A stretch of DNA of 64,000 bases from Verrucomicrobiota bacterium (lineage in GTDB: Bacteria > Auribacterota > JABMQX01 > JAFGEW01), in NCBI GenBank assembly GCA_016931415.1, contig JAFGEW010000105.1, positions 1 to 64,000 of the forward strand, given 5' to 3'. Positions 1 through 64,000 of this stretch are shown here, in pieces. The position numbers and the translations under genes are program-made. How positions within the stretch are numbered: the first letter of the stretch is position 1; every line of letters starts with the position of its first letter. The notes beneath the pieces were generated by a model, which saw only the letters and a program-made list of their open reading frames with translations, searched no databases and was not told the origin of the DNA.

Positions 1-927
1 AAGATCGCGCGCATGATCGGGCTGCCGCAGTCGATCATCGACCGGAGCTTGGCGCTCATGTCGCCGGAGGAGCGCGAGCTCAAAGATGTGCTCGGCGCGA
101 TGAAGGCCGAGCAGGAACGACTGCGGCGCGAACGGCAACTTGCCGAGGAGGACCGCCGTGAGGCGGCCGGCGAGCAGGCGCGGCTCAGGGCGCAGCTCGA
201 GCAGGCGCGCGTCGAGGCGGGTCAGGTCAAGACGGAGATGCTCGAGGCGAAGCGCGAGGTGCTCGAGGAGCGGCGGCGCCTCCTGCGCGACGGGCGGAGG
301 CAGGTCGAGAAGATGGTGGCCCGGCTGGGCACGCGCGAGGAGGTTCTCGCGGCGAAGAAGCAACTGGCCGACGAGGCCGACGGCGTGGACCGCGAGCTGG
401 TGCACGTGAGCGAGGAGCTCGAGGAGCTCGCTCCGAAGCCGGTGCAGCGGCGGCCGCTCGACAAGCCACACGAGGGGCTGATGGTCTGGGTGCCGTCGCT
501 CAACGATACTGGCGCGATCGTGCGCGTCTACGGCGGGGGCAAGTATGTCGACGTGCTCGTGAACAAGACGCAGTTCAAGGTGCCGGTGAAGGGCCTCGAG
601 CTCGTCGAGGACGCGGCGGGGCCGGCGGCGAAGGCGGCGCCGAAAGCGGCGCGGGCAGGCGAGCATGGTCCCGCGCCCTTGGGCGGCACGGCGGAGATCA
701 ACCTGATCGGCAAGCGGGTTGAAGAGGCCCAGATCGAGCTCGAGCGCTTTGTCGCACAGGCGTCGGCCAACGGCTATTCGACGGTGCGCGTTATCCACGG
801 CTACGGCACGGGCGCCCTGCGTGAAGGCGTGCGCGGGCAGCTCCGGCTCGACCCGCACGTCAAGTCGTTCGAGGACGCCGAGGTGGCGGGTGGCGGTGCG
901 GCGGTGACCGTGGCCCATCTGCGCTGA
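1..927 (+). CDS. mutS2: Endonuclease MutS2, C-terminal part (5' end outside window)
   Basis: The reading frame is open from base 1, so this is the last 308 residues of a longer gene and the ATG at 13 is internal. MutS2 is a MutS-family ATPase that acts on branched DNA or on collided ribosomes. The ATPase core lies upstream of the window. What remains is the charged coiled-coil clamp segment (about residues 20-145), a small beta-rich KOW-like stretch around GLMVWVPSLNDTG, an alanine-rich linker and a C-terminal Smr domain with the HGYGTGALR motif. The usual LDLRG motif at the start of Smr reads INLIGKR here, which is unusual; nuclease activity of this Smr domain is therefore uncertain. The identification is firm from domain order and length. 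Confidence 0.93.
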   Translation, partial: KIARMIGLPQSIIDRSLALMSPEERELKDVLGAMKAEQERLRRERQLAEEDRREAAGEQARLRAQLEQARVEAGQVKTEMLEAKREVLEERRRLLRDGRRQVEKMVARLGTREEVLAAKKQLADEADGVDRELVHVSEELEELAPKPVQRRPLDKPHEGLMVWVPSLNDTGAIVRVYGGGKYVDVLVNKTQFKVPVKGLELVEDAAGPAAKAAPKAARAGEHGPAPLGGTAEINLIGKRVEEAQIELERFVAQASANGYSTVRVIHGYGTGALREGVRGQLRLDPHVKSFEDAEVAGGGAAVTVAHLR

Positions 928-936
928 GCGAGGTGG

Positions 937-955
937 CACGGGCATCTTGCCCGTG
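937..955. repeat. REP-like hairpin, cacgggca/tgcccgtg
   Basis: A perfect 8-bp stem with a 3-nt loop lies 10 bases after the mutS2 stop codon. There is no T-run, so it is not a classical intrinsic terminator. Hairpins of the same design occur at 35652-35670 and 49790-49809. Confidence 0.7.
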
Positions 956-1038
956 TCAGACACAGGTGGGAAGTCCGTGACCCGGTCCATTGCGCGGAAG
1001 GGGCTTTCGCGCCACCGGCCGCGGAGGAGCGGTTCTGA

Positions 1039-1067
1039 TTGCCGCTGCTCGGTCGTGGGCTTATACT
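1039..1067 (+). promoter_or_regulatory. Putative sigma70-type promoter for hisA-hisF-hisI
   Basis: TTGCCG at 1039-1044, a 17-nt spacer and TATACT at 1062-1067 lie about 60 bases before hisA, in the gap after mutS2. It separates the his genes from mutS2 as a new transcription unit. The same TTGCCx/17/TAT pattern precedes the two binding-protein genes near 50 and 51.7 kb. Confidence 0.55.
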
Positions 1068-1125
1068 CTGACGGAAGACCAGTGATATCAGCACCCCTTC
1101 GGGCGTGTCAGACTGACGAGTGCAC

Positions 1126-1851
1126 ATGGCCATGCTGCTCATTCCTGCCATTGACCTGATGGACGGCAAGTGCGTGCGGCTCCTCCAGGGCCGGGCGGGC
1201 ACGGAGACGGTCTATTCGGACGATCCGGTCTCGACGGCGAAGCGCTGGGAGGGCGAGGGCGCACGCATGCTGCACGTGGTAGACCTCGATGGGGCGTTCG
1301 AGGGCCGGCCGGTGAACTTCGACGCGGTCTGCGCGATTGTTGAGGCGGTGTCGATCCCCGTCGAGTTCGGCGGCGGGATCCGGGATGAGGCGACGCTCGG
1401 CGCCGTGCTTGCGACGCCGCTGCGGCGCGCCATCCTCGGCACGAAAGCGTGCGAGGCGGCGTTCCTGCGCGCGGCCGTGGCCGAGCATGGCGACCGGATC
1501 GCGGTCGGCATCGACGCGCGCGACGGGCTGGTGACGGTGAAAGGCTGGCAGGAGTTCACGGCGCTCGATGCGCCGGCGTTTGCACGGCACGTCGAGGCGC
1601 TTGGAGTCCGGACGGTGATCTTCACCGATGTGGCCGCCGACGGCACACTCGAAGGGCCGCGCACGGCGTCGCTCGAAGCCGTGCTGCGCGCCGTGTCGTG
1701 CGACGTGATCGCCTCGGGCGGCGTCGGCAGTCTCGATGACATCCGCCTGCTCCAGCGGTACGAACGTGACGGGCTGGCGGGCCTCATCATCGGCAAGGCG
1801 CTCTACACGGGTGACATCACGTTACGCGAGGCGTTGGAGGTGGCGGGCTGA
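1126..1851 (+). CDS. hisA: Phosphoribosylformimino-5-aminoimidazole carboxamide ribotide isomerase (HisA)
   Basis: HisA opens the ring of ProFAR to give PRFAR, the fourth step of histidine synthesis, in the cytoplasm. The (beta/alpha)8-barrel protein has the N-terminal signature [15 protein letters not shown] with the catalytic Asp, a phosphate-binding glycine loop (FGGGIRD), the second catalytic Asp in FTDVAADGT and the second phosphate site ASGGVGS. At 241 residues it has normal family length. Three starts are possible: GTG 1120, ATG 1126 and ATG 1132. I chose 1126 because GACGAG sits just upstream; 1132 matches the usual N-terminus equally well. The stop overlaps the hisF start by one base (TGATG), which implies coupled translation. 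Confidence 0.96.
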
Positions 1852-2606
1852 TGTTGGCAAAACGGATCATTCCATGTCTCGACGTGACCGGCGGCCGGGT
1901 TGTCAAGGGGATCAACTTCGTGCAGCTTCGCGACGCGGGCGATCCGGTCGAGTGCGCCCGCGCCTATGACGCGCAGGGCGCCGACGAGCTTGTGTTTCTC
2001 GACATCACGGCCTCGAGCGACGAGCGGGCCATCATGCTCGACGTGGTATCGCGTACGGCCGAGGAGGTGTTCATCCCGCTGACCGTCGGCGGCGGCACGC
2101 GTACAGTGGACGACATCCGCGCGCTGCTCAACGCAGGCGCCGACAAGGTGTCGATCAACACGGCGGCGGTGAGCGAGCCGGAGCTCGTGCGGCGCGCGTC
2201 GGACCGCGTCGGGGCGCAGTGCATCGTCGTGGCCATCGACGCGAAGCGGCATGCCGGAGGGTGGGAGGTCTACACGCACGGCGGGCGCCGGGCGACGGGG
2301 CTCGACGCGGTCGAGTGGGCCGCGCAGGTCGAGCGGCTCGGCGCGGGCGAGATCCTGCTCACAAGCATGGACTGCGACGGAACGAAAGATGGTTACGACG
2401 TGGCGCTGACGCGCGCGGTGTCCGAAGCGGTCGGCATTCCGGTGATCGCCTCGGGCGGCGCGGGCACGCTCGAGCACTTACGCGAGGCGCTCGTCGAGGG
2501 CAAGGCGGACGCCGTGCTCGCCGCGTCGATATTCCACTATGGCGAGTTCACGGTGAGCCAGGCGAAGGCATACCTGAGGCAACACGGTATTGAGGTAAGG
2601 ACGTGA
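1851..2606 (+). CDS. hisF: Imidazole glycerol phosphate synthase, cyclase subunit (HisF)
   Basis: HisF uses ammonia from the HisH glutaminase to convert PRFAR into imidazole glycerol phosphate and AICAR. The 251-residue barrel starts with the diagnostic KRIIPCLDV, whose Asp is catalytic, and has the phosphate loops VGGGTRT and ASGGAGT and the second catalytic Asp in [13 protein letters not shown]. The gene overlaps hisA by one base and hisI by four, so it is the middle cistron of a tight operon. hisH is not next to it and not in this window, so the glutaminase partner must be encoded elsewhere. Confidence 0.97.
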
Positions 2607-2977
2607 GTTTTCTTGACGAGGTGAAGTTCAATGAACAGGGACTGGTGCCGGCCGTCGTCCAGGACGCGGCCAACGGCGAGGTCCTCATGCTGGCGTACAT
2701 GAACCGCGAGACGCTCCGGGAGACGATCGAGGGCGAGCGCCCCGTGTTCTGGAGCCGCAGCCGGCAGTCGCGCTGGGTCAAAGGCGAGACGAGCGGGAAC
2801 ACGCAGCGCACGGTTGACGTGTTATATGATTGCGACGTCGACACGCTCGTGGTCAGAATCAAGCAGCACGGGCCGGCGTGCCATAACAACTACCGGAGCT
2901 GCTTCTACCGGCGCATCAACCGGGATGGCACGACGACGGTTATTGCTGAGAAGATGGCACAGTCCTCGGACCAGTAG
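2603..2977 (+). CDS. hisI: Phosphoribosyl-AMP cyclohydrolase (HisI)
   Basis: HisI hydrolyses the purine ring of phosphoribosyl-AMP, the third step of histidine synthesis. The 124-residue protein is the stand-alone cyclohydrolase, without a fused HisE pyrophosphohydrolase. It shows [34 protein letters not shown] and the metal-site motifs DCDVDT and [12 protein letters not shown]. It starts at GTG 2603, which overlaps the end of hisF (GTGA), so translation is probably coupled. hisE is not in the window. Confidence 0.96.
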
Positions 2978-2993
2978 TCGCGGAGGATGCACG

Positions 2994-3215
2994 ATGCAGA
3001 ACGAGAAGAAACAACCTGTCGATGAACCCAAACAGGTCGCACCGGGTGACGAGGCCGCCGCTGACGGTGAGGCCCCGCCGATGAACCGTGCCGAGCGACG
3101 CGCGCGCAAGCACAAGCGCAAAGGCGAGCTGCGCCAGTTGCACAACCAGGGCAACCCGCTCAAGAGCGATTCGCGCGCCCATCTTGGGCGGATGCACCGG
3201 CGCAAAGCGATCTAG
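2994..3215 (+). CDS. Small basic hypothetical protein
   Basis: A 73-residue protein starting at ATG 2994 behind a good ribosome-binding site (CGGAGGA, 2981-2987), 16 bases after hisI. The first half is acidic and proline/alanine-rich; the second half is strongly basic (MNRAERRARKHKRKGEL) and ends in RMHRRKAI. It has no signal peptide or membrane segment. The basic half suggests nucleic-acid or ribosome contact, but no family is recognised. Its position between hisI and dtd suggests co-transcription. The start site and codon use support a real gene. Confidence 0.7.
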   Translation: MQNEKKQPVDEPKQVAPGDEAAADGEAPPMNRAERRARKHKRKGELRQLHNQGNPLKSDSRAHLGRMHRRKAI

Positions 3216-3269
3216 ACACCCGCACGTGCAGACAATCGGGAAAGGACCAGCAGGGACGGGAGCGCGGCG

Positions 3270-3710
3270 ATGCGAGCTGTAGTGCAGCGCGTGAGCCGCG
3301 CAGCGGTGCGTATCGGCGAACGCACGACAGGCGAGATCGGCGATGGACTGCTCGTGCTGCTCGGTGTGCATCGCGACGATACCGAGGCGCAGGCCGAGAA
3401 GCTGGCGGCGAAGCTCGTTGAGCTGCGGTGCTTCACCGACGAGGCGGGCAAGATGAACCTCTCGTGCCGCGACGTCGGCGGCGAGGTGCTCGTCGTGTCG
3501 CAGTTCACGCTGTACGGCGACTGCCGCAAGGGCCGCCGCCCGAGCTACACGGACGCCGCGCCGCCGGAGAAGGCGAACGCGCTCTACGAGTGCTTCGTCG
3601 GGCATCTTCGCACGCTCGGCGTGCGGCAGGTGGCCACGGGCGAGTTCGGCGCGATGATGTCGGTGTCACTCGTCAACGAAGGACCCGTTACGTTGATCGT
3701 CGATGTGTAG
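3270..3710 (+). CDS. dtd: D-aminoacyl-tRNA deacylase (DTD)
   Basis: DTD hydrolyses D-amino acids (and glycine mis-attached to tRNA-Ala) from tRNA and so protects translation. The 146-residue protein has the full family pattern: [13 protein letters not shown] at the start, the catalytic SQFTLYGD motif with its Thr near residue 80, [10 protein letters not shown], and a C-terminal NEGPVT in place of the more common NxGPVT with Asp. Length is typical. It overlaps the next gene by eight bases, so the two are probably translated together. Confidence 0.96.
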
Positions 3711-4926
3711 GTTGTTGCGTCTCACAGTCGGGGTGCTGTTGTCGTGCTCCGTCCTGGGCGCCGTCGCGCCGGCGCGTGCGGCCGAGCCGATGCCCGGCGG
3801 CAGCGAGATGAGCACGGTACGCAGCTACGGCGGGCAGTTCGTTGTCACGGCGCCCGACGTCGAGTACGCGAGCGTTCTGGCGCGGCGTTGCGAGCGGATC
3901 ACGGAGGCCGTGGGGCGCCGGCTCGGCCTGCGCGGCCAATGGGACGGCAGGGCGTCGGTCTGGGTGCGCACGCGTACGGTCGAGGGCCCCAACGGGCCGG
4001 AGACGGTCTGGGACGCCGGGGTAAGCCGCAAGGACGTCACGCGCGCGGCGACCGGGCTGTGGTTTGGTCAGGTTGAGGAGTTTCTCGAGCTAGCCGTGAC
4101 CTACCACGTCCTGCGCGACATTGCCGAGGTGTCGGCGGCCGCCAACGGCGGCACGCTCGAGGGCCGCCCGATCCCATTCTGGCTGACGGCGGGTCTGGCG
4201 CAACTCCTCGACACCGAGCACCGGCTCGAGCTGTTTCGCACGACGGCGACCGCCATCGAGGAGAAGCGATCGTTCCTGCTCAAAGATCTCTTCGAGCACG
4301 ATGGGGAGTCTGCCGACGCGCGCGGCGCGCCCGACGTCGAGCAACGCGCGATCTTCCTCCAGCAATCGGCGACGGTCGTTGACTTCCTGCTTGGTTCGAA
4401 GCGCGGCGCCCAGCGGCTGCTCACCTCGCTCCAGCAGCTTCATCGGCGCAGCGGGTTCACGTTCTCGCTGCGGTGGGAGTATCGCGACCTCTATCCGACG
4501 CTCGACGCGATGCAGGCGGCGTGGGAGCAGTACGTGCACGAGCGGCCGCTCCACGTGCTGAGCGAAGGCCGTTTTTCGCTCGCGCAGACGGAAGCACGCC
4601 TCGAAGAGATCTTGCGCGTGACGATCCCGGTGATCGATCCGGAGACGATTGAAACATCGGAGGTGGTGACCGATTTCGAGGGGCTCTCGACACACAAGAA
4701 CCGGCCCGTCGCGGTGCGGATCGCAAACGAGAAGGCCGAGCAAGTGCTCCAGCTCACGCTGCGGAGCGCATCGGAGTTCAAGCCGGCGCTCGAGGCGTAC
4801 GCGCGCGCGCTCACAGCGATCCGCGACGGCGAGCGCGGCAGCTTCAAGCGCTGGTACAAGCGCGCCGGGCGCGAACACGAGGCGGTGCGCAGGCTGCCGT
4901 ACTTCACGACGGGCGAGGCGGACTGA
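3703..4926 (+). CDS. Secreted hypothetical protein, degenerate peptidase-MA-like
   Basis: A 407-residue protein with a clear signal peptide ([16 protein letters not shown], probable cleavage after ARA near residue 27). Around residues 125-175 it has [12 protein letters not shown] followed by [13 protein letters not shown]. This resembles the layout of peptidase-MA-like gluzincins, where a HExxH helix is followed by a P-x-WLxEGxA helix, but both catalytic histidines and the glutamates are missing. I therefore infer a non-catalytic, perhaps binding, version. It starts inside the end of dtd and its stop overlaps the surE start by one base. No other domain is recognised. Confidence 0.75.
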
Positions 4927-5696
4927 TGCGTCTTGTGGCGACAAACGATGACGGCATTCACGCGCCGGGGCTCGGGGCGCTCGTCGAGGCGCTCGCGCCG
5001 CTCGGCGAAGTCGTCGTCGTGGCGCCTAACCGGGAGCGGAGCGCCACGGCGCACGCCATTACGCTGCACGAGCCGTTGCGCGTCGAGAAGGTGAGCCGCA
5101 ACGGGGCGTTCTTCGGTCATGCCGTGAGCGGCACGCCGGTCGATTGCGTCAAGCTCGCCGTCGTGTCGCTGCTTGCCGAGCGCCCCGATTTCCTCGTCTC
5201 GGGCATCAATCCGGGCACGAACGTGGGCACGAACGCGATCTATTCGGGCACGGTGTCGGCCGCCCTCGAGGGGGCCATGAACGGTATCACGTCGCTCGCG
5301 GTCAGCATCGACGCCTCGGGCGACGTGTCCGGCGACGAGCTCGACTACGTGGGGGCGGCGGCATTCACGCGGCGGTTCATCGAGCGGCTCGCCTCGGGCG
5401 GGCTGGCGCGGCCGACCGCGTTCAATATCAACCTGCCCAACTTGCCGGCTGACCGGATCAAGGGCATGCGGTTCACCCATCAGGGCCGGCTCATGTTCCG
5501 CGAGGAGTTCCACGAGCGCACCGACCCGCAGCGGCGCGTCTACTACTGGCTCGGCGGCGAGCTGCCCGTGTCCGACGACGGCGCCCATGCCGACAGCACC
5601 GCCGTGCTCGACGGCTACATCGCCGTCACCCCCCTCCATTACGACCTGACCGACTACGACGCACTCGATCAGATGCGCGCGTGGGAGGTGGAGTAG
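4926..5696 (+). CDS. surE: 5'/3'-nucleotidase SurE
   Basis: SurE is a metal-dependent survival-protein phosphatase that dephosphorylates nucleoside 5'- and 3'-monophosphates and short polyphosphates. The 256-residue protein carries the metal site NDDGIHAPGL, VVVAPNRERSATAHAIT, the VSGTPVDCVK stretch and SGINPGTNVGTNAIYSGTV, all at the expected places, and has normal length. The start ATG overlaps the TGA of the previous gene by one base. It is the last gene of the run that begins with hisA; no terminator is visible after it. Confidence 0.95.
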   Translation: MRLVATNDDGIHAPGLGALVEALAPLGEVVVVAPNRERSATAHAITLHEPLRVEKVSRNGAFFGHAVSGTPVDCVKLAVVSLLAERPDFLVSGINPGTNVGTNAIYSGTVSAALEGAMNGITSLAVSIDASGDVSGDELDYVGAAAFTRRFIERLASGGLARPTAFNINLPNLPADRIKGMRFTHQGRLMFREEFHERTDPQRRVYYWLGGELPVSDDGAHADSTAVLDGYIAVTPLHYDLTDYDALDQMRAWEVE

Positions 5697-5743
5697 GCGG
5701 GTTCTGTCGCCGTTATGGGGCTTCGATGCGTTGTGTCGCCACG

Positions 5744-5793
5744 AACCTGGGGATGACGCCCCGGGCGAAGCTCCGCCGGGCCTTCGGCCTTCC
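5744..5793. repeat. Degenerate intergenic hairpin repeat
   Basis: In the 257-base gap after surE, CCTGGGG pairs imperfectly with CCCCGGG across a short loop and is followed by a GGCC-rich dyad (gggccttcggcctt). It resembles the copy at 31955-31975. No gene is visible in this gap. Confidence 0.4.
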
Positions 5794-5953
5794 ATGAGTA
5801 GGGCTTCGAGAGGCGGCGCTTTGCGTGCGACGGGGCGGCCGTTCGCGGTGGGGCCTTCACGCGAATGGCTTCCCGTGGTATGTGTATGTCGAGGGCTGGA
5901 GCAATGTGGTTGTCTTGCGCTCAGGGCGTGCCCGGTCTTGTGGAGGGCGGCGC

Positions 5954-8900
5954 ATGAAGAGGATGCGCTGGTTGTACGTCGTCATGGTGCTCGTGGCGGT
6001 GGGCGTAATCGTCGGCGTGATCGCGCTGAGGCGATCGGGCCGCGACGGCCGCGCGGCGGGGCAATCGGCTGGGCCCGAGAAACACGCTTCCCGAGACCAC
6101 CGGCAGCCGGCGTGGGGCAGCGGCTCAACAACGAGGCAGATGCGCACGCTGCGGACCGTTCCCGCCGAGCTCGACGGACAGGTGCGGATCGTGGGTCATG
6201 TGCTCTCGCCGGAAGGTCTTCCTCTTGCGGACGCGGAAGTGATCTGTGCAAGCGAACACGGGAACGTGCATGACAGAACGGATGTCTCGGGTCGCTTCGA
6301 GCGCACGATGCGGCCGGCGCCCGAGTTCGTACTCCTGGCCCAATGGCCATCGCACTACCATAGCGTCGTCGAGCAGGGCGTCGCGCAGTCCGAGTATGCG
6401 CCGACCCTCTACGGCCCCTTCCAGGTTGGGCCGGACCATGAAACGCGCGGTATTGAGATTGTCCTTGCTCGCGGCGCGTCCTTCTCGGGCAGAGTGACCG
6501 ACGAGCGCGGCGCGCCGATCGAGGGGGCGTACGTTTTTCAGGCGAGAGCTGCGGCAGCGGAGGAGGAAGCCGACTCGCTGGCGGCTGGTCTACTCCACGA
6601 CTGGCGCTGGGCGACGACGACAGCGGACGGGGGCTATCGGCGTGGCAGGCTGGCAGCGGGCCGGTGTGAGGTCTATGCCGACCATGGCGATTACCTGCGA
6701 TCCGAGGTGCGGACCGTGACGCTGGCGGAAGGGCACGAATCCCAAAACGTGGACTTCGTTCTCAAAGACGGCGTAGCGATCTCGGGCCGGGTCATTGCGT
6801 GGGACGATGAGCCGTTGGCCGGGGCAGTCGTGTCGGCTGATGTGGAGGATTCGGGCGATTGGTTCGGGAGGGTCGGTGGCGCGCCGGGGAAAGGGATAAG
6901 CGCCACCGATGCGGAAGGACGCTTTGTCGTGCAGGGTCTGAAGCCGGGGTCGTATACGCTTCGGGTCTGCGTGGGCGATGTCAGTGCCCCGCTGTGCACG
7001 GGTCAGCACGTTGCCCCCACCCATGGTCTCGATCTGAAGACCTGTTCCCCGCCGCGGATCAAGGGGCGGGTGATCGACAAGGTGACGCGCCAGCCCGTCG
7101 AAGAGTTTTGGGCGGGTACAGATCCCGGCTACTCATGGGACCGGTGCGCTCGATGGGACGAGGACTCCGAGACAATGCACCATGCGGACGGGCGTTTCGA
7201 GCTGGTCTGTGGGCCTGGCCGTTATACGCTGCACATCTACCAGGTACCTGGCTACACGGCAGCACAGATCGATGCCAATCGGTGCCTCGAGGGACTGGAG
7301 CCGCAGGAGCTGCTCGTCGAGCTCACGGGCGGTACAACGCTGCTCTTCTACCCCACTTCGGCCGAGGACGGCCGGCTCGTGCCGGGCCTGTACATCCATG
7401 GCGACGGGGCTTTCGTCGGCAGCGTTGAGACGGATGAGAACGGGCTGGGCAGGCTTGACGGCGTTCCCCCCGGGAAACACACCTTCGAACTGTCCCATCC
7501 AGACTTCGCCTATCAGAAGATTACGGTGGACGTCGCGCAAGAAGAAGGCGAGCAGGTCGTCGATGTTGTGCTCGATCCCGGCCTGACGATCCAGGGCCGG
7601 GTTTTCAGCAAGGAGGATGGGTCTGCAGTCCCCAATGCCGCCGTGTTTCTGGTCTCGCCGGAGGGCCTCTACCAGGAGCGGTACGACCAGTTCAGGACGT
7701 ACTCCGCCGGCCCTCCGTTTGAGCAGATCGAGACGCACGCAGATGCTGACGGCCGATTCGCGCTGACGCACGTCGCGAGCATGACGTATGGCCTCTATGC
7801 ACGGGCCGAAGGGTATGTCCCCGCGAGGGAACTTGTCGATTTCACGGGAGGAGTCGGCGACGAGATCGTTGTCGAGCTGAGCCGCGGCGGCCGGATCAGT
7901 GGTTCGGTGAAGACCGGCAGGGGCGATCCTGTGCAGTATGTGCGAGTCGCAGTCGGTCCCTCCATGCCCGGATTACCTTCCTCGACGAGAACAGATGCCG
8001 ACGGCCACTTCGAGTTCGTTCAGGTTGAACCTGCCGCCTATGAGGTCGGTGTGGAAGTGGATGGTCTGCAAGCGACACACGCTGTAGATGTGCGCGAAGA
8101 TGAGGAGGCGAGGGTCGAGATCGTTCTGGACGGCGCGACGTTGGCGGGGCGCATAACGCGGAACGACGAGCCGGTTGCGGACGAGTATGTGCAGCTTGCC
8201 GCTATGGGCGGCTCGTTGGGCGCGGCCCGGACGGTGTCGGGGCACACGAGGACCGACGAGCGGGGCGAGTACCGGTTCGACAACCTCACTAAGGGACACT
8301 ACCTCCTGTGCGTTGGCGGTCTTCCCGGGTTTGGCGGCTCTAGGTCTGTCTTACCGGGGGCGCGCTTCCGGCCGGTCTCGATCAGTCAGCAGGACGAGCG
8401 GCTCGATATTGAATTGGGCGGGAGCGGCGTCTCGGGCACCGTCTGCAAGGCGGACAAGAGCCCGGTGCGCGGGGCCAGGGTCACGCTGCTGCCCATCGAC
8501 GACGGGGGTCAGCGGCCCGTTGCCTTGGCCATGGGCCGCGCGGGCGAACCGCGTACGGCAGGGGCCGACCTGGCGGGCGCGTTCAGTTTCGACGGGGTGA
8601 TGCCGGGCCGCTATCGCATGGTTGTGACGAAGGACGGGTATGCGGCGCACGTGGCCGAGATCGAAAAGCGCGACGGCGAGGCTCTCTCGGGGGTCACGGT
8701 CATGCTTCAGAAAGACACGCCGATCCCGGCCGTCGTGAGCGTGGATAAGGGTGAGCTGCCGTACTCGGTCCGGATCGCCGTCTGCGACAAGGACGGGCGC
8801 CTTGTGTGCCGCACGGATTGGATGCTGGTCGGGGAGGACGGGCTGGTGTGGGTTGACGGGTTGTGCGAGGGCAGATACACGCTGCTCGCATCAGATCAGC

Positions 8901-9253
8901 ACCACGCTGTCTGTCGTCGGGAGGTCACGGTCACTGAGCAGGGCGCTCCCGAGGTGCGGTTCGAGTTCGTCGAGGGCCGAACGATCGCGGTCGAGGTGAC
9001 TGATGCGTCCGGCGCGCCAGTGCCCGCGGCGTCGCTCATGCTCGACCCCGGCGGTGACAGCGCCCTTGCCGCGTGGTTCACCTATCCCGAGCGCACCGAC
9101 GCCGACGGCAAGGCGGCGTTTGGCCGCGTCACGGACGGCGCTTACACGCTCTGGGTCCTCCGCGACGGCTACAAAGAGACAAGCGTCCGCATTGAAGCCG
9201 CCGAAACCGATCAACCGATCAGCGTGACGCTCAAGGACGCGCAAAGGGAGTAG
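5954..9253 (+). CDS. Membrane-anchored protein with about ten carboxypeptidase-regulatory-like repeats
   Basis: A 1099-residue protein. The start at 5954 is chosen for the GGAGGGCGG ribosome-binding site; the frame is open from 5825, but that upstream part lacks protein character. Residues 6-24 form one membrane anchor. The rest is an array of about ten beta-sandwich units of the CarboxypepD_reg/SdrD-B type, each opening like SGRVTDERGAPIEGAYV, ISGRVIAWDDEPLAGAVV or LAGRITRNDEPVADEYV and closing with a DADGRF-type turn. No catalytic domain is visible. Such repeat rods usually act as envelope scaffolds or spacers, so the role here is inferred to be structural or adhesive. It stands alone, convergent to the next gene. 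Confidence 0.8.
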   Translation: MKRMRWLYVVMVLVAVGVIVGVIALRRSGRDGRAAGQSAGPEKHASRDHRQPAWGSGSTTRQMRTLRTVPAELDGQVRIVGHVLSPEGLPLADAEVICASEHGNVHDRTDVSGRFERTMRPAPEFVLLAQWPSHYHSVVEQGVAQSEYAPTLYGPFQVGPDHETRGIEIVLARGASFSGRVTDERGAPIEGAYVFQARAAAAEEEADSLAAGLLHDWRWATTTADGGYRRGRLAAGRCEVYADHGDYLRSEVRTVTLAEGHESQNVDFVLKDGVAISGRVIAWDDEPLAGAVVSADVEDSGDWFGRVGGAPGKGISATDAEGRFVVQGLKPGSYTLRVCVGDVSAPLCTGQHVAPTHGLDLKTCSPPRIKGRVIDKVTRQPVEEFWAGTDPGYSWDRCARWDEDSETMHHADGRFELVCGPGRYTLHIYQVPGYTAAQIDANRCLEGLEPQELLVELTGGTTLLFYPTSAEDGRLVPGLYIHGDGAFVGSVETDENGLGRLDGVPPGKHTFELSHPDFAYQKITVDVAQEEGEQVVDVVLDPGLTIQGRVFSKEDGSAVPNAAVFLVSPEGLYQERYDQFRTYSAGPPFEQIETHADADGRFALTHVASMTYGLYARAEGYVPARELVDFTGGVGDEIVVELSRGGRISGSVKTGRGDPVQYVRVAVGPSMPGLPSSTRTDADGHFEFVQVEPAAYEVGVEVDGLQATHAVDVREDEEARVEIVLDGATLAGRITRNDEPVADEYVQLAAMGGSLGAARTVSGHTRTDERGEYRFDNLTKGHYLLCVGGLPGFGGSRSVLPGARFRPVSISQQDERLDIELGGSGVSGTVCKADKSPVRGARVTLLPIDDGGQRPVALAMGRAGEPRTAGADLAGAFSFDGVMPGRYRMVVTKDGYAAHVAEIEKRDGEALSGVTVMLQKDTPIPAVVSVDKGELPYSVRIAVCDKDGRLVCRTDWMLVGEDGLVWVDGLCEGRYTLLASDQHHAVCRREVTVTEQGAPEVRFEFVEGRTIAVEVTDASGAPVPAASLMLDPGGDSALAAWFTYPERTDADGKAAFGRVTDGAYTLWVLRDGYKETSVRIEAAETDQPISVTLKDAQRE

Positions 9254-9304
9254 ACCGCCTTTTGGTGCGCGCAATCCCGTCTTCACTCTCCCGCTCCAGC
9301 CGCT

Positions 9305-11419
9305 TCACTGCGCGTTGATCTGCACCTGCATCGTCGTGGTGCCGGGGAAGATGGTGCGGACGAGGCGACCGGCGGGGGTGTCGAGGGTGATGACGAGCTG
9401 GCTGGTGGTGGCGATGGTGACCATACGCCGGCCGGCGGCATCCGGGCGGCTGCAGACGAGGCTGGCGGTGGTGTCGCCGAAGTTGAGGTTCTCGATGCCG
9501 TGGCGGCCGGCCTCGCGAATGCGCCAGAAGATCGAGTGGTTTGCGCCGTCGACGCGGATGCCGATGACCTCCTCGATGAGCAAGGCGATGGGGCCGAGAC
9601 CGGACCAGCCGACGAAACCCTGTTGGGCCTCTGCGCCGGGGCCGCTGCCGTCGGGCGCGTAGTACTGCCAGATTGTGCCGGTGTCCTTCATGGCGCGTGC
9701 CATCATGGTGAGGTGGTTGAGGGCGATGAGGCGCGCGTCGTCTTCACGGCCGTACGCCTCGAGCCCCTTGACGATCATGAAGTCGATGGGCGCCCAGACC
9801 CCGCCGAGGAAGTAGTCGCCTTTGTCCTTGAAGTCGGCGTGGTCGGCACTCAGTGTGGGGACACGGTGCTGAGTGAGGAACTCGTCGCGGTTCATGAGAT
9901 GTCTGACGAGGCCGTCGGCGCGCTCGTAGGTAGGGACTAGGGCGAGCAGTGTCCAGAACGAGGCGGCGGTCTTGACGGGCACGTAGGCACCGTTCGCGTC
10001 GAGGTCGTAGTAGAAGTTGGTCCTTTCGTCCCAGCAGAGTTGCTCGATGCCGTTGAGGAGGCGGAGGTGTTCGCGTGCGTAGAAGTCGCGGGCCGGCTCG
10101 TCGCCCACTTCGGCGGCGATGAAGCTCAGGAGCATGGCGGCGTGCGCCTGTTGGGCGGAGAGGTCGATCCACGTCGCGCCGGAGCGGGGCGCGTTGTCCA
10201 TGCCCGACCCGCGGTTGGACTGGAAGAGCAGCCCGTTGGGACTGCTGCGGTTGAGAGCGATCCAGTAGTAGTAGCGGGCGAGCACGGGTAGCACGGCACG
10301 CAGGCGTGCCACGTCGCCAGTGAAACGGTAGGCGCGCCACTCGGCCCAGGCGAAGAGCGGCGGGTTGATTGCCTCGTCGGAGTGGGGCGGGTGGGCGTCG
10401 GCCCCGTTGCGTCGGCGGAGTTCGCGGCAGATGAAACCGTCGACGTGCTGCTTGCGGTAGAAGCTGTCGAGTGACTCGACGCCCGGCAACAAGCCGTTCG
10501 AGTAGAGAGTGAACATCGTTGTGAAGCACGTGTCCCACTGGTGGAGGCTCGCGCCGCCTACGTCGAGATACGCTGGCGCGAAGCCATTCCCGGCGGTGCC
10601 GCGGCGCACGTTGTCGAAGGCGATCTCCCAGGCCCTCCAATACAGGGCGGCGTAGTCGGGCCGGTCGTCGAGGATAGGGCGTGGCAGGGCCGCACGCATC
10701 GCCTCGGCCGCCGTGATGGGCCCGTAGTCGTTCACGCCGAGATCGTCGACGAGCGTGCCGAAGCCGACGTGCGTGAAGCCGATGCCGCCCGAGGCCTGCC
10801 AGCCGGTCTGGAGCGGGCAAGCGACCTGGAAGGCGTGCGGCTCGCGTTCCCCGACGGGCCAGGCCTTGGCGCTCAGGCGCAGACCGTCGACGCGCACGAG
10901 GATGCGATACCACTGCCCGCGGCGGACCGTGAGCGGCGCGAGCGCGCCGATTGTGCCGTCGCGGGCAATGACGAGCGAGCCGTAAGCCGGGTGTTGGCGG
11001 CCGTATATGAGGGTGACGGTGTACCGGCCGCGGCCCTGGCGCTCGCGCAGGAGGAGGCCGACCTCGTCGAGGCGGGTGTTGAGCGTTGATGGGATGAAGA
11101 CGTGGCCGATGACCTCGAGCTGGTTTGAGAACTCACGCCGGGTGGCAAACCAGCCCGTGCCGCCGAACAGCATGCGCCGGGTGCGGGCGTCGTGGCGGAC
11201 GCTGCCCTGGATTGTGAAGCTTCGCCCGATCGCGTTGCCGTCGTCGAACCCCTCGCGCAGGATGCCCGGTCCCTCGGGCGTGCCCGGCGTCGCCGGCGTG
11301 CTCTGTTGGGCGCCTCGCCTCGACTGGCGGCCCTGGGCCTCGACGCGGGCCGGTGTGATCAGAACAACTCCGGCAATCGCGACGGTCAGTACCACTGACG
11401 TCCACTTTGCTGGAGCCAT
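9305..11419 (-). CDS. Secreted glycoside hydrolase, GH63/MGH1-like (alpha/alpha)6-barrel
   Basis: A 704-residue exported protein with a signal peptide (VVLTVAIAGVVLITPARVEA). Residues about 55-225 look like a concanavalin-type beta-sandwich. Residues about 250-640 match the trehalase/GH63/mannosylglycerate-hydrolase-like barrel: HQWDTCFTTMF, FAWAEWRAYRFTGD, SNRGSGMDNAPRSG (the DN/SG motif region of these families), YFLGGVWAPIDFMIVKGL and GFVGWSGLGPIALLIEEVIG. The substrate cannot be told from sequence; an alpha-glucoside or alpha-mannoside is likely for the fold. A short beta-rich C-terminus follows. The upstream GGAAGG supports the ATG at 11419. It is divergent from the next gene. Confidence 0.82.
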   Translation of the reverse strand: MAPAKWTSVVLTVAIAGVVLITPARVEAQGRQSRRGAQQSTPATPGTPEGPGILREGFDDGNAIGRSFTIQGSVRHDARTRRMLFGGTGWFATRREFSNQLEVIGHVFIPSTLNTRLDEVGLLLRERQGRGRYTVTLIYGRQHPAYGSLVIARDGTIGALAPLTVRRGQWYRILVRVDGLRLSAKAWPVGEREPHAFQVACPLQTGWQASGGIGFTHVGFGTLVDDLGVNDYGPITAAEAMRAALPRPILDDRPDYAALYWRAWEIAFDNVRRGTAGNGFAPAYLDVGGASLHQWDTCFTTMFTLYSNGLLPGVESLDSFYRKQHVDGFICRELRRRNGADAHPPHSDEAINPPLFAWAEWRAYRFTGDVARLRAVLPVLARYYYWIALNRSSPNGLLFQSNRGSGMDNAPRSGATWIDLSAQQAHAAMLLSFIAAEVGDEPARDFYAREHLRLLNGIEQLCWDERTNFYYDLDANGAYVPVKTAASFWTLLALVPTYERADGLVRHLMNRDEFLTQHRVPTLSADHADFKDKGDYFLGGVWAPIDFMIVKGLEAYGREDDARLIALNHLTMMARAMKDTGTIWQYYAPDGSGPGAEAQQGFVGWSGLGPIALLIEEVIGIRVDGANHSIFWRIREAGRHGIENLNFGDTTASLVCSRPDAAGRRMVTIATTSQLVITLDTPAGRLVRTIFPGTTTMQVQINAQ

Positions 11420-11436
11420 GGCGAGCGCCTTCCACG

Positions 11437-11465
11437 TTGAGATTGTGACGTTAGCACCCTATCAT
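11437..11465 (+). promoter_or_regulatory. Putative promoter for the GlcF-like/helicase operon
   Basis: TTGAGA (11437-11442), 17-nt spacer, TATCAT (11460-11465) in the 74-base divergent gap. It would start transcription about 20 bases before the ATG at 11494. Confidence 0.5.
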
Positions 11466-11493
11466 CTTATACGCGCGCTGTGAGTGAAGGATC

Positions 11494-12867
11494 ATGTCCC
11501 ACGCCAGAGAGCCAATTTCGGCGATCGGGCGCAGGCAGGGCACCCATCTGATGGCTCAGAGCAACACGATCCGGATCGAGATCGACCGGTGCACGAAGTG
11601 CGGCAAATGCCTCTCCGTGTGCCCGTCGTATATTGCGACGCTCGACGAGGTGCGCGTCTCCAGGGGCCGGATCGCGTTGTTCGACTCAGTGCTCGATGGG
11701 AAGCTGGCCTACACGGGGCGCGTGGCCGAGGCGGTGCAGTCGTGCCTCGGCTGCCTGCGGTGCGAGTCGGTGTGCCCAACCGGCGTCGAGTACTTTCGTG
11801 TGCTCACCGAGCTGAAGCGGCGATTGCCGCGCGTGTCGCGGCTGACGTGGTGGAACCGGCTCGTGTTTCGCTGGGTGCTCACCCGGCGGCGGCTCATGGA
11901 CGCGCTTGTGCGTGCGGCAGCCGTGTTCCAGCGCGTCCTGCCAAAGGGGCGGGGGCTGACGCGCCACCTGCCGCTGCTGTTCAGGGGCGGGCGGCGGCTG
12001 CCCGAACTCTCGAAGCGCACGGCGCTCCGCGCGTACGGGACTGACCGCAAGCTCGGCGAGGCCGCCGGGAGCCCGGCGGGGGCAGAGAATGCCGTCTACT
12101 TCTTCCCGGGCTGCATGACGAACTACGCGTATGCGCACGTTGCGGATTCGATTGTCAACGTTCTGCGGCATTTCGGCTTCGACGTCGTCGTGCCACGCGA
12201 CCAGGTCTGCTGCGGCACCCCGGTGCTTTCGCTCGGCGACATCGAGCAGGCGAAGCGGCTCGCGCGGACCAACATGCGCGCCATGCCGGGCACGGCGCCG
12301 ATCGTGACCGGTTGCGCGTCCTGCGGCGAGACGCTCAAGAACGCCTACCGCACGCTGCTCGGCGACGAGGCCGAGCCGTTCTCGTCGAGGGTGTACGACT
12401 TCGCCGAGTTCCTTGACCGGTTCGTGGATTTTCCCGCGCACGGCATCCCGGCGCGCGTCGTCTATCATGACCCCTGCCATCTACGATTTGGCCAAGGCGT
12501 GTTCAAGGCGCCTCGGCGCTTGCTGGAGAAGGCGGCCGACTACCGCGAGGTCGAGGGCGCCGACCTGTGCTGCGGGATGGCGGGGCTGTTCAGCGTGCAC
12601 CACTACGGGCTGGCGACTCGTATCGCGCGGCGAAAGACCGACTCGCTGCGCGGCGTCGAGGCCGAGCTGCTTGTCACCGAGTGCCCCGGCTGCGTGGCGC
12701 AGTTGCGCGACCGGCTCGAGGCCGACGGCGTCGAGCTGCGCGTCGTCCATCTGGCCGAACTGCTGGAGAAGGCGCTTGGGCTCAAGCGTGCGGCGCCTGA
12801 GGACACGCGTGAGGCGCTTGAAGACAAGCGTGAGAAGGTCGAGGACAAGCGTGGGGCGGCTCGATGA
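11494..12867 (+). CDS. (Fe-S)-binding protein, glycolate-oxidase subunit GlcF-like
   Basis: A 457-residue soluble electron-transfer protein. The N-terminus has two 4Fe-4S clusters (CTKCGKCLSVCP near residue 33 and CLGCLRCESVCP about 45 residues on). The C-terminal half has the two CCG domains of GlcF/HdrB-type proteins: CCGTPVLSLGD with CASCGE, and HDPCHLRFGQG with CCGMAG and CPGC. It probably accepts electrons from a FAD-linked 2-hydroxy acid dehydrogenase (GlcD type), but none is in the window. ATG 11494 has an AAGGA just upstream; ATG 11551 is an alternative. The last residues are a charged tail rich in EDKRE. Its stop overlaps the helicase start (ATGA). Confidence 0.88.
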   Translation: MSHAREPISAIGRRQGTHLMAQSNTIRIEIDRCTKCGKCLSVCPSYIATLDEVRVSRGRIALFDSVLDGKLAYTGRVAEAVQSCLGCLRCESVCPTGVEYFRVLTELKRRLPRVSRLTWWNRLVFRWVLTRRRLMDALVRAAAVFQRVLPKGRGLTRHLPLLFRGGRRLPELSKRTALRAYGTDRKLGEAAGSPAGAENAVYFFPGCMTNYAYAHVADSIVNVLRHFGFDVVVPRDQVCCGTPVLSLGDIEQAKRLARTNMRAMPGTAPIVTGCASCGETLKNAYRTLLGDEAEPFSSRVYDFAEFLDRFVDFPAHGIPARVVYHDPCHLRFGQGVFKAPRRLLEKAADYREVEGADLCCGMAGLFSVHHYGLATRIARRKTDSLRGVEAELLVTECPGCVAQLRDRLEADGVELRVVHLAELLEKALGLKRAAPEDTREALEDKREKVEDKRGAAR

Positions 12868-15320
12868 GCATCCGCATTGACGACGAGGCGCGGGCCGTCT
12901 GGCTGAGCGTGCGCGACCTCGCGGGCGTCGACGCGCCGGCAGGCAGCATCTCGGCCGAGGGTATGCCGGCTGCACGCGCGGCGCTGGGGCGCGAGGTTCA
13001 CGAGGCCCATCAGCATTCACGTGCCTCAACGCACAAAACCTTCCGCAGCGAGCACACGCTCAAGCACTCGTTCCCGTTCGACGGCTGGACGGTCCACGTC
13101 CACGGTCGGATCGACGGGCTCTACAGGCACCGAGGGCGGTCCATCGTCGAGGAGGTCAAGAGTGTCCGCTCGCTCGAGCGCGCCGTCGAGCGGCTCGACG
13201 GCGACGTGTATGGCGCCTGGCTGCTCCAGCTTCGGCTCTACGTGTTGTTTCTCGCGCGCGAGACGGGGCGCGCAGCGGACGGGGTGCTTATCCTGATCGA
13301 AGTGCGGACCGGCGAGTCGCGGCGGTTGCCCGTCGAAGTCAATGAGGCGGAGCTCGATGCGATCATCGGCGCGCGCGTGCGTACGATCATTGAGGAGCAC
13401 GAGGCGCTCACGGCGTGGCGCGAGCGGCTTGCCGAGCTGGCGGACAACGTACCGTTTCCGTTCGCGGCGATGCGCCCGCATCAGGACGAGATGGTGCGCC
13501 GCATCGAGGAGGCGCTCGAGTCGCGCTCGCACCTGCTCGTGTCGGCGCCGACGGGCATCGGGAAGACCGCCGGTGCGTTGTGGCCCGTCGTGCGCTTCGC
13601 CATGCGCCGGGGTCTGCGCGTGTTCTTCCTCACATCGAAGACGACCCAGCAGCGCCTCGTCATCGAGACGCTGCAGCGCATGCAGCCGGCGGAGGACGGA
13701 TTTGTTGCGCTCCACCTTCGTGCGCGCGAGAAGATGTGCCCGAACGACGTCTACTTCTGCCACCCCGAGTTCTGCCGCTACGCGCGCGGCTACGGGGAAC
13801 GACTGGCCGGGTCGACGGCGATTGCCGATCTCACCGCGCGCGGGGTCATCACGCCGGAGGACTGCTACGACGTGGCCACGGCGGAGACCCTGTGTCCGTT
13901 CGAGCTCGCGCTCGACGTGTCGCTCAAGGCGGACGTGATCGTCTGCGACTACAACTACGTGTTCGATCCGGCCGTGTACCTGCGCCGGTTCTTTGACGAG
14001 CGCCGCTCCGACGACACCGTGCTTGTTATTGACGAAGCGCACAACCTGTACGCGCGCGGACGCGAGTACTACTCACCCGAGCTGCACCGGGCCTCGCTTC
14101 GGGAGGTGGCGGACGCGGCGCACCAGTCGGGTGCGCCCGTGATGGCGCGACTGGCCGAGTGGTGTGAGGCGGTGGACCAGAAGCTCGTTGAGATCGCGGG
14201 CGAGGTGGGCGAGGAGAACGAGCGACCGCCGAAGTACCTCGTGGAGCCCGACGCGGCGTTCTTCAGCGGGCAGCAGACGCTGCTCGATGACATTCTCGTC
14301 GAGTACGCCGAGCACTGTCGGGCCAACGCGACGCTGGGGCCGAACGACCCGGTGTGGGAGCTGTACTATGCCTTTCGGGCGTTGACGAACGTTCTCGAGC
14401 TCGGCGGTGAGGAGTTCTCGGCGATCTGGGACGGCGCGGCTGGCGGGGTGACGAGCGGGGGCCGCCTCAAGGTGCTGTGTAAGGACCCGTCGCGACAGCT
14501 CGGGGAGCGGCTCGACGGCTGCTACGCGGCGCTCGGCATGTCGGCCACGCTCGTGCCGCTGACGTTCTACCGCGACGTGCTCGGCTTCGATCGCGACCGC
14601 ACCCGGCTCGTGGCGTTGCCGTCGCCGTTTCCCAAGGAGCACCGGCGCGTGCTGGTGGTGGGCGACGTCTCGACACGCTACCGGCACCGGTCGCAGTCGC
14701 TCGAACGCGTGGCGCGCGTGATCGAGCAGGTTGCCGCCGCCCGCCGTGGCAACACGATTGTCTTCTTCCCGAGCTTCGAGTACCTCGAAGCGGTGGCCGC
14801 GCACGTCGTGCCGGCGTCGGCCGTCGTGTTGCGGCAGGAGCGGTTCATGTCCGAGCGCGCGCGCGGCGAACTGCTCGACCGCCTGCGTCAAGAACGCGGC
14901 AACCACGTCGTGCTTGCCGTGCAGGGCGGGATCTTTGCCGAGGGCGTAGACTACCCCGGGGGGATGCTTATCGGCGTGATCGTCGTCGGGCCGGGCTTGC
15001 CGCGGGTGTCCTTCGAGCAGGAGCTGATGCGCGAGTACTACGCCGAGCGCTACGAGATGGGGTTCGAGTACGCCTACCTCTACGTCGGCATGAACCGCGT
15101 GATCCAGTCGGTCGGCCGGCTTATCCGCTCCGAGCACGACGCGGGAGTCGCCGTGCTGATCGGCCAGCGGTTCACCACGCCGCCGTACGCGGAGCTCATG
15201 CCGCCGGACTGGTACGAAGGCTCGCCGCTCGAACTGGTGACCTATGACGTGGCGGGGGACGTAGCGCGCTTCTGGGAGGAGATCGCCGCCGAGGAGGCGT
15301 TACGTCGTGACGAGGCGTAG
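12864..15320 (+). CDS. XPD/DinG-type superfamily 2 helicase with N-terminal PD-(D/E)XK nuclease domain
   Basis: An 818-residue fusion. Residues about 40-190 have the RecB/Cas4-like nuclease pattern: Asp84 in GRIDG, Glu97-x-Lys99 in VEEVKS and the QLRLY motif at 122-126. Residues from about 195 are a Rad3/XPD helicase: Walker A APTGIGKT (228-235), four iron-sulphur cysteines (292, 299, 304, 344), DEAH box at 390-393 and motif VI QSVGRLIRS near the end. Such enzymes unwind 5'-tailed DNA, and the nuclease could process the product. The gene is translationally coupled to the GlcF-like gene (4-base overlap), and its last 21 bases overlap the 3' end of recG on the other strand. DNA repair is the inferred role. 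Confidence 0.88.
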   Translation: MSIRIDDEARAVWLSVRDLAGVDAPAGSISAEGMPAARAALGREVHEAHQHSRASTHKTFRSEHTLKHSFPFDGWTVHVHGRIDGLYRHRGRSIVEEVKSVRSLERAVERLDGDVYGAWLLQLRLYVLFLARETGRAADGVLILIEVRTGESRRLPVEVNEAELDAIIGARVRTIIEEHEALTAWRERLAELADNVPFPFAAMRPHQDEMVRRIEEALESRSHLLVSAPTGIGKTAGALWPVVRFAMRRGLRVFFLTSKTTQQRLVIETLQRMQPAEDGFVALHLRAREKMCPNDVYFCHPEFCRYARGYGERLAGSTAIADLTARGVITPEDCYDVATAETLCPFELALDVSLKADVIVCDYNYVFDPAVYLRRFFDERRSDDTVLVIDEAHNLYARGREYYSPELHRASLREVADAAHQSGAPVMARLAEWCEAVDQKLVEIAGEVGEENERPPKYLVEPDAAFFSGQQTLLDDILVEYAEHCRANATLGPNDPVWELYYAFRALTNVLELGGEEFSAIWDGAAGGVTSGGRLKVLCKDPSRQLGERLDGCYAALGMSATLVPLTFYRDVLGFDRDRTRLVALPSPFPKEHRRVLVVGDVSTRYRHRSQSLERVARVIEQVAAARRGNTIVFFPSFEYLEAVAAHVVPASAVVLRQERFMSERARGELLDRLRQERGNHVVLAVQGGIFAEGVDYPGGMLIGVIVVGPGLPRVSFEQELMREYYAERYEMGFEYAYLYVGMNRVIQSVGRLIRSEHDAGVAVLIGQRFTTPPYAELMPPDWYEGSPLELVTYDVAGDVARFWEEIAAEEALRRDEA

Positions 15321-17384
15321 CCGGCCCGCGTAGCGGCGCCTGAGCTCGGCGCGCAGCAACGCGCGCACCTCGTCGCTGATCGGCAGGTCGCCGTCGACGA
15401 CGCGGCGCGCCTCGTCGCGCGCGAGCTGCATGAGCTCCATGTCGCGAAGCGGATCGCCGAGGCGGAGTTCGGGCAGGCCGCTCTGGCGTGTGCCGAAGAA
15501 CTCGCCGCAGCCTCTCATGCGCAGGTCCTCCTCGGCGAGACGGAACCCATCCGACGTTGACTCGATGATGCGCAGGCGCTCGCGGCCGGTGTCCGTCTTC
15601 GGATTGTCGACGAGGAGGCAGGTCGACTTGTGCGCCCCGCGCCCAACGCGTCCGCGAAGCTGGTGAAGCTGGGCGAGGCCGAACCGGCCCGCGTTCTCGA
15701 CAAGCATGACGGTCGCGTTCGGGACGTCGACGCCGACCTCGATGACCGTCGTTGAGACGAGCACATCGAGCTCGCCGCGCGCGAAGCACTGCATGACGCC
15801 ATCCTTCTCGTCGGCGGGCATGGGCCCGTAAAGCAGGCCGACGCGCCGGCCGCGGAACACGTCGCGCCGCAGGTGGGCGTGCATTTCCTTGGCCGCCTTG
15901 AGCTCGAGCTCGGGATTCTCGTTGATGATCGGGTAGACGACGTAGGCCTGGCGTCCGGCGTCGAGCTCGCGTTGTACGAGGGCGAACGCTTGCGGCAGCT
16001 TGCTGTTGCGCAGCCAGCGCGTTGCGATCGGGTGGCGGTTGGGCGGGAGCTCGTCGAGAACTGAGACGTCCATGTCGCCGTAGAGCGTCAGCGACAGCGT
16101 GCGCGGGATGGGGGTCGCGCTGAGCGCAAGCACGTCAGGATGCTCGGCCTTCTTGAGCAGGCGCAGGCGCTGCATGACGCCGAACTTGTGCTGCTCATCG
16201 ATGACAACGAGACCAAGCTGCTTGAAGGTGACGCGTTCCTGGAACAGCGCGTGGGTACCGACGACGACGTCGATAGCGCCCGACCGGATGGCCTCGTGCA
16301 GGGGGCGCCGCTCGCGCGCCGGCATCCCGCCGACAAGGAGCGCGATGCGGAGGGGTAAGCCGTCGAGGAACTGCGCGAGCTTCCCCGCATGCTGATGCGC
16401 GAGCACTTCCGTCGGCGCCATGATGGCCGCCTGCCGGCCGGCATCGCAGGCGTGCAGCGCGGCGGCGATGGCAACGACCGTCTTGCCCGAGCCGACGTCG
16501 CCCTGGAGCAGGCGGTTCATCGGAGAGGGACGTGCAAGGTCACGCTCGATCTCGTCGAGCACCCTGCGCTGCGCGGCGGTCAGCTCGAAGGGGAGCCGTT
16601 CGAGGAATTGCGCGGCGAGGCACCGGGTGCGCTCCGGACGCGGCTTCTGGAACTGCGTGATCGTGCGGCGCCGGATGGCGACGCCGAGCTGGAGCACGAA
16701 GAACTCCTCGAAGATGAGGCGGCGGCGGGCGGCCTGGATCGCCTCGAAGCTCGTGGGGAAGTGGACCTCGCGGATCGCCCCGTCGAAGGCGGGCAGGCCG
16801 TGTGCCGCGCGCAGCTCGGGGGGCAGCGGATCCGGCAGGGCGCCGGTGTTGTGCACGAGGCCGAACATGAGCCGCCGGAACACCTTCTGCGGCAAGCCCT
16901 CGGTGAGCGGGTAGACGGGTACGATGCGGCGGAGGTGGATCGCGTCGTCGTCCGGCGCCTCGGCATCATCGCCGAGCTGTTCCCATTCGGGCTGAACAAT
17001 CTGGAGCTCGTCGTTCGAGCCAGTCTTCACCGCGCCGGCGGCGACGAGGCGCTCGCCGCGTTTGAACTGGTCGCGCAGGTACGGCTGATTGAACCAGACG
17101 AGGGCGAGTGCGCCTGTGCCGTCGTCGAGCTTGACCGTGACGACGCTCCTCCGCCACGTGTAGCGCTTGCGGCGAACGGACGTGATCGTGCCGGTGACGG
17201 TGGCGTGCTCGCCGTCGGCGCACCGGCCGATCGGCATGATCGTGCGGCGGTCGTTGTAGGCGCGAGGACAGTGCCAGAGCGCGTCGCGCACGGTGCGGAT
17301 GCCGAGCCGGTCGAGCAGCCGCGCCCGCGCCGGTCCGACGCCTTTGACTTGCTGGATTGGCTCGTCGAGCAAGGTGATCGCCAT
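15300..17384 (-). CDS. recG: ATP-dependent DNA helicase RecG
   Basis: RecG reverses stalled replication forks and branch-migrates Holliday junctions. The 694-residue protein has the usual length and order: a helix-hairpin-helix-like start (QQVKGVGPARARLLDRLGI), the OB-fold wedge domain (about residues 50-150), Walker A GDVGSGKTVVA, the DEQH box in DEQHKFGVMQ, and in the C-terminal half TTVIEVGVDVPNA and LHQLRGRVGRG. The start at 17384 is chosen because the frame upstream is only antisense to rnhC and the RecG N-terminus fits here. It lies 64 bases behind rnhC, probably in the same transcript. Confidence 0.97.
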   Translation of the reverse strand: MAITLLDEPIQQVKGVGPARARLLDRLGIRTVRDALWHCPRAYNDRRTIMPIGRCADGEHATVTGTITSVRRKRYTWRRSVVTVKLDDGTGALALVWFNQPYLRDQFKRGERLVAAGAVKTGSNDELQIVQPEWEQLGDDAEAPDDDAIHLRRIVPVYPLTEGLPQKVFRRLMFGLVHNTGALPDPLPPELRAAHGLPAFDGAIREVHFPTSFEAIQAARRRLIFEEFFVLQLGVAIRRRTITQFQKPRPERTRCLAAQFLERLPFELTAAQRRVLDEIERDLARPSPMNRLLQGDVGSGKTVVAIAAALHACDAGRQAAIMAPTEVLAHQHAGKLAQFLDGLPLRIALLVGGMPARERRPLHEAIRSGAIDVVVGTHALFQERVTFKQLGLVVIDEQHKFGVMQRLRLLKKAEHPDVLALSATPIPRTLSLTLYGDMDVSVLDELPPNRHPIATRWLRNSKLPQAFALVQRELDAGRQAYVVYPIINENPELELKAAKEMHAHLRRDVFRGRRVGLLYGPMPADEKDGVMQCFARGELDVLVSTTVIEVGVDVPNATVMLVENAGRFGLAQLHQLRGRVGRGAHKSTCLLVDNPKTDTGRERLRIIESTSDGFRLAEEDLRMRGCGEFFGTRQSGLPELRLGDPLRDMELMQLARDEARRVVDGDLPISDEVRALLRAELRRRYAGRLRLVTT

Positions 17385-17448
17385 TGCGCCGCGCAGGGAC
17401 TGGGTGAGCCGCGTCGGGTCGAGTGTAGCGTGCGCGCGTTGGGTGGGT

Positions 17449-18453
17449 CTAGCCGTTTCGCTTTGCCTTGTTCGCCGGGGCCTTCTTGGGGGTGCTCTTG
17501 TCGTCGGCCGCCTTGTCGCCGTCCGAGCGACCGTTCCCGTCGAAGCCGAGGATGTCCTGGGTCGTCTTGAAGTGGAGTTTGGCGACCTTGGTGAGCTGCT
17601 GAATGCCGCGCTGCTCGACGAACTTGCGGCCCGCCTCGATGACCTGCTGCGAGGCGCCCTTGGGCAGGTCGATGTTGAACGTCTGGCTGAGGTGCTTGAG
17701 ACGCGAGAGGAACTTGGCGCGCGCAATGATCGAGGCGGCGGCGACCACGATGTCGCTCTCGGCGCGGTGCATCTGCTCGACCTCGATGCTGCGTCCCTTC
17801 TTCATGAGTGCGTTCTGCACGAGCGATTCGTTGCCGAACTGGTCGAGGAGCACCTTGCGGCACGGCACCTCGGAGAGCACATTCTCGATGACGCGGGCGT
17901 GGCCCCAAGCGAGGATCTTGTTCAGGTTGCCCATGCTGTCGTAGAGCATGTTGTACTTCTCGGGGCCGACGATGACAACCTTGGTCTTGAGTTTGGCGGC
18001 GATGATCGCCGCCAGCTTGAGCGCGCGCGCGTCGGTGACTTGCTTGCTTTCGCGGACTTTGAGCTCGTGGAGGATCTTGACCCCCGAGGCGTCGGCGTGC
18101 ACGCCGGCGATCACGAGCGGGCCGAAGTAGTCGCCCTTGCCGCTCTCGTCGACGCCGATGCGCTCTTCGAGCGACACATCGTCGTTGAGCACGTCCTGGT
18201 AGTCGAACTTGATTTCGCGCAGCAGCTCGGGCTCAAGGTAGAAGCGGACGAAGTCGGCCGTGCCCTTGCCCTGCACGAGGAGCTTGCCGTTTGTGTAGAC
18301 GGTGACGCTCACATCGCGGCCGGAGGCGGCGAAGTGGGTGTACTTGACTCGGCGGAACGTGAAGGCGCGCGCCTCGAGGTACTCGCGCAGATCACCGATC
18401 TGCTTGCGCGTGAGCGAAGTGATGAAGTTGGTCGCTGTCTCGAGCTGTGTCAC
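17449..18453 (-). CDS. rnhC: Ribonuclease HIII
   Basis: RNase HIII cleaves the RNA strand of RNA-DNA hybrids, such as R-loops and primers. The 334-residue protein has the N-terminal TBP-like substrate-binding domain (about 1-95, with NGKLLVQGKGTADF) that separates HIII from HII, then the catalytic domain with GVDESGKGDYFGPLV, VGPEKYN, KVLLDQFG and VAAASIIARA holding the acidic residues. A low-complexity Lys/Asp/Ala tail (about 305-334) follows the conserved domain. It precedes recG, so two replication-conflict enzymes are transcribed together. Confidence 0.96.
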   Translation of the reverse strand: MTQLETATNFITSLTRKQIGDLREYLEARAFTFRRVKYTHFAASGRDVSVTVYTNGKLLVQGKGTADFVRFYLEPELLREIKFDYQDVLNDDVSLEERIGVDESGKGDYFGPLVIAGVHADASGVKILHELKVRESKQVTDARALKLAAIIAAKLKTKVVIVGPEKYNMLYDSMGNLNKILAWGHARVIENVLSEVPCRKVLLDQFGNESLVQNALMKKGRSIEVEQMHRAESDIVVAAASIIARAKFLSRLKHLSQTFNIDLPKGASQQVIEAGRKFVEQRGIQQLTKVAKLHFKTTQDILGFDGNGRSDGDKAADDKSTPKKAPANKAKRNG

Positions 18454-18495
18454 AAGAACCCCACAAGGAAGGGATGACGCTTACTGAGCACACCC

Positions 18496-18524
18496 ATCAT
18501 AGCCGGGGCGGTATTGGACGTCAA
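18496..18524 (-). promoter_or_regulatory. Putative promoter for rnhC-recG
   Basis: On the minus strand TTGACG (18524-18519), a 17-nt spacer and TATGAT (18501-18496) lie about 43 bases before the rnhC ATG. This is among the best matches to the sigma70 consensus in the window. Confidence 0.6.
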
Positions 18525-18570
18525 GCATTCTGTGCGCCGTCAATCACGGTACAGCACAGCGCCGTGCGCG

Positions 18571-19923
18571 TCAGCGCATGCCGCCCGGGGTGATGTCCTC
18601 GATGGCGATAAGCTGGCCGGGGTCCTCGAATATTGATGAGCGGATCGGGATGGGCCTGCGGAGCTTGGTCGTGTCGACGTGGCGCGGGATGCGGATGGTC
18701 GCCGTCGTGCCCTTGCCCTGGACGGAGAGGAGCTCGATGGTGCCGCCGTGGAGCTCGATGGTGCGCCGGGCCACCGGCAGGCCGATGCCCGAGCCGGTTT
18801 TCTTGGTCGTGAAGCCGACCTTGAAGACCTCTCCGAGGTGGTCGGGCGCGATGCCGGCGCCGGTATCGGCGATCGTCGCGACGATAGCCGCAGTCCGTGG
18901 ATCGGGTGCTTGGTCGAACGCGGTGGTGACCGTGACGGTGCCCGTGTGTTCGATGGCCTCGATGGCGTTCAGCAGGATATTGCCCAACGCCTCGGCGAGC
19001 GCGGCTTGGTCGGCGAGCACGGTCGGGACGCGCTCATCGAACGCGGTGACGTACTTGATGCCGGTGCCGGTGCGGTTGCGGAAGGTTTCGACGAGGCTCT
19101 CGAGGAGCGTGTTGAGGTTGACGACCTCGATACTGCGCTCGTCGCTCTTCATCGTCATCAGATAGGTGGCCATCTGGCCGAAGAGCCGTTCGTGGTCGCC
19201 GACGATCGCGTCGAAGCGCTCGCGGCACTCGTCGACGGTCTCCTCGCCGTAGAGCTTGTGGACGAGGTTGCGCAGCCGGGCGCCGAGCGCGCCGAGGGCG
19301 TTCTTGATGCGATGCCCACGGCGATAGAGCACTTCGTAAGCCTGGGCGCGGCCGATGTCGGTGAGCACGGCGACATACTTCTCAACGCGTTGGGGATCCT
19401 TGACGACGCAGCGCATGAGGCACTCCTGTGCCTCCTCCCAGCGGCCGGAGCTCGCGTAGACCACCGCGAGGTTGTAGTGGGCATCGACGTCGCCGGGGTT
19501 GAGGGCGATGGCGTGGCGCAGGTCGGCGACGGCGCCGTCGTGGTCGTCGAGGTAGAAGCGGACGATGCCGCGGTTGTACCAGGCGCGCGAGTCGCCCGCG
19601 TAGCGGCCGATGGCCTCGGTGAACGCCTCGATGGCGGCGTCGTAGTCGCGCTCGTCGCGCGCGATGAGCCCAAGGGCGAACTGTGGCGCGGCGCTTTCCG
19701 GGTTGAGCTTGCCGGCACGGCGCAGGGCGTCCTTGGCCTGCTCAAACTCGCCCTCCTTGTAGTAGGCGACGCCGAGGTTCTGGTAGGCGGCGGCCGAGTC
19801 GGGCTCGTGTTCGACGACCTTGCGGAACGCCTGCACGGCCGTGGCGAAGTCGCCCTGCCGGATCGAGTAGTGCCCGAGCATCGTCAGATGGCGGGCGTTA
19901 TACTGGCTCGGCGTGTCGGGCAT
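18571..19923 (-). CDS. Cytoplasmic TPR-containing sensor histidine kinase
   Basis: A 450-residue protein without membrane segments. Residues 10-185 are about five tetratricopeptide repeats. A dimerisation/H-box helix follows with His204 in YRRGHRIKNAL, then an HATPase domain: N box NILLNAIEAIE (315-325), G1 DTGAGI, F box FKVGFTTKKTG and G2 GSGIGLPVARRTIE. The H box (HRIKN) is of the HisKA-2-like kind rather than the classical HExRTPL. A kinase is well supported; the input is probably a protein partner bound by the TPRs. No response regulator is next to it. It is the last gene after purB / BshC-like / amidase, 77 bases behind the amidase. Confidence 0.85.
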   Translation of the reverse strand: MPDTPSQYNARHLTMLGHYSIRQGDFATAVQAFRKVVEHEPDSAAAYQNLGVAYYKEGEFEQAKDALRRAGKLNPESAAPQFALGLIARDERDYDAAIEAFTEAIGRYAGDSRAWYNRGIVRFYLDDHDGAVADLRHAIALNPGDVDAHYNLAVVYASSGRWEEAQECLMRCVVKDPQRVEKYVAVLTDIGRAQAYEVLYRRGHRIKNALGALGARLRNLVHKLYGEETVDECRERFDAIVGDHERLFGQMATYLMTMKSDERSIEVVNLNTLLESLVETFRNRTGTGIKYVTAFDERVPTVLADQAALAEALGNILLNAIEAIEHTGTVTVTTAFDQAPDPRTAAIVATIADTGAGIAPDHLGEVFKVGFTTKKTGSGIGLPVARRTIELHGGTIELLSVQGKGTTATIRIPRHVDTTKLRRPIPIRSSIFEDPGQLIAIEDITPGGMR

Positions 19924-20000
19924 TCGTTCCTCCGCGCATCCTTTCGGCTCGTGGCAGGCGGGTTCGGCCGCGCCGCGGGCCGGTTTGCGTGTAGACGAGC

Positions 20001-20789
20001 TTACAGCATGTCGCGGAGGCGTTCGATGGAGAAGTTCTTGCCCGGGCAGACGGTGTAGTTTTTGAGCACGTCGCGGTGGCCGATGACGCGACTCTTGGGG
20101 ATATGGTAGCGGCGCTGAAGGTGGCGCACGAGGGCGACAAGCGACTCCATCTGGGAGGCGGACGGGTACGCGCCGGCCACGTCGAAGTTGCCGACAAGGC
20201 AGATGCCGATGCCGGTCTCGTTCATGTGGTTGCCCGCCGACTTGGCGTGCGCGCCGACGATCTGGCGCGCCCAGCGGTGGCCCACCTCGATGGAGCCGTC
20301 GGGCGTCATGCTCCCGTTGCCGATGACGAAGTCGTAGCCGAGCCCGTTGGCCCAGCCGTTCTTGATGCGATGGAAGTCGTTGATCTTGCGCGCGCAGTCC
20401 CTTGTCGAGGCGCTGTGGTGGATCACGATGTATCGCCAGTGACGCGCCTCGACGCCGGGCGGCAGCCGCACCAGGGCCGCGACGTGCTGCTCGAAGGTGC
20501 GAGGCAGCTTCGCGTCCGGCGCGGTCGGGACGAGCAGCACCTGGTCGGGGAAAATGCGACTCAGATCGTTGAGGGTATTCAGATCACCGATCAGCTCGGG
20601 CGTGGTCCCGAATCGTCTGGCGATGTCAAAGACGGAGTCGTCCTTCTCGACGACGACGAGCTGTGTGTCGAACTCCTCCATCGGCGGGCGTCCGCGTGCG
20701 GCAATGTAGACGACGAGCCCGAGCGCGACGAACGGCACGAAGGCGAACAGGGCGCCAACGAACCTCCCGATGACCCCTCGCCGCCGCAT
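20001..20789 (-). CDS. N-acetylmuramoyl-L-alanine amidase with LysM domain
   Basis: A 262-residue membrane-anchored cell-wall enzyme. Residues 8-31 are a membrane segment, 43-88 a LysM peptidoglycan-binding domain (VVVEKDDSVFDIARRF), and 115-262 an amidase_2/PGRP domain. The zinc site is visible as IHHS (124-125), His238 in GHRDV and Cys248 in TVCPGK. It should cleave the amide bond between MurNAc and the stem peptide, outside the cytoplasmic membrane. Seven bases separate it from the BshC-like gene upstream. The C-terminal FSIERLRDML is typical of the family. Confidence 0.92.
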   Translation of the reverse strand: MRRRGVIGRFVGALFAFVPFVALGLVVYIAARGRPPMEEFDTQLVVVEKDDSVFDIARRFGTTPELIGDLNTLNDLSRIFPDQVLLVPTAPDAKLPRTFEQHVAALVRLPPGVEARHWRYIVIHHSASTRDCARKINDFHRIKNGWANGLGYDFVIGNGSMTPDGSIEVGHRWARQIVGAHAKSAGNHMNETGIGICLVGNFDVAGAYPSASQMESLVALVRHLQRRYHIPKSRVIGHRDVLKNYTVCPGKNFSIERLRDML

Positions 20790-20796
20790 GGCCCGC

Positions 20797-22359
20797 CTAC
20801 CCGGTGGTCGTGGTCTGCGGTTCTTGCATCGCCGCGACGAGCCGCGGCAGCGGATAGAGGAAGTACGGGAAGTCGCGCGAGGCGAGGCGCCGCTGGTCGG
20901 CGAGCGCGGCGCGCGCCGTCTCGAGGGCCGCGTCGTTCTCCTGGCGCTGGGAGGCGACGGTCTCGAGCAGCTCCCGGCGAATCGCCTCGATCCGTTCGTG
21001 CCCGTCGCGCGTGAGCCGCCCTCCGGCGGTCAGAAGGATCTGGGCCTTCTCCTGGCGCAGCGGGTTGGACTTGGGCACGAACTCGTCCGGGTTCCACGTC
21101 ATGCGACGCGCACGGTAGACGAGCTCGCGGCAGCGCTGATCGAGGCCGTCGTCGAACTCGATCGGAAGGCGCACCGTGGCCGAGGCGACAGCGTACACCG
21201 GGGGTTCGAGGCCGAAGTAGGCGCGCAGAATCGCGTCGGTGGCCATGTCGTAATTGCCGCCGCCGACCCCGTGGATGAACAGGTCCGCCGCACCCAGGCG
21301 CATGAACAGACTCAGCGTCAGCGCGCGTGGGCGGAGCACGAGGGCCTTGAGCAGCCGGTCGCGTTGCGCGCGGGTGGCGAACTCGCCGACCGCCGTGTCG
21401 TGGGCATAGACCGTTGTGCGCTTGCCGCTGCGCGCTGCGTACACGGGCGAGCGCAGGCCGCTCGGGTCGACGTGCCAGAGCGGAACCTCGGTGCGCTGGG
21501 CATCGTGGCGCAGGTCGGGGAACGGGTTGACCGCCGTGCGGATTCGGCGGGTGCGGCGGTACTCGGCGAGCGTGGCGTTATGCGTCGTGGCAAAGGCCGG
21601 CGCGTCCTCGATCAGCGCGGCGGCGAAGGCGCGAAACTCGTCGGTATCGCAGAGCGACGACAGGAACACCTCGTGCACGCGGGGCGTCGTGAAGTAGCGC
21701 CGCCGGTAGGCGGTGAGCAGCTCGGCGAGCGTGGCGTGGTCGGCATACTCCTCGCGATGGATGGCGGCGAAGCGGTCGAGCCCCTTGAGGATCTCATCGC
21801 TTCCGAGTTTGGCGGCGGCGCGGCGTACTTCGCTGATCTGGGCCTCGAAGGCGCGGCGCTCGGGCTTCGGCGCGCAGCCCAGGACCATGCGGCGCTCGGT
21901 GTGCGCCATGAGGAGTTCGGTGAGCGCGACGTGGTCCTTTTGCCGCACGGGCACCTTGATGCTGAGCACCTCGGTCGCGTCGCTGTCGACGACGACGTTG
22001 ATGCAGACGGCCTCGGAGGCGAGCTGATCGAGCACGGCGTGCTTGTACAGCACGCCGGGGTGCGGGAAGCCGGGCTGGTGGCCCGAGGCGATCACGGGGC
22101 GTTCGTCGTCGGGCGCGCGCTTAGTCAGCTCGAGCACGCAACGCCGAAGCCCCGCCCGAAACTCGGCCAGCGGCACGCCGCCGATCGAGACGCTCGCTGT
22201 GTTGAGGGCCGTGCGGTTGGCCGCCGCCGCCGGCACGAGCTCAGCAATTGCGGGGACACAGAAGCGCTCGTTCGGTCTGGACGGAACCGTGAAGTGCACC
22301 AGGCAATGCCCTACCAGCAGTTGACGTGATTCGCCCGCGAGTCTATCAGAAACGCGCAA
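20797..22359 (-). CDS. BshC-like protein (putative cysteine-ligase fold), function unknown
   Basis: A 520-residue soluble protein. Three segments line up in order with BshC, the enzyme that adds cysteine to GlcN-malate in bacillithiol synthesis. SGHQPGFPHPGVLYKHAVL corresponds to the GQQAGLLTGPLYT segment, VVVDSDATE to the AGEDHD segment, and RPRALTLSLFMRLGAADLF followed by FGLEPPVYAV to the late RPLMQ...PPV region. A charged C-terminal helical part follows. The key residues differ, so the substrate may differ. No bshA or bshB gene is in the window, so bacillithiol synthesis cannot be claimed. It sits 15 bases after purB and 7 before the amidase. A GTG about 20 codons in is an alternative start. 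Confidence 0.55.
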   Translation of the reverse strand: MRVSDRLAGESRQLLVGHCLVHFTVPSRPNERFCVPAIAELVPAAAANRTALNTASVSIGGVPLAEFRAGLRRCVLELTKRAPDDERPVIASGHQPGFPHPGVLYKHAVLDQLASEAVCINVVVDSDATEVLSIKVPVRQKDHVALTELLMAHTERRMVLGCAPKPERRAFEAQISEVRRAAAKLGSDEILKGLDRFAAIHREEYADHATLAELLTAYRRRYFTTPRVHEVFLSSLCDTDEFRAFAAALIEDAPAFATTHNATLAEYRRTRRIRTAVNPFPDLRHDAQRTEVPLWHVDPSGLRSPVYAARSGKRTTVYAHDTAVGEFATRAQRDRLLKALVLRPRALTLSLFMRLGAADLFIHGVGGGNYDMATDAILRAYFGLEPPVYAVASATVRLPIEFDDGLDQRCRELVYRARRMTWNPDEFVPKSNPLRQEKAQILLTAGGRLTRDGHERIEAIRRELLETVASQRQENDAALETARAALADQRRLASRDFPYFLYPLPRLVAAMQEPQTTTTG

Positions 22360-22374
22360 GCCACGGAAGCGTTG

Positions 22375-23805
22375 TCAAACGGTTACGGCACCCCCACCCG
22401 GCTCCGTGGGCGCCCCCTGGAGCAGCGGCTGGACCGTTTCGCGCAGGTACTGCTCGACCTGCTCGGGCGCGCGACCGATGTGGTGCTCGGGGCGCATCAG
22501 CTCATCGAGCTCGGCGCGGCTGAGGCCGAAGTGCTTCTGGTCGCCGGCCAGCCGCTCGGTCAGGTCCGACGCCTGGCCCGTCTTGATTCGTTCGGCCGCC
22601 TTCATCGAGTGGTCGCGGATCCGTTCGTGGAGCGCCTGGCGGTCGCCGCCGCGTTTCACTCCCTCCATGAGGACAGCCTCAGTGGCGATAAACGGCAGCT
22701 CGGCCTCGACGCGGGCCCGGATCACCTCGGGCCGTACGATAAGGCCGCCGGCGATATTGGCGATGAGCTTGAGCACTGCGTCGGCAGCGAGGAACGCGTG
22801 CGGGATGGTAATGCGGCGATTGGCCGAGTCGTCGAGCGTGCGCTCGAGCCACTGCGTCGCCGCCGTCTGCTGCGCGTTGGCGACGAGGCTCATGAGGTAG
22901 CGCGAGAGCGAGGCCGCACGCTCGGAGCGCATCGGGTTGCGCTTGTAGGCCATGGCTGACGAGCCGACCTGCGACTTCTCGAACGGTTCCTCGACCTCGC
23001 GCAGGTGGCAGAGCAGCCGGACGTCGTTGGTCAGCTTGTGCGCGCTCTCGCCGATGCCGGCAAGCGCTTCGAGCACTTGGGTGTCGATCTTGCGCGTGTA
23101 GGTCTGGCCCGAGATGACGAGGCTCGACAAGAATCCCATCGCCTCGGCCACCATTGCATCGAGTGTGACGACTTTGGCGTGGTCGCCGTCGAAGAGCTCG
23201 AGGAAGCTCGCCTGCGTGCCCGTGGCGCCTTTGATCCCGCGGAACGGGAGCTCGTCGAGCCGGCGGCTCACCTCGCGGTAGTCGAGCACGAGGTCCTGGA
23301 GCCAGAGGCACGCGCGCTTGCCGACTGTCGTGAGCTGCGCCGGCTGGAAGTGCGTGAAGCCGAGCGTCGGCAGCGCCTGGTGCTCGCGGGCGAAGGCCGC
23401 GAGGGCCCGAAGGCACGCGGCGAGCCGCGCCTGGACGAGGCGCAGGGCCTCGCGCATCTGGATGAGGTCGGTGTTGTCGCCGACGTAGGCACTCGTGGCG
23501 CCGAGGTGGATGATGCCCTTGGCCTTCGGGCACTGCGCACCGTAGGCGGCCACGTGGGCCATCACGTCGTGGCGCAGCTCGCGCTCCTTGGCGTTGGCCA
23601 CGTCGTAGTTGATGTCGTTCACGTGCGCTTCGAGTTCGGCGATCTGCTCGTCGGCGATCGGCAGGCCGAGCGCCTGCTCGGCCTTGGCGAGGGCCACCCA
23701 AAGGCGCCGCCACGTGCGGAACTTGGCGTCGTCCGAGAACAGCGCGGCCATTTCGCGGCTTGCATAACGTTCGATCAGCGGGTCGGCGTACAACTCATGG
23801 CCCAT
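22375..23805 (-). CDS. purB: Adenylosuccinate lyase
   Basis: PurB releases fumarate from SAICAR and from adenylosuccinate in purine synthesis. The 476-residue protein has the fumarase/aspartase-superfamily signature SSAMAYKRNPMRSE (about residues 286-299), the HLGATSAYVGDNTDL active-site loop and the GFTHFQPAQLTTVGKR stretch with the catalytic His. Its form is the longer, eukaryote-like PurB also found in several bacterial phyla. It heads a minus-strand run with the BshC-like, amidase and kinase genes. A weak promoter can be drawn upstream. Confidence 0.96.
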   Translation of the reverse strand: MGHELYADPLIERYASREMAALFSDDAKFRTWRRLWVALAKAEQALGLPIADEQIAELEAHVNDINYDVANAKERELRHDVMAHVAAYGAQCPKAKGIIHLGATSAYVGDNTDLIQMREALRLVQARLAACLRALAAFAREHQALPTLGFTHFQPAQLTTVGKRACLWLQDLVLDYREVSRRLDELPFRGIKGATGTQASFLELFDGDHAKVVTLDAMVAEAMGFLSSLVISGQTYTRKIDTQVLEALAGIGESAHKLTNDVRLLCHLREVEEPFEKSQVGSSAMAYKRNPMRSERAASLSRYLMSLVANAQQTAATQWLERTLDDSANRRITIPHAFLAADAVLKLIANIAGGLIVRPEVIRARVEAELPFIATEAVLMEGVKRGGDRQALHERIRDHSMKAAERIKTGQASDLTERLAGDQKHFGLSRAELDELMRPEHHIGRAPEQVEQYLRETVQPLLQGAPTEPGGGAVTV

Positions 23806-23836
23806 GGTTGGATTCCCTTCGACGAGTCAGCGGCGA

Positions 23837-23865
23837 GTGTCACACAGCGCGCCGGTCGAAGTCAA
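23837..23865 (-). promoter_or_regulatory. Weak putative promoter for purB
   Basis: Minus-strand TTGACT (23865-23860) is a good -35 element, but the -10 is poor (TGACAC at 17 nt or GACACT at 18 nt). The -35 overlaps the stop codon of the upstream alpha-galactosidase gene. Confidence 0.3.
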
Positions 23866-26378
23866 CGCCGGCCCGAGGTCGAGCCGCTGGATTCCGGGGC
23901 GCCCGGTTCGGCGTGGTCGAACTTGAGCTTCCAGCGCACGGGTTTGCTCGTGAGGCTCTGGAGCGTCAGGCGCACGGTCGAGGGGGTGACGTGGCGCGCC
24001 TGCACGCCGGCGATGTCGGCTTCAGCGCCCATGAACTCGAACTCGTGCGGCACGTAGATGACGGCGGCGTACTCGTCGTTCTCGACGACGAGCGAGGCGC
24101 CGGTCAGTTCGTGGGCCCTCGCATCCCAGCGTAGCTCCTGCAGATCCACGCCGCCCTGGGTGATGTGGCGGTTCGTGCTGATCAGTTGCGGCACGCCCGT
24201 CGCCGGGCGTATGGCGAGCACAACGCAGTCGGCCAGCCGGACGAGCACCTTGAGCCGTTCGCCGTGCAGCCCAAGAAAGCGGTCGTCCCAGAAATCGTAG
24301 ACGAGGTAGCCCTGTGCCGGCTCGAGGCCAAGCTCGTCGAAGTGGAGCATGATGTTCTTGAACCGGGACGCGGCACGCAATGTGCGCAGCGGCTCGAGCA
24401 GGTCGAGCTTCGGTCCACCGAGTGCGTTGCCGGTCATCACCGTCTCGATCCGGGCGTTCTCCTCGCGCACGAGGCGGTTGGTCGAGGCGATCTTCTCGAG
24501 CTCGGCGCGCGGGCGGCGCAGGCCCTCGACGGCTTCGTTGGCGCGAAGCCGGTGGAGGTTGAGCTCGATGGTGCGCTTGCGCGTGGCGCGGATCTCCTGA
24601 GGCGTCGTGTCCCAGTTGAACAAGCCGACGACGTGCCAGCGCTCGCCGGCCGCCTCGACGGGCAGGTGCCACAGCTCGGGGTAGTCCTGTTCGAACAGGT
24701 CGATGGGCCGCGCGCATGTCCCATAGCCGGGCAGGACGCGCCGGAGCACCTCGATCCGTTCGGCGGGCAGCGAGGCCATCCGGTCGCCGGCCACAATCAT
24801 GCCGCCGGCGAGCGCGCACAGCGACGCCCACGCCCGCGCCTGGCCGAGCGTGAGCGGCGGCCGGACCACGACGCTGCCCGGCGCGTTCGTCCAGAAACGG
24901 CCGTGCAGCGCGTAGCGTGCCGCAGCGGGCCGGACGCCCTGTTCCTTGATTGTGCGCCAGCTTCTCGGCGCCACCTCGTCGGCGTTGCGGTCGGCGTCGA
25001 CGAGGCCGACCCCCGCGCCGGGCGTGATGTCGCTGCCGATGAGGAAGCGCGTGCCGCCCAAGCCGGCGCGGATGGCGGCGATCGTCGCGTGCACCGCTTC
25101 AAGCGCAGTGATCGTGCCGTTGTCGGGCAGGAACGAGTCGTCGCGCCCGAACGCGTCGTCGTGCAGGAAGTCGATCTTGAGGGCGTCGAAACCGCCGCCC
25201 TCGACGAGACGGTGAACCTCGTTGCGCAGCGTCGTGTGCGTGAACGCGCTCGACGGATCGAGGCGCAGGCCGTCGACCTCGAGGGGGCGGATCCACAGCC
25301 CGGCGCGGAATCCGTGCTCGCGCAACCGCCCGGCGAGCCACGCCATGCCGTGCGGGAAATGCTCGCCCGCCTTCCACGGCGCGCCGCTCACGTGGCCGCC
25401 GCGCTGCCAGCCCGCCTCGACCAGGATCGTATCGAGCCCGTAGGGCTTGAGCGCGGCCTGGAGCACCTCGGCGTTGCGCAGCACCTCGATCTCGGAGATG
25501 GTGCCCTGGTAGTAGGGCCAGCTTGACCACCCGCACGGCGCCGGCCGGCACGCGACGCCCGCCGATTTCGCCGCGAGTTCGGCGTACAACTCGAGCACGT
25601 CGTGGCCGCTCGCACCGAAGACGAGGACGACGGGCTCGGGCGCGAACGTGGCGCCCGGCGGGATCGAGACGCCCGACGCCGCCGAACACCCGACGGGTGT
25701 TCCCTGCACCACGTCGAGCGCGTAGGCGGGCGGGTCGGCGGCGGCGAGGCGGATGCGGAAAGCCGCCAGCGATTTCACGGGCGCGAGCACCCCCGCGGCC
25801 AGTGCGGCAGGGGCCGCCGTGTCGACGAGTACGAACGAGACCGGCGCGGTGCAGTCGAGGCCCTTGGCGACGCGCTGCACGGGCGGCTCATCGCACGGTC
25901 TCCACGTTCCGGAGAGCAGCCGCGACGTTCTCAGCGCTTTGCCAAGTGCAAGGCGCCCGTCGCCGATCGTGACGAGTGGCCGCACTTGGCGCAGCTCGAT
26001 CTCATCGGCGGAGCGGTTTTCGATCGCGGCGGCGATGACCACGGCGTCGAGCGTATCGTAGAGCGAGAAGGCCAGCGACCACGCCGCGGGTCTGTTGGCG
26101 AGGGTGGGGGTGACGGTCAAGCGCAGGCCGTGGCCCAGCGCGTCGCGGATCGTGTCCGTGTGCCACAGGTGCGGGAAGTCGGCTTGGGTGGTCGTGGTCT
26201 GCCCGTCGACGGTAAAGGCTGCTGCGGCCTGCTTGATGGTCCCGGCGCCGGTGGGACCCGGCGCACCGAACGCGATCGAGTAGAGTCCGGCGCCGAGGTC
26301 ATACTCGACGCACAAGCCGGCGCGCCGCAGCCGCACACACGTACCCGCGCCTTCGCAGACGATCGCCTCGCCCTTCAC
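23862..26378 (-). CDS. Alpha-galactosidase-like glycoside hydrolase (GH36/melibiase type)
   Basis: An 838-residue cytoplasmic enzyme. The GTG at 26378 is chosen for its strong ribosome-binding site (GAGGAGG four bases upstream); the frame stays open much further but only antisense to the symporter gene. Residues 1-270 form the N-terminal beta-supersandwich of GH36; a barrel follows with WSSWPYY, GWQRGG, the likely nucleophile Asp403 in LKIDFLHDD and the likely acid/base Asp450 in FLIGSDITPG; a beta-domain closes the protein. It probably removes terminal alpha-galactosyl or related residues. There is no signal peptide, which fits hydrolysis after uptake. It is divergent from the symporter gene, suggesting one sugar locus. 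Confidence 0.85.
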   Translation of the reverse strand: MKGEAIVCEGAGTCVRLRRAGLCVEYDLGAGLYSIAFGAPGPTGAGTIKQAAAAFTVDGQTTTTQADFPHLWHTDTIRDALGHGLRLTVTPTLANRPAAWSLAFSLYDTLDAVVIAAAIENRSADEIELRQVRPLVTIGDGRLALGKALRTSRLLSGTWRPCDEPPVQRVAKGLDCTAPVSFVLVDTAAPAALAAGVLAPVKSLAAFRIRLAAADPPAYALDVVQGTPVGCSAASGVSIPPGATFAPEPVVLVFGASGHDVLELYAELAAKSAGVACRPAPCGWSSWPYYQGTISEIEVLRNAEVLQAALKPYGLDTILVEAGWQRGGHVSGAPWKAGEHFPHGMAWLAGRLREHGFRAGLWIRPLEVDGLRLDPSSAFTHTTLRNEVHRLVEGGGFDALKIDFLHDDAFGRDDSFLPDNGTITALEAVHATIAAIRAGLGGTRFLIGSDITPGAGVGLVDADRNADEVAPRSWRTIKEQGVRPAAARYALHGRFWTNAPGSVVVRPPLTLGQARAWASLCALAGGMIVAGDRMASLPAERIEVLRRVLPGYGTCARPIDLFEQDYPELWHLPVEAAGERWHVVGLFNWDTTPQEIRATRKRTIELNLHRLRANEAVEGLRRPRAELEKIASTNRLVREENARIETVMTGNALGGPKLDLLEPLRTLRAASRFKNIMLHFDELGLEPAQGYLVYDFWDDRFLGLHGERLKVLVRLADCVVLAIRPATGVPQLISTNRHITQGGVDLQELRWDARAHELTGASLVVENDEYAAVIYVPHEFEFMGAEADIAGVQARHVTPSTVRLTLQSLTSKPVRWKLKFDHAEPGAPESSGSTSGRR

Positions 26379-26431
26379 GACTCCTCCTCTTGCGGGGCGA
26401 ACGAGGGGTTCGCCAACGCCTCCGGCAGGAG

Positions 26432-26460
26432 AATGTACCAAGTTGGGGCGTACGCTGCAA
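26432..26460 (-). promoter_or_regulatory. Putative promoter for the alpha-galactosidase gene
   Basis: Minus-strand TTGCAG (26460-26455), 17-nt spacer, TACATT (26437-26432), about 50 bases before the GTG start. It lies back to back with the symporter promoter. Confidence 0.45.
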
Positions 26461-26479
26461 CGGCTTAGCCTGGGCGGAC

Positions 26480-26508
26480 TTGACACCGCCCCGGGCGGGC
26501 CGTAGGGT
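26480..26508 (+). promoter_or_regulatory. Putative promoter for the symporter/GH3 operon
   Basis: A perfect TTGACA (26480-26485), 17-nt spacer and TAGGGT (26503-26508), followed about 50 bases later by AAGGAGG (26555-26561) in front of the ATG at 26568. Confidence 0.6.
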
Positions 26509-26567
26509 GCCGCCGGACACTGCCGACGGGTCGCCGCGCACCGTCGGCGACGGGAAGGAGGTCGCAC

Positions 26568-28013
26568 ATGCTGGGTGGCTTCGATTGGGCCGTCATCGTC
26601 CTGTACTTCGTCATCATCGCCGCCATCGGCGTCTGGGCCACACGTAACAACAAGACGACCGAAGACTATTTCCTTGGCGGGCGCCGGATGCCGTGGACGA
26701 CCGCCATGTTGTCGCTGCTGGCCACGGAAGCGAGCGCCGTGACGTTTATCGGCGCGCCGGGCGACTCGTACGGCGGCAACATGACGTACCTGCAGATGGC
26801 GATCGGTTCGCTCGCCGCGCGCATCATCGTCGCCGCCGTCTTTCTGACCGCCTTCTACAAGTTCCGCGTCACGACGGTGTACGAGTTCCTCAAGCATCGT
26901 TTCGGCGAGGCGACGCGCGGTACCGGTTCGGCGTTCTTCATTGTCACGAGGCTGCTCGCGAGCGGCGTGCGGCTCTGCGTCATGGCCAAGGTGCTCGATG
27001 TGGTTGTGCCTCAGATTCAATTCCCGGTCTGTCTGGCGCTCGTGGCCGGCATTGCGATGGCGTATACCTTTTTCGGCGGCATCCGGGCGGTGATGTGGAC
27101 CGACGTCTTGCAGTTCGGCATCTTCATGGGTGGGGCATGGCTGGCGTTCGGGCTGCTGCTGAGTCATATCGATGGAGGCTGGTCGAGCATGATGGAGGTT
27201 GCACGCGCTGAGGGGAAAGACCGCATGTTCGACTTCTCTTTCTCCTTCATGAACAAGGATATCTTCTGGGCGGCCGTCGCCTACGGGTTGTTCACGAGTC
27301 TCGCTGCCTTCGGTACGGACCAGGACATGACTCAACGGATGCTCACGTGCCGGAAGCCCTCGCTGGCCAAGCGAGGTTTGATCCTGACCGGCATCATCGA
27401 CTTCCCGATTGTCCTGACGTTCCTGCTGATCGGGCTCGCCTTGTACGCGTTGAATGCTCAGAACGGCTTCGCGTCCGGCATCGAGGGCGACGAAGTCTTC
27501 CCAACGTTCATCGTGAAGTTCCTTCCGGTGGGGATCAAGGGGCTGCTGCTCGCGTGCGTGTTCGCCGCGGCCATGTCGAGTCTTGATTCGGCGCTGAGCG
27601 CGCTCTCGTCAAGCGCGGTCGTAGACCTGTATCGGGCCTACATCAAGAAGGACGCGCCGGACAAGCACTACCTGTTGGTGTCGCGGCTTTTCGTGGTCGT
27701 CTTCGCGCTCTGTCTCGTCCTTGTCGCGTGGTTGTGCAGGGATGAGAAGAACGTCCTCTGGCTTGCGTTTCGAATGGTTTCCTACACCTATGGCGGCCTG
27801 CTTGGTGTGTTCCTTCTGGGGTTGCTCACGAACCGGGGCCGGAGCATTCCGAACGTCATCGCCATGATCACGAGCGTGGGCGTGGCGGTGCTCTATGGCT
27901 ATGGCTTCGACACGGCGCCCCACCTCATGATTATGACCGGAACGGCTTGGGCGTTCCTCTTTGGTGCGCTCTTTTCGAAAAAGCGGGAGGTCTATGAGCG
28001 CGTCGCACTCTGA
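26568..28013 (+). CDS. Sodium:solute symporter (SSS family)
   Basis: A 481-residue inner-membrane transporter with about 13 hydrophobic segments. It has the SSS hallmarks: TTEDYFLGGRRMPW after the first helix, the following helix with ATEASAVTFIGAPG, FFGGIRAVMWTDVLQ, and the late AAMSSLDSALSALSSS motif, which lines the Na+ site. It should import a sugar or sugar acid together with Na+. Divergence from an alpha-galactosidase and a 20-base overlap with a GH3 hexosaminidase suggest that the solute is a galactoside or an aminosugar product. The start is fixed by a near-perfect Shine-Dalgarno. Confidence 0.93.
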   Translation: MLGGFDWAVIVLYFVIIAAIGVWATRNNKTTEDYFLGGRRMPWTTAMLSLLATEASAVTFIGAPGDSYGGNMTYLQMAIGSLAARIIVAAVFLTAFYKFRVTTVYEFLKHRFGEATRGTGSAFFIVTRLLASGVRLCVMAKVLDVVVPQIQFPVCLALVAGIAMAYTFFGGIRAVMWTDVLQFGIFMGGAWLAFGLLLSHIDGGWSSMMEVARAEGKDRMFDFSFSFMNKDIFWAAVAYGLFTSLAAFGTDQDMTQRMLTCRKPSLAKRGLILTGIIDFPIVLTFLLIGLALYALNAQNGFASGIEGDEVFPTFIVKFLPVGIKGLLLACVFAAAMSSLDSALSALSSSAVVDLYRAYIKKDAPDKHYLLVSRLFVVVFALCLVLVAWLCRDEKNVLWLAFRMVSYTYGGLLGVFLLGLLTNRGRSIPNVIAMITSVGVAVLYGYGFDTAPHLMIMTGTAWAFLFGALFSKKREVYERVAL

Positions 28014-29517
28014 GGTGTTTGCCGGGCGACGGCTTGTCGTCGGGATCGAGGGCACGGCGGTCACGGACGAGACGGTCGCGTTCCTGCGCTCCATTCGCGC
28101 GGGCGGCGTGATCCTCTTTGCGCGCAATATCGAGTCGGTCGAGCAGACGAAGCGCCTGATTGCCGGGCTGCGGGCGGCGCTCGACTGGCCGTTGCTCGTC
28201 ATGATTGACCACGAGGGCGGCCTCGTTGTCCGGTTCAAGCGCGGGGTGACGATGTTCCCCGGCAACTCGGCGCTCGGCGCGGCGGCGCAGCCGGTGGATG
28301 CCGAGGGCGTCGGGCGCGTCATGGGCGAGGAGCTCAAGGCGATCGGGTTCGACGTGAACCTGGCGCCCGTGCTCGACGTGCTCACGCCGGCGTTCAACCC
28401 GGGGATCACGATCCGCTCGTTCGGCGACGATGCGGACCGCGTTGCCGAGCTGGGCGAGTCGATGATCCGCGGCATGCAGGCGGCGGGCCTGGCCGCGTGC
28501 GCCAAGCACCTGCCCGGCAAAGGCGCGGCGACCGTTGACGCTCACTACGACCTGCCCGTCATCGAGCTGGATCACTACACGGCCGCCGAGCATCTGGCGC
28601 CCTTCCGCCGCGCGGCGCGCGAGGGCGTCGCGTGCATGATGACGACGCACGTCGTCTCGCCTGCGTGGGAGCGCGACGAGACGCTGCCGGCGACGTTCTC
28701 GCGCACGATCGCCACCGAGCTGGTTCGGCTCGATCTCCACCACGACGGCGTGCTCATCAGCGACGATCTCGACATGGGCGCCATCGCCACGCACTGGCCC
28801 ATGGAGGGATCCGCCGTGCGCGCCGTCGAGGCGGGTCACGATCTGCTGCTCGTGTGCCACGATCGCGACCGGATGCTGGCGGCGCATCGCGCGCTCGTTG
28901 AGGCGTTCGAGGCGGGGCGGTTCGATGCGCGGACGATGGTGGAGAGTGACGCACGCCTCGACACGCTCATTGCCTTCTGCTCACAGCCGATCCCGCCACG
29001 CGTGACCGACGCGAAAGGTGCTCGCCTGCTCCAATACCTGCTCACAAAGCGAGCGCTCGAAGTGCGCTCCGGTGGCCACGGGCACGTGCCGATCGCGCCG
29101 GGCACACAGGTGGCCGTCGTCTACCCCATGCTCGATGACGTGCCGGGCGTGCTTGTCGAGGACGAGATGCTCGATCCGGGCAAGCTCATCCGCGCCTACT
29201 TCGAGCCGAGCGAGGTTCGGGCCACGCTCCATCCGTTCCGCCTCGAGGCGGGGCCCGAGCCGGCACGCGACCTGTTCCATGCGGCGAAAGGCGCCGAGCT
29301 TATTCTGCTCGTCTGCTTCCACGCTATGGTGTACGCGCGCGAGCGCGAACTGCTGCGCGCGTTCGAGCGCTTCGACGACCGGCTTATCGTGCTCGTGACG
29401 CGCAACCCGCTCGACGCGGACTTGATCGAGGGCTCACCGACGGTGGTGATTGCCCACGGCTTCCGCACGTTCCAGATCGGGGCGGCGATCGAGACGTTGT
29501 GCGGGCGGCTGGACTAG
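27994..29517 (+). CDS. Glycoside hydrolase family 3, beta-N-acetylhexosaminidase-like (NagZ type)
   Basis: A 507-residue cytoplasmic protein. ATG 27994 follows GGGAGG and overlaps the symporter by 20 bases. Residues about 15-330 are a GH3 barrel: GGVILFARNIES, DHEGGLVVRF, the family motif KHLPGKGAATVDAHYDLP with the His general acid/base, and SDDLDMGAI with the nucleophile Asp. NagZ recycles GlcNAc-anhydroMurNAc; here the C-terminal extension of about 175 residues is of the two-domain kind found in Gram-positive NagZ and related enzymes. The substrate could be murein fragments or a dietary glycan. Confidence 0.88.
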   Translation: MSASHSEVFAGRRLVVGIEGTAVTDETVAFLRSIRAGGVILFARNIESVEQTKRLIAGLRAALDWPLLVMIDHEGGLVVRFKRGVTMFPGNSALGAAAQPVDAEGVGRVMGEELKAIGFDVNLAPVLDVLTPAFNPGITIRSFGDDADRVAELGESMIRGMQAAGLAACAKHLPGKGAATVDAHYDLPVIELDHYTAAEHLAPFRRAAREGVACMMTTHVVSPAWERDETLPATFSRTIATELVRLDLHHDGVLISDDLDMGAIATHWPMEGSAVRAVEAGHDLLLVCHDRDRMLAAHRALVEAFEAGRFDARTMVESDARLDTLIAFCSQPIPPRVTDAKGARLLQYLLTKRALEVRSGGHGHVPIAPGTQVAVVYPMLDDVPGVLVEDEMLDPGKLIRAYFEPSEVRATLHPFRLEAGPEPARDLFHAAKGAELILLVCFHAMVYARERELLRAFERFDDRLIVLVTRNPLDADLIEGSPTVVIAHGFRTFQIGAAIETLCGRLD

Positions 29518-29749
29518 CCCGCATTTCTCAGGCCGGAGCGAGGGTGACATGAGCAGATGGAAATGGGGACAGCCTGCTTGGGCCTCCGCCGGAGACGAGT
29601 CATGCTGCGGGGCGCCTGGCTGCCGGCCTGGACTGGGCGACAACTGCCTCCGGGCGCCGCGCACCGTAAGTCGTCCATTCCATTAGCGCAGAGAGCAGGA
29701 ACCAGTGCGGTGTGGTTCAGGACTGACGAACATGGTTGGGAGACGACAC

Positions 29750-31723
29750 ATGTCGAACCTGACACTTGAGACGGCTGCGAGCCTGGGCGAAGGGGCGGTA
29801 CATCCGGCCTTCTCACCAGACGGTTCGATGTTGTGCTGGCTACATGGACCCAAGATATGTCTCTGGAACCGGGACAAGCAGGCGTGCTTCCTGGAACTTG
29901 ACGGCACGGCTCCGGCGTGGTCTCCGGACTCGAAGAGCCTCGCATTCGCCCTGGACGACAAGATTCGGTTGCTGCGTCTCGACCGGAACGAGCAGACACC
30001 AATTGGCGAAGGACAGAGGCCTTGTTGGTCGCCAACGGATGGTAGGCTCTACTGGCTAAGCCGATCTGAAGACACGGGCCGGGTCATGGCCTATGAGGCA
30101 GACGGCGAAGCCCCTCGGGAAGTTGCGGCACGCGTCTCGCCGGACTTCCCATGGGCCGTATCGAGAGATGGTCGTCTTCTGGCTTGTGTTCGCGCGGAAT
30201 CGAACCCAGCTCGCCTCAAGGGTCTGCCCAGCGGGGCACGTCAGATAGGAGCCTTCTCCGATCTTCTTACGCTTTGTGTCGTTGACATCCGTACCGGAGC
30301 CGATCTCTACAAGACGGGGTTGCCGCTTGGCGCGGTGAGCTACAGCACGCGCATCGGGTGGTCATCGACGGGCCACGGACTCGTCTACTCGTGGGAACTG
30401 CCCCCCTTCGGCGATGGAGGAAGGTCCGGACGAGAGACCTACGTATGGTTTCTCGACGATGCCGAGCCATTTCGTGTTGACGCGGGGGAAGGCGTGGCGA
30501 CGGCGTTGGCGACGTGGTCGCCCGATGGACGGCAACTAGCGTTCCTGGTAAACCCCTGCGGACCTTTTGCCTTAGACCCCATGGGCTGGCTGACGGTGTT
30601 CGACGTGTCAAAGAGGAGCGTCGTGTGGCAATGCCGGGACGAGGTGGCAACAGTTGCGCCACTGTGGTCTCCTGACGGCCACGAGCTCTACTGCCGGGTG
30701 GCCCGGCATGTGGAACAGCCCCACGTTTCCTTCTCCAAAGACGGCAAGGTGCTTCGTCGAATCACCCCGGAGGGAAGCTACTGTGGTGCTGTGGATCTCT
30801 CGCCTGACGGCGCGTACTTGGCGGCGTCGGCGCGGCAGTTCTTCAGCTTGGATGAGATATGGATGTGCTCGACGCAAGCCGAAGAGACACACCGCATAAC
30901 CTCCGCATCGTCCGCGCTGGAGGGCCTGAGTTTCCCTCAAATGAGCACCCATCAATGGACCACACCGGATGGATGTTCGTTCACGGGGATCGTCATGGAA
31001 TCAGCTGAGGCTTCTGTCGATACGCCTCTCCTTGTGTTCCCGGCCATGGGAGAGCGAGGCTGGCATATCGCGAACCTTCAGTGCAACGTTGGCTTCCTGC
31101 TGGCATCGATAGCGGAGCAAGGCTATCGGGTGTTTGTCCCTTGCCATCGCTTCACGGGGTTGGCCGGCTTGGAGCACATAAAGGACACGTGGCGCCTGCG
31201 CGCGATGGCTGAGGACGTCGCTCCCGGGATAGAAACGCTTCGCCAAGCTCTGGGCAGTAACGCCCCGGTTGTCGGTCTCGGCCAAAGCCTCAGCGCCGAC
31301 ATACTGTGCGAAATGCTGGTATCCTTCCCGGACCAGTTCCTGGGAGTCGTCGTGTCTGGAATCCACGCGAACCTGGCTAGCGTCTATGCCATGAGTGGTA
31401 GCCCCAACCTCGGACTTCGCTTGACCTTTGGTGGCTCACCATCCGAGCGCTACTCAGATTACCTGGAGGGATCGCCGTTGCGGGTAGGGATCAAAGAGAC
31501 CCGATCCGCGGTTCTGATCCTCATGGGCGCGGACGACGATGCGTTGTCGGGAGCGAAGGATTTCTTCGTGGCCCTGACCGAAGCGGGTAAGGACGCCACA
31601 TTTCTGGTGTTCGAGGACCAGAACCATTGGCCTGAGCGGCCGGAACAGGTCGCAACCTATCTGACCGTGGCGGTCGAATGGCTCAACCGGCTGGTTGATG
31701 CTGAGGTCAAGTCCAGCGGATAG
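29750..31723 (+). CDS. S9-family (prolyl-oligopeptidase-like) peptidase/hydrolase with beta-propeller
   Basis: A 657-residue protein. Residues 1-400 carry WD40/TolB-like propeller blades (AFSPDGSMLCW, AWSPDSKSLAFA, TWSPDGRQLAFL, LWSPDGHELYC). Residues about 420-655 are an alpha/beta-hydrolase domain: Ser in GLGQSLSAD, Asp in MGADDDALSG and His in EDQNHWPE. The nucleophile elbow GxGQSxS departs from the usual GxSxGG of S9 peptidases, so an esterase-like role is possible. No signal peptide. The start at 29750 is chosen over 29732 because GGGAGA sits upstream. By eye, its third codon positions are less GC-rich than in the neighbouring genes, which may mean transfer. Confidence 0.7.
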   Translation: MSNLTLETAASLGEGAVHPAFSPDGSMLCWLHGPKICLWNRDKQACFLELDGTAPAWSPDSKSLAFALDDKIRLLRLDRNEQTPIGEGQRPCWSPTDGRLYWLSRSEDTGRVMAYEADGEAPREVAARVSPDFPWAVSRDGRLLACVRAESNPARLKGLPSGARQIGAFSDLLTLCVVDIRTGADLYKTGLPLGAVSYSTRIGWSSTGHGLVYSWELPPFGDGGRSGRETYVWFLDDAEPFRVDAGEGVATALATWSPDGRQLAFLVNPCGPFALDPMGWLTVFDVSKRSVVWQCRDEVATVAPLWSPDGHELYCRVARHVEQPHVSFSKDGKVLRRITPEGSYCGAVDLSPDGAYLAASARQFFSLDEIWMCSTQAEETHRITSASSALEGLSFPQMSTHQWTTPDGCSFTGIVMESAEASVDTPLLVFPAMGERGWHIANLQCNVGFLLASIAEQGYRVFVPCHRFTGLAGLEHIKDTWRLRAMAEDVAPGIETLRQALGSNAPVVGLGQSLSADILCEMLVSFPDQFLGVVVSGIHANLASVYAMSGSPNLGLRLTFGGSPSERYSDYLEGSPLRVGIKETRSAVLILMGADDDALSGAKDFFVALTEAGKDATFLVFEDQNHWPERPEQVATYLTVAVEWLNRLVDAEVKSSG

Positions 31724-32155
31724 TGACGCCGCACCTCACGCGCAGCGATTGCCTGAACGCGCTTGTCGAGAAGGCGCGCCTTGGCGCGTTGGCTTACGCC
31801 GGCTGAGGAGTAAGCCCTGAAGCCGATGGCATGACCTACCTGCAGAACAGGCGTGTTCAGGGGCAGCCGTGCACCTCGGAACGATGGCGGGCGGCTGGAG
31901 TGGTGGGTGTCTGTCGCCCCTACAGGGCTCAGGTTTTCCTTGTCTCGTCGAGAACCTGGGCCTTCACGGCCCAGGCTACCTCCTGCCGGGCCTCCAGCCC
32001 TCAGGATAGGACGGCGGCTGGCTGACCTCCGGTCAGCTAGAGCGCGGCGGCCCTGCAGCCGCTCGGCGAGTCCGCGGCAGGCGTTGACGCGAGATGCTGA
32101 ATCCCCAGACGACGTGTGAGCACGGCCTTCGTCGAAAGACCCAGGATGCCACGTG
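31724..32155. repeat. Non-coding stretch with intergenic hairpin repeats
   Basis: No credible gene in 432 bases. The clearest element is a hairpin at 31955-31975 (CCTGGGCC, 5-nt loop, GGCCCAGG), set among 'gcccctacagggct' and 'gggcctccagccc' dyads, which together look like one copy of a dispersed intergenic repeat. A further dyad, CTGACC/GGTCAG, lies near 32021-32036. Confidence 0.5.
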
Positions 32156-33025
32156 TCAGTAGATCACCTTGTTGAGGGGGTACTCGATGATACCCTCGGC
32201 GCCGGCGGCCTTGAGCTTCGGGATGATGTCGCGGACGACTTTCTCGTCGACGATCACCTCGATAGCCACCCAGCCCTCCTGCGACAGCGACGAGACGGTC
32301 GGGTTGCGCAGCGCGGGAATGAGTCTCGTGATCTCATCGAGCTTCGCGCGCTCGAGGTTCATCTTCACGCCGACCTTCTGCTCGGCGTTGAGCGCGCCCT
32401 GAAGCAACAGCGCGATGTTCTCGATCTTCGTGCGCTTCCACGCGTCGGTCCAGGCGGCCTTGTTGGCGATGAAGCGCGTCGTCGAGCTCATGAGCGTCTC
32501 GACGATGCGCAGCTTGTTCGCACGCAGCGACGAGCCGGTCTCGGTCAGCTCGACGATCGCGTCGACAAGCGTCGGCACTTTCACCTCCGTGGCGCCCCAG
32601 GAGAACTCGACGGCGGCCTCGACGTTGTGCGCGGCGAGGTACTTCTTCGTCAGGTTGACCGCCTCGGTCGCGATGCGCTTGCCCTGGAGGTCCTTGACCG
32701 ACTTGATCGGGGAATCCTCCGGCACGGCAAGCACCCAGCGCACGGGCGTGAACCCGGTCTTGGCGTAGATGAGCTCGGAGACCTCGTGCACGTCGGAGCC
32801 GTTCTCCTCGATCCAGTCCTTGCCGGTCACGCCGGCGTCGAGCACGCCGCGCTCGACGTAGACCGAGATCTCCTGCGCGCGCAGCAGGACGACGGAGATC
32901 TCCGGATCGTCGGTGGTCGGGAAGTACGAGCGCGACGAGGCGCTGATCGAGTACCCCGCTTTGCGGAACAGCTCGAACGTCGAGTCCTGCAGGCTGCCTT
33001 TGGGCAGACCGAGTGTCAGCTTCAT
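32156..33025 (-). CDS. hisG: ATP phosphoribosyltransferase, long form (HisG)
   Basis: HisG joins ATP and PRPP, the first committed step of histidine synthesis, and is normally inhibited by histidine. The 289-residue protein is the long form: catalytic domains (about 1-210, with [22 protein letters not shown] and the PRPP loop [15 protein letters not shown]) plus the C-terminal ACT-like regulatory domain (about 215-289, with [17 protein letters not shown]). No HisZ is therefore needed. It is a single-gene unit 30 kb from hisA-hisF-hisI, with its own promoter. Confidence 0.96.
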
Positions 33026-33097
33026 GGCCGGGTCTCCGTTGCCGATTGCGTGCGGTGGTGTCTCGGGGACGGACGCCCCGCTCCCCGGAAGGTCCGC

Positions 33098-33125
33098 ATC
33101 CTAGCACGCTTCGATGGGGAATCAA
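33098..33125 (-). promoter_or_regulatory. Putative promoter for hisG
   Basis: Minus-strand TTGATT (33125-33120), 16-nt spacer, TAGGAT (33103-33098), about 70 bases before hisG. I see no leader peptide with runs of His codons. Confidence 0.45.
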
Positions 33126-33159
33126 GCCGTTTCCGGCCGGGTGCAGACGGGGGGACTCG

Positions 33160-33213
33160 CCACGGAGGTCACGGAGAGCACGGAGAGAATGCCCACCTCC
33201 GTGCTCTCCGTGG
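33160..33213. repeat. 'cacggag' inverted repeat, copy 1
   Basis: A perfect 16-bp stem (33170-33185 with 33197-33212) and an 11-nt loop, built from repeats of cacggag. It lies 24 bases after the stop of the LarA-like gene and could also end that transcript. Related copies are at 34570-34640 and 35801-35830. Confidence 0.7.
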
Positions 33214-33236
33214 TGAAACCAGTTCCGGGTGGAGGT

Positions 33237-34517
33237 TCATCCCGCGGGCACGTCGCGCACGACGCTCTCGGCCGCATCCGGCAGATACGCGACACGCGCG
33301 CCGGGCGTCTCGCGGAGGACGTGCTCGAGGGCTCCCTGAAGATCGCTTACCGGCACGAGGCCCGTGCGGCGGACGGCGTCGGTCGGCAGCGCCGTCTTCA
33401 TCATGATGCGGCAGCGTGCCGTTTTGCGGCGCAACGCCAGTGCCGTGCCGCCGTGGAGCTGGTAATCGCTCTCGAGCCGTTCGACGAACGTGTCCTCGTC
33501 AAGATTGAACCAGTCGAGGAACGTATCGGAGCCGGCGCCCTCGCCGCATTCGGCAGCTATGAGCAGCGTCCCGCCGTCGCGGAGCAACTCGCACGCGTTA
33601 TCAACGGCCTTGTGCGCCTGGATCAGGTTGATGTCGCGCGGCAGCCCGCCGCACGAGGCGATAACGACGTCGTAGCGGCGTGTCACTTCGAGCATGGCCG
33701 TCTCACGCAAGCGCGCGCACACGGCGTCTTGCGACTTGTCCCATGCGCCCGCGACGATGCCCGCCGGGTTGCCGCGTTCATTGAGCAGGCACTGGATCGA
33801 GAATGCCGGCGGGGCGAGGGCGGCAGCCTCGCGGATGTCCTCGGCGCACGCGTTGCCGGCCAGCGTGCCCTTGAGGCGGCGTGATTCCCGCAACACCTGC
33901 CGGACGTAGAGCGCGTGATTGGCAAGCACCCCCGCACGCCCCGCCACGCCGGGGAAGACGAGTTTTGGCCCGCCGCCGAATCCGGCGAAGTAGTGGAAGC
34001 CCACGGCACCGAGCGTGATCGCTGCGTCGGCATCGAGATAGCGCGGGTTGAGGCGCACGTTCGTGCCGCGCGACGTTCTCCCCACCGCGGCCAAGTCCAC
34101 CGCGTCGCAGTCGTGATGGACGATGTGAGCGCGGCCACACGCCGCATCGCCGTAGAGCGAGCGCGAGGCCTCGTCGGACTGCCGGGTGTGCGTGCCGTAG
34201 GCGACGAGCAGCGTGATCGCGGCGTCCGGCACGCCGCAGCCGTTCAGTTCGTCGAGCACGGCGGGCAACAGCGCCGGGTAGCCGCACGCGCGGGTCCAGT
34301 CGGCGACGACAAGGGCGACCCGCATGTCGGGCCGCATGCGGGACCCGATCACCTCGGCGAGAGCCGGGCCCGATTGCGGCCTGTGGACGGCATCGCGGAG
34401 CGCGGCGGGCACGTCGTCGAGCGCGGGCCTTGGCGGCGGCGCGATCGTCTCGAGATCCGCCGTCGGCGCCACGTCAACGCCGATCGCGCCTCGACCGTAT
34501 GCAAGGTGCAACCGCAT
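33237..34517 (-). CDS. LarA/DUF2088 family protein (nickel-dependent racemase-like)
   Basis: A 426-residue soluble protein of the lactate racemase family, whose type member uses a nickel-pincer nucleotide to racemise 2-hydroxy acids. Family landmarks are VADWTRACGYPALLP, the VAYGTHTRQSD motif with a catalytic-type His, VHHDCDAVD, and GGGPKLVFPGVAG carrying the cofactor-binding Lys. The start at 34517 is chosen because the frame upstream runs through a dispersed repeat. The cofactor genes larB, larC and larE are absent from the window, and many members act on sugars or acids other than lactate, so the substrate is open. Confidence 0.82.
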   Translation of the reverse strand: MRLHLAYGRGAIGVDVAPTADLETIAPPPRPALDDVPAALRDAVHRPQSGPALAEVIGSRMRPDMRVALVVADWTRACGYPALLPAVLDELNGCGVPDAAITLLVAYGTHTRQSDEASRSLYGDAACGRAHIVHHDCDAVDLAAVGRTSRGTNVRLNPRYLDADAAITLGAVGFHYFAGFGGGPKLVFPGVAGRAGVLANHALYVRQVLRESRRLKGTLAGNACAEDIREAAALAPPAFSIQCLLNERGNPAGIVAGAWDKSQDAVCARLRETAMLEVTRRYDVVIASCGGLPRDINLIQAHKAVDNACELLRDGGTLLIAAECGEGAGSDTFLDWFNLDEDTFVERLESDYQLHGGTALALRRKTARCRIMMKTALPTDAVRRTGLVPVSDLQGALEHVLRETPGARVAYLPDAAESVVRDVPAG

Positions 34518-34569
34518 CGGTTGTCGATTCCTGCGCAATGAACGTCCGTCATCGGGCAGCGCCAACGCA

Positions 34570-34640
34570 TTCACCACGGAGATCACGGAGAGCACGGAGA
34601 GAGACCCGGTCTCTGTTTTCTGTGTGCCCTCTGTGGTGAA
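34570..34640. repeat. 'cacggag' inverted repeat, copy 2
   Basis: Starts with TTCACCAC and ends with GTGGTGAA, with cacggag units in the left arm and imperfect ctctgtg units in the right. It lies directly upstream of the LarA-like gene, so that gene is bracketed by two copies (see 33160-33213). Confidence 0.65.
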
Positions 34641-34723
34641 GGCCTCATAGGCAGCGCCCGGGAGGTCCTCGCGCACACGATACCATGCCCGGGCCGGCGG
34701 CGGAAGCCGGGCGCGCGCCGGGC

Positions 34724-34758
34724 AAAAAGGAGCGCCCCGGGGGGAGGTCCCGGGGCGC
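34724..34758 (-). terminator. Rho-independent terminator of the 34785-35264 gene
   Basis: Read on the minus strand, a perfect 10-bp GC-only stem (34758-34749 with 34741-34732, 7-nt loop) is followed three bases later by TTTTT. It begins 27 bases after the stop codon of the minus-strand gene and is the clearest intrinsic terminator in the window. Confidence 0.8.
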
Positions 34759-34784
34759 GGGTCGCCGCGAAGGGGAGAGTGGTT

Positions 34785-35264
34785 TTACAGCACGCGTTCA
34801 CCAATGTCAGGAACCACCTGACCACTGGCGGGAGAGGAATCGGTGTCAAATTCGTCGAGATCGCTCGCCGGCGCTGCCGGGAGCGCGGCGGCGATGCCTG
34901 CCGCTTCTATTGGGGCCGCGCCGCTTATCGTCACGGACGCCGTGTTGCACGCCATGGCCTCGGCCGAGATCTCCAGCCGGTCGCCGGCGAACGTCAGGGC
35001 AAGGCCCTCGTCGTCGGGCAAGCAGAGGTGCGACGGCGCGTGCGCATAGCCGGGCAGCGCCAGGTCAGCGAGCGGCTGCGCGCCGTGCGCGAGACCGGGG
35101 GCGAGGACAGCTTCACCGCGGCAATCGCCGCTTCTGGCGGCGCCGCCGTTCTCGATGGCGCCGTGAGCTTGCTCACTGCGCACGGGCGGCAGGCCGCGCA
35201 CGGTATAGGTGCGCGAACGCATCATCGAGATGACAACCTCTTCGGCATGCGCTTCGGCGTCCAC
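34785..35264 (-). CDS. Hypothetical protein, 159 residues
   Basis: No family is recognised. The frame has the strong GC-third-position bias of neighbouring genes, a GTG start with AGGGG about nine bases upstream, and an intrinsic terminator right behind its stop, so I take it as real. There is no signal peptide. The middle (LALTFAGDRLEISAEAM and TASVTISGAAP) looks beta-rich; the C-terminal 35 residues are acidic and alanine/serine-rich. A starting ATG about 13 codons further in (MMRSRTYTVRGLPPV) is possible. The opposite strand is also open here for 199 codons but lacks such support. Confidence 0.55.
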   Translation of the reverse strand: MDAEAHAEEVVISMMRSRTYTVRGLPPVRSEQAHGAIENGGAARSGDCRGEAVLAPGLAHGAQPLADLALPGYAHAPSHLCLPDDEGLALTFAGDRLEISAEAMACNTASVTISGAAPIEAAGIAAALPAAPASDLDEFDTDSSPASGQVVPDIGERVL

Positions 35265-35651
35265 GTGCTCGGCCCCTTCATGTCGCGTCGCGGTTCATTC
35301 ATTGACTGGTCAGTCGCGCCGATGAAAGAACGCATAGGCGCGAAACCCCGCGTCGTGGCGGTCGCCACTCAGTGAATGAACCGTCTCTGTACAGAGTATC
35401 GGCGCGCACGCCACGGACTTGAGGAAGAAATTGCCGATCGCGCAGAGGCTCCTGGAACGACGGAACACCCGCCGGACAGCAGACGTGTTACGCGTCCATT
35501 TGGTTGCCGGCTTTACGGAGCGATTCGGAGCAGGCGTGACCACATGCGTCCAGGCTGGCGTGCTTGCCCGAAAACCGGGAGCAAAGTCCATGCACGAGAT
35601 GCAGCCAAATATGCTGTCCCGCGATTCCCCAGGTGCCGCGATCCACCTCGC

Positions 35652-35670
35652 CACGGGCGGGACGCCCGTG
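35652..35670. repeat. REP-like hairpin, cacgggcg/cgcccgtg
   Basis: Perfect 8-bp stem with a 3-nt loop, the same design as 937-955, in the 868-base non-coding stretch 35265-36132. A run like 'acaggatccacaggac' follows near 35758-35775. Confidence 0.65.
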
Positions 35671-35800
35671 CTACCCGGCCCGCACACGGAATCGCGCCTC
35701 CCCGGCTCGGTGAACAGCAACACCGGCCCTCCTCTACCTGAGTCAGAAATAGGATTCGACAGGATCCACAGGACCACCCGGATAGATAGGATCGGGTCTT

Positions 35801-35830
35801 ACCACGGGGCCACGGAGAACACGGGGCACG
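35801..35830. repeat. 'cacggag' repeat, copy 3 (one arm only)
   Basis: Three to four direct units of the cacgg(a/g)g kind (accacggggccacggagaac and on), without the matching second arm. It marks the edge of the scrambled Rhs region. Confidence 0.5.
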
Positions 35831-35933
35831 GCTCGATGCGCGGGACGTGGAGATGGAGCTATGGATCGGAATGAGGCACTCCGCATCATCCCGGGCAACA
35901 GCGACTCCCCGGTCACGTCGTTACCTTTCGACT

Positions 35934-36107
35934 CTACCCGATCCCCCCGCGCGTCGTCGACGCGTCCGGGTATTCGGTCGACATGAGCCGCCCGAGGTTG
36001 TCATAGACGAACGTCGTCTTGCCGCTCTCGTCGGCCATCGACACAGCGTCAGGTCCCGGCGTCACCAGTCTGGCGCGAGAGTCCGAAGAGAACAGCAGGT
36101 GCGGTTC
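35934..36107 (-). pseudogene. Rhs/YD-repeat fragment on the minus strand
   Basis: Translation of the minus strand gives a 57-codon stretch with the YD-repeat signature SGKTTFVYDNLGRLMSTEY, preceded by VTPGPDAVSMADE. It is bounded by a stop at 36110 and ends at a TAG at 35936. It has no start codon or ribosome-binding site and cannot be a gene on its own. A larger Rhs fragment on the opposite strand lies 2.3 kb away (38375-39343), so an ancestral Rhs gene or gene pair has been broken and rearranged here. Confidence 0.75.
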
Positions 36108-36132
36108 TCAGGCTTGGTGCACGCGTCGGGCG

Positions 36133-36744
36133 CTAGTCGACGAGGCGTTTGAACTGCTCCAGGTGGCGTATCGACTCGAAAGACGGTTCGGTCTTTGCCT
36201 CCGTCTTGGTTGTTGGGTCGACCCGGATCGCGCAGTCCAGATGGCGGAGCGCCTCCTGATGTCTTCCGTTCTCGGCATACAGGCACGCTGGATTATAGAC
36301 AACACCGGGGTGGGTTCGCTGCTCTTCCCTGATCTTCGCGAGCTCCGCATTCGCAGGGCGCCATGCCTCTTGCTTGTCGTCGATGGCCTTGAGCAAGGAA
36401 CAGGCGTAGGCGACACGCGCGGGTGCCATATCCGGCTCTCGCGACAGTGCCTTCTCATATGCCCGCAGGGTCTTCTCATACCGGCCGCTGGAGTGATAGC
36501 AGACGCCAAGGTAAGCGTAGTCGAGCGCGGTCTGCCGGACGGGAAGCTTGACGCATTCCCGCAGGCAGTCGATGGCCTTTTCGTCTTCGCGCCGCTCAAG
36601 CAGATCGATGGCTTGCGTTCGCAGCTCAGTGGTTCGCTCCGCCGGAGTCTGTTCCTCCGCAGCCTGTCTGTCGCGCGTGACGTACCAGACGGCTCCACCG
36701 CAACACACGAGGATGAGAAGCACCACTATCTTTCTTGAGTTCAT
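36133..36744 (-). CDS. TPR-repeat protein with N-terminal membrane anchor
   Basis: A 203-residue protein. ATG 36744 follows GAGGAGG, which decides the start; the frame upstream is open for 41 more codons but without a start signal. Residues 5-22 (KIVVLLILVCCGGAVWYV) are a membrane anchor or signal sequence. Residues about 40-195 are tetratricopeptide-like repeats (YLGVCYHSSGRYEKTLRAYEKAL and ACLYAENGRHQEALRHLDCAI). The C-terminus ends in HLEQFKRLVD. By eye its codon use is less GC-biased than in the flanking housekeeping genes. It lies inside the Rhs-debris island and could be part of its cargo; its partner is unknown. Confidence 0.72.
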   Translation of the reverse strand: MNSRKIVVLLILVCCGGAVWYVTRDRQAAEEQTPAERTTELRTQAIDLLERREDEKAIDCLRECVKLPVRQTALDYAYLGVCYHSSGRYEKTLRAYEKALSREPDMAPARVAYACSLLKAIDDKQEAWRPANAELAKIREEQRTHPGVVYNPACLYAENGRHQEALRHLDCAIRVDPTTKTEAKTEPSFESIRHLEQFKRLVD

Positions 36745-37071
36745 CTTTGCCTCCTCGGGCTCAGCGGCCGCGCACGGGCGGCATCTCTGGCACTGCGCCG
36801 CCGCAGTCTCAGCACATATCCAGAGACGACAGGCAGCATACTCCGCTGGCTGCGCCGGCATCTTCATCGGCAGGCCGTCACAAGCGCGCCAAGGTTAGCC
36901 AGGCGAGCACGGACGGTGGCGGAGTAGCGTCCAGACTTGCCCGCCTCGACGTGCTATGGTCTGCGGTAGGTAGAACAGCAGCCGTGTCTGCACCGAGCCC
37001 TGGCCTGGGGAGACTTGCACCCAAGGTGGCCGTGCGCAATGGACGTCCTGTCCTGGACATGCGTCGTTGCG
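36745..37071. other. Non-coding gap, nothing recognised
   Basis: 327 bases between two minus-strand genes. Apart from the ribosome-binding site at its left edge I see no promoter with both elements, no strong hairpin and no gene-like frame. Confidence 0.4.
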
Positions 37072-37965
37072 CTACCTCTGCCATCCTTGTTTATTGCTGA
37101 AAGTGTCGTACTCGATGCTCGGCAGATAGGTCATCCGCGAGCCTGTTTTGGCCTCGTATGCGTAAGATGGCAGGTGCAGGAGGACCTCAAAGCGTTCCTC
37201 CTGAGGCATGAGGTTCGGTTTCGAGATGAGCTCCTCGTAGAACTGCCGCCCGCGAGCGACGGCCGCACAGCGGGCATACAAGAAATCGTCTGGTGAGAAG
37301 TAGCTGGACCCATACGCTCCACGGCCCATGTGACGCGCGTGTCTCTCGGTGTCCAGGAGAGACAGCTTCCTGGCGAGCTGCTCTTGGAAGCCACAGATCT
37401 CGTTCTCGGAGAGGCGAGCCAGAGCCTCGAGAGCTGGCTGAAGGATCGCCTCTTCGCAGGAAGCCCGCCAGTCCAGCACTCCGATGACGGCCCAGAATCG
37501 ATCTTCATCCAAGGCACAGCATCCTGCCTCCGCGCCCCTGCTGGGGCGTTCTTTCTCCGCCATCGTCTCTGCCTCGCACGCTTGTCGATCGTGTGCCCAT
37601 CTCCACTCGCAATACGCCTCTTGTCCTATCCTCTCGGGCCATTGACCTGAGTACGCCGAGGTGTCCAGGCACCTTTCTTCATCCGTAAGAGGGACGTTCC
37701 CGATACACCGAACCGATGCAGGGGGGCTTCCTTCAACCCAGAAAAGGCACGGGTCGTCCTTGAAGCGGAAGCGGTTCCTTCTCTGGATCTGCCGTAACCT
37801 GTCGTCATCAAGCGAGGGGGGCACATCATCCAAGTAGGTGGTTGTTGCCACCAATAGCGCTCCTTCACACTTGCGCAGGACGCGGATGGCACCGAACCGA
37901 CCATCCGGACTCGGCGCGGCAAGGACATCACCCTCTTCAATAGGCGGGCGACCTGATCCGTCCAT
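37072..37965 (-). CDS. Imm26-like plus DUF4240 two-domain protein (candidate immunity protein)
   Basis: A 297-residue soluble protein. Residues 10-95 (EGDVLAAPSPDGRFGAIRVL) resemble Imm26-type immunity domains, which begin with a GDVFAIPL-DGRYGxGRV pattern. Residues 157-275 match DUF4240: FWAVIGVLDWR, LARLSENEICGFQEQL, YFSPDDFLYARCAAVARG and a PNLMPQEERFE tail. Both domain types occur next to polymorphic toxins, and this gene lies between two Rhs fragments, so an orphan immunity role is a fair inference. There is no obvious Shine-Dalgarno before ATG 37965, which starts three bases after the end of a broken transposase frame. Third positions are less GC-rich than in the core genes. Confidence 0.65.
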   Translation of the reverse strand: MDGSGRPPIEEGDVLAAPSPDGRFGAIRVLRKCEGALLVATTTYLDDVPPSLDDDRLRQIQRRNRFRFKDDPCLFWVEGSPPASVRCIGNVPLTDEERCLDTSAYSGQWPERIGQEAYCEWRWAHDRQACEAETMAEKERPSRGAEAGCCALDEDRFWAVIGVLDWRASCEEAILQPALEALARLSENEICGFQEQLARKLSLLDTERHARHMGRGAYGSSYFSPDDFLYARCAAVARGRQFYEELISKPNLMPQEERFEVLLHLPSYAYEAKTGSRMTYLPSIEYDTFSNKQGWQR

Positions 37966-37968
37966 GGT

Positions 37969-38253
37969 CTATGGTCTCTTGTGTCTGCCCAATGAATGTC
38001 CCTCCGCATGCAGCCGTCCAGCGTTCTGCGCCTCCCCGATGGCGCGGCGCAGGCCGTCGGCCGTCTCCGGCACGGCGATCAGGTGGGCATGGTTGGGCAT
38101 GAGGCTGGAGGGCCACACCTCGACGCCGCAGCGCCCGCACCACTCGCGTAACTTGAGATCTTCGTCGGAAAAGAACGCGCGCAAGCAACGGTTGCCCCGC
38201 TGCATTACGTGATGCGGGAACCCGCGAGCCACTCTGCGCGCCAGCCTCGGCAT
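37969..38253 (-). pseudogene. Truncated REP-associated tyrosine transposase (RAYT)
   Basis: The 94-codon frame begins like a RAYT: MPRLARRVARGFPHHVMQRGN, written in part, then the HUH-type metal motif MPNHAHLIAVPE and DGLRRAIGEA. About ten residues are missing between FFSDED and LREWCGRCGVEVW. After AIGEA the expected HRRYTR and the C-terminal half with the catalytic tyrosine are lost and replaced by unrelated residues. It is therefore a dead copy. Full-length relatives are about 130-230 residues and mobilise palindromic REP elements, which the window also contains. Confidence 0.8.
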
Positions 38254-38374
38254 GTCGAGAGCCTAGCTCAACTCGGTCCGCCGGGCAAGCAAGCAGCAAT
38301 TGCGTCGTACGCAGAGCGGCGGGCCGACCGGCAACTGCATCCCGTGCAATGCGTATGGTATCCCTCGACTCTGA

Positions 38375-39343
38375 CAGTCGGGCAACTCGCTGTTGCAGTT
38401 GACGTACACGTATGATAAGGTGGGGAACCGGCTGACGAAGAAGTACGACAACGACGCGGGCCGGGTCGAGACCTACAGGGTGAACGGCTACAACCAGCTC
38501 ACGGCGGTCGAGGGGACGGCGCGCGCGTACACGAACGTGTGCGGGCTGATCGACGAGGCGAACGTGGCTGCGGTGACGGTCGAGAACCTCACGGCGGAGA
38601 CGGAGGCGGCGCGCGTGGACCTTGCGCACGGGTTCTTCATCGGCCGCAAGCTCGAGCTGCAGAGCGGGTCGAACAGCATCGAGGTGACCGCCGTGGACAA
38701 GGCGGGCAACTCGACCACCGTGCCCGTCTCGCCCGAGACGCACACGATCACCCAGAACGAAGACATCGACGTGCAGTTCGAGTACGACGTGCGCGGCAAC
38801 ATGGTGCTGAAGGAAGTCTGGAACGGCGCGTCGTACGACGTCAAGGAGCGCTACTTCTACACGGGCGACAACCTGATCGAGTACATCTGGTACGCGTCGG
38901 GCGAAAACGACGGCAAACATCCGCACTTCGTGTACGACGGGCTGAGCCGCCGCGTGCGGGTCGAGTACGGCACCGTGACGCTCGATGGTGAGGCGTTCGA
39001 CTACTTCACCACGGCGACGACGAAGGAGTACGCGTTCCTCGGCACGCAGCCGGTCGCCGAGTACGACTACAACGCAGGCACGCAGGCGCGGACGCTGGTG
39101 CGCCAATACTACTGGGGCCTCGACATCGTGGCCGGCATCGGGGGGCTCCTGTACCAGGTCGCATTCAACTCGCCGGCCGAATACTATTACCACCACTACG
39201 ACGGCAGCGGCAATGTCACGGCAATCACGGACGCCGACAAAGCCGTCGTCGCTTACACCCATCACGCGCCCCGCCAACCACGAGCCGGCCAGGACCTGAC
39301 GCCCCCTCGAGGCGGGACTCCAGAGCGAAGGCATCGTGACTGA
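38375..39343 (+). pseudogene. Rhs-repeat protein fragment (C-terminal part of the YD core)
   Basis: About 320 codons after an in-frame stop at 38372-38374. YD-repeat units are clear: TYTYDKVGNRLTKKYDND, FEYDVRGNMVLKEVW, FVYDGLSRRVRVEY and YHHYDGSGNVTAITDADK, with an inserted Ig-like segment between the first two. Intact Rhs proteins have over 1000 residues, with an N-terminal signal or PAAR region and a toxin tip after the core. Both ends are missing here: the reading ends VVAYTHH where VAYYxYDAFG is expected and then runs into unrelated codons. TTG at 38393 could start it, but no ribosome-binding site is visible. Confidence 0.82.
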
Positions 39344-39397
39344 CACGTCTCAGCCGCGAGGCCACCTCGGCGGATGTCGCAGTGAGTTTTCTTGCTG

Positions 39398-40378
39398 CTA
39401 CTCCTGCTGAACGCCTTGGCCATAGCGGAGATCGTTGACCTTGTCAGCCTCCAAGCCGCCTTGGTCCACCCACTGCTTGATGGAGGCCACCGCGTCGGCC
39501 AGCGAGTACTTGGGCTCGAAGCCGAGCAGGCGCTTGGCCTTGGCCATCGAGAAGCTGATCTCGCCGCCCTGGGCCATTGACCAGGCGAAGCCGCATTCCA
39601 CCTCGATGCCGGGAACAAGCCGCTTGACGATCTCGATGAACTCGCTGCCGCGCGTCGGTTCGGCGGCGCAGCAGTTGAAGATCTCGCCCACGGCCTTGGG
39701 GTGTTTGGCGGCGGTCAGTTGGAGGCGTGCCACGTCGCGCAGATCCACGTAGTGGCACAATTCCTCCGGCGAGAAGTGTGGAATCTGGACCTTCTCGCCT
39801 TTGGCGAGCATCTCGGCGAACTGCCGCCAACCGCGTCCGCCGCCTTTGCCGCCCGGACCGACCACGGCCGTCAGGCGGAGCACGGCCACCGGCACTTTGT
39901 ACTCGTGATAGTAGGTCAGCACCAGCAGCTCCTGCATGCGTTTGGACGTCGAGTACATGTCCTTGGGTCGTGCCCGATGCTCCTCGTCGACGGGCATGGT
40001 ATCCGGCGGATTGAACGGAGTCGCCGGATACCATTCCAGCGCCGAGATGCTGCTGGTCAGGACGTAACGCGTGACGGGGTTGGCGCGGGCCCATTCCAGC
40101 AGGTTGAGGAGCCCCCACACGTTGACCTGCATCATCTGGCGCGGGTTGCCCGTATCGCCCGGCAGGGAGGCGACGTGATACATCACATCAAAGCGCCGGC
40201 CCTCCAGCGCTTTGTTCAGAGCCTCGGCGTTCGTGAAGTCGGCTTGAACGTAATCGCCCACGTCAGCGGGCGGCGCCACGATGTCCAGAACGGTCACCGC
40301 ATCGCCTTGCCGGCGCGCCTGGCGCACGACTTCCGTGCCGACAAACCCGAGACCACCAATCACCAGGGCCTTGGCCAT
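39398..40378 (-). CDS. NAD-dependent epimerase/dehydratase (extended SDR)
   Basis: A 326-residue cytoplasmic Rossmann enzyme. The N-terminus has the extended-SDR nucleotide motif GGLGFVGTEVV, followed by QADFTN, the SSISALEW strand and the catalytic YxxxK in YSTSKRMQ (about residues 143-150). The C-terminal half shapes the substrate pocket (VVGPGGKGGGRGW, HYVDLRDVARL). Members act on nucleotide sugars or other polyols. ATG 40378 is chosen because the upstream frame is antisense. It is the last gene of the inositol-phosphate operon, 44 bases behind the oxidoreductase gene, so it may modify an inositol- or sugar-derived product. Confidence 0.88.
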   Translation of the reverse strand: MAKALVIGGLGFVGTEVVRQARRQGDAVTVLDIVAPPADVGDYVQADFTNAEALNKALEGRRFDVMYHVASLPGDTGNPRQMMQVNVWGLLNLLEWARANPVTRYVLTSSISALEWYPATPFNPPDTMPVDEEHRARPKDMYSTSKRMQELLVLTYYHEYKVPVAVLRLTAVVGPGGKGGGRGWRQFAEMLAKGEKVQIPHFSPEELCHYVDLRDVARLQLTAAKHPKAVGEIFNCCAAEPTRGSEFIEIVKRLVPGIEVECGFAWSMAQGGEISFSMAKAKRLLGFEPKYSLADAVASIKQWVDQGGLEADKVNDLRYGQGVQQE

Positions 40379-40422
40379 TGTTGCGTTCCTCGTCGTGACA
40401 ATGCCGGTTTCGGGACAGTCTC

Positions 40423-41598
40423 TTACGCATCCAGAGGCAGCGGCTTGTAGAACGGGGGCACGATCTCTTCCTTGAGCGGGAGGTCCACCCAGGCGCTGGT
40501 CTGCATGCTCTTGAAGACGGCGCACATCACCTCGATCGACTGAGCGCCTTCCTCGCCACTGACCAGGGGCTGCTTGTCGTTGATGATGCAGTCGTGGAAG
40601 TGGGCGCACATCCGCTCGTAGTTGTTCGGGTGGCGGGGCGGGCACATCGGGATCCAGCGCTTGCGCACCGTCGGATTGATGCGGTCCTCGACCCAGAACA
40701 GCTCGGGCCAGCGGAAGTCCTTGAGCAACTGCGGATAGTCGTCGATGCTGTATTCCTTGTTCGTGAAGACCGCCATCGGCCAGGACTGGAACGGATTGGT
40801 CGCGTCGGTGGCCGTGTAGATCGTGCCTTCCGTCCCGTAGAGCTCCGTCGCCTGCGAGACGGCCGGGCTGAAGCGGTTGCAGCTCACATAGCCCTGCGCG
40901 CCGTTGTCGAACTCGAGCAGCAGCGACGCGAGATCGTCGCACTGGGTATAGCTCTCCGGCATGGCCGCGCGTTTGGCCACGCCGATCGCCCGTTTGACCT
41001 TGGAGCCGTTCAGCCACGTCAGCAGGTCGATGGCGTGGGCGCCGGTGTCGCTGATCGCCGCGCCGCCGGCCACGTCGCAGCGCAGCCGGAAGTCTGTAAA
41101 GGCCACGTGGTTCTGGTAGTTGTGCCAGTGCTCGTGTAGCGAGGCCCGGCTCAGCAGCACGTTGCCGATGATCCCGTCGTCCACCAGTTGCTTGGCCCAC
41201 TGGTTGTGCGTCCAGAACCGGCGGTCGCAGCCGACCATCAGCTTCACGCCGGCGGTCCGGCAGGCGTTGACGATCGCCCAGGCCTCGGTGTTGGTGATGG
41301 CCAGCGGTTTCTCCACGATCACGTGCAGGCCCGCCTTGGCCGCGGCGACGGCCTGGTTGCGGTGCACGTTGTTCGGCGTGGCGATGATCACCGCGTCGAG
41401 GCCGGCGTCGGCGAACATTTCCTTGTAGTCGGTGTAGGCCTTCTCGGCCTTCCACTTGTTCTTGGCGGCCTTGACGGTCTTCTCGTTGATATCGCAAACG
41501 GCCTGGAGCTTGAGCCCATCGGTCTTGGCGATCGACGGGAAGTGGGCAATCTCAGCGATACTGCCGCAACCCAGAACACCCATCTTGACTTGAGACAT
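40423..41598 (-). CDS. Gfo/Idh/MocA family oxidoreductase
   Basis: A 391-residue NAD(P)-dependent sugar or inositol dehydrogenase. The Rossmann motif GVLGCGSIAEIAHFPS is at residues 8-23, VIIATPNNVHRNQ follows, and the family motif VEKPLAITNTEA with the catalytic-type Lys lies near residue 98. DTGAHAIDLLTWLNG and the C-terminal beta-sheet domain complete the fold. AGGAAAGG precedes ATG 41598. IolG-type inositol dehydrogenases belong to this family; co-transcription with inositol-phosphate synthase makes an inositol-type substrate plausible but unproven. Confidence 0.9.
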   Translation of the reverse strand: MSQVKMGVLGCGSIAEIAHFPSIAKTDGLKLQAVCDINEKTVKAAKNKWKAEKAYTDYKEMFADAGLDAVIIATPNNVHRNQAVAAAKAGLHVIVEKPLAITNTEAWAIVNACRTAGVKLMVGCDRRFWTHNQWAKQLVDDGIIGNVLLSRASLHEHWHNYQNHVAFTDFRLRCDVAGGAAISDTGAHAIDLLTWLNGSKVKRAIGVAKRAAMPESYTQCDDLASLLLEFDNGAQGYVSCNRFSPAVSQATELYGTEGTIYTATDATNPFQSWPMAVFTNKEYSIDDYPQLLKDFRWPELFWVEDRINPTVRKRWIPMCPPRHPNNYERMCAHFHDCIINDKQPLVSGEEGAQSIEVMCAVFKSMQTSAWVDLPLKEEIVPPFYKPLPLDA

Positions 41599-41627
41599 GG
41601 TACGCGCCTTTCCTGTATCGTTGTTGC

Positions 41628-42566
41628 TTAGAGCTGTTTGACTCGGGTCATGATGTCTTGGGGAATACGCCGGCGCGCCTGCTCCTGCGTCGGCATCCGC
41701 TCGGGCGTCACGCCGCCGGTCTTCTCGATCACGCACAGCGCCGTGGCCGAGCCGAAGATCGCCGCCTGCAGCACGTCGCCGCATCGCAGGTACTCGGCCA
41801 AGAGACCGCCCATGAACGTGTCGCCGCCGCCGGTGGCGTCGATGGGCTTGCCGTCCAGCGGCGGCACGTGCCATGCGCCGTCGGCGGTGGTGACCAGCGC
41901 GCCGCTGGCTCCCAGGGTGATCAGGCTGGCCTTGACGCGTCCGACCAGAAGCCGCTTGCCGTACTGAGGCGGCGTGGCGTGGCCGAAGATCGCCCGGCAG
42001 TCCTCGTCGCTGGCCTTGGCGAAGTCGAAATGCTTGGCCGCCTCGAGGGCGAAGCCCTCGATGTCGCCGATCTCCTTGCGGCGTGCCACGCTCATATGCA
42101 CGCCGCCGTAGCCGCCCAGATCGATTGCGGCATACCGGCCCATCCGCGCCGTCTGCGGCAGCTCCTCGAGGGGTACGTCGTCCTGCATGGTGCAGACGTA
42201 GATCATATGGCAGCCGCGGTAGGCGGCGGGGATATCGCCGGCCCGTATCGGGGCCGCCCGCGAGGGGAATCGAATCTCCTTGTTGCCCTGCTCGTCGTAG
42301 ATCAGATGGCTGGCCGTGCTGGCTGATCCCCGCACGACGCCGGCCGTGTCCACGCCGGCGCGGTCGAAAATCGCCAGCAGATCGGCGGGGTAGTCCGGGC
42401 CGATCTGAGAGACCAACCCGCATCGCGTATCCTGTTGGGCGGCGGCAACCAGGCTGTAGGCCGGCGGACTCCCCAGGACCGGGCCCAAGACCCGGTCCGG
42501 GAAGTAAATCATCTCGTGGACGATATGGCCCACGCCGACCAGATCGAATGGCTGTGCCTTCAACAT
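41628..42566 (-). CDS. PfkB-family carbohydrate (possibly inositol) kinase
   Basis: A 312-residue ribokinase-fold enzyme. The C-terminal PfkB signature DATGGGDTFMGGLLAEY holds the catalytic base Asp, preceded by ITLGASGALVTTADG; the N-terminus (VGVGHIVHEMIYFPDRVLG) replaces the common GExxxD motif. PfkB kinases phosphorylate sugars, nucleosides and, in Thermococcus kodakarensis (TK2285), myo-inositol. Here the gene starts nine bases after the inositol-phosphate synthase gene, so an inositol or a related cyclitol is a reasonable candidate substrate. Confidence 0.88.
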   Translation of the reverse strand: MLKAQPFDLVGVGHIVHEMIYFPDRVLGPVLGSPPAYSLVAAAQQDTRCGLVSQIGPDYPADLLAIFDRAGVDTAGVVRGSASTASHLIYDEQGNKEIRFPSRAAPIRAGDIPAAYRGCHMIYVCTMQDDVPLEELPQTARMGRYAAIDLGGYGGVHMSVARRKEIGDIEGFALEAAKHFDFAKASDEDCRAIFGHATPPQYGKRLLVGRVKASLITLGASGALVTTADGAWHVPPLDGKPIDATGGGDTFMGGLLAEYLRCGDVLQAAIFGSATALCVIEKTGGVTPERMPTQEQARRRIPQDIMTRVKQL

Positions 42567-42575
42567 GAGGGTGTC

Positions 42576-43694
42576 TCAGCGGTTGCGGCTGCCGTCAACG
42601 AACTCATCCAACATCTTTCTCGCCACGGTATCAGGCAACTGTTTGGGCGGATGTTTGGCGAAGTACATGCAGGCCGATTCCAGCACGCCGCCGGCGCCGC
42701 GATCGAGGGCGATCTTGATGTAGCGTACCACGTCCACGATGATGCCCGCGAAGTTGGGGCTGTCCTCCACCTCCAGCTTGGCCTCGAAGTGCAGCGGCGC
42801 GTTGCCGAAGTTGCCGCCGTCGAACCACAGCGTCATCGTCTTGCGGTCGCCCATCAGGGGGATGTGCGTGAAGCCGGTGTCCATGGTGAACGCATAGGGG
42901 ACCAGGCTCGTGACCGCTTCCTGCTTTGTCTTGTGCTTGGACGCGCCGCGGTGGACCAGATTGTAGAAGTCGGTGTTGCCGGCGTAGTTGATCTGGTACA
43001 TCCTCGTGACGTTGATGCCCTTGTCGACCAGCAACTGAGCTATCGCGCGGTTGATCGCCGTACCGCCGAGCTGGCTCTTGCAGTCGTCGCCGACGATCGG
43101 GACGTTGTTCTGTTCGGCGGCCTTCTGGTATTCCGGATCGCACACGATCAACTCGGGCATCCCGTTGAAGTAGCCGATCTTGGCCTTCTTGATCGCGGCG
43201 TCCGCGTAGAACCGCGCGGCCTTGGCCGATCCGGTCGGCAGGAAGTTGCAGAGGATCTCGGCGCCGCTGTCGATGAGCACCTGCGCCACCTCGTCCAGCG
43301 TCAGCTCCGGCGCGTCGGAGATCTTGACGGGCGCGGCGGGGAAGTTGGCCAGGTGTTCCGGCACGCCGTCCAGGACGGGGCCCTTCTGAACGATCACGCC
43401 GGTCTTGGGGACCTTGACGCCGTAGTCGTAGGCCATATTCGTCTCGGTGAAGATGGCCTCGGCCAGATCCTTGCCGACCTTGCGGGCATCGACGTCGAAA
43501 GCCGCCACGAACTCAATGTCGGTGACCTTGTAGCCGCCGATCGTCTCGTGAACCAGCCCCGGCACGCGATCGCCCTGCTTCGCGCCGGCGTACCACTGCT
43601 TGTACCACTGAATCCCGCTCACGAGGGAATTGGCGCAGTTGCCAATGCCCACGACGGCGACACGAATCTTCTTGCTCTGTGTCATCTTGCGCAT
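42576..43694 (-). CDS. Inositol-3-phosphate synthase
   Basis: The enzyme cyclises glucose 6-phosphate to 1L-myo-inositol 1(3)-phosphate with bound NAD+. The 372-residue protein has the Rossmann start RVAVVGIGNCANSLVSGI, CNFLPTGSAKAARFY, PELIVCDPEY, the active-site stretch GDDCKSQLGGTAINRAI with catalytic Lys, and INYAGNTDFYNL. Length matches the short prokaryotic class. Two starts are close: 43694 (MRKMTQ, AAAGG upstream) and 43685. It heads the four-gene inositol operon and sits under a palindromic site at 43741-43758. Confidence 0.94.
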   Translation of the reverse strand: MRKMTQSKKIRVAVVGIGNCANSLVSGIQWYKQWYAGAKQGDRVPGLVHETIGGYKVTDIEFVAAFDVDARKVGKDLAEAIFTETNMAYDYGVKVPKTGVIVQKGPVLDGVPEHLANFPAAPVKISDAPELTLDEVAQVLIDSGAEILCNFLPTGSAKAARFYADAAIKKAKIGYFNGMPELIVCDPEYQKAAEQNNVPIVGDDCKSQLGGTAINRAIAQLLVDKGINVTRMYQINYAGNTDFYNLVHRGASKHKTKQEAVTSLVPYAFTMDTGFTHIPLMGDRKTMTLWFDGGNFGNAPLHFEAKLEVEDSPNFAGIIVDVVRYIKIALDRGAGGVLESACMYFAKHPPKQLPDTVARKMLDEFVDGSRNR

Positions 43695-43740
43695 CTGCCT
43701 TTCTTGTTGGCTCTCACCTGAGAACATCCAGTACCCACCA

Positions 43741-43758
43741 ACGCGTCAATTGACGCGT
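43741..43758. promoter_or_regulatory. Perfect 18-bp palindrome, candidate operator of the inositol operon
   Basis: ACGCGTCAATTGACGCGT lies 46 bases before the inositol-phosphate synthase start. Read towards the operon it contains TTGACG, a good -35 element; the matching -10 (TGTTCT at 17 nt) is poor, as often seen in activated or repressed promoters. Its size and full symmetry fit a dimeric repressor site. No regulator gene lies beside it. Confidence 0.55.
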
Positions 43759-44276
43759 CATCGAACTCATTGCCGGCCGAAGCGATCGAGCAGGTGTACG
43801 CGTCCGTTGTCGCACGCCGTGTTGTGTCATGGGGCGTCGCTCCGCCGTTGCGTGAACAGCACGGGATACGGTCCAGTATCCCAGGATATGTCCATCTTCT
43901 CCATCCAATCATTCGACGCTGCTTGCCGAACGCATAGACGGTCTCATCCACCATTCGCCCGGCATCCTGCGCCTTTGGCGCATCGCCGCATATGGCGATC
44001 GCATCACCACCATGGCCGGTGATTGCACGGACGGTCTGCTCCAACATCGCCGCGAGACGGTGTTCATGGCGGTCAGGGCTACGTTCGGTATCCCTGGCAG
44101 TCCCTTGCCTCGAACGCCGAAGCGATCGTCCCGAATGCCTGCGTACCGCAGCACCCGGCCGTCTCGGCACAGACCGTGTCCTGCCGACAGCGCGGGCCAG
44201 AAACCGCGCCGCAATCAGCGCGCGGTTCATCCACCACAGCAACAGGCCTGGCGCAATGATGTGGTGAAACAGCATC

Positions 44277-44660
44277 AACCTCACGCCCACGACGGCCAAC
44301 AGCCGGATGCAGCATCGCCGGGACGATGACGCCGGTCCGTCGTGTTGAGACGATCATGGCCAACGATCCGTCTATTCGCATGGGCCTTCGGCCCCAACGA
44401 TCGGCCAACGAGACAAGAGCCGGCTGAGAAGGTCGTTGAACGATCCCCTCTCGGTCGAGACGGCAGATCGGCTTCAGTCCCTCAGCGGCCTTGGCTGGGC
44501 CATGGACTCCTGTCAGCATCTCAAGGGCTTTGCCTATCTGTCCTTCTTCCGCCAGCCAATGTGGGCTTCGGGGGACAGCGATCAGCGGAACGACGAGTAT
44601 GGCGCATGGCGCCAGTTCCGAGGCGTAAGCCCAATGCCTTGTGAAGCTCCATGCCGCGAT
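44277..44660 (-). pseudogene. Decayed sugar-porter (MFS) transporter remnant
   Basis: The minus strand encodes, in one frame, ASELAPCAILVVPLIAVPRSPHWLAEEGQ and its continuation KALEMLTGVHG (shown in parts), which match the end of helix 6 and the PESPRWL loop of sugar porters. Soon after comes SLADRWGRRPMRIDGS, the DRxGRRP motif. In intact porters these motifs lie about 130-150 residues apart; here it is 45, so there has been a deletion, and no flanking transmembrane helices remain in frame. It lies upstream of the inositol operon, so it may once have encoded an IolT-like inositol or sugar transporter. Confidence 0.5.
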
Positions 44661-45282
44661 GACCGAAGTCGGGAGCCGCACGCCAGCCCGCTGAAGAGGC
44701 TGTCGGTGCGGTGGGCGGACCTGCCTGCGCCCAATGGGCGGCCAGGAGGAAAACATGGATGCCTCGCTTAGACACGGCCTACTCGATACTGGATTGCCCG
44801 TCAAGCAAATTCGCAGGTTGCCGCTAACATAGATGCGTGATGGTGTGCGTATATGCCCGCAGTTAACCGCCTGCAATACCGGCGAGAGTGGACGATGGTA
44901 TAACTCGCGTCAAGAAGAACGGCAACCGTGGAACCCGCAAAGAAGTGACATCAGGCATACAATCAGCACCGAGCGGGCGACTTGTGTTAGCCCTGCTGCG
45001 GGTGCGGCCATGAGCGAAAATCGTTTGGTCGAGGTGGCCTGCCGACGCGCGCAGTTGGCGCTGCACCAGACGCGGGAGCTTGGGATGGGGGCCTTACGCG
45101 GCCGGGCGCACTGCAGACGGGCAGAAGGAGCATGCTGCGCAGTTACCCCCGCTCTGAGCGCGCAACGCTTTGGCTGGCCCATCGGCGCCAGGCCCGCAGC
45201 AGCGGGCTACTCAAGCGTCCATACCGCAGAAGCAACCGGTTGGCATACACGTCTCTCGTGGTCGCGATGCCAGTGCCTTCTG
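44661..45282. other. Non-coding stretch, nothing firm
   Basis: Several frames are open on both strands, but none has a ribosome-binding site, the GC-third-position bias of the neighbours or a recognisable motif. Together with 43759-44276 it looks like decayed DNA around the broken transporter. Confidence 0.4.
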
Positions 45283-46446
45283 TCAGAAAAGGAACGACAG
45301 GTGTTCGCGGAGGCGTTTGCCGATGGCTTCGGGCTGGAAGGCGTGGAGGCATTCACGTTGGGCGGCGATGATGCGCCGGCACAATGACTGGTCGCTGACG
45401 AGCAGGTCGAGGATCTCGGCGGCGGCTTGGTGGTTCTTGGTGGTGACCAGCACGCCCGAGCCGCCGAGGGTTTCGCGGACGGCCTCCTGGGCGTAGGCGA
45501 CGATGGGGACGCCGAAGTGCATGGCCTCGACGAGCGGGATGCAGAACCCCTCGTGCTCGCTCATGCAGAGGAAGATGTGGGCGGTGCGGTAGCAGGCGTT
45601 CAGCTCGGCCTGGGTGACGTGGCGGGTGAAGATCACGTCGCGCAGGTCGAGTTCGCGCACGAGGCCGTGCAGGTAGTTGGCGTAGCGGTCGAGCACGTCG
45701 AGCGCGCCGGCGAACACGAGGCGCGACCGCAGCTTGGCGGTTTTTTGGAAGAAGTAGAACGTCTTGATAACGTCCTCGAGTTTCTTGTTCGGCGTGACGC
45801 GCCCGACGAAGAGCACGTTGGCCGCGTTGCCGCCCAAGCGCGCGAGCATCGTGGGGTCGGGTGGTGCGTCGAGGCTCTCGAAGTTGATGGCGATCGGCAA
45901 CACGCCCGTGCGGCGATACCCGGCCTCGATCAGCTCGCGTTCGCTGTAGGCGCTCGCGGCAAGCGCCAGCTCCGGCACGGCGGCGAACGCCTTCAGTTCC
46001 TCGCGCCCTCGCGCGAGCCGCTCGGCCGTGCCGGGGTCAGTGGCCGTGAAGAAGTGGGCCGGCGTGATGTTGTGGTACTTGATGATCTTCCGCGATTTCA
46101 GGCCGGCGTACCATTTGCTGAGCTGCGTGCCGATCGAGAAGTGGAAGAGCATGACCGAGTCGGCGTTGTCCTCGGCGTCGAACTCGCGGTAGTCGCGCGC
46201 CACGCCGCGCATCACGGGCGACGTGAATGCCGGGTCGGTGAAGATCTCGGAAGAGAACCCCCACGACCGCAGCAGGCGCTGAATCTCGAGCACGTCGTTG
46301 CTGATCGCGTCGCCCATCTTGAAGCCGGAGGCGAGTTGATGCACGGCTGATCGGCGACCTGCGGCCGCAGGTCGCCGATCAGCTTCGGCGCGTCTGGGAC
46401 TCGTCGTGGCGTCCGTCTTCCTGGCGTTGCCGGCCGAAGTGCTCAT
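45283..46446 (-). CDS. Glycosyltransferase, GT-B fold, family 4-like
   Basis: A 387-residue cytoplasmic enzyme that should transfer a sugar from a nucleotide donor. The C-terminal domain has NVLFVGRVTPNKKLEDVI and the E-x7-E donor motif EHEGFCIPLVEAMHFGVPIV (about residues 291-310). The N-terminal domain has KIIKYHNITPAHFFTATDPG. The first 35 residues are a charged, low-complexity Ala/Arg extension. ATG 46446 overlaps the stop of the glycoside hydrolase gene (ATGA), so the two are co-translated. Acceptor unknown. Confidence 0.88.
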   Translation of the reverse strand: MSTSAGNARKTDATTSPRRAEADRRPAAAGRRSAVHQLASGFKMGDAISNDVLEIQRLLRSWGFSSEIFTDPAFTSPVMRGVARDYREFDAEDNADSVMLFHFSIGTQLSKWYAGLKSRKIIKYHNITPAHFFTATDPGTAERLARGREELKAFAAVPELALAASAYSERELIEAGYRRTGVLPIAINFESLDAPPDPTMLARLGGNAANVLFVGRVTPNKKLEDVIKTFYFFQKTAKLRSRLVFAGALDVLDRYANYLHGLVRELDLRDVIFTRHVTQAELNACYRTAHIFLCMSEHEGFCIPLVEAMHFGVPIVAYAQEAVRETLGGSGVLVTTKNHQAAAEILDLLVSDQSLCRRIIAAQRECLHAFQPEAIGKRLREHLSFLF

Positions 46447-48737
46447 GGTGCATCAAACAACACGTTGTAGGTGCCGAAGTTCTCTACCGGGAATGTCGCT
46501 GGAGTCGTCGCGTCTGCCTGGAGCACCACTTCGCCCGTCTGCGCATCGGCGATGTGCAGAGTGCGCGGGGCCTCGCCGCGAAAGGTCGCCTTGACCTCGA
46601 GCCAGGGTTCGTCCACGACGGCGAACACGAGGTTGAACGTGCGGCCATGCGCCTTGAGGTTGTGGAGCACGTATGTCCTGTCGTCCTTCATCAGCGCCTT
46701 GGGCAGCGACGGCGCCAGGACAAAGCCGGGCTTGGCGTCGGGCCGTTCGCGGAACCCGAACATGGTGCGCATGACGAGGGAGAGGCCGAACGTGCCCCAG
46801 CCGTAGCACTCGGCGCCCCACGTGCGCGACTCCGGCCAGAACTCGTGCTGCACGCCGGGCAGCGGCATGAGCGGCTGCTGCGTGCGCGCGTCGATGGTCG
46901 TGTAGATGTAGTCCACGAGGCGCCGCGCGAGCTCGGCCATCGGTGCGCGCAGGCCGGTCTCGTACGCGGCCTCGACGAGCATGAACGTGAACGTTGACCA
47001 CTCGGGACGCCGGTCTGCACACGCCGCTTCGATGAACCAGGCGACCGCCTTCACGTGCGCTTCGGGCGCGAGCCGGTAGAAGAACGGCGCCAGGTGCATC
47101 ACGTCGCGCCCGTGGGTGAACGCGCCCGTCTTGGCGTCGAAGTCGTGGTACCAGTCGCCGTGCCAGAGCTGCTCTGTGCGCTCGGCGAGCGTCTCGGCGT
47201 GCGCGCGCCACGTGGCGGCCTCGCCGGGCCTGCCCAACTCGGCCGCGAAGTGGTCGAGTACCTGGTACGAGTAGGCGAGCGCGGCGGTTGCATCGACCGA
47301 GCGCACGTGGCTCACGTCGGCGCCGCCGCCGAGTTGGTGGCCGAAGCGCCACGACATGTCCTGGCCGCTCTCGTAGCTGCACGAGTGAAAGACGAAGCCG
47401 TCGGCGTCGCGGCGGTTCTCGCGCCACCACTCGGCATAGGCGACCAGGCGCGGGTAGAGGGCCGCGAGCCACTCGCGATCCGGCTCGCGGCGGTAGACGT
47501 GCTCGACGATCCAGAACGGCGCGCCCCACTCGGGCGCCGTGCCGCCCGGGAATCCGCTGTGGGTCACCATGTTGCAGGAACCATCCTCGCGCATGCAGGG
47601 GATCCAGGGCTCGGGCGAGTCGGCGAACGTGCCGAGCAGCACGTCGCGCGCCGTTGCGGGGTCGGTGTACGAGAGCAGCATCATGTCGATGGCCGCCTCG
47701 GCGAGCACCGAGCGCGGGCCCTGGATCTGCATGGCGTCCCAGCAGTGCCTGAACACGCCGACAGGCTGGCGCACGTTGATGCGCAGCGTCTCGATGTCGT
47801 AGACGAAGCCGCGCCGCCACTCGGCGGGCAGGTCGCCGCCGAGCCGGACGGCCCTCGACCAGAACTCGTCGTCGTGGGCGAGCTTGTAGGCCGCCTCGGT
47901 CTCGATTGCGCCGTGGCCCGCCCGGCACAGTTCGCGCAAACCGCCGTCCGTCTCGCTGCGCAGCAGGCGCAGCGTGAGCCGCGACGTGTTGCTCGCCGCG
48001 AGCGGCATATCGAACGCGAGCGCGCCGGCAAGCGCGTTGGCCCGCTCCGCGCCGCCGGTGGCGACGAGGGAGTCGCGCGGTCCGGCTTCGGTGCGCAACG
48101 GCACCTCGCCCGTCATGGCGGAGTGGACGTCGGCGTCGGAATAGCCGAGCACGTGGCCGGCGGGCGCCGTGCTGCCGCTCAGGCCGATGAGCGTGCCCTC
48201 CGAGTAGGCGCGGGCCAGCAGCATCTGCTGCTCGGCGTCGTACCGGGCCGTCAGACCTTCTTCCCAACCGCCGCTGACGTCGAGGCGACGCCTGTAGTTG
48301 AGGACGCCGAAGACGCGGCACTCGACGTCGCGCCCGCTCGCGTTTTGGACGTCGACGATGGCGGCCAACGCGTGTTCCTGCTCCTGGAGGAAGCGCGCCG
48401 TGAACCGCACCCCGTCGAGCTCCCAGGCGTAGTCGAACAGGTTCTTCGTGTGATACGGCGCGCTGAGCGTGACGCCCTCGCGTGCACAGTCCTCGGCCGT
48501 CAGCAGCACCTTGCCGCCGAGCCGGACGCCGATGTTGAGATGCGCGGCGTAGACGAGGATTCGGCCGTAGCCCCCGCCGTAGGCGCGCACCCACCAGCCG
48601 AAGCCCACCGCCGGGCGCGAGCGGATCACGCCGCTCGGGTTGAGGCGCATCGTGTGATACGGGTTATCGAGATAGCCGTGTGGCGTGTAGTCGTCGGTGG
48701 GGAAGGCGTGGCCGTCGGTCCGCATGGTATGACCCAT
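46443..48737 (-). CDS. Glycoside hydrolase, MGH1/GH63-like (alpha/alpha)6-barrel
   Basis: A 764-residue protein without a signal peptide. ATG 48737 has AAGGA at the right distance. Residues 1-270 form a beta-sandwich (GFGWWVRAYGGGYGRILVY, YHTKNLFDYAWELDGVRFTA). Residues about 290-650 are the helical barrel: FRHCWDAMQIQGPRSVLAEA, PWIPCMREDGSCN, GGTAPEWGAPFWIVEHVYR and SGQDMSWRF. A beta C-domain follows (HEFWPESRTWGAECYGWG near 640). It resembles amylo-alpha-1,6-glucosidase/trehalase-type enzymes; the true bond is unknown. Coupling to a glycosyltransferase suggests turnover and synthesis of one intracellular glucan or glycoside. Confidence 0.82.
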   Translation of the reverse strand: MGHTMRTDGHAFPTDDYTPHGYLDNPYHTMRLNPSGVIRSRPAVGFGWWVRAYGGGYGRILVYAAHLNIGVRLGGKVLLTAEDCAREGVTLSAPYHTKNLFDYAWELDGVRFTARFLQEQEHALAAIVDVQNASGRDVECRVFGVLNYRRRLDVSGGWEEGLTARYDAEQQMLLARAYSEGTLIGLSGSTAPAGHVLGYSDADVHSAMTGEVPLRTEAGPRDSLVATGGAERANALAGALAFDMPLAASNTSRLTLRLLRSETDGGLRELCRAGHGAIETEAAYKLAHDDEFWSRAVRLGGDLPAEWRRGFVYDIETLRINVRQPVGVFRHCWDAMQIQGPRSVLAEAAIDMMLLSYTDPATARDVLLGTFADSPEPWIPCMREDGSCNMVTHSGFPGGTAPEWGAPFWIVEHVYRREPDREWLAALYPRLVAYAEWWRENRRDADGFVFHSCSYESGQDMSWRFGHQLGGGADVSHVRSVDATAALAYSYQVLDHFAAELGRPGEAATWRAHAETLAERTEQLWHGDWYHDFDAKTGAFTHGRDVMHLAPFFYRLAPEAHVKAVAWFIEAACADRRPEWSTFTFMLVEAAYETGLRAPMAELARRLVDYIYTTIDARTQQPLMPLPGVQHEFWPESRTWGAECYGWGTFGLSLVMRTMFGFRERPDAKPGFVLAPSLPKALMKDDRTYVLHNLKAHGRTFNLVFAVVDEPWLEVKATFRGEAPRTLHIADAQTGEVVLQADATTPATFPVENFGTYNVLFDAP

Positions 48738-48841
48738 CAAAGTCCTTGTCGTCGTCGGGCAGGGTCCTATAATCGGTTCATCGGCCCCGGTCGGGTCGTC
48801 GTGCGTCCCGTTATAGCACATTGCAGAGCAGTCGACACGAG

Positions 48842-49720
48842 ATGAGCCGCAAGCCGCGACAACGCTCCCAGTCGGTCGGCGCCCGGGCTTGGCGCCGCTT
48901 CCGGCGCAGCAAGCTGGCGATGATGGGCACGGCGCTCATCGGCCTGCTCGTTGTGCTCGCGCTGTTCGCGCCGCTCATCGCCCCGTTCCACCCGACCCGG
49001 GACGAGGACCTCAATCGCGCCGATCAGCCGCCGAGCCGCACCTTTCTTCTGGGCACCGACATGCAGGGCCGCGACGTGCTCTCGCGCGTCATTCACGGTG
49101 CGCGCGTCTCGCTGCTCATCGGCGTGGCGGCCACGGCGATCTCGCTTGGGATCGGGCTCGTGCTCGGGTCGCTCAGCGGCTACTTCGGCGGCTGGGTCGA
49201 TCATCTCATCATGCGCTTCACCGACATGGTGCTTGCGTTTCCGGCGCCGCTGTTCGTCATCGCCGCCGCCGCCGTGTTCGAGCAGCGTTCGATGCCCGTG
49301 CTGTTCTGGATCCTTGGGCTGATCGGCTGGCCGGGCATCGCGCGCGTCGTGCGCAGCAAGGTCATCGAGGTCAGAGCCACCGAGTATGCCGATGCCGCCC
49401 GTGCGCTGGGCGCGGGGCACACGCGCATCATCGCGCGACACATCCTGCCCAATTCGCTTGCGCCCATTATCGTCGCGGCGAGCATCGGCGTGGCGGGCAA
49501 CATTCTGACCGAGTCGTGGCTGAGCTTCCTCGGGCTCGGATTGTCGCCCGATACGCCGAGCTGGGGCAACATGATCCACGAGGGCCAGCAGGTGCTCAGC
49601 ACGATGCCGTGGCTGAGCGTGTTCCCCGGCCTGGCCATCATCTTCGCCGTGCTCGGTTTCAACCTGCTCGGCGACGGCCTCCGCGACGCCCTCGACCCGC
49701 GCCTCAAGGATGCCGGGTAG
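48842..49720 (+). CDS. ABC transporter permease, DppC/OppC type (first copy)
   Basis: A 292-residue inner-membrane protein with about six membrane helices. The N-terminal cytoplasmic helix (ARAWRRFRRSKLAMMGTALIG, shown in part) and the periplasmic LGTDMQGRDVLSRVIHGARV are typical of DppC. The EAA loop, which docks the ATPase, is EYADAARALGAGHTRIIARH. It should form the channel with a DppB partner. ATG 48842 is chosen over an upstream TTG. It is separated from the rest of the transporter locus by a 245-base gap with its own promoter, and a second DppC paralogue lies at 54393. Confidence 0.93.
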   Translation: MSRKPRQRSQSVGARAWRRFRRSKLAMMGTALIGLLVVLALFAPLIAPFHPTRDEDLNRADQPPSRTFLLGTDMQGRDVLSRVIHGARVSLLIGVAATAISLGIGLVLGSLSGYFGGWVDHLIMRFTDMVLAFPAPLFVIAAAAVFEQRSMPVLFWILGLIGWPGIARVVRSKVIEVRATEYADAARALGAGHTRIIARHILPNSLAPIIVAASIGVAGNILTESWLSFLGLGLSPDTPSWGNMIHEGQQVLSTMPWLSVFPGLAIIFAVLGFNLLGDGLRDALDPRLKDAG

Positions 49721-49789
49721 GAACCCAGATCGGCGGGCAGCAGTCGTCCGGTAGAGCCTGGAAGCTCCGTCAGGAGCGTTTGGCAGTAG

Positions 49790-49809
49790 CCACGGGCGAG
49801 AGCCCGTGG
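49790..49809. repeat. REP-like hairpin, ccacgggc/gcccgtgg
   Basis: Perfect 8-bp stem with a 4-nt loop, just behind the first permease gene. It is preceded by a 'gaagctccgtcaggagc' dyad near 49761-49777. The same design as 937-955 and 35652-35670. Confidence 0.65.
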
Positions 49810-49912
49810 AGCGGCTCGCCCTCTTCCGTGCGTCACACCCATCGGGTGAAGGGCTTCTCGACGAGGAAGGCCCGTTATCCGAAAATCCGGGAGGAACTCC
49901 TTCCCCGTGCGG

Positions 49913-49941
49913 TTGCCCACCTCGCTGTCGGATGCTATGTT
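49913..49941 (+). promoter_or_regulatory. Putative promoter for binding-protein gene 1
   Basis: TTGCCC (49913-49918), 17-nt spacer, TATGTT (49936-49941), 25 bases before the ATG at 49966. Closely similar in form to the promoter at 51675-51703. Confidence 0.5.
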
Positions 49942-49965
49942 GGGCGGCGGAGACAGCACACTACC

Positions 49966-51624
49966 ATGCGCACTGCCTACATTGTCATCGCCTGCATCGT
50001 GGCGCTCGCCGTGGCAGCGACTGTTGTCGGTCGGCGGACGCAGATCGAGCGCCCGATCGACTGGTTGTACTTCGCCAGCGGCGGCGAGCCCGAGACGCTC
50101 AATCCGGTCAAAGACTATCCCTCGGGCGGCTACATCGGGCTCGTCATGGAGCCCCTGGCACAGCGCGACATCGACACGCTCGAGTGGAAGCCCGTGCTGG
50201 CCACGCACTGGGAGATCTCGGACGATGGGCTCGCCTACACGTTCACCCTGCGCCATGGCGTGTGCTGGCACGACGGCAGCCCGTTCACGGCCGACGATGT
50301 GCTCTACACCTGGGAGCGCATGTGTGTCGATCCCGATGTGCGCACGCTGGCCGGCGGCGATTGGGGCGGCTGCGAGGCGTGCGAGGTGCTCGACGACCAC
50401 ACCGTCCGGTTCCGTTGGTCGAAACCGTACTTCCGTGCCTTCACGCTGTGTGCCCGCTTTGTCCCGGTCTCACGTCACGCGTTCGGCAACGCGACCGGCA
50501 AGGCGTTCAACGACCATCACACACAGAACAGAACGCCGACCGGCACCGGCCCGTACCGTGTTGCGGCGTGGGAGACGGCGCGGCGCATCGTGCTCGAGCG
50601 CGGCGAGACCTACTGGGGCGAGCAGCCGTTCTTCGAGCGGATCATCTCCGTCTTCGTCTCCGAGGACCAGGCCGTGTACCAGATCTTCAAGAAAGGCGAC
50701 ACCGACGTCGTCACGCTCGGCACGCTGCGGTGGACCAAGCTGTCGGATTCTGAAAGCTTCAAGCGCCGGTTCATCAAGACGCGTTGTCCGAGCCGCTGGT
50801 ACAGCTTCATCGCGTGGAACAACGATCGCGTCTGGTTCCGTGACCAACGTGTCCGCCGCGCCATGGCGTACCTGGTCGATCGGCAGACCATCCTCGACAC
50901 GATCGAGTTCGGACTTGGCCAGGTTGTCTCGGGCCCGCTGTGCCCGTGGAGCCCGGCCTACGACAAGACGATCGAGCCGCTCCCGTACGATCCGGAGGCG
51001 GCCAAACGCCTGCTCGACGACGCGGGCTGGATCGATCACGACGGCGACGGGATCCGCGACAAGGTCATTGACGGCGAGCGCGTCAAGTTCGACTTCGAGC
51101 TCAAGGTCTCCGGCACCGAGTCTGAGATCGGCGTCATCCTCAAGGAGGAACTGCGCAAGGCGGGCATCGCCATGCGCATGCGCCATCTCGAATGGTCCGT
51201 CTACTCGGTTGACGTGCGCGAACGCAACTACGACGCGACGCTGACGGGTGAGGGGATGGATCTTGATCTGGACCTCTACCCGATGTGGCACTCGTCTGAG
51301 GCCGATGCCAAAGAGAGCGCCAACTACGCCAACTTCCGCAACGGCGAGGTCGATGCGCTCGTCGAGAAGATCCGCGTCACCCTCGACGAGGCCGAGCGCA
51401 TCCCGCTGTATCACCGGTTCCACGCCATCATGCACGAGGAGCAGCCGTACACGTTCTTGCTGGCGAGCGACGATATGCGTGCCTACAACCGGCGGCTCGT
51501 CAACGTCCGGTTTCTTCCCTTCGACCCGCCGAGTGACGTTACGCAGTGGCGCGCCGTGCCACGCGACCAGATCGACCACTCGATCCCGGCGGTGCAGATC
51601 CACAGCCTGGAGCCGGACGAGTGA
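49966..51624 (+). CDS. ABC transporter substrate-binding protein, family 5 (peptide/opine), copy 1
   Basis: A 552-residue periplasmic or membrane-tethered binding protein. Residues 4-22 (AYIVIACIVALAVAATVVG) are an uncleaved-looking signal anchor; there is no lipobox cysteine. SBP_bac_5 features follow: GGEPETLNPVKDY, LRHGVCWHDGSPFTADDV, TGTGPYRVAAWE, NNDRVWFRDQRVRRAMAYLVDR and YDPEAAKRLLDDAGW. It should bind an oligopeptide or similar ligand for the permeases downstream. It is clearly paralogous to the next gene over its full length. Confidence 0.93.
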   Translation: MRTAYIVIACIVALAVAATVVGRRTQIERPIDWLYFASGGEPETLNPVKDYPSGGYIGLVMEPLAQRDIDTLEWKPVLATHWEISDDGLAYTFTLRHGVCWHDGSPFTADDVLYTWERMCVDPDVRTLAGGDWGGCEACEVLDDHTVRFRWSKPYFRAFTLCARFVPVSRHAFGNATGKAFNDHHTQNRTPTGTGPYRVAAWETARRIVLERGETYWGEQPFFERIISVFVSEDQAVYQIFKKGDTDVVTLGTLRWTKLSDSESFKRRFIKTRCPSRWYSFIAWNNDRVWFRDQRVRRAMAYLVDRQTILDTIEFGLGQVVSGPLCPWSPAYDKTIEPLPYDPEAAKRLLDDAGWIDHDGDGIRDKVIDGERVKFDFELKVSGTESEIGVILKEELRKAGIAMRMRHLEWSVYSVDVRERNYDATLTGEGMDLDLDLYPMWHSSEADAKESANYANFRNGEVDALVEKIRVTLDEAERIPLYHRFHAIMHEEQPYTFLLASDDMRAYNRRLVNVRFLPFDPPSDVTQWRAVPRDQIDHSIPAVQIHSLEPDE

Positions 51625-51674
51625 TCGGCCGGGCCTCTCAACCGCGCCGCGACGACCGCCATGGCCTCGGGCGC

Positions 51675-51703
51675 TTGCCGGCTTCCAGCCTCGGTGGTAT
51701 GCT
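51675..51703 (+). promoter_or_regulatory. Putative promoter for binding-protein gene 2 and permeases
   Basis: TTGCCG (51675-51680), 17-nt spacer, TATGCT (51698-51703) in the 113-base gap between the two binding-protein genes, 34 bases before the ATG. It would allow separate control of the second binding protein with both permeases. Confidence 0.5.
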
Positions 51704-51737
51704 GCAGAACGGCCATGCGGGGAGGCAGTAAGCGGCC

Positions 51738-53402
51738 ATGCGTTTCGTCTACATGCTGATCGTCTCCGTCGTGGCGCTCGCCGTGAGCGCGACCCTGATC
51801 GGGAAGCGCGCCCAGATCGAGCGTCCGGACGACGGGCTCTACTTCGCTGTGGGCCAGGAACCGGAGACGCTCAACCCGCTCAACTGCTTCGACACAACCG
51901 GCGGCCGCCTGCTCCGCCTGGTTATGGAGCAGCTCGCCGAACGGGACCTGTGGACGCTCGACTGGAAGCCCGCGCTTGCCACGCACTGGGAGGTTTCGAA
52001 CGACGGGCTCACGCACACCTTCCACTTGCGCCGGGGCGTGCACTGGCAGGATGGCAGCCCGTTTACGGCCGACGACGTGCGCTACACGTGGGAGCGCATC
52101 CACGTTGACCCTGATGTGCGCACCATGGCCCGGTCTGACTGGGTCGACTGCGAGGCATGCGAAGTGCTCGACGACTACACGGTGCGCTTCCGCTGGAAGC
52201 AGCCGTATTTCCTTGCGTTCAGTCTTTGCGCGGGTCTGACGCCTGTGTCGCGCCACGCCTTTGGCGATGCGACCGGCAAGGCGTTCAACAACCATCCCAT
52301 TCAGGACCGGACGCCGACGGGGACCGGGCCGTACCGCGTCGAGCGTTGGGAGACGGCCCGGCGCATCGTGCTCGTGCGAAACGAGAGCTACTGGGGCGAA
52401 CGGCCGTTCTTTGAACACATCGTCAATCTCTTTGTCTCTGAGGATCAGGCCGTCTTTCAGCTCTTCAAGAAGGGCGAGATTGACGTGGTCGGCCTCGGGC
52501 CGCTCCGGTGGGCCAGACAGTCGGACTCCGAGAGCTTCAAGCGCCGCTTCACCAAGGTCCGCTACCCGAGTTGCGGCTACAACTTCATCGCATGGAACAA
52601 CGACCGGGTCTGGTTCCGCGACAAGCGGGTCCGGCGCGCCATGACGCATCTAGTCAACCGCGAGCTGATCCGCGACACGATCGAGTTCGGCTTCGGCTAC
52701 ATCATCACCGGTCCCGTCTATCCGTGGAGCCCGGCTTACGACCGGACGATCGAGCCGATCCCCTACGATCCCGACGCCGCCAAGCGGTTGCTTGACGAAG
52801 CGGGCTGGATCGACCACGACGGCGACGGGATCCGCGACAAGGTCATCGACGGCGAGCGCGTCAGGTTCGACTTCGAGTTCACGATCTCCGGTACGGAGAA
52901 CGCGCGCGCCACGATCTTCAAGGAGGAGTTCCGCAAGGCCGGCATCCGGATGCGCATCCGCCATCTGGAGTGGGCCGTCTACCTGACCCATTTGTTCGAG
53001 CGCAACTACGACGCGACGAGTGTCGGCGAGTCGATGGGTCTCGAGGTCGACCACTATCTGATGTGGCACTCGTCCATGGCCGACGCCAAAACGAGCGCCA
53101 ACTACTCCAACTTCCGCAATGCCGAGGCGGACGCGCTCATCGAGCGGATTCGTGTGACGCTCGACGAGGATGAGCGCATTCCCTTGTACCATCGGTTCCA
53201 TGCGATCCTGCACGAGGAGCAGCCGTTCACGTTTCTGTTCTCCGGCGAGAATACGGAGGCTTACAACCGGCGGCTCGTCAACGTCCGGTTCGCGCCCGCG
53301 TACCCGGGCCGGGACGTCACACAGTGGCGCGCCGTGCCGCGTGACCAGATCGACCACTCGCTCCCGGCCGTCGTGGTCCAGGACATCGAGCTCGAGGAAT
53401 AG
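51738..53402 (+). CDS. ABC transporter substrate-binding protein, family 5, copy 2
   Basis: A 554-residue paralogue of the previous protein, with the same N-terminal anchor (FVYMLIVSVVALAVSATLIG) and the same landmarks (GQEPETLNPLNCF, LRRGVHWQDGSPFTADDV, NNDRVWFRDKRVRRAM, YDPDAAKRLLDEAGW). Both end in the shared QWRAVPRDQIDHS stretch plus a variable tail. Residues differ most between about 45 and 60 and between 420 and 445, which may tune ligand choice. It is followed eight bases later by the DppB-type permease gene. Confidence 0.93.
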   Translation: MRFVYMLIVSVVALAVSATLIGKRAQIERPDDGLYFAVGQEPETLNPLNCFDTTGGRLLRLVMEQLAERDLWTLDWKPALATHWEVSNDGLTHTFHLRRGVHWQDGSPFTADDVRYTWERIHVDPDVRTMARSDWVDCEACEVLDDYTVRFRWKQPYFLAFSLCAGLTPVSRHAFGDATGKAFNNHPIQDRTPTGTGPYRVERWETARRIVLVRNESYWGERPFFEHIVNLFVSEDQAVFQLFKKGEIDVVGLGPLRWARQSDSESFKRRFTKVRYPSCGYNFIAWNNDRVWFRDKRVRRAMTHLVNRELIRDTIEFGFGYIITGPVYPWSPAYDRTIEPIPYDPDAAKRLLDEAGWIDHDGDGIRDKVIDGERVRFDFEFTISGTENARATIFKEEFRKAGIRMRIRHLEWAVYLTHLFERNYDATSVGESMGLEVDHYLMWHSSMADAKTSANYSNFRNAEADALIERIRVTLDEDERIPLYHRFHAILHEEQPFTFLFSGENTEAYNRRLVNVRFAPAYPGRDVTQWRAVPRDQIDHSLPAVVVQDIELEE

Positions 53403-53410
53403 CCGTCCCG

Positions 53411-54412
53411 ATGCGTACCTATATCCTCAAACGGTTGTTGCTCATGATCCCGACGCTGTTCGGGATCACGCTCATCACGTTCACGATCAGCCACTTGGCG
53501 CCGGGCGAGACGCCGATCATGGCCGGTGACAAGACCGGCCGGATGCAGGGTCGCATCACGAGCGAGCAGATCGAGCAATGGCGGCGCCTCAACGATCTCG
53601 ACAAGCCCATCCAGGTTCAGTACTGGCGGTGGCTCAAGCGGCTTGTCCGGCTCGACTTCGGCACCTCGTTCAAGGACGGCCGGCCCGTGACCGAGAAGAT
53701 CGGCGAGCGGCTGCCAATCACGATGACGCTGTCGTTCACGGCGATGTTCCTTGTCTACCTGATCTCGGTTCCGCTCGGCGTGCACTCGGCCACGCACCAG
53801 TACCAGCTCAGCGACCGGATCAGCACCTTCGTCATCTTCGTCCTCTACTCGTTGCCGAGCTTCTGGGTCGCCCACATGTTGCTGACCTACGCGTGCGGCG
53901 GCGAGTATCTGAACCTATTCCCCATCGCGGGGATCAGCTCGCCGGACGCGTCGGAGATGGGCCCGCTTCAGTGGTTTCTCGACCGGGTCTGGCACCTCGT
54001 GCTGCCCGTGTTCTGCTACACGTACCAGGGGTTGGCGGGCCTGTCGCGATACACGCGCGCCGGCATGCTCGAGGTGCTGCGCCAGGACTACATCCGCACT
54101 GCGCGCGCCAAGGGCCTCGCCGAGCGCGTCGTGATCATGAAGCACGCGTTCCGCAACTCGATCATTCCAATCGTCACGCTGCTCGGGGGCCTGTTGCCGG
54201 CGCTGTTGAGCGCGAGCGTCATCGTCGAGCAGATCTTCAGCATCCCGGGCATCGGCCGGCTCGGGTTCGAGGCCGTGCTCAACCGCGACTACCCCGTCAT
54301 CATGGGCTTTGCCACGATCGGCGCGACGTTGACGCTGCTCGGCATTCTCATGAGCGATCTGCTCTACGCCGTCGTCGATCCGAGGATCAGCTATGAACCG
54401 GACAAGTCCTGA
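53411..54412 (+). CDS. ABC transporter permease, DppB/OppB type
   Basis: A 333-residue inner-membrane protein with six predicted helices. The start MRTYILKRLLLMIPTLFGI is diagnostic for DppB, as is the large periplasmic loop after helix 1 with LDKPIQVQYWRWLKR and DFGTSFKDGRPV. The EAA loop is DYIRTARAKGLAERVVIMKH. The last segment IPGIGRLGFEAVLNRDYPVI is also typical. It pairs with a DppC subunit and overlaps the next gene by 20 bases. Confidence 0.95.
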   Translation: MRTYILKRLLLMIPTLFGITLITFTISHLAPGETPIMAGDKTGRMQGRITSEQIEQWRRLNDLDKPIQVQYWRWLKRLVRLDFGTSFKDGRPVTEKIGERLPITMTLSFTAMFLVYLISVPLGVHSATHQYQLSDRISTFVIFVLYSLPSFWVAHMLLTYACGGEYLNLFPIAGISSPDASEMGPLQWFLDRVWHLVLPVFCYTYQGLAGLSRYTRAGMLEVLRQDYIRTARAKGLAERVVIMKHAFRNSIIPIVTLLGGLLPALLSASVIVEQIFSIPGIGRLGFEAVLNRDYPVIMGFATIGATLTLLGILMSDLLYAVVDPRISYEPDKS

Positions 54413-55439
54413 TACCGCCGGCGCCGCGCGACGCCGAGGCCAGGCGCGGCGTCGAAGCCAGTCCTACTCGGCCATCGTCTGGCGCCAGTTCCGGCGTCAG
54501 AAACTGGCGATGGGGGCGCTCGTCTTCGTCGTGCTGCTGTCCCTCGTGGCGATCTTCGCCGGCTGTATCGCCAACGACCGGCCGATCGTCATGCGTTACC
54601 ACGGCACCCTGTACGTGCCGGCCATCACGACGACGGGCTCGATCGCGGCGACCGACTTCAAGACGGTCGAAGACAACATGGACGACGGCGACTGGGCCGT
54701 CTGGCCGCTCCTGCCCTACGGGCCGGCCGAGAACCGGCTCGAGGAGTTCCTCAAGCCGCCGAGCGCGCGCCACCCACTCGGCACGGACCATCTCGGCCGC
54801 GACGTGCTCGCGCGCATGGTGCATGGCAGCCGGGTGTCGCTCTCGGTCGGCTTCGTCGCCGTCGGCATCTACGTGGTGATCGGCATCTTCTTCGGCAGTC
54901 TGGCCGGCTACTTCCGGGGGTGGGTCGACACCGTGGTCTCGCGCTTCATCGAGATCATCATCTGCTTCCCGAGCTTCTTCCTCATCCTGACGCTGATCGC
55001 GTTTCTGCCGCAGAACATCTACATCATCATGGCCGTCATCGGCTTCACGGGCTGGCCCGGCGTCGCGCGGCTGATTCGAGGTGAGTTTTTCAAGCAGCGC
55101 GAGATGGAATACGTCATGGCCGCGCGCGCTCTCGGGTTGGGCTCGGGCCGGATCATGTTTCGCCACGTGCTGCCCAACTCGCTCGCGCCCGTGCTCGTGA
55201 CCGCCACGTTCGGCATCGCCGGCGCGATCCTGACCGAGTCGGGCCTGAGCTACCTCGGCTTCGGCGTGCCCGAGCCGACGGCGAGCTGGGGCCGCCTGCT
55301 CGCCAGCTCCAAGGAGTTCGTCGACTTTGCGTGGTGGCTCGTCCTGTTCCCCGGCCTCGCCATCTTTGCCACCATCACGTCCTACAACCTCGTCGGCGAA
55401 GCGCTCCGCGACGCCATCGATCCCCGTCTGCGCCAGTAG
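54393..55439 (+). CDS. ABC transporter permease, DppC/OppC type (second copy)
   Basis: A 348-residue inner-membrane protein. It has the DppC N-terminal amphipathic helix (SAIVWRQFRRQKLAMGALV), an extra periplasmic insertion of about 60 residues before LGTDHLGRDVLARMVHGSRV that the copy at 48842 lacks, and the EAA loop EYVMAARALGLGSGRIMFRH. Such longer first loops occur in the YejE/AppC-like subgroup. It is the last gene of the importer locus. The locus has no ATP-binding subunit, so DppD/DppF-type ATPases must be encoded elsewhere. Confidence 0.94.
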   Translation: MNRTSPDTAGAARRRGQARRRSQSYSAIVWRQFRRQKLAMGALVFVVLLSLVAIFAGCIANDRPIVMRYHGTLYVPAITTTGSIAATDFKTVEDNMDDGDWAVWPLLPYGPAENRLEEFLKPPSARHPLGTDHLGRDVLARMVHGSRVSLSVGFVAVGIYVVIGIFFGSLAGYFRGWVDTVVSRFIEIIICFPSFFLILTLIAFLPQNIYIIMAVIGFTGWPGVARLIRGEFFKQREMEYVMAARALGLGSGRIMFRHVLPNSLAPVLVTATFGIAGAILTESGLSYLGFGVPEPTASWGRLLASSKEFVDFAWWLVLFPGLAIFATITSYNLVGEALRDAIDPRLRQ

Positions 55440-55503
55440 GCGCCGCCCGCGGCGGCAGGCGCGTCTCGCGGCAAGAGGCGCCGCCCCGCGCGTTGTACAG
55501 CGA

Positions 55504-55579
55504 AGCCCCCGCAGGGGGCGGCATAGTGCCTTAGTTCGTCGAGCGAATGCGGGTCCGTATGCCGCCCCCTGCGGGGGCT
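55504..55579. repeat. Perfect 22-bp inverted repeat between convergent operons
   Basis: The arms 55504-55525 and 55558-55579 are exact reverse complements with a 32-nt spacer, and each arm is itself a GCCCCC/GGGGGC hairpin. A related, shorter GCCCGC/GCGGGC dyad lies at 55635-55649. Its place between the 3' ends of the importer operon and uvrB fits a bidirectional terminator or a stand-alone palindromic element. There is no T-run. Confidence 0.7.
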
Positions 55580-55685
55580 CCTGTGTGTTGGCGCGACATG
55601 CACCACGGGTTTCCGCCCGAGGCTACAAGATGCCGCCCGCTGCGCGGGCTCGGGATGGGGACGCGTTGCGCGGTGGATGGTGCGC

Positions 55686-57680
<1,995 letters not shown>

Positions 57681-57715
57681 GCGGCCATCCTGTCGGCGTT
57701 GTTGCCGAGCCATGA

Positions 57716-57818
57716 AGTATACCAGATCTGCCGTCGCGTGGGGCGTTCAGCGTTGCGGATGTCCGCGCCGGTGGTCGGGCGAATTCCGGTGTCGCGATCG
57801 TGCCATCGGCGCTATACT
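57716..57818. promoter_or_regulatory. Divergent -10 elements for uvrB and the lipoprotein gene
   Basis: TATACT occurs on the minus strand at 57721-57716, about 36 bases before uvrB, and on the plus strand at 57813-57818, 44 bases before the lipoprotein ATG. Neither has a good -35 at 16-18 nt, so only the -10 elements are supported. I see no SOS (LexA) box of a known type. Confidence 0.35.
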
Positions 57819-57861
57819 GCATCGTTCCTGCTGGCCCTGGTGTTTCGAAAGAGGTGGAACC

Positions 57862-60800
57862 ATGCGTGGCGTCTCGGTGGCTCTTCTCCTTCCCCTCATC
57901 ATGTGTGTTGCGGCATGTGGGATCGGGTCGGATAGGCCTGCACAGGCAGTGCCGGTGTCCGCTCGGCCGGCTCTTGAGCTGGCAGCGCACAAGGAACCGG
58001 GTGCGCTGGGGACCTTTCGGGCGACGTTCTCGTTCCCTGGCGGCCGGGAGCCGGGGCGCGACGTGCTCGTCGTACTTGCGCCGTTCTCGCCGAAGCGCGA
58101 CCATGAGAAGCGGTACGACCCGTCCCGTCTTTTCGACGCGGCAAGCGCCGTCATCGGTGGGTTGCCCAAATCCGACCGCGTCAACATCCTGAGCTGCCAG
58201 GATCTGCTCCACGGCGCGGTATGGTTCCCGAAGGAGTATCCCTTCGTCGAGAACGCCGATGATCTGTTTGTCCAGCCGCGCCTTGCGCTCGATCAGTGGG
58301 CGTCGCCCGCCGAGGCACAAACGGCGTTGGCGATGCTGCGGGAGCACGGCGTCGAGACGGTGCGCAACACGTCGTGGCTCATTGAACTGCTCCGCACTGC
58401 CCATGAAGCGTTCGACGCCACCGACGGACACGTCGACGGCGACAGGCGCGTCAAGGAGCTCATTGTCGTCGCCGATTCGTTCGCACTGCCGCGAAGGAGC
58501 TTCCTGGCCGGTCTGCCCGTCGAGCTTCCTGATATTCGGCTCGAGCCGCTCGATCCCGAGTGGACCTCGGCGCTCTTCTACCGGCTGAGGCGCGACCAGG
58601 TGCACGTCGACTTTGTCGTTGTGACGCCCGATGAGAAACCCAGCTTCTCGCCGAGGCACCTGCGCCGCATGGCTGAATCGACGCGCGGCTTCTACCTCGA
58701 CTGGCCGGACGACGCCGACGGGCGACGGCAGTGCGTCGCGCACATCGCCAAGGGCCTCCATCGCGGGCTCGAGGTTGACTTCGGCAGGAGCGACGCGAAC
58801 TACATCTATACGAACCGCTGGTCGCCGGACGGCGAGCCGGGCTTTGTCGTCTGGGGTCGCTACGTCAAGCCGGGGCGCTGCACGTTCGCGCTGCGCGACA
58901 CGCTCACGGGCGCTGAGTGGCCGTTCGAGGTCGTCCTGCCCGACACGGCATCGCAGCCTGTGCTCGAGGCCGAGTGGGCGCAGCAGCGGCTGGCCGACGG
59001 GCTGTGGCGGCTGGCGACATACGGCCGCGACGATTACCTCACCTACGACCTTCAGCAGCTCGCGCACCGCTACGGCTTCGATCTGCCTGGGGCGCTCGCG
59101 CCATCTCCGTTCGACGAACCAGCCGCGCCCGCCGAAGTCAAGCCGCCGAGCGGCAAAGGCCGGGAGATGGTCGTGCCCACGCTCGATGCCGGCGCTGAAC
59201 TGCCGCCGCACTCGGCGCTCGCCGAGCTGGCGCCTTACGACATGATCTACGTGCGCTACGGCCGGCTGCGCTCCGCCGTGCAACTGCTCGACATGGGCTA
59301 CTTCTACGGCCGTGACGTGGTTCAGGCGCTCGGTCTGCATCCCGACATCACCATGATCGAGGAGAAGGCGCAGACGCAGATGTGCATCCGCGTCTCGCGC
59401 AAACTGACCACGCTCTACGAGGCCGCGATCGCCGAGGTCGCTGTGATCTCAACGGGCGCCACCGTTGCCGCGCCCGGGGCGGCACGAAGCGTTGCACTCG
59501 ACGAGGGCAGCGACATCTGTCTCCTCATGCTCATTAAGAGGCCCCTCGTTTTCCGGCTGCGAATCAACCAGTTCCGCCGCGACGCGCTGGCCCGCTACCC
59601 CGGCACGGCTGTTCGGCGTTTCCGCCACGAGGGCGTCGTCGTGACCGAAACGCTCGGCGAGCACAACGTCGTGCGCTCGTACTTCGCCATGTTCGAGCAC
59701 ACACCTCGCGGCGCGTCGACGGCGCAGACGTTCGCCGTGTGCGGCAACTCGTGGGCCGCCGTGCGGCGCGTCATTGACGTTCACGCCGGCAAAGCACCGA
59801 GCGTTCTGGCGAACGCTGACTTCGCCGAGTTCCGCGCGAAGCTGCCGCTTGCAGGGTTCGAGGACATCGAGACCGGCTCGCAGATCGACGAAAACCTTCT
59901 TGTCTACTTCGGCGAGCCGGCCGTGCTCACGCTTACCGACTGGCGCATCGCGGCGCTCAGAGCTGAGCAGGCGCTGGTCGCCTCGCACCTGCGGCTGCTG
60001 CAGCACGCGCTCCGTGCGTACGAGCGCGATCGCGGCGTGTTGCTCGACGGTGCGCGCTGGCCCACGACAATCGTCACGACACTTGTCGAGGAAGGCTATC
60101 TGCCTGCCTTGCCGTTCCATCCCGGCGTCGGCGCCTACGCCTACGATCCGGATCACCAGGTCTTCTACTCGACGCGCTACGGCCGGCTCGGCTGGCTCAC
60201 GCCGATGGCCGACCTCATTGACCAGATCGGTGAACCCCGGTACGGGACACCGCAGGTCGGCGCGACGGCCGCGCAGCTCGCGTGGACCGACGACCTTGTG
60301 CTTGCACGCGGCGTGACGCGGCCCGACCCGAAAGACTTCAAGTTCGCCCTCCTGCGTGCGCTTGCGGGCGAAGCGACAAGCGACTTCAGCACGTTCGAGG
60401 CGTTTATGGACCGGCCCGGCTTGGCCGTGGCGATGAAGTCGCGCCTGCTTCAGTTCGGCAAGGGTGGGCTCGGCATGTCGAAGACGCAGATCGCGCTGAA
60501 TCTGCTTGCGGGCAAGGTCAGGGGCGAGATCACCACCGCACTCGGCTGGCAGGGCGATGGCGATCCTTTCGCGTGGGCCGACGACGAGATCTGCGTCCTG
60601 CTCGATGCCCAGGCCGGTGACTGGCGCACGGCGCTTGTTGATCCGCCCGTCGCGTTCGGTGTCAAGGTCAAACCGGGCAAGGAAGGCGACTTGGCTCGTG
60701 TGCTTGAGACATCCGCTGCGAGTGCCAGCCGCATTCGCATACGGGGCATCCCCGAAGTTGACATCCTGACGACCGGTGAATGGTCCCTTGTCGTTCCGGA

Positions 60801-61950
60801 CGACAGCCCAGGTCTGCTGACCGTGGCTCGTCACGCGCGCACGCTCGAACGCTGGCCATCCTTCCCCCCGGGTTGGAGCGTGCGCGCTTTCCTGCCCGAG
60901 CGGGGCCACGCCCTTATCCGGTTCAACACGACCTGCCGTGAGGATATGCTCAGGACCGCGCTTGGCCTCTATGGTCCGGCCACGGAGAGCCAGGCCCAGG
61001 CGGTGATGGCCCGGTTCGAGTCGGTCTACGGCAACCGGATCGCCTCGTTCAATCTGGATGGGGTGCCGATGCTCGAGGATGCGCCGCGCCCGGCCGGCAG
61101 CCAGTACTGCATCGATCCCGTGGAACAACGCATTGCGTCGAGCGTCTACGGCTTGCCCGGCGACTACCTCCTCTCGGGGCGCGTGCCGTTCGACGCGGGT
61201 ATCCGCGAAGCGCTCGGGAAGAATGCCCTCGGCTACGGCGTCGTCACCGTGCATGCCGACGCGATTGAGTTTGCCGGCGCCGCGCCGAATCCCGGCACGG
61301 CGGTGTGGGCGAAGGGGCGCCCGAAAAGCTCCGCGGCCGTTGGGCGGCAGGTGCACAACGTGAGGACGACGCGCTCGCTCAGCACGCTCGCCAAGGCCGT
61401 GCGCTCGAACGACGGTTACCTCTGGCGTCTCGGCCTGCGCGGGTTCGAGCTGAACGCGACGTCGTTCGAGCGGCGCCTGACGGGGGACGAGCCACGTGAG
61501 TATGAAGCGCTGAGCGCATGGTCTGCGAGCCCCGACGAGGAGCCAGACTTGTCGAGTTGCCTCCTCCGCAACGCAACACTCTCGTACATGACTCAACACT
61601 ATGATGACTTTGATATGCCGGTCCTTGGCCTTTTTGCTGACGTGATCTTGCTGCAGCGAACCGCCCTGCAGACGGGCAACGCAGTTCGGCATGACGCCCA
61701 TAGCGTCGCCCTGGTCGCGCATTACCTCGGCGACCTCCATGCGCTGACACCGACACCGGAGGATCGCGTGCTCGTCGACGCCACAGCGAAAGTGGCCGGC
61801 TGGGTGCTTATCTGTCGGGGAGATGCAGCCGCCGAGCAGTTGCGTGCGTTTCTTAACACGCCGAGTGGCGATTTCACCTGGCCGGCCGAGACGATCGGGT
61901 ACGTGCGCGACTTCGCACGCGAATGCCTGCGTATCATCGAGAAGGAGTAA
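57862..61950 (+). CDS. Very large putative lipoprotein of unknown function
   Basis: A 1362-residue protein. ATG 57862 follows GAGGTGG. The signal sequence ends in a lipobox (LIMCVAACG, Cys near residue 19), so it is probably a membrane-anchored lipoprotein. Residues about 50-190 resemble a von Willebrand A-like fold (GRDVLVVLAPFSPK, ELIVVADSF), but the metal-site DxSxS is missing. The middle (about 460-720) resembles DUF3352-type periplasmic proteins (LAPYDMIYVRYGRLRSAV, GSDICLLMLIKRPLVFRL, SWAAVRRVIDV). Near residue 700 comes a helix and a pilin/T2SS-like 'EDRG-W-TTLVEEGYLP' style stretch. No catalytic motif is recognised. The next gene starts 17 bases on, so the two are co-transcribed. Confidence 0.75.
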   Translation: MRGVSVALLLPLIMCVAACGIGSDRPAQAVPVSARPALELAAHKEPGALGTFRATFSFPGGREPGRDVLVVLAPFSPKRDHEKRYDPSRLFDAASAVIGGLPKSDRVNILSCQDLLHGAVWFPKEYPFVENADDLFVQPRLALDQWASPAEAQTALAMLREHGVETVRNTSWLIELLRTAHEAFDATDGHVDGDRRVKELIVVADSFALPRRSFLAGLPVELPDIRLEPLDPEWTSALFYRLRRDQVHVDFVVVTPDEKPSFSPRHLRRMAESTRGFYLDWPDDADGRRQCVAHIAKGLHRGLEVDFGRSDANYIYTNRWSPDGEPGFVVWGRYVKPGRCTFALRDTLTGAEWPFEVVLPDTASQPVLEAEWAQQRLADGLWRLATYGRDDYLTYDLQQLAHRYGFDLPGALAPSPFDEPAAPAEVKPPSGKGREMVVPTLDAGAELPPHSALAELAPYDMIYVRYGRLRSAVQLLDMGYFYGRDVVQALGLHPDITMIEEKAQTQMCIRVSRKLTTLYEAAIAEVAVISTGATVAAPGAARSVALDEGSDICLLMLIKRPLVFRLRINQFRRDALARYPGTAVRRFRHEGVVVTETLGEHNVVRSYFAMFEHTPRGASTAQTFAVCGNSWAAVRRVIDVHAGKAPSVLANADFAEFRAKLPLAGFEDIETGSQIDENLLVYFGEPAVLTLTDWRIAALRAEQALVASHLRLLQHALRAYERDRGVLLDGARWPTTIVTTLVEEGYLPALPFHPGVGAYAYDPDHQVFYSTRYGRLGWLTPMADLIDQIGEPRYGTPQVGATAAQLAWTDDLVLARGVTRPDPKDFKFALLRALAGEATSDFSTFEAFMDRPGLAVAMKSRLLQFGKGGLGMSKTQIALNLLAGKVRGEITTALGWQGDGDPFAWADDEICVLLDAQAGDWRTALVDPPVAFGVKVKPGKEGDLARVLETSAASASRIRIRGIPEVDILTTGEWSLVVPDDSPGLLTVARHARTLERWPSFPPGWSVRAFLPERGHALIRFNTTCREDMLRTALGLYGPATESQAQAVMARFESVYGNRIASFNLDGVPMLEDAPRPAGSQYCIDPVEQRIASSVYGLPGDYLLSGRVPFDAGIREALGKNALGYGVVTVHADAIEFAGAAPNPGTAVWAKGRPKSSAAVGRQVHNVRTTRSLSTLAKAVRSNDGYLWRLGLRGFELNATSFERRLTGDEPREYEALSAWSASPDEEPDLSSCLLRNATLSYMTQHYDDFDMPVLGLFADVILLQRTALQTGNAVRHDAHSVALVAHYLGDLHALTPTPEDRVLVDATAKVAGWVLICRGDAAAEQLRAFLNTPSGDFTWPAETIGYVRDFARECLRIIEKE

Positions 61951-61967
61951 GGGGCGGCGCGAGCATC

Positions 61968-63614
61968 ATGGGGCAATTGGCGGCACAGACCGGCGAGCGT
62001 TTTTCGGCGAAGTATGGCGGCTTCCGCGACGGGCCCGTGCTCGCTCTGCGCGAGACTGGGCGTATGCCGCGCCAGGGGCCGAGAGTACCCGAGCGTCTTG
62101 TGGCGTGCCTGTGGTACAGCCAGCGCTTCCTGCGCGACCTCAAGGCCTGCGACGGCCGGCCGGTGACCGTGCTCTCGCCCGGCGTATGGAACCTCGAGGA
62201 AGGCCCGGATTTCAGGCGAGCGGCCGTGCGCCTCGGCGACGAGGTGCTCCAGGGCGACGTCGAGATCCACGTCAACGTGAGCGACTGGACCGCCCACGGC
62301 CACGGCAAGCGCATCGAGTACGCCGGCGTGGCGCTCCACGTCGTGATGTGGAACGATACGGGCGCGACAAGCGTGAGCACGGCCACCGGGCGCCAGGTCC
62401 CGCAGGTTGTGCTCGCCGACGCCCTCACCCAGCCGCTGGCGCGCGTCGAGAAGCAACTCGAGACCGACGACTACCCGTACAGGAAGCGTGCCGGCCTCGG
62501 TGAGTGCGCCGATCTCTTGCGCCGCGTGCGCCGCGCCGAGCTCGTCCGCCTCATCATGCTTGCCGGCGAGTGGCGCATCCAGGAGAAGGCAGCGCGCTAC
62601 ACCGACTGGCTCGGCGAGCACGATCACGACGAGGTGCTCTACCGCGCCGTCATGGAGGCGCTCGGCTACGGCGCGAACAAGGCGGCGATGCTCGCGCTCG
62701 CCGAGCGCGTGCCGCTCGACGCGCTGCGCACGTTCGCCGAGGGCCAGCCGGGGCGTGCCGGCGAGTACGCGATCCAGGCCGCGCTCCTCGAGGTTTCCGG
62801 CCTGCTGCCGGGCGGGCCTGGACCCGGCTGGGACGACGAGTCGAAGCGCTTCCACGCCTTCCTCAGGGGCATCGGCGGCGCCTTCCGCGACGCGCACGCT
62901 GTCGCGGCGATGGACCCTGCCGTGTGGTCAACGGGCGGCCGGCCGGCAAACTCACCGGCACGTCGGATTGCCGCCGCCAGCCTCTGGCTCCAGCGGACGC
63001 GCCGCCAACCGCTGCTCGCGACGATCGCTTCGATCCTCGACGGGCTGAACAACACCGCCGCCCGCTTCGAAGACGACTACCGGCTCTTCCGCCAGAACAT
63101 CGTCACGCGCACCCGCGCCATGCGCGGCAACGCCGTGACCGCCGCCTGCCGCGAGGCGCGCCGCCGCCTCGTCGGCCTGTTCCAGGTCGGCGACGATCCG
63201 TACTGGTCGCACCGCTACGTGCTCGGCGGGCGCAAGCTCGCCAAGCCCGTCGCTCTGCTGGGCGCCTCGCGGCTTGAGGAAATCGTCGTCAACGTCGTCG
63301 TGCCCGTGCTGCTGCTCTACGTGCGGCGCGCGCGGCCCGAGCTCGAGGGCGCGCTGCTCATGCTGTTCCACGCCACGCCCAAGGGCGCCGACAACGCGGT
63401 CACCCGCCAGGTGCGCCACCGGTTCTTCGGCATCCAGGCCGATCCCATCGGGCCCGAGACCGCCGCGCTGCGCCAGGGCCTCCATCAGCTTTTCAGAGAC
63501 TTCTGCGCGAAGGACACGGGCGGTTGTCTCGGCTGCCCGTTCCGCGAAAACCTGGAGAACTGGCTCCATGGCGACACGATCGTGCGCGAGCCGTCGAGCG
63601 AATCGCCTCGCTGA
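61968..63614 (+). CDS. DUF2851 family protein
   Basis: A 548-residue soluble protein of a widespread uncharacterised family. Conserved features are the N-terminal PERLVACLWYSQRF, the SPGVWNLEEGPDFRRA stretch, LQGDVEIHVNVSDWTAHGH and VALHVVMWND, which together suggest a nuclease-like core with conserved Asp, Glu and His residues. The C-terminus has a short Cys cluster (GGCLGCPF after DFCAKDT) that could bind metal or an Fe-S centre. ATG 61968 is used; the ribosome-binding site is weak. It follows the large lipoprotein gene by 17 bases. Confidence 0.88.
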   Translation: MGQLAAQTGERFSAKYGGFRDGPVLALRETGRMPRQGPRVPERLVACLWYSQRFLRDLKACDGRPVTVLSPGVWNLEEGPDFRRAAVRLGDEVLQGDVEIHVNVSDWTAHGHGKRIEYAGVALHVVMWNDTGATSVSTATGRQVPQVVLADALTQPLARVEKQLETDDYPYRKRAGLGECADLLRRVRRAELVRLIMLAGEWRIQEKAARYTDWLGEHDHDEVLYRAVMEALGYGANKAAMLALAERVPLDALRTFAEGQPGRAGEYAIQAALLEVSGLLPGGPGPGWDDESKRFHAFLRGIGGAFRDAHAVAAMDPAVWSTGGRPANSPARRIAAASLWLQRTRRQPLLATIASILDGLNNTAARFEDDYRLFRQNIVTRTRAMRGNAVTAACREARRRLVGLFQVGDDPYWSHRYVLGGRKLAKPVALLGASRLEEIVVNVVVPVLLLYVRRARPELEGALLMLFHATPKGADNAVTRQVRHRFFGIQADPIGPETAALRQGLHQLFRDFCAKDTGGCLGCPFRENLENWLHGDTIVREPSSESPR

Positions 63615-63941
63615 CGCCCACGGTGGCCCCGGCCTGTCTCGCGGCGGCCAGTTTGGAGTCAAGGCCGGGATCGTCGTCGGTGTTCTCGACATGTCACAAG
63701 GCAACCGGGCGCACTAACAATGGAACCCGCTCAATACGGATGACGTACTACACTGACGTGCTCAACTCCGGCTGGTCCGGTTGAGAAGGCTGATGGGCTC
63801 GTTCAAGCCCGGCGTTGTGGCGTTGAGCATCCATAGCCGCTCTCTATTGCCTGGCCTTTGAGCGGGCGCTTGTTCCTGAGGGCATACGGCTGCATGACGG
63901 GATCGGCGGATCCGATGACACACGACTTGAGGAGTGAGACG
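63615..63941. other. Non-coding gap, upstream region of the last gene
   Basis: 327 bases without a credible gene. TTGCCT at 63847-63852 could be a -35, but no fitting -10 follows. The only clear signal is the ribosome-binding site GAGGAG near 63929. Confidence 0.35.
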
Positions 63942-64000
63942 ATGAGACGAACGGCTGCGATGATCGTGGCACTTGTGCTGTGCGCCATGTGCCATACGGG
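63942..64000 (+). CDS. Start of an exported protein (truncated by the window end)
   Basis: ATG 63942 follows GAGGAGTGAG at good spacing. The 19 codons visible (MRRTAAMIVALVLCAMCHT) read as a signal sequence: two arginines, then a hydrophobic run with cysteines that could form a lipobox. Nothing of the mature protein is in the window. Confidence 0.6.
   Translation, partial: MRRTAAMIVALVLCAMCHT

Follow-up and report, generated by a model that had tools for sequence, protein, structure and literature searches.

A two-domain candidate immunity gene retained in the wreck of a bacterial Rhs toxin-delivery locus

Within the 64,000-nucleotide stretch of DNA analysed here (the window), one block represents what is left of a wrecked bacterial Rhs toxin-delivery locus that has retained one intact gene for candidate protection. 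This gene (37072-37965, minus strand) encodes P0001, a protein of 297 amino acids without stops that joins an N-terminal Imm26-like domain to a C-terminal DUF4240 domain. On balance, we consider that P0001 is probably an orphan, horizontally acquired immunity protein, most likely directed against a URI-fold nuclease tip. An earlier note had proposed that a polymorphic-toxin locus lost its toxin tip here while an immunity gene persisted. The Rhs origin, the immunity role (through a relative of P0001) and the status of the gene as horizontal cargo agree with that proposal, but a simple loss of the tip from one locus does not fit the layout of the block.

The block is bordered by Rhs fragments on opposite strands, as the earlier note had described. 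The left one is a 44-aa remnant of an Rhs (YD-repeat) core (35937-36068, minus strand; RHS_repeat, 23.4 bits) and the right one is a core fragment with an Ig-like insert inside (38378-39256, plus strand; RHS_repeat, 24.3 bits), both above the RHS_repeat cut-off of 22 bits. The right piece is homologous to Rhs proteins of its own genome (tblastn E values of 3e-27 to 5e-24 for three C50 modules), and this homology ends at 39256, short of the conserved core end and the tip. These data support the Rhs origin of the block. A complete Rhs gene with core end and variable tip was not found in the block, nor was any remnant of a toxin tip found within the window, and the P0001 gene accordingly does not lie directly downstream of a tip. 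Simple tip loss from a single locus is unsupported because the Rhs piece on the right is oriented the opposite way, because the left piece lies downstream of both the supposed immunity gene and a TPR gene, and because a piece of a RAYT element occupies the junction.

This last piece, a RAYT/Y1-type transposase remnant with a 94-aa open reading frame (37969-38253, minus strand), matched Y1_Tnp weakly (E 0.27, 11.8 bits). Elsewhere in this genome, C87 and C23 carry pieces that are 73-76% identical to the DNA at 38027-38371, and the C87 copy runs on into a Y1_Tnp-like half (E 0.0017, 18.9 bits); neither the remnant nor its C87 relative reaches the Y1_Tnp cut-off of 23 bits. From these weak matches and from its motifs we take the remnant to be a RAYT, and the dead element of the earlier note is confirmed as a broken piece. 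The junction falls within about 10 nt, between the end of RAYT homology at 38368-38371 and the beginning of Rhs homology at 38375-38378. One Rhs query reached leftwards to 38180 at low identity.

The TPR protein that had been noticed in the block has a hydrophobic segment at its N-terminus and is encoded by an intact gene (36133-36744, minus strand; TPR_1, E 2.3e-14; TPR_END_plus, E 7e-19). Its open reading frame opens at 36867, but translation probably starts at Met42 (36744), given that similarity to the paralogue sets in at residue 29. The only other copy among 44 genomes of the phylum is this paralogue, at C119 of the same genome, where Imm35 and an Rhs tip accompany it, a setting that also speaks for the immunity reading of the block.

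The two halves of P0001 differ in how readily they can be assigned. Residues 153-270 (37156-37509, minus strand) are a clear member of DUF4240 (PF14024; E 2.6e-19), scoring 70.1 bits against a gathering cut-off of 27. A Pfam scan of the N-terminal half alone gave no match, Imm26 (PF15428; gathering cut-off 23.3 bits) included, and among the relatives of P0001 the closest approach to this cut-off was 17.9 bits (L068; E 0.0039, residues 14-113). Profile-profile alignment with hhalign of the N-domain (residues 1-105; 37651-37965, minus strand) against 20 Imm26 domains gave a probability of 97.7 and a score of 70.8 over 87 columns. The maximum among 250 controls (150 with shuffled columns, the other 100 reversed or rotated) was a probability of 7.03 and a score of 20.4, and the DUF4240 half used as a control against Imm26 gave 0.64. 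By this comparison the N-domain of P0001 is related to the Imm26 superfamily, below the level of Pfam membership. The combination of Imm26-like and DUF4240 domains read in the earlier note, which had called for separate HMM searches of the two halves, therefore holds for an Imm26-like domain but not for Imm26 proper. A search for Imm26 in the genome itself gave no match, but as its control likewise gave none, this negative carries no weight.

Beyond the alignment, P0001 and Imm26 have in common that relatives of both accompany nuclease toxins, although P0001 differs from Imm26 in lying under Pfam detection and in carrying DUF4240 as a second domain. In the available part of PMC3482391, Imm26 is listed with Tox-URI1, while Tox-URI2 is listed with Imm9, 12, 39 and 44 and not with Imm26. 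The available part of PMC10833071 reports that the DNase TepC is countered by Yersinia TipC, a protein with an Imm26 domain. Counting against the Imm26 immunity reading, beside the listing of Tox-URI2 with other families, the model of the N-domain is beta-rich, with low confidence, whereas Imm26 is called mostly alpha in that part of PMC3482391.

Full-length relatives of P0001 occur in Bacillota, the best being 35-39% identical. The most informative of them is P0010, which shares 30% identity with P0001 from end to end (7e-51) and is located in locus L053 of genome G237. There, an orphan Rhs core fragment carries a Tox-URI2 tip (4806-5918; E 1.1e-16), and the P0010 gene starts at 5941, 22 nt after the tip and on the same strand. 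The place directly behind a toxin tip is the usual site of the cognate immunity gene, and the immunity role proposed for the two-domain protein thus gains support from P0010. Just upstream in L053 are a second Rhs with a Tox-GHH tip and an SMI1/SUKH gene. In locus L057 of G239, a pre-toxin remnant (5687-5767) precedes a two-domain gene that is itself disrupted. Named immunity genes accompany other copies: in L030, Imm33 lies 117 nt upstream, in L028 it lies at a distance of about 3.1 kb, and Imm53 and YxiJ lie within 2.3 kb in L033. These relatives suggest that the gene may guard its cell from a DNA- or RNA-cutting toxin of competitors.

L053 is the only intact pair of toxin and two-domain gene that we saw. 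Two further candidates were rejected: on the Paenibacillus plasmid L105, the gene behind a Tox-URI2-like tip looks unrelated by eye and a tblastn search with P0010 was empty there, and a match in Planococcus maritimus had the pre-toxin part alone in common, with a gene behind it that also looked unrelated by eye. The earlier note had held that its reading would fail if the two-domain protein were found for the most part apart from genes for Rhs, toxins or secretion. By plain count this is the case, as nine of the 14 two-domain loci outside the window have neither a toxin nor a named immunity gene among their partly scanned neighbours (L032 and L071 were judged by annotation or eye only, and L071 closely resembles L069). 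When 36 more neighbours of two-domain loci were pooled for a Pfam scan, drawn from 100 within 4 kb of which others were scanned singly and the remainder left unscanned, no Imm or Tox appeared among the 25 families listed out of 31. As a control, 19 of 20 neighbours of DUF4240 loci lacking the Imm26-like part gave none among the 25 families listed out of 30. Because orphan immunity genes are expected apart from toxins, we weigh the count as weak evidence against the immunity reading and not as a refutation.

The same count favours another explanation, that P0001 is a mobile accessory protein with some other role, for example a plasmid regulator or stress protein, and stands in the Rhs ruin by accident. 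Six plasmid-borne copies of the P0001 type in Priestia and Planococcus, two of these on MOBV plasmids, also point that way. We nevertheless regard this explanation as unlikely in view of the relationship of the N-domain to Imm26, the position of P0010 directly behind a Tox-URI2 tip and the Rhs pieces at both ends of the block.

Less probable again is that P0001 is a polyimmunity protein, each domain of which neutralises a different toxin, such that the loss of the first partner did not end its use. Polyimmunity loci and proteins are described in the available part of PMC3482391, and DUF4240 swaps partners, being joined to an Imm26-like domain in P0001, to WGR in L034 and L058 and to LRR in L035. 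P0001 relatives lie near Imm33, Imm53 and SMI1/SUKH, with two conflict-type domains per chain, but the window, unlike the polyimmunity loci described there, holds just one immunity-type gene. Moreover, DUF4240-only genes on three Streptomyces-type plasmids had no toxin neighbour, and none of the DUF4240 genes inspected revealed a toxin that pairs with this domain by itself. That P0001 is a functionless passenger, itself being lost from a decaying island, is improbable: the neighbouring RAYT and Rhs pieces are broken, inspection by eye of the DNA ahead of its start showed no clear ribosome-binding site and the G239 relative is already disrupted, but P0001 has 297 stop-free codons and retains the conserved positions of its family, and the neighbouring TPR gene and its paralogue show a dN/dS of 0.28.

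Returning to an orphan immunity protein as the preferred explanation, the third-position GC (GC3) of the P0001 gene is 0.67, whereas the Rhs piece and hisG have values of 0.93-0.94; by composition this supports its being horizontal cargo. Among the 44 genomes of the phylum, relatives of P0001 were found nowhere but in the window itself. No relatives were found in a genome contig collection searched with P0001 alone or in a viral contig collection searched with P0001 and with alignment A2, and a phage collection gave a match to the DUF4240 half only. We infer that an Rhs tip-immunity module probably carried the gene in as horizontal cargo, after which rearrangement, part of which brought in the RAYT piece, would have removed the toxin tip together with most of the Rhs gene and left the P0001 gene intact. 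If expressed, P0001 would most likely bind a nuclease tip with the URI (GIY-YIG-like) fold that a competitor injects. Binding would be chiefly via its Imm26-like domain, and DUF4240 might either widen the binding surface or supply a second specificity.

That immunity genes can be orphaned in Rhs loci is a general phenomenon already on record. The block shares with the orphan tip and immunity genes described in the available parts of PMC10539506 and PMC3967940 an immunity-type gene without a toxin beside Rhs fragments; unlike them, it has Rhs fragments on opposite strands and a RAYT piece at the junction. If our explanation is correct, it would provide a first testable function for DUF4240 proteins, for which we found no paper and no function in print within the literature searched, a further immunity family against URI-fold nuclease toxins, and a clear case, across a wide taxonomic distance, of a delivery gene decayed and a protective gene retained. 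A broader and rather doubtful extension is that DUF4240 might be a general adaptor of bacterial conflict systems that is combined with sensing parts of the Imm26-like, WGR or LRR kind. Chains of Imm26-DUF4240 type could then form an immunity family, so far unrecognised, that counters URI-fold nucleases, has moved between Bacillota and a distant phylum and persists as orphan protection once the toxin is lost. Other DUF4240 members that we saw stand with WGR, with LRR or with no partner.

The AF2 model of P0001 residues 150-297 is all-helical (mean pLDDT 85.7), and its best match to known structures by VIA-align (Z 3.6, rmsd 4.0, 94 residues) establishes neither membership of a known fold nor a new one. 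Foldseek gave no match at E <= 0.001 for the models of the N-domain and the DUF4240 half. The single sequence match of alignment A2 to a solved structure, a chitin deacetylase (E 0.029), ran across the linker and was judged to be chance. In the N-domain, residues 1-83 matched Tudor-type small beta barrels by VIA-align, from which we draw no function because model confidence is low there (best Z 6.1, rmsd 1.8, 49 residues).

Within contig C105 of a 4.06-Mb genome assembly (GCA_016931415.1; 134 contigs, completeness 98.9%, contamination 4.5%), the window carries a 3.4-kb block (35934-39343) of five features. Similarity searches identified four features on the minus strand, namely a 44-aa remnant of an Rhs protein (35937-36068), a gene for a TPR protein (36133-36744), the gene encoding the 297-aa two-domain protein P0001 (37072-37965) and a weakly matching remnant of a RAYT (Y1-type) transposase (37969-38253), and to their right an Rhs core fragment on the plus strand (38378-39256). 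The inventory of the earlier note was thereby recovered, the RAYT least securely. The right Rhs core fragment shares 31-34% identity with three tandem Rhs modules on contig C50 of the same genome and stops short of the conserved core end. Because the RAYT and Rhs homologies meet at 38371-38378, with a gap of ~10 nt at most, the block is a rearranged mosaic, not a locus simply stripped of its last part. Thus, the proposal of an Rhs locus that had lost its toxin tip stands as a wrecked Rhs island with a candidate immunity gene, and not as plain loss of the last part. A Glucodextran_B/Big_13 Ig-like insert (residues 42-111; Glucodextran_B E 5.8e-7) interrupts the Rhs fragment (38393-39343), and so central a position within a core seems unusual for such an insert. 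One dispersed repeat is common to 35829-35925 and C87:2644-2740, near a RAYT piece on C87, and a second, of type CCACGGAGATCACGGAGAGCACGGA, occurs at 33160 and 34574.

DUF4240 (PF14024) covers residues 153-270 of P0001, and the first half of the protein matched no Pfam family. The nearest relative, in genome G512 (39% identity), matched Imm26 at E 0.0039 (residues 14-113), under the cut-off. We aligned 20 Imm26 domains, picked for variety among 33 matches listed in a survey with Imm26 in 27 of 398 genomes. Against this alignment, the N-domain alignment gave a profile-profile probability of 97.7 over 87 columns and P0001 by itself 96.7; the DUF4240 half gave 0.64, scrambled controls (150 column-shuffled, 100 reversed or rotated) peaked at 7.03, and two staphylococcus-like relatives (taxon guessed) reached just 33 and 48. 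Since the match beats the controls and a Pfam match is absent, the N-domain is a relative of Imm26 outside the Pfam family, so that the suggested pairing of an Imm26-like domain with DUF4240 holds at the profile-profile level, without Pfam Imm26 membership. Run with four sequences, AlphaFold2 (AF2) predicted a beta-rich N-domain with low confidence (mean pLDDT 64.5 over the whole chain), whereas its model of residues 150-297, the DUF4240 domain, is helical and confident (mean pLDDT 85.7, pTM 0.84); fold searches with the two models gave a reliable match for neither. Imm26 is described in PMC3482391 as mostly alpha, whereas our N-domain model is beta-rich, and neither is decisive. Elsewhere, DUF4240 is fused to WGR in two cases (L034:1745-2461 and L058:5418-6185) and to leucine-rich repeats in one (L035:8140-9513).

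Six plasmid relatives of P0001, 32-36% identical over nearly the full length, occur in Priestia megaterium and Planococcus, and Planococcus ruber has a further relative on a chromosomal contig. Surveys found relatives in 7 of 261 genomes of one order and 5 of 398 of one class, with G237 counted in both; among the seven, those of G302 and G140 lack the first half and that of G239 is broken.

A link to a toxin comes from locus L053 of G237, which encodes, in order, a 917-aa Rhs ORF with a Tox-GHH tip, an SMI1/SUKH gene, a short opposite-strand gene, an orphan Rhs core whose tip matches Tox-URI2 at residues 273-353 (E 1.1e-16), and P0010, a full-length relative of P0001 that starts 22 nt past this core. 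The spot directly behind the tip is generally known, and described in PMC3482391, as the home of the cognate immunity gene. In locus L057 of G239, a pre-toxin remnant (44% identity over 27 residues, E 0.02) lies ~86 nt upstream of the disrupted two-domain gene. The pairings given in PMC3482391 join Imm26 with Tox-URI1, and Tox-URI2 with Imm9, 12, 39 and 44, and TipC, an Imm26-domain protein, is presented in PMC10833071 as protecting from the DNase TepC; on these accounts, Imm26-type proteins are therefore already tied to URI-type or other nucleases. L053 extends this connection, on the basis of one intact pair, to the fused protein and the second clade of URI toxins. The stretch L053:1029-5918 is also a textbook displaced tip, with Rhs/Tox-GHH and its SUKH gene followed by an orphan core copy with another tip. 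On a Paenibacillus plasmid (L105:4001-5695), a Tox-URI2-like tip is followed by a 243-aa protein apparently unrelated to P0001 and an Imm53 gene, possibly another immunity type for such a toxin.

We then counted neighbours at the 14 two-domain loci outside the window (L027-L033, L053, L054, L057 and L068-L071), several of which closely resemble one another (four from Priestia, two on Planococcus plasmids and two staphylococcus-like). Two of them, L053 and L057, have a toxin tip or a remnant of a pre-toxin directly upstream, and an Imm33 or Imm53 gene lies within ~3.1 kb in three (L028, L030 and L033); the other nine have no toxin or named immunity gene among the neighbours scanned or annotated. 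By count, the gene is thus found mostly away from Rhs, toxin or secretion genes, the outcome the earlier note had named as telling against its reading. This argues against an immunity function, with reduced weight because orphan immunity genes by definition stand apart from their toxins. We somewhat favor P0001 being an immunity protein, and only tentatively assign it a URI-fold nuclease as its most likely target. The locus would then be an orphan immunity gene of the Imm26-like/DUF4240 type in a wrecked Rhs island, a kind of locus that is already known; the portion of the literature searched held no description of the fused family or its tie to Tox-URI2.

Third-position GC is 0.67 in P0001, 0.72 in the TPR gene and 0.57 in the gene behind the tip on contig C119, compared with 0.93 in the Rhs fragment and 0.94 in hisG, and the best P0001 relatives belong to Bacillota. 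Such composition is consistent with foreign cargo on an Rhs backbone that is itself resident. Among 44 genomes of the phylum, the TPR gene has a single other copy, on C119 of the same genome (80% DNA identity; dN/dS 0.28 by Nei-Gojobori, 203 codons). That copy adjoins an Imm35 gene (E 1.1e-9) and lies behind the end of an Rhs core that carries a tip of its own (L014, ORF 13387-14880). The TPR gene thus appears to accompany immunity genes repeatedly in the Rhs islands of this genome. On contig C110 (L020:6085-7137, minus strand), an Rhs core end bears a weak Ntox16-like tip (E 1.5e-4), and the 293-aa gene next after it matched no Pfam family. The three tandem modules of C50 (1-8181, L016) differ in their tips, the second having a weak Peptidase_M91-like one (E 7.7e-5).
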